DNA of 11,857 nucleotides from Burkholderiales bacterium (lineage in GTDB: Bacteria > Pseudomonadota > Gammaproteobacteria > Burkholderiales > Burkholderiaceae_C): assembly GCA_947458895.1 (NCBI GenBank), contig CANHBY010000009.1, forward strand, positions 1 through 11,857, read 5' to 3'. Each line of letters starts with the position of its first letter. Position 1 is the stretch's first letter. This document shows, one piece after another, positions 1 to 11,857 of the stretch. Both the position numbers and the translations under genes were made by a program. The notes below the pieces were generated by a model. The model was not told the DNA's origin, made no database searches, and saw only the letters and a program-made list of their open reading frames with translations.

Positions 1-1468
1 GAGGCCGGCCGGCCACGCCTGAGCGAGCCAATGCTGTGTAGGCGCCAACCAGTTCCTCCAGGGTGGTGCCGGCACCGCCGAGGATCAAGCTGAGGTTCGG
101 TGTGGCGCCTTGCTGCATGCGCAACTTCAGGCCGGCATTGCGTAACAGGGCTGTGAAGCGCTCGGGGCCAAGGCGGTCCAGCAGGTCGACGGCCGGCACG
201 TTCAGCGAGCGTTGCAGTGCCTCACTCAAACTGACCGGGCCCGAGAAGGCCGCCTGAAAATTCCCGGGCGCGTAGCCCCCAAAGTTTTGAGGTGCGTCGA
301 TCAACAAACTCTCAGAGTGAACCAACCCCTCGTCCAGCGCCATCGCATACAAGAAAGGTTTGAGGGTAGAGCCTGGCGAGCGCACGGCCCGCACCATGTC
401 GACATGGGCCGATCGGGCGGAATCCTGGAAGTCGGCAGAGCCGGCGTAACCACGCACGGCCAAGGTGTCGTTCTCTACCACCAGGGCGGCGATGGAAACC
501 TGATCAGGAAGGCTGGGCAAGCGGTCGAGCAGGATCTGCTCGATTCGAATTTGAACGGCTGGCTCCAGGGTGGAGTGAACCTGACTCACCGTGTTCTGAC
601 CGGACTTGAGCTGCTCGGTGCGCAGTCGCTCGGCTGCCAGGGGGGCCAGCCAGCGCGCACGCAGGGGCGGTGCAAACACGCGCTCCATGAGCGCCTCAGC
701 CACCGTGTCAGCAGGCCAAACACCGAGAGACTGCATGCGATTCAAGACCTTGTCGCGTGCGGCTTGCGCTCGGCCGCTGGCACGGTCGGGCCGCAGGCGT
801 GAGGGGGTTTGAGGCAAGGCCACCAGCAAGGCGGCCTCGGCATGGCTGAGGTCTCGCGCCGACTTGCCAAGGTAAGCGCGGCTGGCCATTTCAACCCCCT
901 CGACCTGGCCGCCCATGGGAGCACGGTTGAGGTAGAGCGTGAGGATCTCGTCTTTGCTCAAGTGCCATTCCAATTGAAGGGCGCGAGCCATTTGTTTGAG
1001 CTTGACGCCCACACTTCGGGAGTTCTTGGCGGGCTGCAAAATACGCGCCACCTGCATGGTGAGCGTGGAGCCCCCTGACACGATGTGCCCCTGCACACCC
1101 CACTGCCAGGCCGCGCGCCACAGCGCGACTGGGTTGATGCCCACATGCCAACGAAACCAGCGGTCTTCATAGGCCTGCAGGGCCTGCACATAAAGGGGCG
1201 AGACAGCCTCTAGGGTGGTCGGCTGGCGCAGGGCGCCATCCGTGCTGGGCCAACTGCGCAAAGGGGTGCCATCTTCGGCCAGCACCACCAAAGTGCCCGG
1301 GCTGGTGGAGCCCGTGAAAGCCTGCGGTGGTAGCGGAAAGGCGCGGTCCAGAGCCCACGCCAACACCAGCAACGCCGCCAGGCCCATGAAACCGACCCGA
1401 AACGCAAGAGGTGTCCCCCGCACCTTGCGGCGCAGGCGAGCCAGCGGTGGGGACATGAATCGCTTCAT
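1..1468 (-). CDS. pbpC: Penicillin-binding protein 1C, C-terminus beyond window
   Basis: Bifunctional class A penicillin-binding protein that polymerises and cross-links peptidoglycan at the outer face of the inner membrane. The reading frame is open from an ATG at 1468 to the window edge (489 full codons); the family is usually about 770-800 residues, so the end is missing. A basic N-terminus is followed by one membrane segment (about residues 25-40). The glycosyltransferase domain shows the EDRWF motif with the likely catalytic Glu101, then SGGSTLTMQ at 131-139. The transpeptidase domain shows STLK with nucleophile Ser367 and Lys370, and the SLN triad at 421-423. The KTG motif and the PBP1C C-terminal domain would lie outside the window. 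It starts 44 bases after the yfhM stop, so the two are probably co-transcribed. A GGAGGG lies 13 bases before the ATG, a little far; an in-frame GTG at 1498 is an alternative start. Confidence 0.93.
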   Translation of the reverse strand, partial: MKRFMSPPLARLRRKVRGTPLAFRVGFMGLAALLVLAWALDRAFPLPPQAFTGSTSPGTLVVLAEDGTPLRSWPSTDGALRQPTTLEAVSPLYVQALQAYEDRWFRWHVGINPVALWRAAWQWGVQGHIVSGGSTLTMQVARILQPAKNSRSVGVKLKQMARALQLEWHLSKDEILTLYLNRAPMGGQVEGVEMASRAYLGKSARDLSHAEAALLVALPQTPSRLRPDRASGRAQAARDKVLNRMQSLGVWPADTVAEALMERVFAPPLRARWLAPLAAERLRTEQLKSGQNTVSQVHSTLEPAVQIRIEQILLDRLPSLPDQVSIAALVVENDTLAVRGYAGSADFQDSARSAHVDMVRAVRSPGSTLKPFLYAMALDEGLVHSESLLIDAPQNFGGYAPGNFQAAFSGPVSLSEALQRSLNVPAVDLLDRLGPERFTALLRNAGLKLRMQQGATPNLSLILGGAGTTLEELVGAYTALARSGVAGRP

Positions 1469-1512
1469 GAGGAAACTTATGCCCTCCAGCCCCTGCACCT
1501 GCCTCTGACCGA

Positions 1513-4500
1513 CTACTTCGGATTGACCACGGTGATGTCGCTCTCTGCCTTGCCCACGCCACGCACTTCAGGGCGGTACATGTCTTCAGCAAAGGCGGCC
1601 GGCACCACGAACTTGCCGGGGGTGACCACCCGCAGCACATAGAAAACATCCAGCTTGTGTTCATCGAGTTGAGCGGCTGCGACGAATCGGTCATCACGGA
1701 ACTCGGTGTGCTTGATGCGTTGGTTGCCCATGGCTTGCCCCACGTTGACACCGTCCACATTGAACTCGCTGGCCTGCACCCCCTGGCTGAGGTTGAGATT
1801 TTCGATCTCCATGCCTGCCGGTATGCGGTCCACGATGAGGCCGTCTTTGATGCGCTGTTTGGCGCGAACACGCAAACGCACGACCAGCATCTCACCGGTT
1901 TTGAACTCCCGGCCTGACACCGAGTCACCCTTGGGGGTCCACCAAGTGCGCTCGATCAGGATGCGATCGTCGCGCTGGGGCAGAGGCTTGATCGGATAGC
2001 CCTCCACTGCCACCTCGGCAAACAAGACCTCATGACCATGATTGACCAGCCTGAGGCCGTGCTTCAGATCAGACACCGCGATCATGCGCTGCTGGGCCGT
2101 GTCACCGGCCAGTTTCTCGGTCTTGCCGGCGTGCTGCAATTCAGCCTGCCAGGACTGATCAGCACTGACGCCAGCGGCACGCGCAGCAAGGAACAATGCC
2201 AGGCGTTCCTGAGTGGAGAAATAGCTGCGCTTGTCGAAGTCATCACTCAAATCCAGAAGCAGGTTTTCACGCCGTGCATGGCTGAGCTTGAAACGGTGCA
2301 AGAGCGCATAGGCCATGGCGTGGTCGCGCACCCTGGAGCCATAGTCACCCAACCACTCGCCATATTCCGAGAGCCCGGCGCCCAGGCCGTAGCCAAGCTG
2401 CATGGCGTCGTCGAGCGCCACCTTGGCACGGGCCTCATCACCCATGAGCTTGAGGGCCAGGCTCAGGTGCACCAGCACCAAAGGCGAGCGCGCATTGGCA
2501 CGGTGCTCATCAAAGAGTGAGCGCAAGGTGGCCAAGGGCGCTTTTTGCTCACGCGCCAAAATGAAGCCCGCGTGGGCCGCATCGGCCAATCGCTGATGGG
2601 CCAGGCGCAGTGACTCCACATCACGGTAGTCGGTGATGCGGCCCTGTGCATCGCGGCGAATGTCTTTCGGGGGCTTCATCTGCTGGCCCGGGGCTCGCTG
2701 AAACTGCTCCAGCAGCGAGGCCACGGCGCGTTGGTGCATGCTCTCTGGCACAGCGAAGCCGGCCTCGCGGGCGTCTTGCAAGAAGCCAGTGACATAGGCA
2801 CTGAGCCAAGCCTCGTAGGAGTTGTTTGCCGCCCACAGACCAAAGCCGCCAGAGCTCTGCTGCAAGCCCGCCAGCCGGCCGAAGGCCACATCCAGCCGCG
2901 CGGCGCGCTCCTCGCGGGTCAGCGGCTTGATCTTGAAAGCCTGCGCGGCTGCTTCATCAATGAAGACCAAGGGGTAGGCGCTGCTGGTGGTTTGCTCCAG
3001 GCAACCATAGGGGTACATCAACAAGCCCCGAACGGCTGAGCTCACATCAATAGGTGGCTTGTTTGACAGCGTCAATCCCACCGTCGATGAGCCTGCCCAC
3101 AAGGCATCGGCCAGGGTGGGGTCCAGCTTCACGCTGCCCTCAGGCTCGAGCCGCACGCGCTTGACTTCACGCACCCGCGGCGTGGCCGGCTGCACCTGAA
3201 GAGCCGCTTCGCGCACGACCTTGAGCTTGCCCGCCGTGACGGTCAGCTTGATCGGCGCCAGGCCTTCGGCATCGGTGGCCTGAGCCTGATAGCGCAACAC
3301 AGTGCGCTGCTTATCGGCCAGTTTCAAAGGAGCGCTCGAGCCTGTGATGCGCAAAGGTGAAGCCGCTTCAATGTTCACCGACACCTGCTGATCGCTGCCC
3401 GAGAGGTTGGTGACATCCAGGGCGATCGTGGCCGTGTCTCCGGGGGTGATGAAGCGAGGCATCGACAGCTCGGCCACCAGCGGGGCGGCCACGGTCATCT
3501 CGGCCTGCGCATTGGCATAACTGTCGGGCGTGCTGGCCACAGCCATCAGGCGCAGGGTGCCATTGAAGTCAGGCAGGCTCAGCGGCACGCTCGCTTCGCC
3601 ATTGGCATCCAGCACCACCGGTCCACTGAACAGGTCGACCAATCGAACCTTGCGCGGCATGCTCTGGGTGTCACGCACGCTGGCGTCGCCCCCGAAACGC
3701 TGCTTGGCCAGGTTGCCCTCCATCGTCTCGATCAGCTTGCCGTACAGATCCAGCAAATCGGCGGCGAAACGATGTTTGCCAAAGAAATAATTGACCGGAT
3801 CAGGCGTGGCGTAGTTGGTGATATTCAAGATGCCCACATCCACCGCCGACACAGTGACCATGGCCTTGCGGTCACCGCCTGCCACAGGCTTGCCAGCGGC
3901 ATCAGAGAGTTTGATCTTGATGGGCACGGTTTGCTCGGGCACGGTCTTGTCTGGCGCGGTCAGCGCGAGCTTGAGCTTGCGATCTTCACGCATCAAAGGC
4001 AGATGCACCAAGCCAAGCGCCCGGGCTGGCGTGACCCGATCACCGGCGCTGCCAGGCCGGAAGGCCACCACACTGATGTAGAGGTCATGGCGCTGCCAAC
4101 TGGGGTCGATGGTGATGTCCAGCGGCGTGCCGTTGGTGCGCACGGCCAGGCGGCGTTGATACAAAACGCGGTCGCCCTCGACCGTGACCAGCGCCTCGCC
4201 ATCATGGGGTGGCGTGATGGTGAGCTTGGCTTTGTCGCCCGGCTTGAAGGGCGCGCCCTCCAGCTTGAGTTGAACGCGGTCGGGGCGGTTGCCCACATCA
4301 TCTTCACCCTGCGCCCCCCAGCCTGCATAAAAGCGATAACGAGAGGTCAGGCCGGTTTCGGGATCTTTGAGTTCCAGACGGTAGCGGCCATAGCGCACCG
4401 GCAGGCTGATCTTGGTGCGCTCCTGGATGGCCAGGCTGCGGGCTTCGGTGAGCTCTTCTTCCAGGTTGTAGCCACTGTTCCAACCGCGGTCTTCGTCATA

Positions 4501-6555
4501 GCGCCAATACCAGCGGCGGTCCTCGCGAACCAAACGCATCTGAAGGTCTTTGACCGGCACCAGCTTGCCGGCGGCATCGACGCGGATCAGCTCGAATTCA
4601 GCCAAGCCGCCCTCCTGGGCCACGTCGCGCTCGAACAGCGGCCGCAAGCCCACCAACACCGGTGCAGGCCACCACATGCGCTCCACCGAGCGAACCACAG
4701 GGCGCCCGCCGGACTCCAGCAAACTGAAGCTGGCCCTGACCTTCATCGGCGAATGAACATCGCCGGTCTCATAAGGCACCTTCACCAAGGCCTTGCCGTC
4801 GTCGCCCAAGGGGCGCTCCTCAATGCTTTGGCGTTCACGAGCGGAGTCGTCTTCCACATCACCAAACAAAAAGCCCGGCCAGGCCTTGGCCACAGGGTTG
4901 CGCAACCGCTCTGTGACCACGAGGCCCAGCAAACGATTGCCAGAGGCCGGAGCGCCATAGAGGTAGTCGCCCTGAACCTTGACCATGAGCTCCTGCTTCT
5001 CGCGCAGCACCGTCTCGGGCGCATCGAGTGCCAGCTTCATGCGCTCAGGCAAAAACTCTTCCACTGAAAAACTCCATTGCGCATCAGGCTTCTTGGCGCC
5101 GGGGTCGGTTTTGGCCTCCAGCAACCAGCGACCCGTGGGCGCGTCGGCAGGCAAGCTCAACACTTGCTGGTAATAGCCCGAACCGGTGGCCTGCGGCCGC
5201 ACCAATTGGGTCTGCACCGGCTCACCATCAGGCTTCTTGAGCACCAGCGTCAAGGGTGCTGCTGCGGCCCCCTCGGCTTGAGGCAAGACCTTGCCATCGG
5301 CATCTCGCGCCAACACCGACACGGTGAACTGCTCGCCAGGGCGGTAGAGGTCTCGGCCGGCATACACAAACAATTTACGATTGCGCGAAGGGTGCCCACC
5401 GATGTCAAACTCAGACAAATCCAAGGCCGGATCGCGCAGCGCCAGCACCGACATCTCTTTGCCACGCCGCGCCAACACCGCACGTGCCTTGGAGGTGTCG
5501 CCGGTGAACACCGCATGCCCATCCTGGTCAGACTGAACCTGCGCGAGGGACTTGCCCGCCGCATCAATCAAGCTCAGCTCCAGGCCCCCAATGGCCGTGC
5601 CTTTTTTGAGCGAGGTCGCAAACACATCGGTCTGGGCGGCATGCCGATGCAAATGAATGCCAATGTCAGTCACGTAAAAATAAGTGACCTGAAAATCCCA
5701 ACCGAAACGACCCGGCTGGTTCATCACTGCCACATAAATACCGGGCTCTTGCAGCTCCTTGATTTTTTCAACCGGCAGGAAGCTCACATTGCGGCGATTC
5801 CGGCGAGCATCGGTCGTGAACCGGCTGGCATAGACGCTGGTGGAGGTCTCTCGCAACTGGTCCAGCTGATAGCCTGACACCATCCCCTTCAAGCGGCGCT
5901 GGCCATTGTCGACGTAATCACCGCCCTCCTCATCATCCATGCCATCCTGTTGGCTGGGGCTGGACATGCGCCCCCCGACCTTCTCCAAAAAGCCGGGCAA
6001 ATCTTTGTCGTTCACGCGTAAAAACTGAACATCCACTTCGGGCGTATTGACCGTGACCACCGGCAGCCCACCGTTTTGCCCAGCCGGCAGCACCACACCC
6101 TTGCTGGCAAAGTAAAACGACTCCGGCATGGCCTCAGTTTTGACGCTGCAACGCTGCGGTGTGGCCAAGGTGGCCGAACCCACCGAAGCGAGCTCGCCAG
6201 ACAACTCAATTTGGTACTCCCGATCAGGGCTGACATAAGGCAGGTAAAGCACTCGAGGGTTGTCACCCAACACCCAGTTGGCCTCCACCGGCTTGGCATC
6301 TTTAGTGCTTTCATTGGCCTTGATCAGCTTGGCCCAGGCCTGCGAACGAGCCAGCGGCTGAGTGAACATGACAGCTACCGCCGGCGCCCCATCAAACAAG
6401 CGAGGCTTGCACTCAGCCAACGCAAAAGCCTGCGGGCTGCCGACCTCCGCATGAGAGGGGCGCTCCATGCTGGGCGAGCCCTTAAAGGCGTACCAACCCC
6501 CAGTTGCAGCCGCCGAAAGTGCCAAAAATACAGCCCACCTGATGCTTTTTTTCAT
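1513..6555 (-). CDS. yfhM: Bacterial alpha-2-macroglobulin, YfhM type with thioester
   Basis: Large periplasmic protease trap: a protease cuts the bait region, the protein collapses around it, and a reactive thioester links to the protease. At 1680 residues it is close to E. coli YfhM (about 1650). Visible parts, in order: an N-terminal hydrophobic segment (about 6-25), macroglobulin-like beta domains, an A2M_N-like domain near 390-490 (YRPGEQ), a bait-like stretch near 930-970, the A2M domain near 965-1005 (LPDFNGTLR), the thioester domain with YGCLEQ (Cys1185, Gln1188) and a C-terminal bMG10-like domain with TWWTPKG. E. coli YfhM is a lipoprotein, but no lipobox cysteine follows the hydrophobic segment here, so it may be anchored by that segment or released. 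The ATG at 6555 has only a weak ribosome site. It is followed by pbpC, the usual partner. Codons for residues near 259-273 are partly duplicated upstream of the gene. Confidence 0.95.
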   Translation of the reverse strand: MKKSIRWAVFLALSAAATGGWYAFKGSPSMERPSHAEVGSPQAFALAECKPRLFDGAPAVAVMFTQPLARSQAWAKLIKANESTKDAKPVEANWVLGDNPRVLYLPYVSPDREYQIELSGELASVGSATLATPQRCSVKTEAMPESFYFASKGVVLPAGQNGGLPVVTVNTPEVDVQFLRVNDKDLPGFLEKVGGRMSSPSQQDGMDDEEGGDYVDNGQRRLKGMVSGYQLDQLRETSTSVYASRFTTDARRNRRNVSFLPVEKIKELQEPGIYVAVMNQPGRFGWDFQVTYFYVTDIGIHLHRHAAQTDVFATSLKKGTAIGGLELSLIDAAGKSLAQVQSDQDGHAVFTGDTSKARAVLARRGKEMSVLALRDPALDLSEFDIGGHPSRNRKLFVYAGRDLYRPGEQFTVSVLARDADGKVLPQAEGAAAAPLTLVLKKPDGEPVQTQLVRPQATGSGYYQQVLSLPADAPTGRWLLEAKTDPGAKKPDAQWSFSVEEFLPERMKLALDAPETVLREKQELMVKVQGDYLYGAPASGNRLLGLVVTERLRNPVAKAWPGFLFGDVEDDSARERQSIEERPLGDDGKALVKVPYETGDVHSPMKVRASFSLLESGGRPVVRSVERMWWPAPVLVGLRPLFERDVAQEGGLAEFELIRVDAAGKLVPVKDLQMRLVREDRRWYWRYDEDRGWNSGYNLEEELTEARSLAIQERTKISLPVRYGRYRLELKDPETGLTSRYRFYAGWGAQGEDDVGNRPDRVQLKLEGAPFKPGDKAKLTITPPHDGEALVTVEGDRVLYQRRLAVRTNGTPLDITIDPSWQRHDLYISVVAFRPGSAGDRVTPARALGLVHLPLMREDRKLKLALTAPDKTVPEQTVPIKIKLSDAAGKPVAGGDRKAMVTVSAVDVGILNITNYATPDPVNYFFGKHRFAADLLDLYGKLIETMEGNLAKQRFGGDASVRDTQSMPRKVRLVDLFSGPVVLDANGEASVPLSLPDFNGTLRLMAVASTPDSYANAQAEMTVAAPLVAELSMPRFITPGDTATIALDVTNLSGSDQQVSVNIEAASPLRITGSSAPLKLADKQRTVLRYQAQATDAEGLAPIKLTVTAGKLKVVREAALQVQPATPRVREVKRVRLEPEGSVKLDPTLADALWAGSSTVGLTLSNKPPIDVSSAVRGLLMYPYGCLEQTTSSAYPLVFIDEAAAQAFKIKPLTREERAARLDVAFGRLAGLQQSSGGFGLWAANNSYEAWLSAYVTGFLQDAREAGFAVPESMHQRAVASLLEQFQRAPGQQMKPPKDIRRDAQGRITDYRDVESLRLAHQRLADAAHAGFILAREQKAPLATLRSLFDEHRANARSPLVLVHLSLALKLMGDEARAKVALDDAMQLGYGLGAGLSEYGEWLGDYGSRVRDHAMAYALLHRFKLSHARRENLLLDLSDDFDKRSYFSTQERLALFLAARAAGVSADQSWQAELQHAGKTEKLAGDTAQQRMIAVSDLKHGLRLVNHGHEVLFAEVAVEGYPIKPLPQRDDRILIERTWWTPKGDSVSGREFKTGEMLVVRLRVRAKQRIKDGLIVDRIPAGMEIENLNLSQGVQASEFNVDGVNVGQAMGNQRIKHTEFRDDRFVAAAQLDEHKLDVFYVLRVVTPGKFVVPAAFAEDMYRPEVRGVGKAESDITVVNPK
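5738..5779 (-). repeat. 42-bp segment of yfhM with a near-copy upstream of the gene
   Basis: This part of the yfhM coding region (residues near 259-273, around PVEKIKELQEPG) recurs at 6642-6682 in the same orientation. The alignment has two substitutions and one missing T in a T-run. The similarity stops abruptly on both sides. Confidence 0.9.
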
Positions 6556-6734
6556 GGTCGGGTTTCAAAATAGAAAACGAACACAGTTGGCTAGCATGCC
6601 ACAGCAGCCTCGGGGGAGGAGTGACGATGGATCAGGGTAGGATACCAGGCTCTTGCAGCTCCATGATTTTTCAACCGGCAGGGCTGTCGATGTGTGCCAT
6701 CGCTGGTTCACTCGCGTGAAGGAGCTTTGAAGCT
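6556..6734 (-). promoter_or_regulatory. Gap between prmB and yfhM, presumed yfhM-pbpC promoter region
   Basis: This is a 179-base non-coding gap downstream of prmB and upstream of yfhM, both on the minus strand. It must carry any separate promoter for yfhM-pbpC, but I see no convincing -35/-10 pair. The stretch just before the yfhM start is AT-richer (6562-6582). It also contains the displaced yfhM fragment at 6642-6682 and, soon after the prmB stop, a 5-bp hairpin with a GCGA tetraloop on the minus-strand RNA (6707-6720). That hairpin has no T-run, so it is not an evident terminator. Confidence 0.4.
6642..6682 (-). repeat. Displaced 41-bp copy of an internal yfhM segment
   Basis: Near-identical to 5738-5779 (39 of 42 aligned positions) in the same orientation, but lying outside any gene, 87-127 bases upstream of the yfhM start. 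The lost T shifts the frame relative to the coding copy, so it does not encode the same peptide throughout. It looks like a short duplication or template-switch product, not a functional gene part. Confidence 0.85.
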
Positions 6735-7634
6735 TCAGCGGTCTGCGCGGGCGGATAGCCAGCGAACCAATGCCTCGCGGGTCACGGCCAGAACCTGATC
6801 GTTACCTGCGCTGGTCTCCAGCCAAGCCACTTCAAGCCGACGGAATGCGTGCTCGAAATGCCCACGTTCGTTGCCAATTTCCAGCACCAGCACACCGATG
6901 TCAGACAAGTTCGCAGGCGCATCGCGCACGATGGTGCGTATCAGGTCCATGCCGTCTTCACCTCCTGCAAGTGCCAGTTCAGGCTCGCAGCGGTACTCTG
7001 GCGGAAGTTCCGACATGCTCTGGGTGTTGACGTAGGGAGGGTTGCACAGGATCAGGTCGTAGGGGCCTTCGACCTGAGCGAGCAGGTTCGATTGGATCAG
7101 CCGGATGCGTTGCTGCAACTTGTGTTTTTCAATGTTGATGCGTGCAACTTCCAGCGCATCGGGGGAGATGTCTGCGGCATCAACGGTGACCTCTGGGTAA
7201 GCCATGGCCGCAATGACAGCCAGGCTGGCGTTGCCGGTGCAAAGGTCTAACACCCGCTTGGTTTGATCCGACAGCCACGCATCGAGAAGGCCCTCACCCT
7301 CGCCGTCCACCAACAATTCAGCGATGAATGAGCGCGGGACGATGGTGCGCTCATCCACATAGAACGGCACGTTTTGCAGCCATGCTTCTCGTGTCAAATA
7401 GGCCGTTGGCTGGCGCGTTTCGATTCGCTGGCTGACCAGCTTCTCCACCTCGGCCTGGGCCTCTGGTGTTACCTCTTTTGAGGCTTCGCGCTCAAGGCCA
7501 TCCCAAGGCATTTTCAACGACCACAAAACCAACCAGGCAGCTTCATCAAAGGCATTGGTCGTGCCGTGCCCAAACGAAACGCCCGCCTGTTTGAGGCGGG
7601 CGCTTTGCGCGTTTATCAATTCAATTAATTTCAT
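6735..7634 (-). CDS. prmB: Ribosomal protein L3 N5-glutamine methyltransferase PrmB
   Basis: SAM-dependent cytoplasmic methyltransferase of the HemK family that modifies a glutamine of ribosomal protein L3. It has 299 residues, normal for the family. An N-terminal helical domain includes FGHGTTNAFDEAAWLVLW (21-38), typical of PrmB. VPRSFIAELL (99-108) is the PrmB form of the segment that in PrmC has IPRPDTE. The SAM-binding motif I is VLDLCTGNA (128-136), and the catalytic NPPY is at 198-201. The ATG overlaps the stop of pilU by 4 bases (ATGA), indicating translational coupling. In related genomes dapE usually precedes prmB; here pilU does. Codons 10-20 form a terminator-like hairpin (7577-7605), which may limit transcription into the gene. 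PrmC is excluded by the VPRS motif. Confidence 0.94.
   Translation of the reverse strand: MKLIELINAQSARLKQAGVSFGHGTTNAFDEAAWLVLWSLKMPWDGLEREASKEVTPEAQAEVEKLVSQRIETRQPTAYLTREAWLQNVPFYVDERTIVPRSFIAELLVDGEGEGLLDAWLSDQTKRVLDLCTGNASLAVIAAMAYPEVTVDAADISPDALEVARINIEKHKLQQRIRLIQSNLLAQVEGPYDLILCNPPYVNTQSMSELPPEYRCEPELALAGGEDGMDLIRTIVRDAPANLSDIGVLVLEIGNERGHFEHAFRRLEVAWLETSAGNDQVLAVTREALVRWLSARADR
7577..7605 (-). terminator. Terminator-like GC-rich hairpin inside the start of prmB
   Basis: On the minus-strand RNA, AAG plus CGCCCGCCT (7605-7594) pairs with AGGCGGGCG plus UUU (7588-7577) around a 5-base CAAAC loop. This gives 12 pairs including one G-U. A-residues precede the stem, and UUUCGUUU follows or overlaps its 3' side, which is the shape of an intrinsic terminator or attenuator. 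It lies in codons 10-20 of prmB, directly after the pilU stop. The opposite strand gives the same 9-bp core stem. Whether it stops transcription is inference; the U-tract is interrupted. Confidence 0.5.
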
Positions 7635-8788
7635 TCGGGTGGGATATCAAGAGTTATTTCAGTAAAGCTGGCTTCATCGTCATCAGGCTCATCATCGAGC
7701 ACATGGATTCGGGACCCATCAGGCACCTCATTGTCCAGCCGCCACAGCAAATTGGAGGGGGAGTCAGCAGAGGCCAGGCCCTCTTCACGCGTGATTTTCT
7801 TCTCTTTGATGAGACGCGCCAGATCGCTCTCAAAAGTTTGGCAGCCTTCAGACAGGGATTTTTCCATGGCCTCTTTGACGCCTTGAAAGTCGCTCTTCTC
7901 GATGTAGTCTGCTACCAACTTGGTATTGAGCAAAACTTCCACGGCTGGAATACGGCTGCCATTATCCGTAAGCACCAAACGCTGAGAAATGATGCCGCGC
8001 AAGCCAGCCGCCAAGTCAGCCAACAGCGCGGCGCGCGCTTCGGGCGCGTAAAACGACAGAATACGACCGAGCGCATGGTAACTGTTATTCGCATGCAGGG
8101 TGGACAGCACCAAATGGCCAGAAAGGGAGTATGAGATTGCGGCCGTCATGGTTTCACGGTCACGAATCTCGCCGATAAAGATGCAATCTGGGGCCTGCCG
8201 CAAGGCATTTTTCAGGCCGATCTGCAACGACTGGGTGTCACGCCCCACCTCGCGCTGGTTCACGATGGATCGCTTATTGGAGAACAAAAACTCAATCGGG
8301 TCCTCAATGGTCAGGATGTGGCCGCCAATCTGCTGGTTGCGATGCTCAAGCATGGAAGCCAACGTGGTGCTTTTTCCAGTACCGGTGGCCCCGGCCATCA
8401 AGATCAGCCCGCGCTTTTCGAGAACCAAACTGCTCAGGATAGGCGGCAAACTCAGGCTTTCCAGTCGGGGTATATCCCACGGAATTCGCCTAAAAACGGC
8501 CGCCACGGTGCCCCTTTGTTTGAACCCGCTGAGGCGAAAGCTTCCTACACCAGCCAGACCAACCGCGACATTCACCTCACCGGTTTCGTCGAGCTCTTCG
8601 AGCTGGAGCGGGGAAAGCACCTCCGCAAGCAGTTGGCGCGGCTGCTCTGAGTTCAGGGGTTGATCGTTGACCTGAAGAATCCGCCCATTGATTCGGATGA
8701 GCACGGGTGCATTCACCGACAGATAAACATCAGACGCGTTCTTGTCTGCCATCAGTCGGAGCACACGCTCCATGTTGCTGCCTTGCAT
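7631..8788 (-). CDS. pilU: Type IV pilus retraction ATPase, PilU type
   Basis: Hexameric cytoplasmic ATPase of the PilT/PilU family that assists retraction of type IV pili; PilU normally works with PilT. It has 385 residues. Visible motifs are Walker A GATGTGKS (133-140, Lys139), the Asp box TIEDPIEF (160-167), Walker B around CIFIGEIRD with Glu207, and the His box STLHAN (229-234). PilU is preferred over PilT because it lacks the AIRNLIRE motif and has EGCQTFESDL (314-323) and ADSPSNLLWRL (341-351), which match PilU. The C-terminus is strongly acidic (365-385). The ATG at 8788 has GGAAGGA about 6 bases upstream; an in-frame ATG at 8773 is less likely. No pilT is present in the window. Lying between dapD and prmB, it appears to be transcribed with the lysine genes. 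Confidence 0.9.
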   Translation of the reverse strand: MQGSNMERVLRLMADKNASDVYLSVNAPVLIRINGRILQVNDQPLNSEQPRQLLAEVLSPLQLEELDETGEVNVAVGLAGVGSFRLSGFKQRGTVAAVFRRIPWDIPRLESLSLPPILSSLVLEKRGLILMAGATGTGKSTTLASMLEHRNQQIGGHILTIEDPIEFLFSNKRSIVNQREVGRDTQSLQIGLKNALRQAPDCIFIGEIRDRETMTAAISYSLSGHLVLSTLHANNSYHALGRILSFYAPEARAALLADLAAGLRGIISQRLVLTDNGSRIPAVEVLLNTKLVADYIEKSDFQGVKEAMEKSLSEGCQTFESDLARLIKEKKITREEGLASADSPSNLLWRLDNEVPDGSRIHVLDDEPDDDEASFTEITLDIPPE

Positions 8789-8881
8789 CTCCCGTCCTTC
8801 CGGCCTTGAACACTGCAGCGATCATGCAATGCCCACGATGAACGCATTGCGTGGATTTGAAACGCAAACCCCGCTTAAACC
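8789..8881 (-). other. dapD-pilU gap with inverted repeat
   Basis: This 93-base gap contains GCAATGC (8826-8832) and its reverse complement GCATTGC (8844-8850), a 7-bp stem with an 11-base loop. CCAC (8833-8836, in the loop) is complementary to GTGG (8851-8854, just after the stem). The two pairings interlock and would compete. No T-run follows, so it is not an evident terminator. A purine-rich ribosome site for pilU sits at the end nearest that gene. Confidence 0.45.
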
Positions 8882-9700
8882 TTAGTTTCGTAGCAATTCG
8901 TTGATGCTGGTTTTGGCCCGAGTTTGCGCATCAACCCGTTTGACGATGACTGCACAGTAAAGGCTATGGGAGCCGTCTGCGCTGGGCAAACTACCGCTGA
9001 CCACGACCGAGCCGGAGGGCACACGGCCGTAAATGACTTCGCCGCTGGCGCGATCAAAGATTTTGGTGCTCTGGCCAATGAACACACCCATCGAAATGAC
9101 CGAGTTTTCTTCAACAATCACGCCCTCAACAATTTCAGAACGAGCGCCAATGAAGCAGTTGTCTTCGATGATGGTCGGGTTAGCCTGCATGGGCTCGAGC
9201 ACCCCGCCAATCCCCACGCCGCCGGAGAGATGCACGTTTTTGCCAATTTGGGCACATGAGCCCACGGCGGCCCAAGTGTCCACCATGCTGCCTTCATCGA
9301 CGTAGGCGCCGATGTTCACGTAGCTGGGCATTAACACCACGTTTTTGGCGATGAAGCTGCCGCGGCGAGCCACCGCTGGCGGCACCACCCGAACGCCGGT
9401 AGCACGCATGGCGGCTTCGTCCAGATTGGCGAACTTGGTGGGAACCTTGTCAAAGAAGCCCAGGTCGCCGGCGCGCATCATGACGTTATCTGAAAGGCGA
9501 AAGCTCAGCAACACTGCTTTCTTGACCCACTGGTTGACGCTCCACTCGCCCACGCTCTTGCGCTCAGCCACGCGAATGCGGCCCGAATTGAGGTCATCAA
9601 TCACATGCTCAACGGCCTCGCGGACCTCGGCGTTGTCGGGGTTCAGGGTGGCGCGGTTGTCCCAGGCGGTGTCGATGATGGATTGGAGTTGTTGGGTCAT
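8882..9700 (-). CDS. dapD: Tetrahydrodipicolinate N-succinyltransferase
   Basis: Catalyses succinyl-CoA plus tetrahydrodipicolinate to N-succinyl-2-amino-6-ketopimelate, the committed step of the succinylase branch of lysine and diaminopimelate synthesis; it acts as a cytoplasmic trimer. It has 272 residues (E. coli has 274). An N-terminal helical domain (1-100) precedes a left-handed beta-helix of hexapeptide repeats (about 105-250) with the conserved run [19 protein letters not shown] followed by [20 protein letters not shown]. It follows dapC by 21 bases, and DapC uses its product. The ATG at 9700 has no purine-rich ribosome site; the leader instead contains CCTCTTT, so translation may depend on coupling with dapC. 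The N-terminus [16 protein letters not shown] is standard, so the start is secure. Confidence 0.97.
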
Positions 9701-9721
9701 GATCGATTCAAAGAGGAATTT

Positions 9722-10939
9722 TCAGCGCTTGAGAGCGCGAACAAAGGATTGGATGCGTTCAGCAGCTTGCAGGCACGACGCCAGCTCGGCCACTAAGGCC
9801 AGCCTGATACGGCCTGCGCCCGGATTGACGCCATGGGCCTCACGGGCCAGCAGGCTTCCGGGGAGAACGGTCACATTGTATTGAGCGAGCAGCTCGCGAG
9901 CGAAATGCACATCGTCCATGCCCGGGGCGCACTTGGAGACATCAGCCCAGAGATAAAAGCCCGCATCTGGCAGCGCGACATCCACCACCTCTGACAACAT
10001 GGGGGTGATCTGCTCGAACTTCAGCTTGTATTGGGCGCGGTTGTCAGCCACGTGGGCTTCGTCGCCCCAAGCCGCGATGCTGGCGTGCTGCACAACGGGG
10101 CTCATGGCGCAGCCGTGGTAGGTGCGGTAGCGCAAAAACTGAGCCAAAACTTGTGCGTCGCCAGCCACAAAGCCCGAGCGCAAACCTGGCACGTTGGATC
10201 GCTTAGACAAACTCGTCAGCACCACCATGCGCTTGAAATCGTGCCGGCCGAGTTGTTGGGCCGCTTGCAGCGCACCCAGAGGTGCTTCATCACGGAAATA
10301 GATTTCCGAGTAGCACTCATCTGAAGCGATCACAAAGCCATGCTTGTCGCTCAAGGCAAACAGCTGCCGCCATTCGTCCAGCGGCATCACGGCCCCCGTG
10401 GGGTTGCCAGGGGAGCACACAAACAGAAGTTGAGTACGCGCCCAAACCTCATCAGAGACCTGATCCCAGCGGGGCGCAAAGTTGCGCGCCGGATCACTGT
10501 TGGCAAAAGCGGTTTGGGCACCCGCCAGCAGGGCCGCTCCCTCATAGATTTGATAGAAGGGGTTGGGGCACACCACGGTGGCATTTTTGCCGTGAGGGCC
10601 CTGCACATCAATGACTGCCTGGGCCAGCGAAAACAAGGCCTCTCGGGAGCCATTGACTGGCAACACTTGCGTGGCCGGATCCAGCGCCACCTGATAGCGC
10701 CGTTGAGCCCAGCTCGCGAGGGCCTGCCTCAGGGCAGGCTCGCCGGCGGTGGCAGGGTAATGGGCCAAGCCGCTCAGGTGTTCAGTGAGAGCGCGCTGAA
10801 TGAAGGCCGGCGTGGGGTGTTTGGGCTCACCAATCCCCAGGCTGATCGGCGTGAATGCCGGATTCGGTGTGATGTCCTGCGTCAGGGCACGCCAGCGCTC
10901 AAAGGGATAGGGATGCAGTTTTTCAAGCAGTGAATTCAT
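9722..10939 (-). CDS. dapC: Succinyldiaminopimelate transaminase DapC
   Basis: PLP-dependent class I/II aminotransferase that converts N-succinyl-2-amino-6-ketopimelate to N-succinyl-LL-2,6-diaminopimelate using glutamate. It has 405 residues, the usual length for DapC in betaproteobacteria. Visible motifs are LGIGEPKHPTP near the N-terminus, SPGNPTGAV with Asn179, ASDECYSEIYF with Asp207 and Tyr210 (cofactor contacts), SLSKRSNVPGLRSGF with the Schiff-base Lys246, and GRIRLAL near the C-terminus with the substrate-carboxylate arginine. Its place directly before dapD supports DapC over other class I aminotransferases such as ArgD (class III) or AspC. It begins 25 bases after the queF stop. The ribosome site (AAGG, 13 bases upstream) is weak. 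Confidence 0.94.
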   Translation of the reverse strand: MNSLLEKLHPYPFERWRALTQDITPNPAFTPISLGIGEPKHPTPAFIQRALTEHLSGLAHYPATAGEPALRQALASWAQRRYQVALDPATQVLPVNGSREALFSLAQAVIDVQGPHGKNATVVCPNPFYQIYEGAALLAGAQTAFANSDPARNFAPRWDQVSDEVWARTQLLFVCSPGNPTGAVMPLDEWRQLFALSDKHGFVIASDECYSEIYFRDEAPLGALQAAQQLGRHDFKRMVVLTSLSKRSNVPGLRSGFVAGDAQVLAQFLRYRTYHGCAMSPVVQHASIAAWGDEAHVADNRAQYKLKFEQITPMLSEVVDVALPDAGFYLWADVSKCAPGMDDVHFARELLAQYNVTVLPGSLLAREAHGVNPGAGRIRLALVAELASCLQAAERIQSFVRALKR

Positions 10940-10964
10940 GCGGCAGATCTCGCCTTGGATCGCT

Positions 10965-11468
10965 TCAAAGGGTGATGCCCTGAGCCAAGCTGGCGCTCTG
11001 AGATTGGCCTGGCAACACCACGGGGGATTCTGGCTTCCAGCCCTTTTTGCGGTGTTCCACGATCACATGGGTGTGAATGCCGCCGCGAACATACCAACGC
11101 GCTGTAATGCGCACAAAGCGTGGCCGCGCAGCCTTCACCAGATCATCGAGGATTGTGTTGGTGACTTTCTCGTGAAATGCGCCTTCGTTGCGGTAACTCC
11201 AGAAGTACATCTTGAGACTCTTGAGCTCAATGCAGTATTTGTCGGCAATCACCTCGATGGTGAAGTGAGCGAAATCGGGCTGGCCGGTCAGGGGGCAGTT
11301 ACAGGTGAACTCGGGCACCTGGAACTGGATCACATAGTCACGTTCAGGTGCAGGATTCGGAAAAACATGCAGCTCTTTGCTGGCCACACTGGGCGGCTGG
11401 GTGGGGGCGACACGCTGAGCCGGAGCGGTCTTGGAGGCAGATTGAGGCTTCGATGCGGAATTGGCCAT
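10965..11468 (-). CDS. queF: NADPH-dependent 7-cyano-7-deazaguanine reductase, type I
   Basis: Reduces the nitrile of preQ0 to preQ1 with NADPH, a late step before insertion of the modified base into tRNA on the way to queuosine. With the ATG at 11468 it has 167 residues, close to the type I (single-domain) QueF length. Visible motifs are the catalytic Cys58 in [14 protein letters not shown] with Asp65, the QueF signature [10 protein letters not shown] (81-90), and FHE (98-100), whose His and Glu bind the substrate base. The first 30 residues are low-complexity (Ala, Ser, Pro, Gln). An upstream in-frame GTG at 11534 would add 22 residues unlike the family, so I prefer 11468, though no clear ribosome site precedes it. 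It is first in the minus-strand run. Lysine and queuosine synthesis have no known functional link, so the placement looks positional. Confidence 0.94.
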
Positions 11469-11622
11469 GGTCAACAAACAGTAAGGGCAGGTTTGCAAAA
11501 ATGCTGCGCTGCATAAAAAGGCCGGGTTGGGCACGTATGCGCAGGGGCAGAATGTTATTATCCGTCTCTTAGCGACACCGTTTTCAGATTCATTTTTTCC
11601 AAATAAATCAAAGACTTACGGA

Positions 11623-11789
11623 TTAGGGTCTGTTCGGAAAGTCGTTGTCGGGCAGAAAATGGTCAATCAGAGTGAGCTGCAAGGCGCGAAGCACAGCAAT
11701 ACCAGCAGGTATTGCGAGCATTTGCAAAGCTGCAGATCTCTTCAAGAGACCGTTTTATGGCTGGCGAGAACTTTCCAAACAGGCCCTAA
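11623..11789. mobile_element. Foldback MITE-like element with 20-bp terminal inverted repeats
   Basis: The ends TTAGGGTCTGTTCGGAAAGT (11623-11642) and ACTTTCCAAACAGGCCCTAA (11770-11789) are inverted repeats matching at 18 of 20 positions. The two halves remain partly complementary inward (by eye, 14 of the next 22 and 10 of the next 17 positions). They meet in a perfect 8-bp hairpin, GCAATACC AGCA GGTATTGC (11696-11715), centred at 11705.5; the element midpoint is 11706. There is no transposase. TA beside each GGG/CCC end could be a TA target duplication (IS630-like), or TTA/TAA a diverged TNA duplication (as in some IS5-family groups). The parent transposon is not identified. Confidence 0.72.
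11696..11715. repeat. Central perfect hairpin of the foldback element
   Basis: An 8-bp perfect inverted repeat, GCAATACC and GGTATTGC, around an AGCA loop, at the exact centre of the 167-bp element. Either strand can form it. Confidence 0.85.
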
Positions 11790-11835
11790 TGAGCTGGGTG
11801 TCTTCCTTTCTTGATGTGTTAATCGCCCTTCGCCC

Positions 11836-11857
11836 ATGCGTCTGAACTCCATCAAGC
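11836..11857 (+). CDS. smc: Probable start of chromosome-segregation ATPase SMC (partial)
   Basis: Only seven codons are visible: ATG at 11836 reading MRLNSIK, then the window ends. Betaproteobacterial SMC proteins typically begin with MRL(T/N)SIKL(A/S)GFKSF, and smc lies beside the dapC region in several Burkholderiales as I recall. Both the peptide and the context fit. SMC organises and separates the chromosome as a long coiled-coil ATPase. No purine-rich ribosome site is evident upstream. With so few residues this is a strong guess, not proof. Confidence 0.6.

Follow-up and report, generated by a model that had tools for sequence, protein, structure and literature searches.

MITEs of one IS usually share their ends and vary inside. 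The Correia/NEMIS elements of Neisseria are dispersed intergenic palindromic MITEs that become part of transcripts; they have a TA duplication and different ends, and are likened to the element described here by description only. For IS5, the usual duplication is YTAR, as given in the available part of PMC10359306. REP/BIME repeats with RAYT transposases (PMC3733652, PMC2817692) are conserved imperfect hairpins that sometimes occur as inverted twins. The BRE of Bordetella measures about 90 bp, with conserved partial copies that span 40–60 bp; it occurs in Alcaligenaceae and Comamonadaceae and is dispersed, mostly intergenic and not co-oriented with replication (Hot et al. 2011, PMC3110155, section 14).

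The elements considered here carry a common hairpin core. Like IS5-group MITEs (NCBIfam NF033581), they are short and geneless and have inverted ends; in contrast to them, the structured core is common to subfamilies with differing ends, and the ends of the element under study, GGYCTGTTCGGAAAG, had no parent among the searches made. Conserved imperfect hairpins and occasional inverted twins are shared with REP/BIME, from which the core elements differ by 4-bp target duplications, the lack of a GTAG/CGTC tag and the lack of a clear strand bias. With BRE, compared by description only, they share overlapping hosts and a conserved part of similar length, whereas BRE is often tandem and inverted ends or target duplications are not reported for it in section 14 of PMC3110155.

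A Palindromic Element between queF and Presumed smc

The window analyzed is a stretch of 11,857 nt, and all coordinates are positions in it on the forward strand. The palindrome lies near its right end. Elsewhere in the window, a frame of 1680 aa (1513–6555, minus strand) looks alpha-2-macroglobulin-type by reading only and adjoins a penicillin-binding-protein-like frame (2–1498, minus strand). The parts of the element are as follows.

11623–11789, no strand: entire palindromic element with the flanking tetranucleotides TTAG and CTAA (repeat search, fold, copies, ends scan)
11623–11626, no strand: left flank TTAG, a possible decayed target duplication that shares only TA with the right flank (4-bp duplications of a related subfamily)
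11627–11643, plus strand: left terminal inverted repeat GGTCTGTTCGGAAAGTC (copies, end consensus)
11675–11735, plus strand: conserved hairpin core (profile search with model R1, see below; 81.3 bits, E 1.5e-20, a score obtained by construction, as this copy is in the training set of R1)
11696–11715, plus strand: central 8-bp stem with 4-nt loop, the variable tip of the core (sequence, fold)
11769–11785, minus strand: right terminal inverted repeat GGCCTGTTTGGAAAGTT, given as the minus-strand reading (end consensus)
11786–11789, no strand: right flank CTAA (sequence)

The initial annotation had described this segment as a single imperfect palindrome with ends matching at 18 of 20 positions, and this was confirmed. 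The terminal 20-mers matched in inverted orientation at 18/20, and a scan of the whole window for spans of 60–300 bp found ends of 17/20 or better only here, in three nested registers. Three mononucleotide-shuffled windows contained zero such spans. The single-strand fold of the palindrome reached −41.7 kcal/mol, as compared to −20.9 ± 3.2 kcal/mol for 200 dinucleotide-preserving shuffles (z −6.5), and 0/200 shuffles attained its energy. Complementarity was found to persist inward, as had been claimed, with arms at 11622–11681 and 11731–11790 that are 72% complementary in the inverted-repeat search, and the exact center is indeed a perfect 8-bp hairpin (11696–11703 paired with 11708–11715). 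The length of 167 bp leaves no room for a transposase gene, and the sole listed frame of at least 80 aa that spans the palindrome is an unsupported 95-aa ORF. Assignment to a known RNA family was rejected, since the window had no Rfam 15 match at gathering score; at E ≤ 10, two Rfam matches were obtained in 11560–11850, both at chance level.

Copies in the Home Genome and a Center Shared with Other Genomes

The home genome assembly (1.67 Mb, 299 contigs, 66% complete) was searched with 11615–11795. Among 39 rows, 17 places had E ≤ 1e-20, the query included, so that the check for multiple copies was positive. Thirteen places were essentially full length, with L008 lacking 18 bases at its contig end, and four were partial: L014–L016 lie at contig edges and L017 diverges mid-element. 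The full-length copies, query excepted, were 79–91% identical. L003 and L015 have 250 bp of left flank in common at 97% and may represent one site assembled twice; the flank common to L007 and L014 is only about 109 bp long and is a second repeat hosting both.

Some copies showed additional features. In L010 and L013, 21 extra bp correspond to a partial duplication of the core hairpin. L002, L007, L008, L014 and L016 are nested within a second palindromic repeat (CTAGTGTCGTGTCAGGGCTGAAATG...), the copies L004 and L012 adjoin its start, and at L078 only the right end is present in it.

When 60 genomes from the home genome, its family and its order were searched, 8 had matches, including the home genome. 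In the seven others, only the central bases 44–116 of the 167 aligned: the center was conserved and the arms were different. Alignment of 14 centers yielded an imperfect, asymmetric hairpin of 61 nt, and the search model R1 was built from this alignment.

An Empty Site in Relatives and the smc Leader

The neighborhood of the element comprises the following features.

10968–11468, minus strand: queF, divergent neighbor that begins with ATG here or possibly with GTG at 11534 (ORF list, family search)
11553–11561, plus strand: promoter-like TGTTATTAT, equivalent of TG[GCT]TAT[CT]AT (upstream of smc in 27/27 relatives)
11606–11618, plus strand: leader motif AATCAAAGACTTA; the TTAG of the element begins 4 bases later (conserved in 23/27 relatives)
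11836–11857, plus strand: presumed smc, beginning only, cut by the contig end (sequence, synteny)

The gene at the window edge is presumed to be smc from its first residues and from synteny with 27 relatives. With this presumed ATG at 11836, the distance of 46 bases from the right end of the element to the start codon holds as first noted. QueF was detected in 112/120 family genomes, in many by a weak match to a longer frame only. Thirty loci were fetched, one being the window itself; smc was recognized beside queF in 27 of the other 29, and L362 and L366, which gave no smc match, were excluded from the gap comparison.

The queF-smc gap was measurable in 27 relatives, and each of them lacked the element. 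None of these gaps contained an R1 match at E ≤ 1 (weak matches sit elsewhere in the loci) or an inverted pair of 20-mers at 17/20 or better. A loose regular expression of the core matched in 14/29 fetched queF relatives, once near the smc start of L370, with zero matches inside the relatives' gaps. The distance between a fixed motif of QueF and the start of smc was 527 in the window, 360 without the element, and 243–423 (median 330) in the 27 relatives, so that the gap minus the element agrees with theirs. The insertion is hence specific to the lineage of the window among the genomes compared, all of which belong to other genera; the relatives' gaps are too diverged to show the exact pre-insertion bases.

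TG[GCT]TAT[CT]AT stands 67–137 bases 5' of smc in 27/27 relatives, and AATCAAN3NTWR follows it on the 3' side in 23/27. Since both the promoter-like site and the leader motif precede the element, it most likely sits within the presumed 5' leader of smc, downstream of the conserved promoter-like site. As to the earlier suggestion that the element may carry the smc promoter, it probably does not, judging by sequence conservation, as the conserved promoter-like site lies upstream. In many relatives, a GC-rich terminator-like hairpin with a T-run was seen by eye between the promoter-like site and AATCAAN3NTWR. The conserved smc gap (window 11540–11622 and 27 relatives) could possibly represent an attenuated smc leader.

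This position raises the question of whether the palindrome is a permanent regulatory feature of smc, such as an attenuator, terminator or barrier, which is palindromic by chance and was retained for its function. Its place in the presumed leader, 46 bases 5' of the start codon, would suit such a role, and the terminator-like hairpins with T's seen by eye in relatives' leaders indicate that a structured leader is normal. However, the same sequence occurs at other places of the home genome and is absent here in 27/27 relatives. Instead of a single copy and a palindrome conserved at the locus, 17 places and 27 empty gaps were found. A fixed regulatory palindrome is therefore regarded as highly improbable and was rejected on account of the copies elsewhere and the empty sites. 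The same two results support the initial claim of a non-autonomous mobile element. The element is short, has no transposase of its own, has inverted ends and dispersed copies, and its site is empty in relatives; it thus corresponds to a MITE in the main points, the exceptions being that its duplication is not clear and that no parent was found.

Distribution of the Hairpin Core

R1 found 68 matches in the home genome. Genomes with R1 matches numbered 98/150 in the family sample, 77/250 in the order sample, 73/321 in the class sample and 40/349 in the phylum sample; the samples overlap, each includes the home genome, and copy numbers per genome are lower bounds. Outside the class, matches in the phylum sample came from families f238, f241, f250, f253 and f261, with most from f241. 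Scores outside the order were lower among the matches listed, mostly 30–50 bits with few above. A degenerate core pattern matched named genomes in at least 120 stretches, from genera including Acidovorax, Variovorax, Comamonas, Ramlibacter, Polaromonas, Piscinibacter and Castellaniella, the last being a relative of Bordetella. Few core elements were matched in plasmid records (3 and 6 records). The degenerate pattern, a strict one, had no exact match in viral_contigs, and an element of genome G171 had no match in 50,697 phage records; a phage origin was rejected on these grounds.

A description of the core was not found in the open-licence literature among the matches listed. The core elements are regarded as a MITE variant with a possible earlier partial sighting as BRE, which may be the same core as R1, compared by description and not by sequence; six core words are absent from the main text of PMC3110155, where the BRE sequences are in a figure and the supplement.

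Covariation of the Core and Its Gene Context

Covariation was analyzed in 75 R1 matches from 62 loci (68 distinct rows). In this set, 92.3% of the cells were paired, both-sided changes occurred in 19/22 pairs, and the covariation score of the core was 0.448, compared to 0.135 for shuffles and at most 0.065 for slid versions; these counts come from an alignment made to fit the model and are inflated by kinship among the sequences. Several unpaired columns were nearly invariant (A9 67, A57 67, A66 67, A67 66 and C68 67 of 68), others only moderately conserved (A8 58, C23 59, A25 61, G56 55 and A60 48 of 68). Some paired columns were equally fixed (G11 and G69, 68/68); this and the moderate conservation of the other unpaired columns count against the preferred explanation. 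Since pairs covary while several unpaired bases stay fixed, recognition of a folded form is favored, and the best reading is that the core stems would be kept by selection on the folded strand. GT/TG cells exceeded AC/CA cells in paired columns by 36 to 16, a count that depends partly on the search model and gives a weak hint that the modeled strand may be the folding strand. Integron attC sites have RYYYAAC and GTTRRRY boxes at the hairpin base; these were not seen in the core column counts, which read GCAAGGCGC on the 5' side and GCAACGCC on the 3' side.

The gene context was determined for 120 named loci that contain the core in exact form. Sixty cores lay between two called genes, 15 in ORFs and 45 at edges. 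The 60 intergenic cores comprised 31 between convergent, 12 between divergent and 17 between tandem genes, and the tandem cores pointed along transcription in 6 cases and against it in 11; genes were called simply as the longest ORFs and several of the loci belong to one genome, so that these orientation counts are rough. Relative to local GC skew, core strands were distributed 50 to 63 in 113 loci, without a clear bias. For the fixed smc structure discussed above, the frequent convergent position (31/60) is a favorable point and the mixed orientation in tandem pairs an unfavorable one.

The core could possibly have an RNA function instead. In its strongest form, this reading takes the core as an element that acts mainly as RNA, either a small RNA or a processed leader, and that is perhaps the BRE of Bordetella, with mobility being secondary. 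It would agree with the occurrence of the core in Castellaniella and with the GT/TG excess, which slightly favors the modeled strand, and BRE itself was found through transcribed small RNAs (PMC3110155). On the other hand, that excess depends in part on the search model, and the 17 tandem cases (6 and 11) reveal no clear orientation to genes. Moreover, BRE is often tandem and VNTR-like, and section 14 of PMC3110155 reports neither palindromic arms nor target duplications. A primarily RNA-based nature of the core was hence judged unlikely, and selection on the folded strand of a mobile element was retained as the preferred reading.

Different Arms and Ends on a Common Core

In 20 chosen representatives, core identity averaged 0.87, a high value because the representatives were selected by the core. 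Left-arm identity averaged 0.55 as compared to 0.49 for shuffled arms, and the highest pair reached 0.98, which reflects close kinship among a few of the representatives. Within each element, the arms were palindromic (0.77). The elements of G171/G025 and L218 have inner arm sequence in common and different outer ends, as read from the alignment.

At least four end types were found on the core in the home genome: the window type, CTAGTGCAGTG, the twins with CTAGGGCCTGTTAACACTAAAG, and CTAGAGCGTGTCATCAATC. The CTAGGGCCTGTTAACACTAAAG twins contain two oppositely oriented cores each. Twin elements of this kind are about 270 bp long, with cores 107–109 bp apart from start to start and joined by a CCCGAAGGG-like mini-hairpin; they were seen at L110, L111, L114 and L115 in the home genome and at L332, L336, L340 and L344. 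The ends scan covered 80 named loci (L207–L286), 13 of which had too little flank. Many scanned loci had CTAG, TTAG or TCAGA-type boundaries and a near-constant arm length of about 55–62, with the automatic boundary overrunning in a sizeable share of them.

From these data, it may be proposed that the core of about 61 nt is the constant mobile unit, that its ends are exchangeable and come from different transposase families, and that selection for the fold maintains it in genomes of its own class and outside it. This would demand that some factor of the host or the element reads those bases of the folded strand that are unpaired and fixed. The proposal is regarded as tentative and on the doubtful side.

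Target Duplications and Candidate Transposases

The subfamily with GGCAACGCTGAAYAAG ends (G171, G143 and G025) was better preserved. It was represented by 50 loci, 20 of the G025 loci having been picked from listed perfect end pairs; both ends were present in 42 loci (8, 4 and 30, respectively), and the remaining eight are G171 contig-edge pieces. The flanking 4-mers were identical in 31/42, with one mismatch in 9 and two mismatches in 2. Each other offset of the left 4-mer (−12 to 12) gave at most one identity, and there were zero 5-mer matches. The duplications are YTAR-like, as for IS5, and the elements are 161 or 162 bp long except for one copy of 81 bp. This copy, L396 (G025 C1:390544-391624), has both ends and an exact CTAA duplication and no core. 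Because a core-less copy has an exact duplication, insertion may not require the core, provided that L396 did not lose it afterwards. The ends were counted 100 times in G171 and 264 times in G025 (control 0), which suggests roughly 50 and 130 copies, respectively. Among those of the 364 places that were listed, this end search showed no plus-then-minus pair at IS distance.

An IS5-group element with similar ends was found on the Burkholderia cepacia plasmid pYS1. The plasmid carries an IS5-group transposase gene (NF033581, 318.7 bits, cut-off 140), and the ends of its IS5-group element, GGAAACRCTGATYWAA, resemble the G171/G025 ends; exact CTAG and TTAG duplications were present at the two places examined. 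The G171/G025/G143 subfamily is thus like IS5-group MITEs in its 4-bp YTAR-like duplications and IS5-group-like ends. Related end motifs were found in E. coli IS5 and in a Xanthomonas IS1646-family element, with no exact 4-bp duplication identified by script. The ends of the window element gave no clear match to the pYS1 IS5-group ends, and many core elements have CTAG-bounded ends unlike IS5, a point against the preferred explanation.

For the window-type elements, the duplications were less clear. In the 12 copies complete at both ends, the flanking 4-mers were identical in 3, and differed by one base in 3, by two in 3 and by three in 3. TA stood on both sides in 6/12, including the window copy with TTAG/CTAA. 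In L005, L010, L012 and L013, and likewise L007, the middle dinucleotide differs by one or more bases, with neither TA on both sides nor an exact match, so that only decay would account for it; such poor duplications count against the preferred explanation. The duplication of a single TA, as first expected, differs from the exact 4-bp duplications in 31/42 of the related subfamily; for the window type, the counts would allow a duplication of either TA or 4 bp. An early hypothesis, by which every element would be of IS630 type and duplicate TA, was abandoned for the subfamily with GGCAACG ends on account of its 4-bp duplications. An IS630-type/TA origin is possible for CTAGTG-type ends; there, the flanks are mostly CTAG on both sides, so that TA and CTAG are inseparable.

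The search for a parent IS, recommended at the outset, yielded none with ends like GGGTCTGTTCGGAAAGT in the home genome (66% complete) or in the plasmid searches. The window end consensus with up to three mismatches occurred at 41 places, compared to 4 for the reversed-pattern control, and 29 of the 41 are ends of known copies. For 7 of the other 12, no mate was found within 200–260 bp on each side, with ORFs listed for C177 only. Plasmid searches with the window ends gave only weak, chance-like matches. Considering an assembly of 66% completeness, the missing parent is weak evidence, and some accepted MITEs have no known parent.

Transposase fragments were present in the home genome: an IS5-type fragment on contig C269 (L080:50-577; 135.2, cut-off 275), an IS630-type fragment on contig C296 (L086:2540-3010; 95.2, cut-off 100) and, on C13, a fragment related to the latter (L087:1459-1812). 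The C269 and C296 scores fall below the NCBIfam cut-offs because these are fragments. As two of the three lie near a contig end, the assembly may lack intact copies. A tblastn search of the collected loci with the C296 fragment matched only itself, the C13 fragment and, weakly, L278. The last (L278:2660-2953; 22% identity, E 6e-5) is about 850 bp from a core.

The duplications also bear on a REP/BIME-like nature of the repeat, i.e., movement by a single-strand (HUH/RAYT) transposase that recognizes the hairpin. The asymmetric hairpin that is conserved here, some unpaired bases of which are fixed, and the existence of inverted twin hairpins as in BIMEs would both be compatible with such a system. 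Single-strand transposition, however, is not known to leave a target duplication, whereas exact 4-bp duplications flank 31/42 elements of one subfamily. Furthermore, the strand counts against GC skew (50 to 63 of 113 loci) show no clear bias, and a GTAG/CGTC tag is not among the conserved core columns. Due to the duplications and the lack of a clear strand bias, the REP/HUH reading is disfavored and was assigned only a very small probability.

Proposed Origin and Significance of the Element

Taken as a whole, an old MITE copy that was moved into the queF-smc gap in trans by a DDE transposase is considered a very probable explanation. The MITE would be about 159 bp long (GG...CC), geneless and bounded by inverted ends of about 17 bp, and would have inserted downstream of the likely promoter and upstream of the start codon of smc. 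How it was mobilized is deduced from the better preserved subfamily, the mover of which was most likely an IS5-group transposase, with YTAR as its target and duplications of 4 bp. The window copy would have been moved by a window-type transposase of that class, and core elements with other ends would have been moved in trans by other transposases. The folded core, as single-stranded DNA, cruciform or RNA, would be read by some factor that many hosts possess, and this recognition would help the element to transpose or survive. In the smc leader, the element would be transcribed as a hairpin that may tune smc expression and would not initiate it.

The locus shows that the smc leader is able to accommodate a 167-bp hairpin. 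While MITEs are normally defined by their ends, the constant part here is the middle, and a covarying core across different ends suggests a recognition step, of folded DNA or RNA, beyond the standard needs of a DDE transposase. R1 offers a route to annotating repeats that apparently exist in very large numbers, so far without annotation, in Burkholderiales and other groups.
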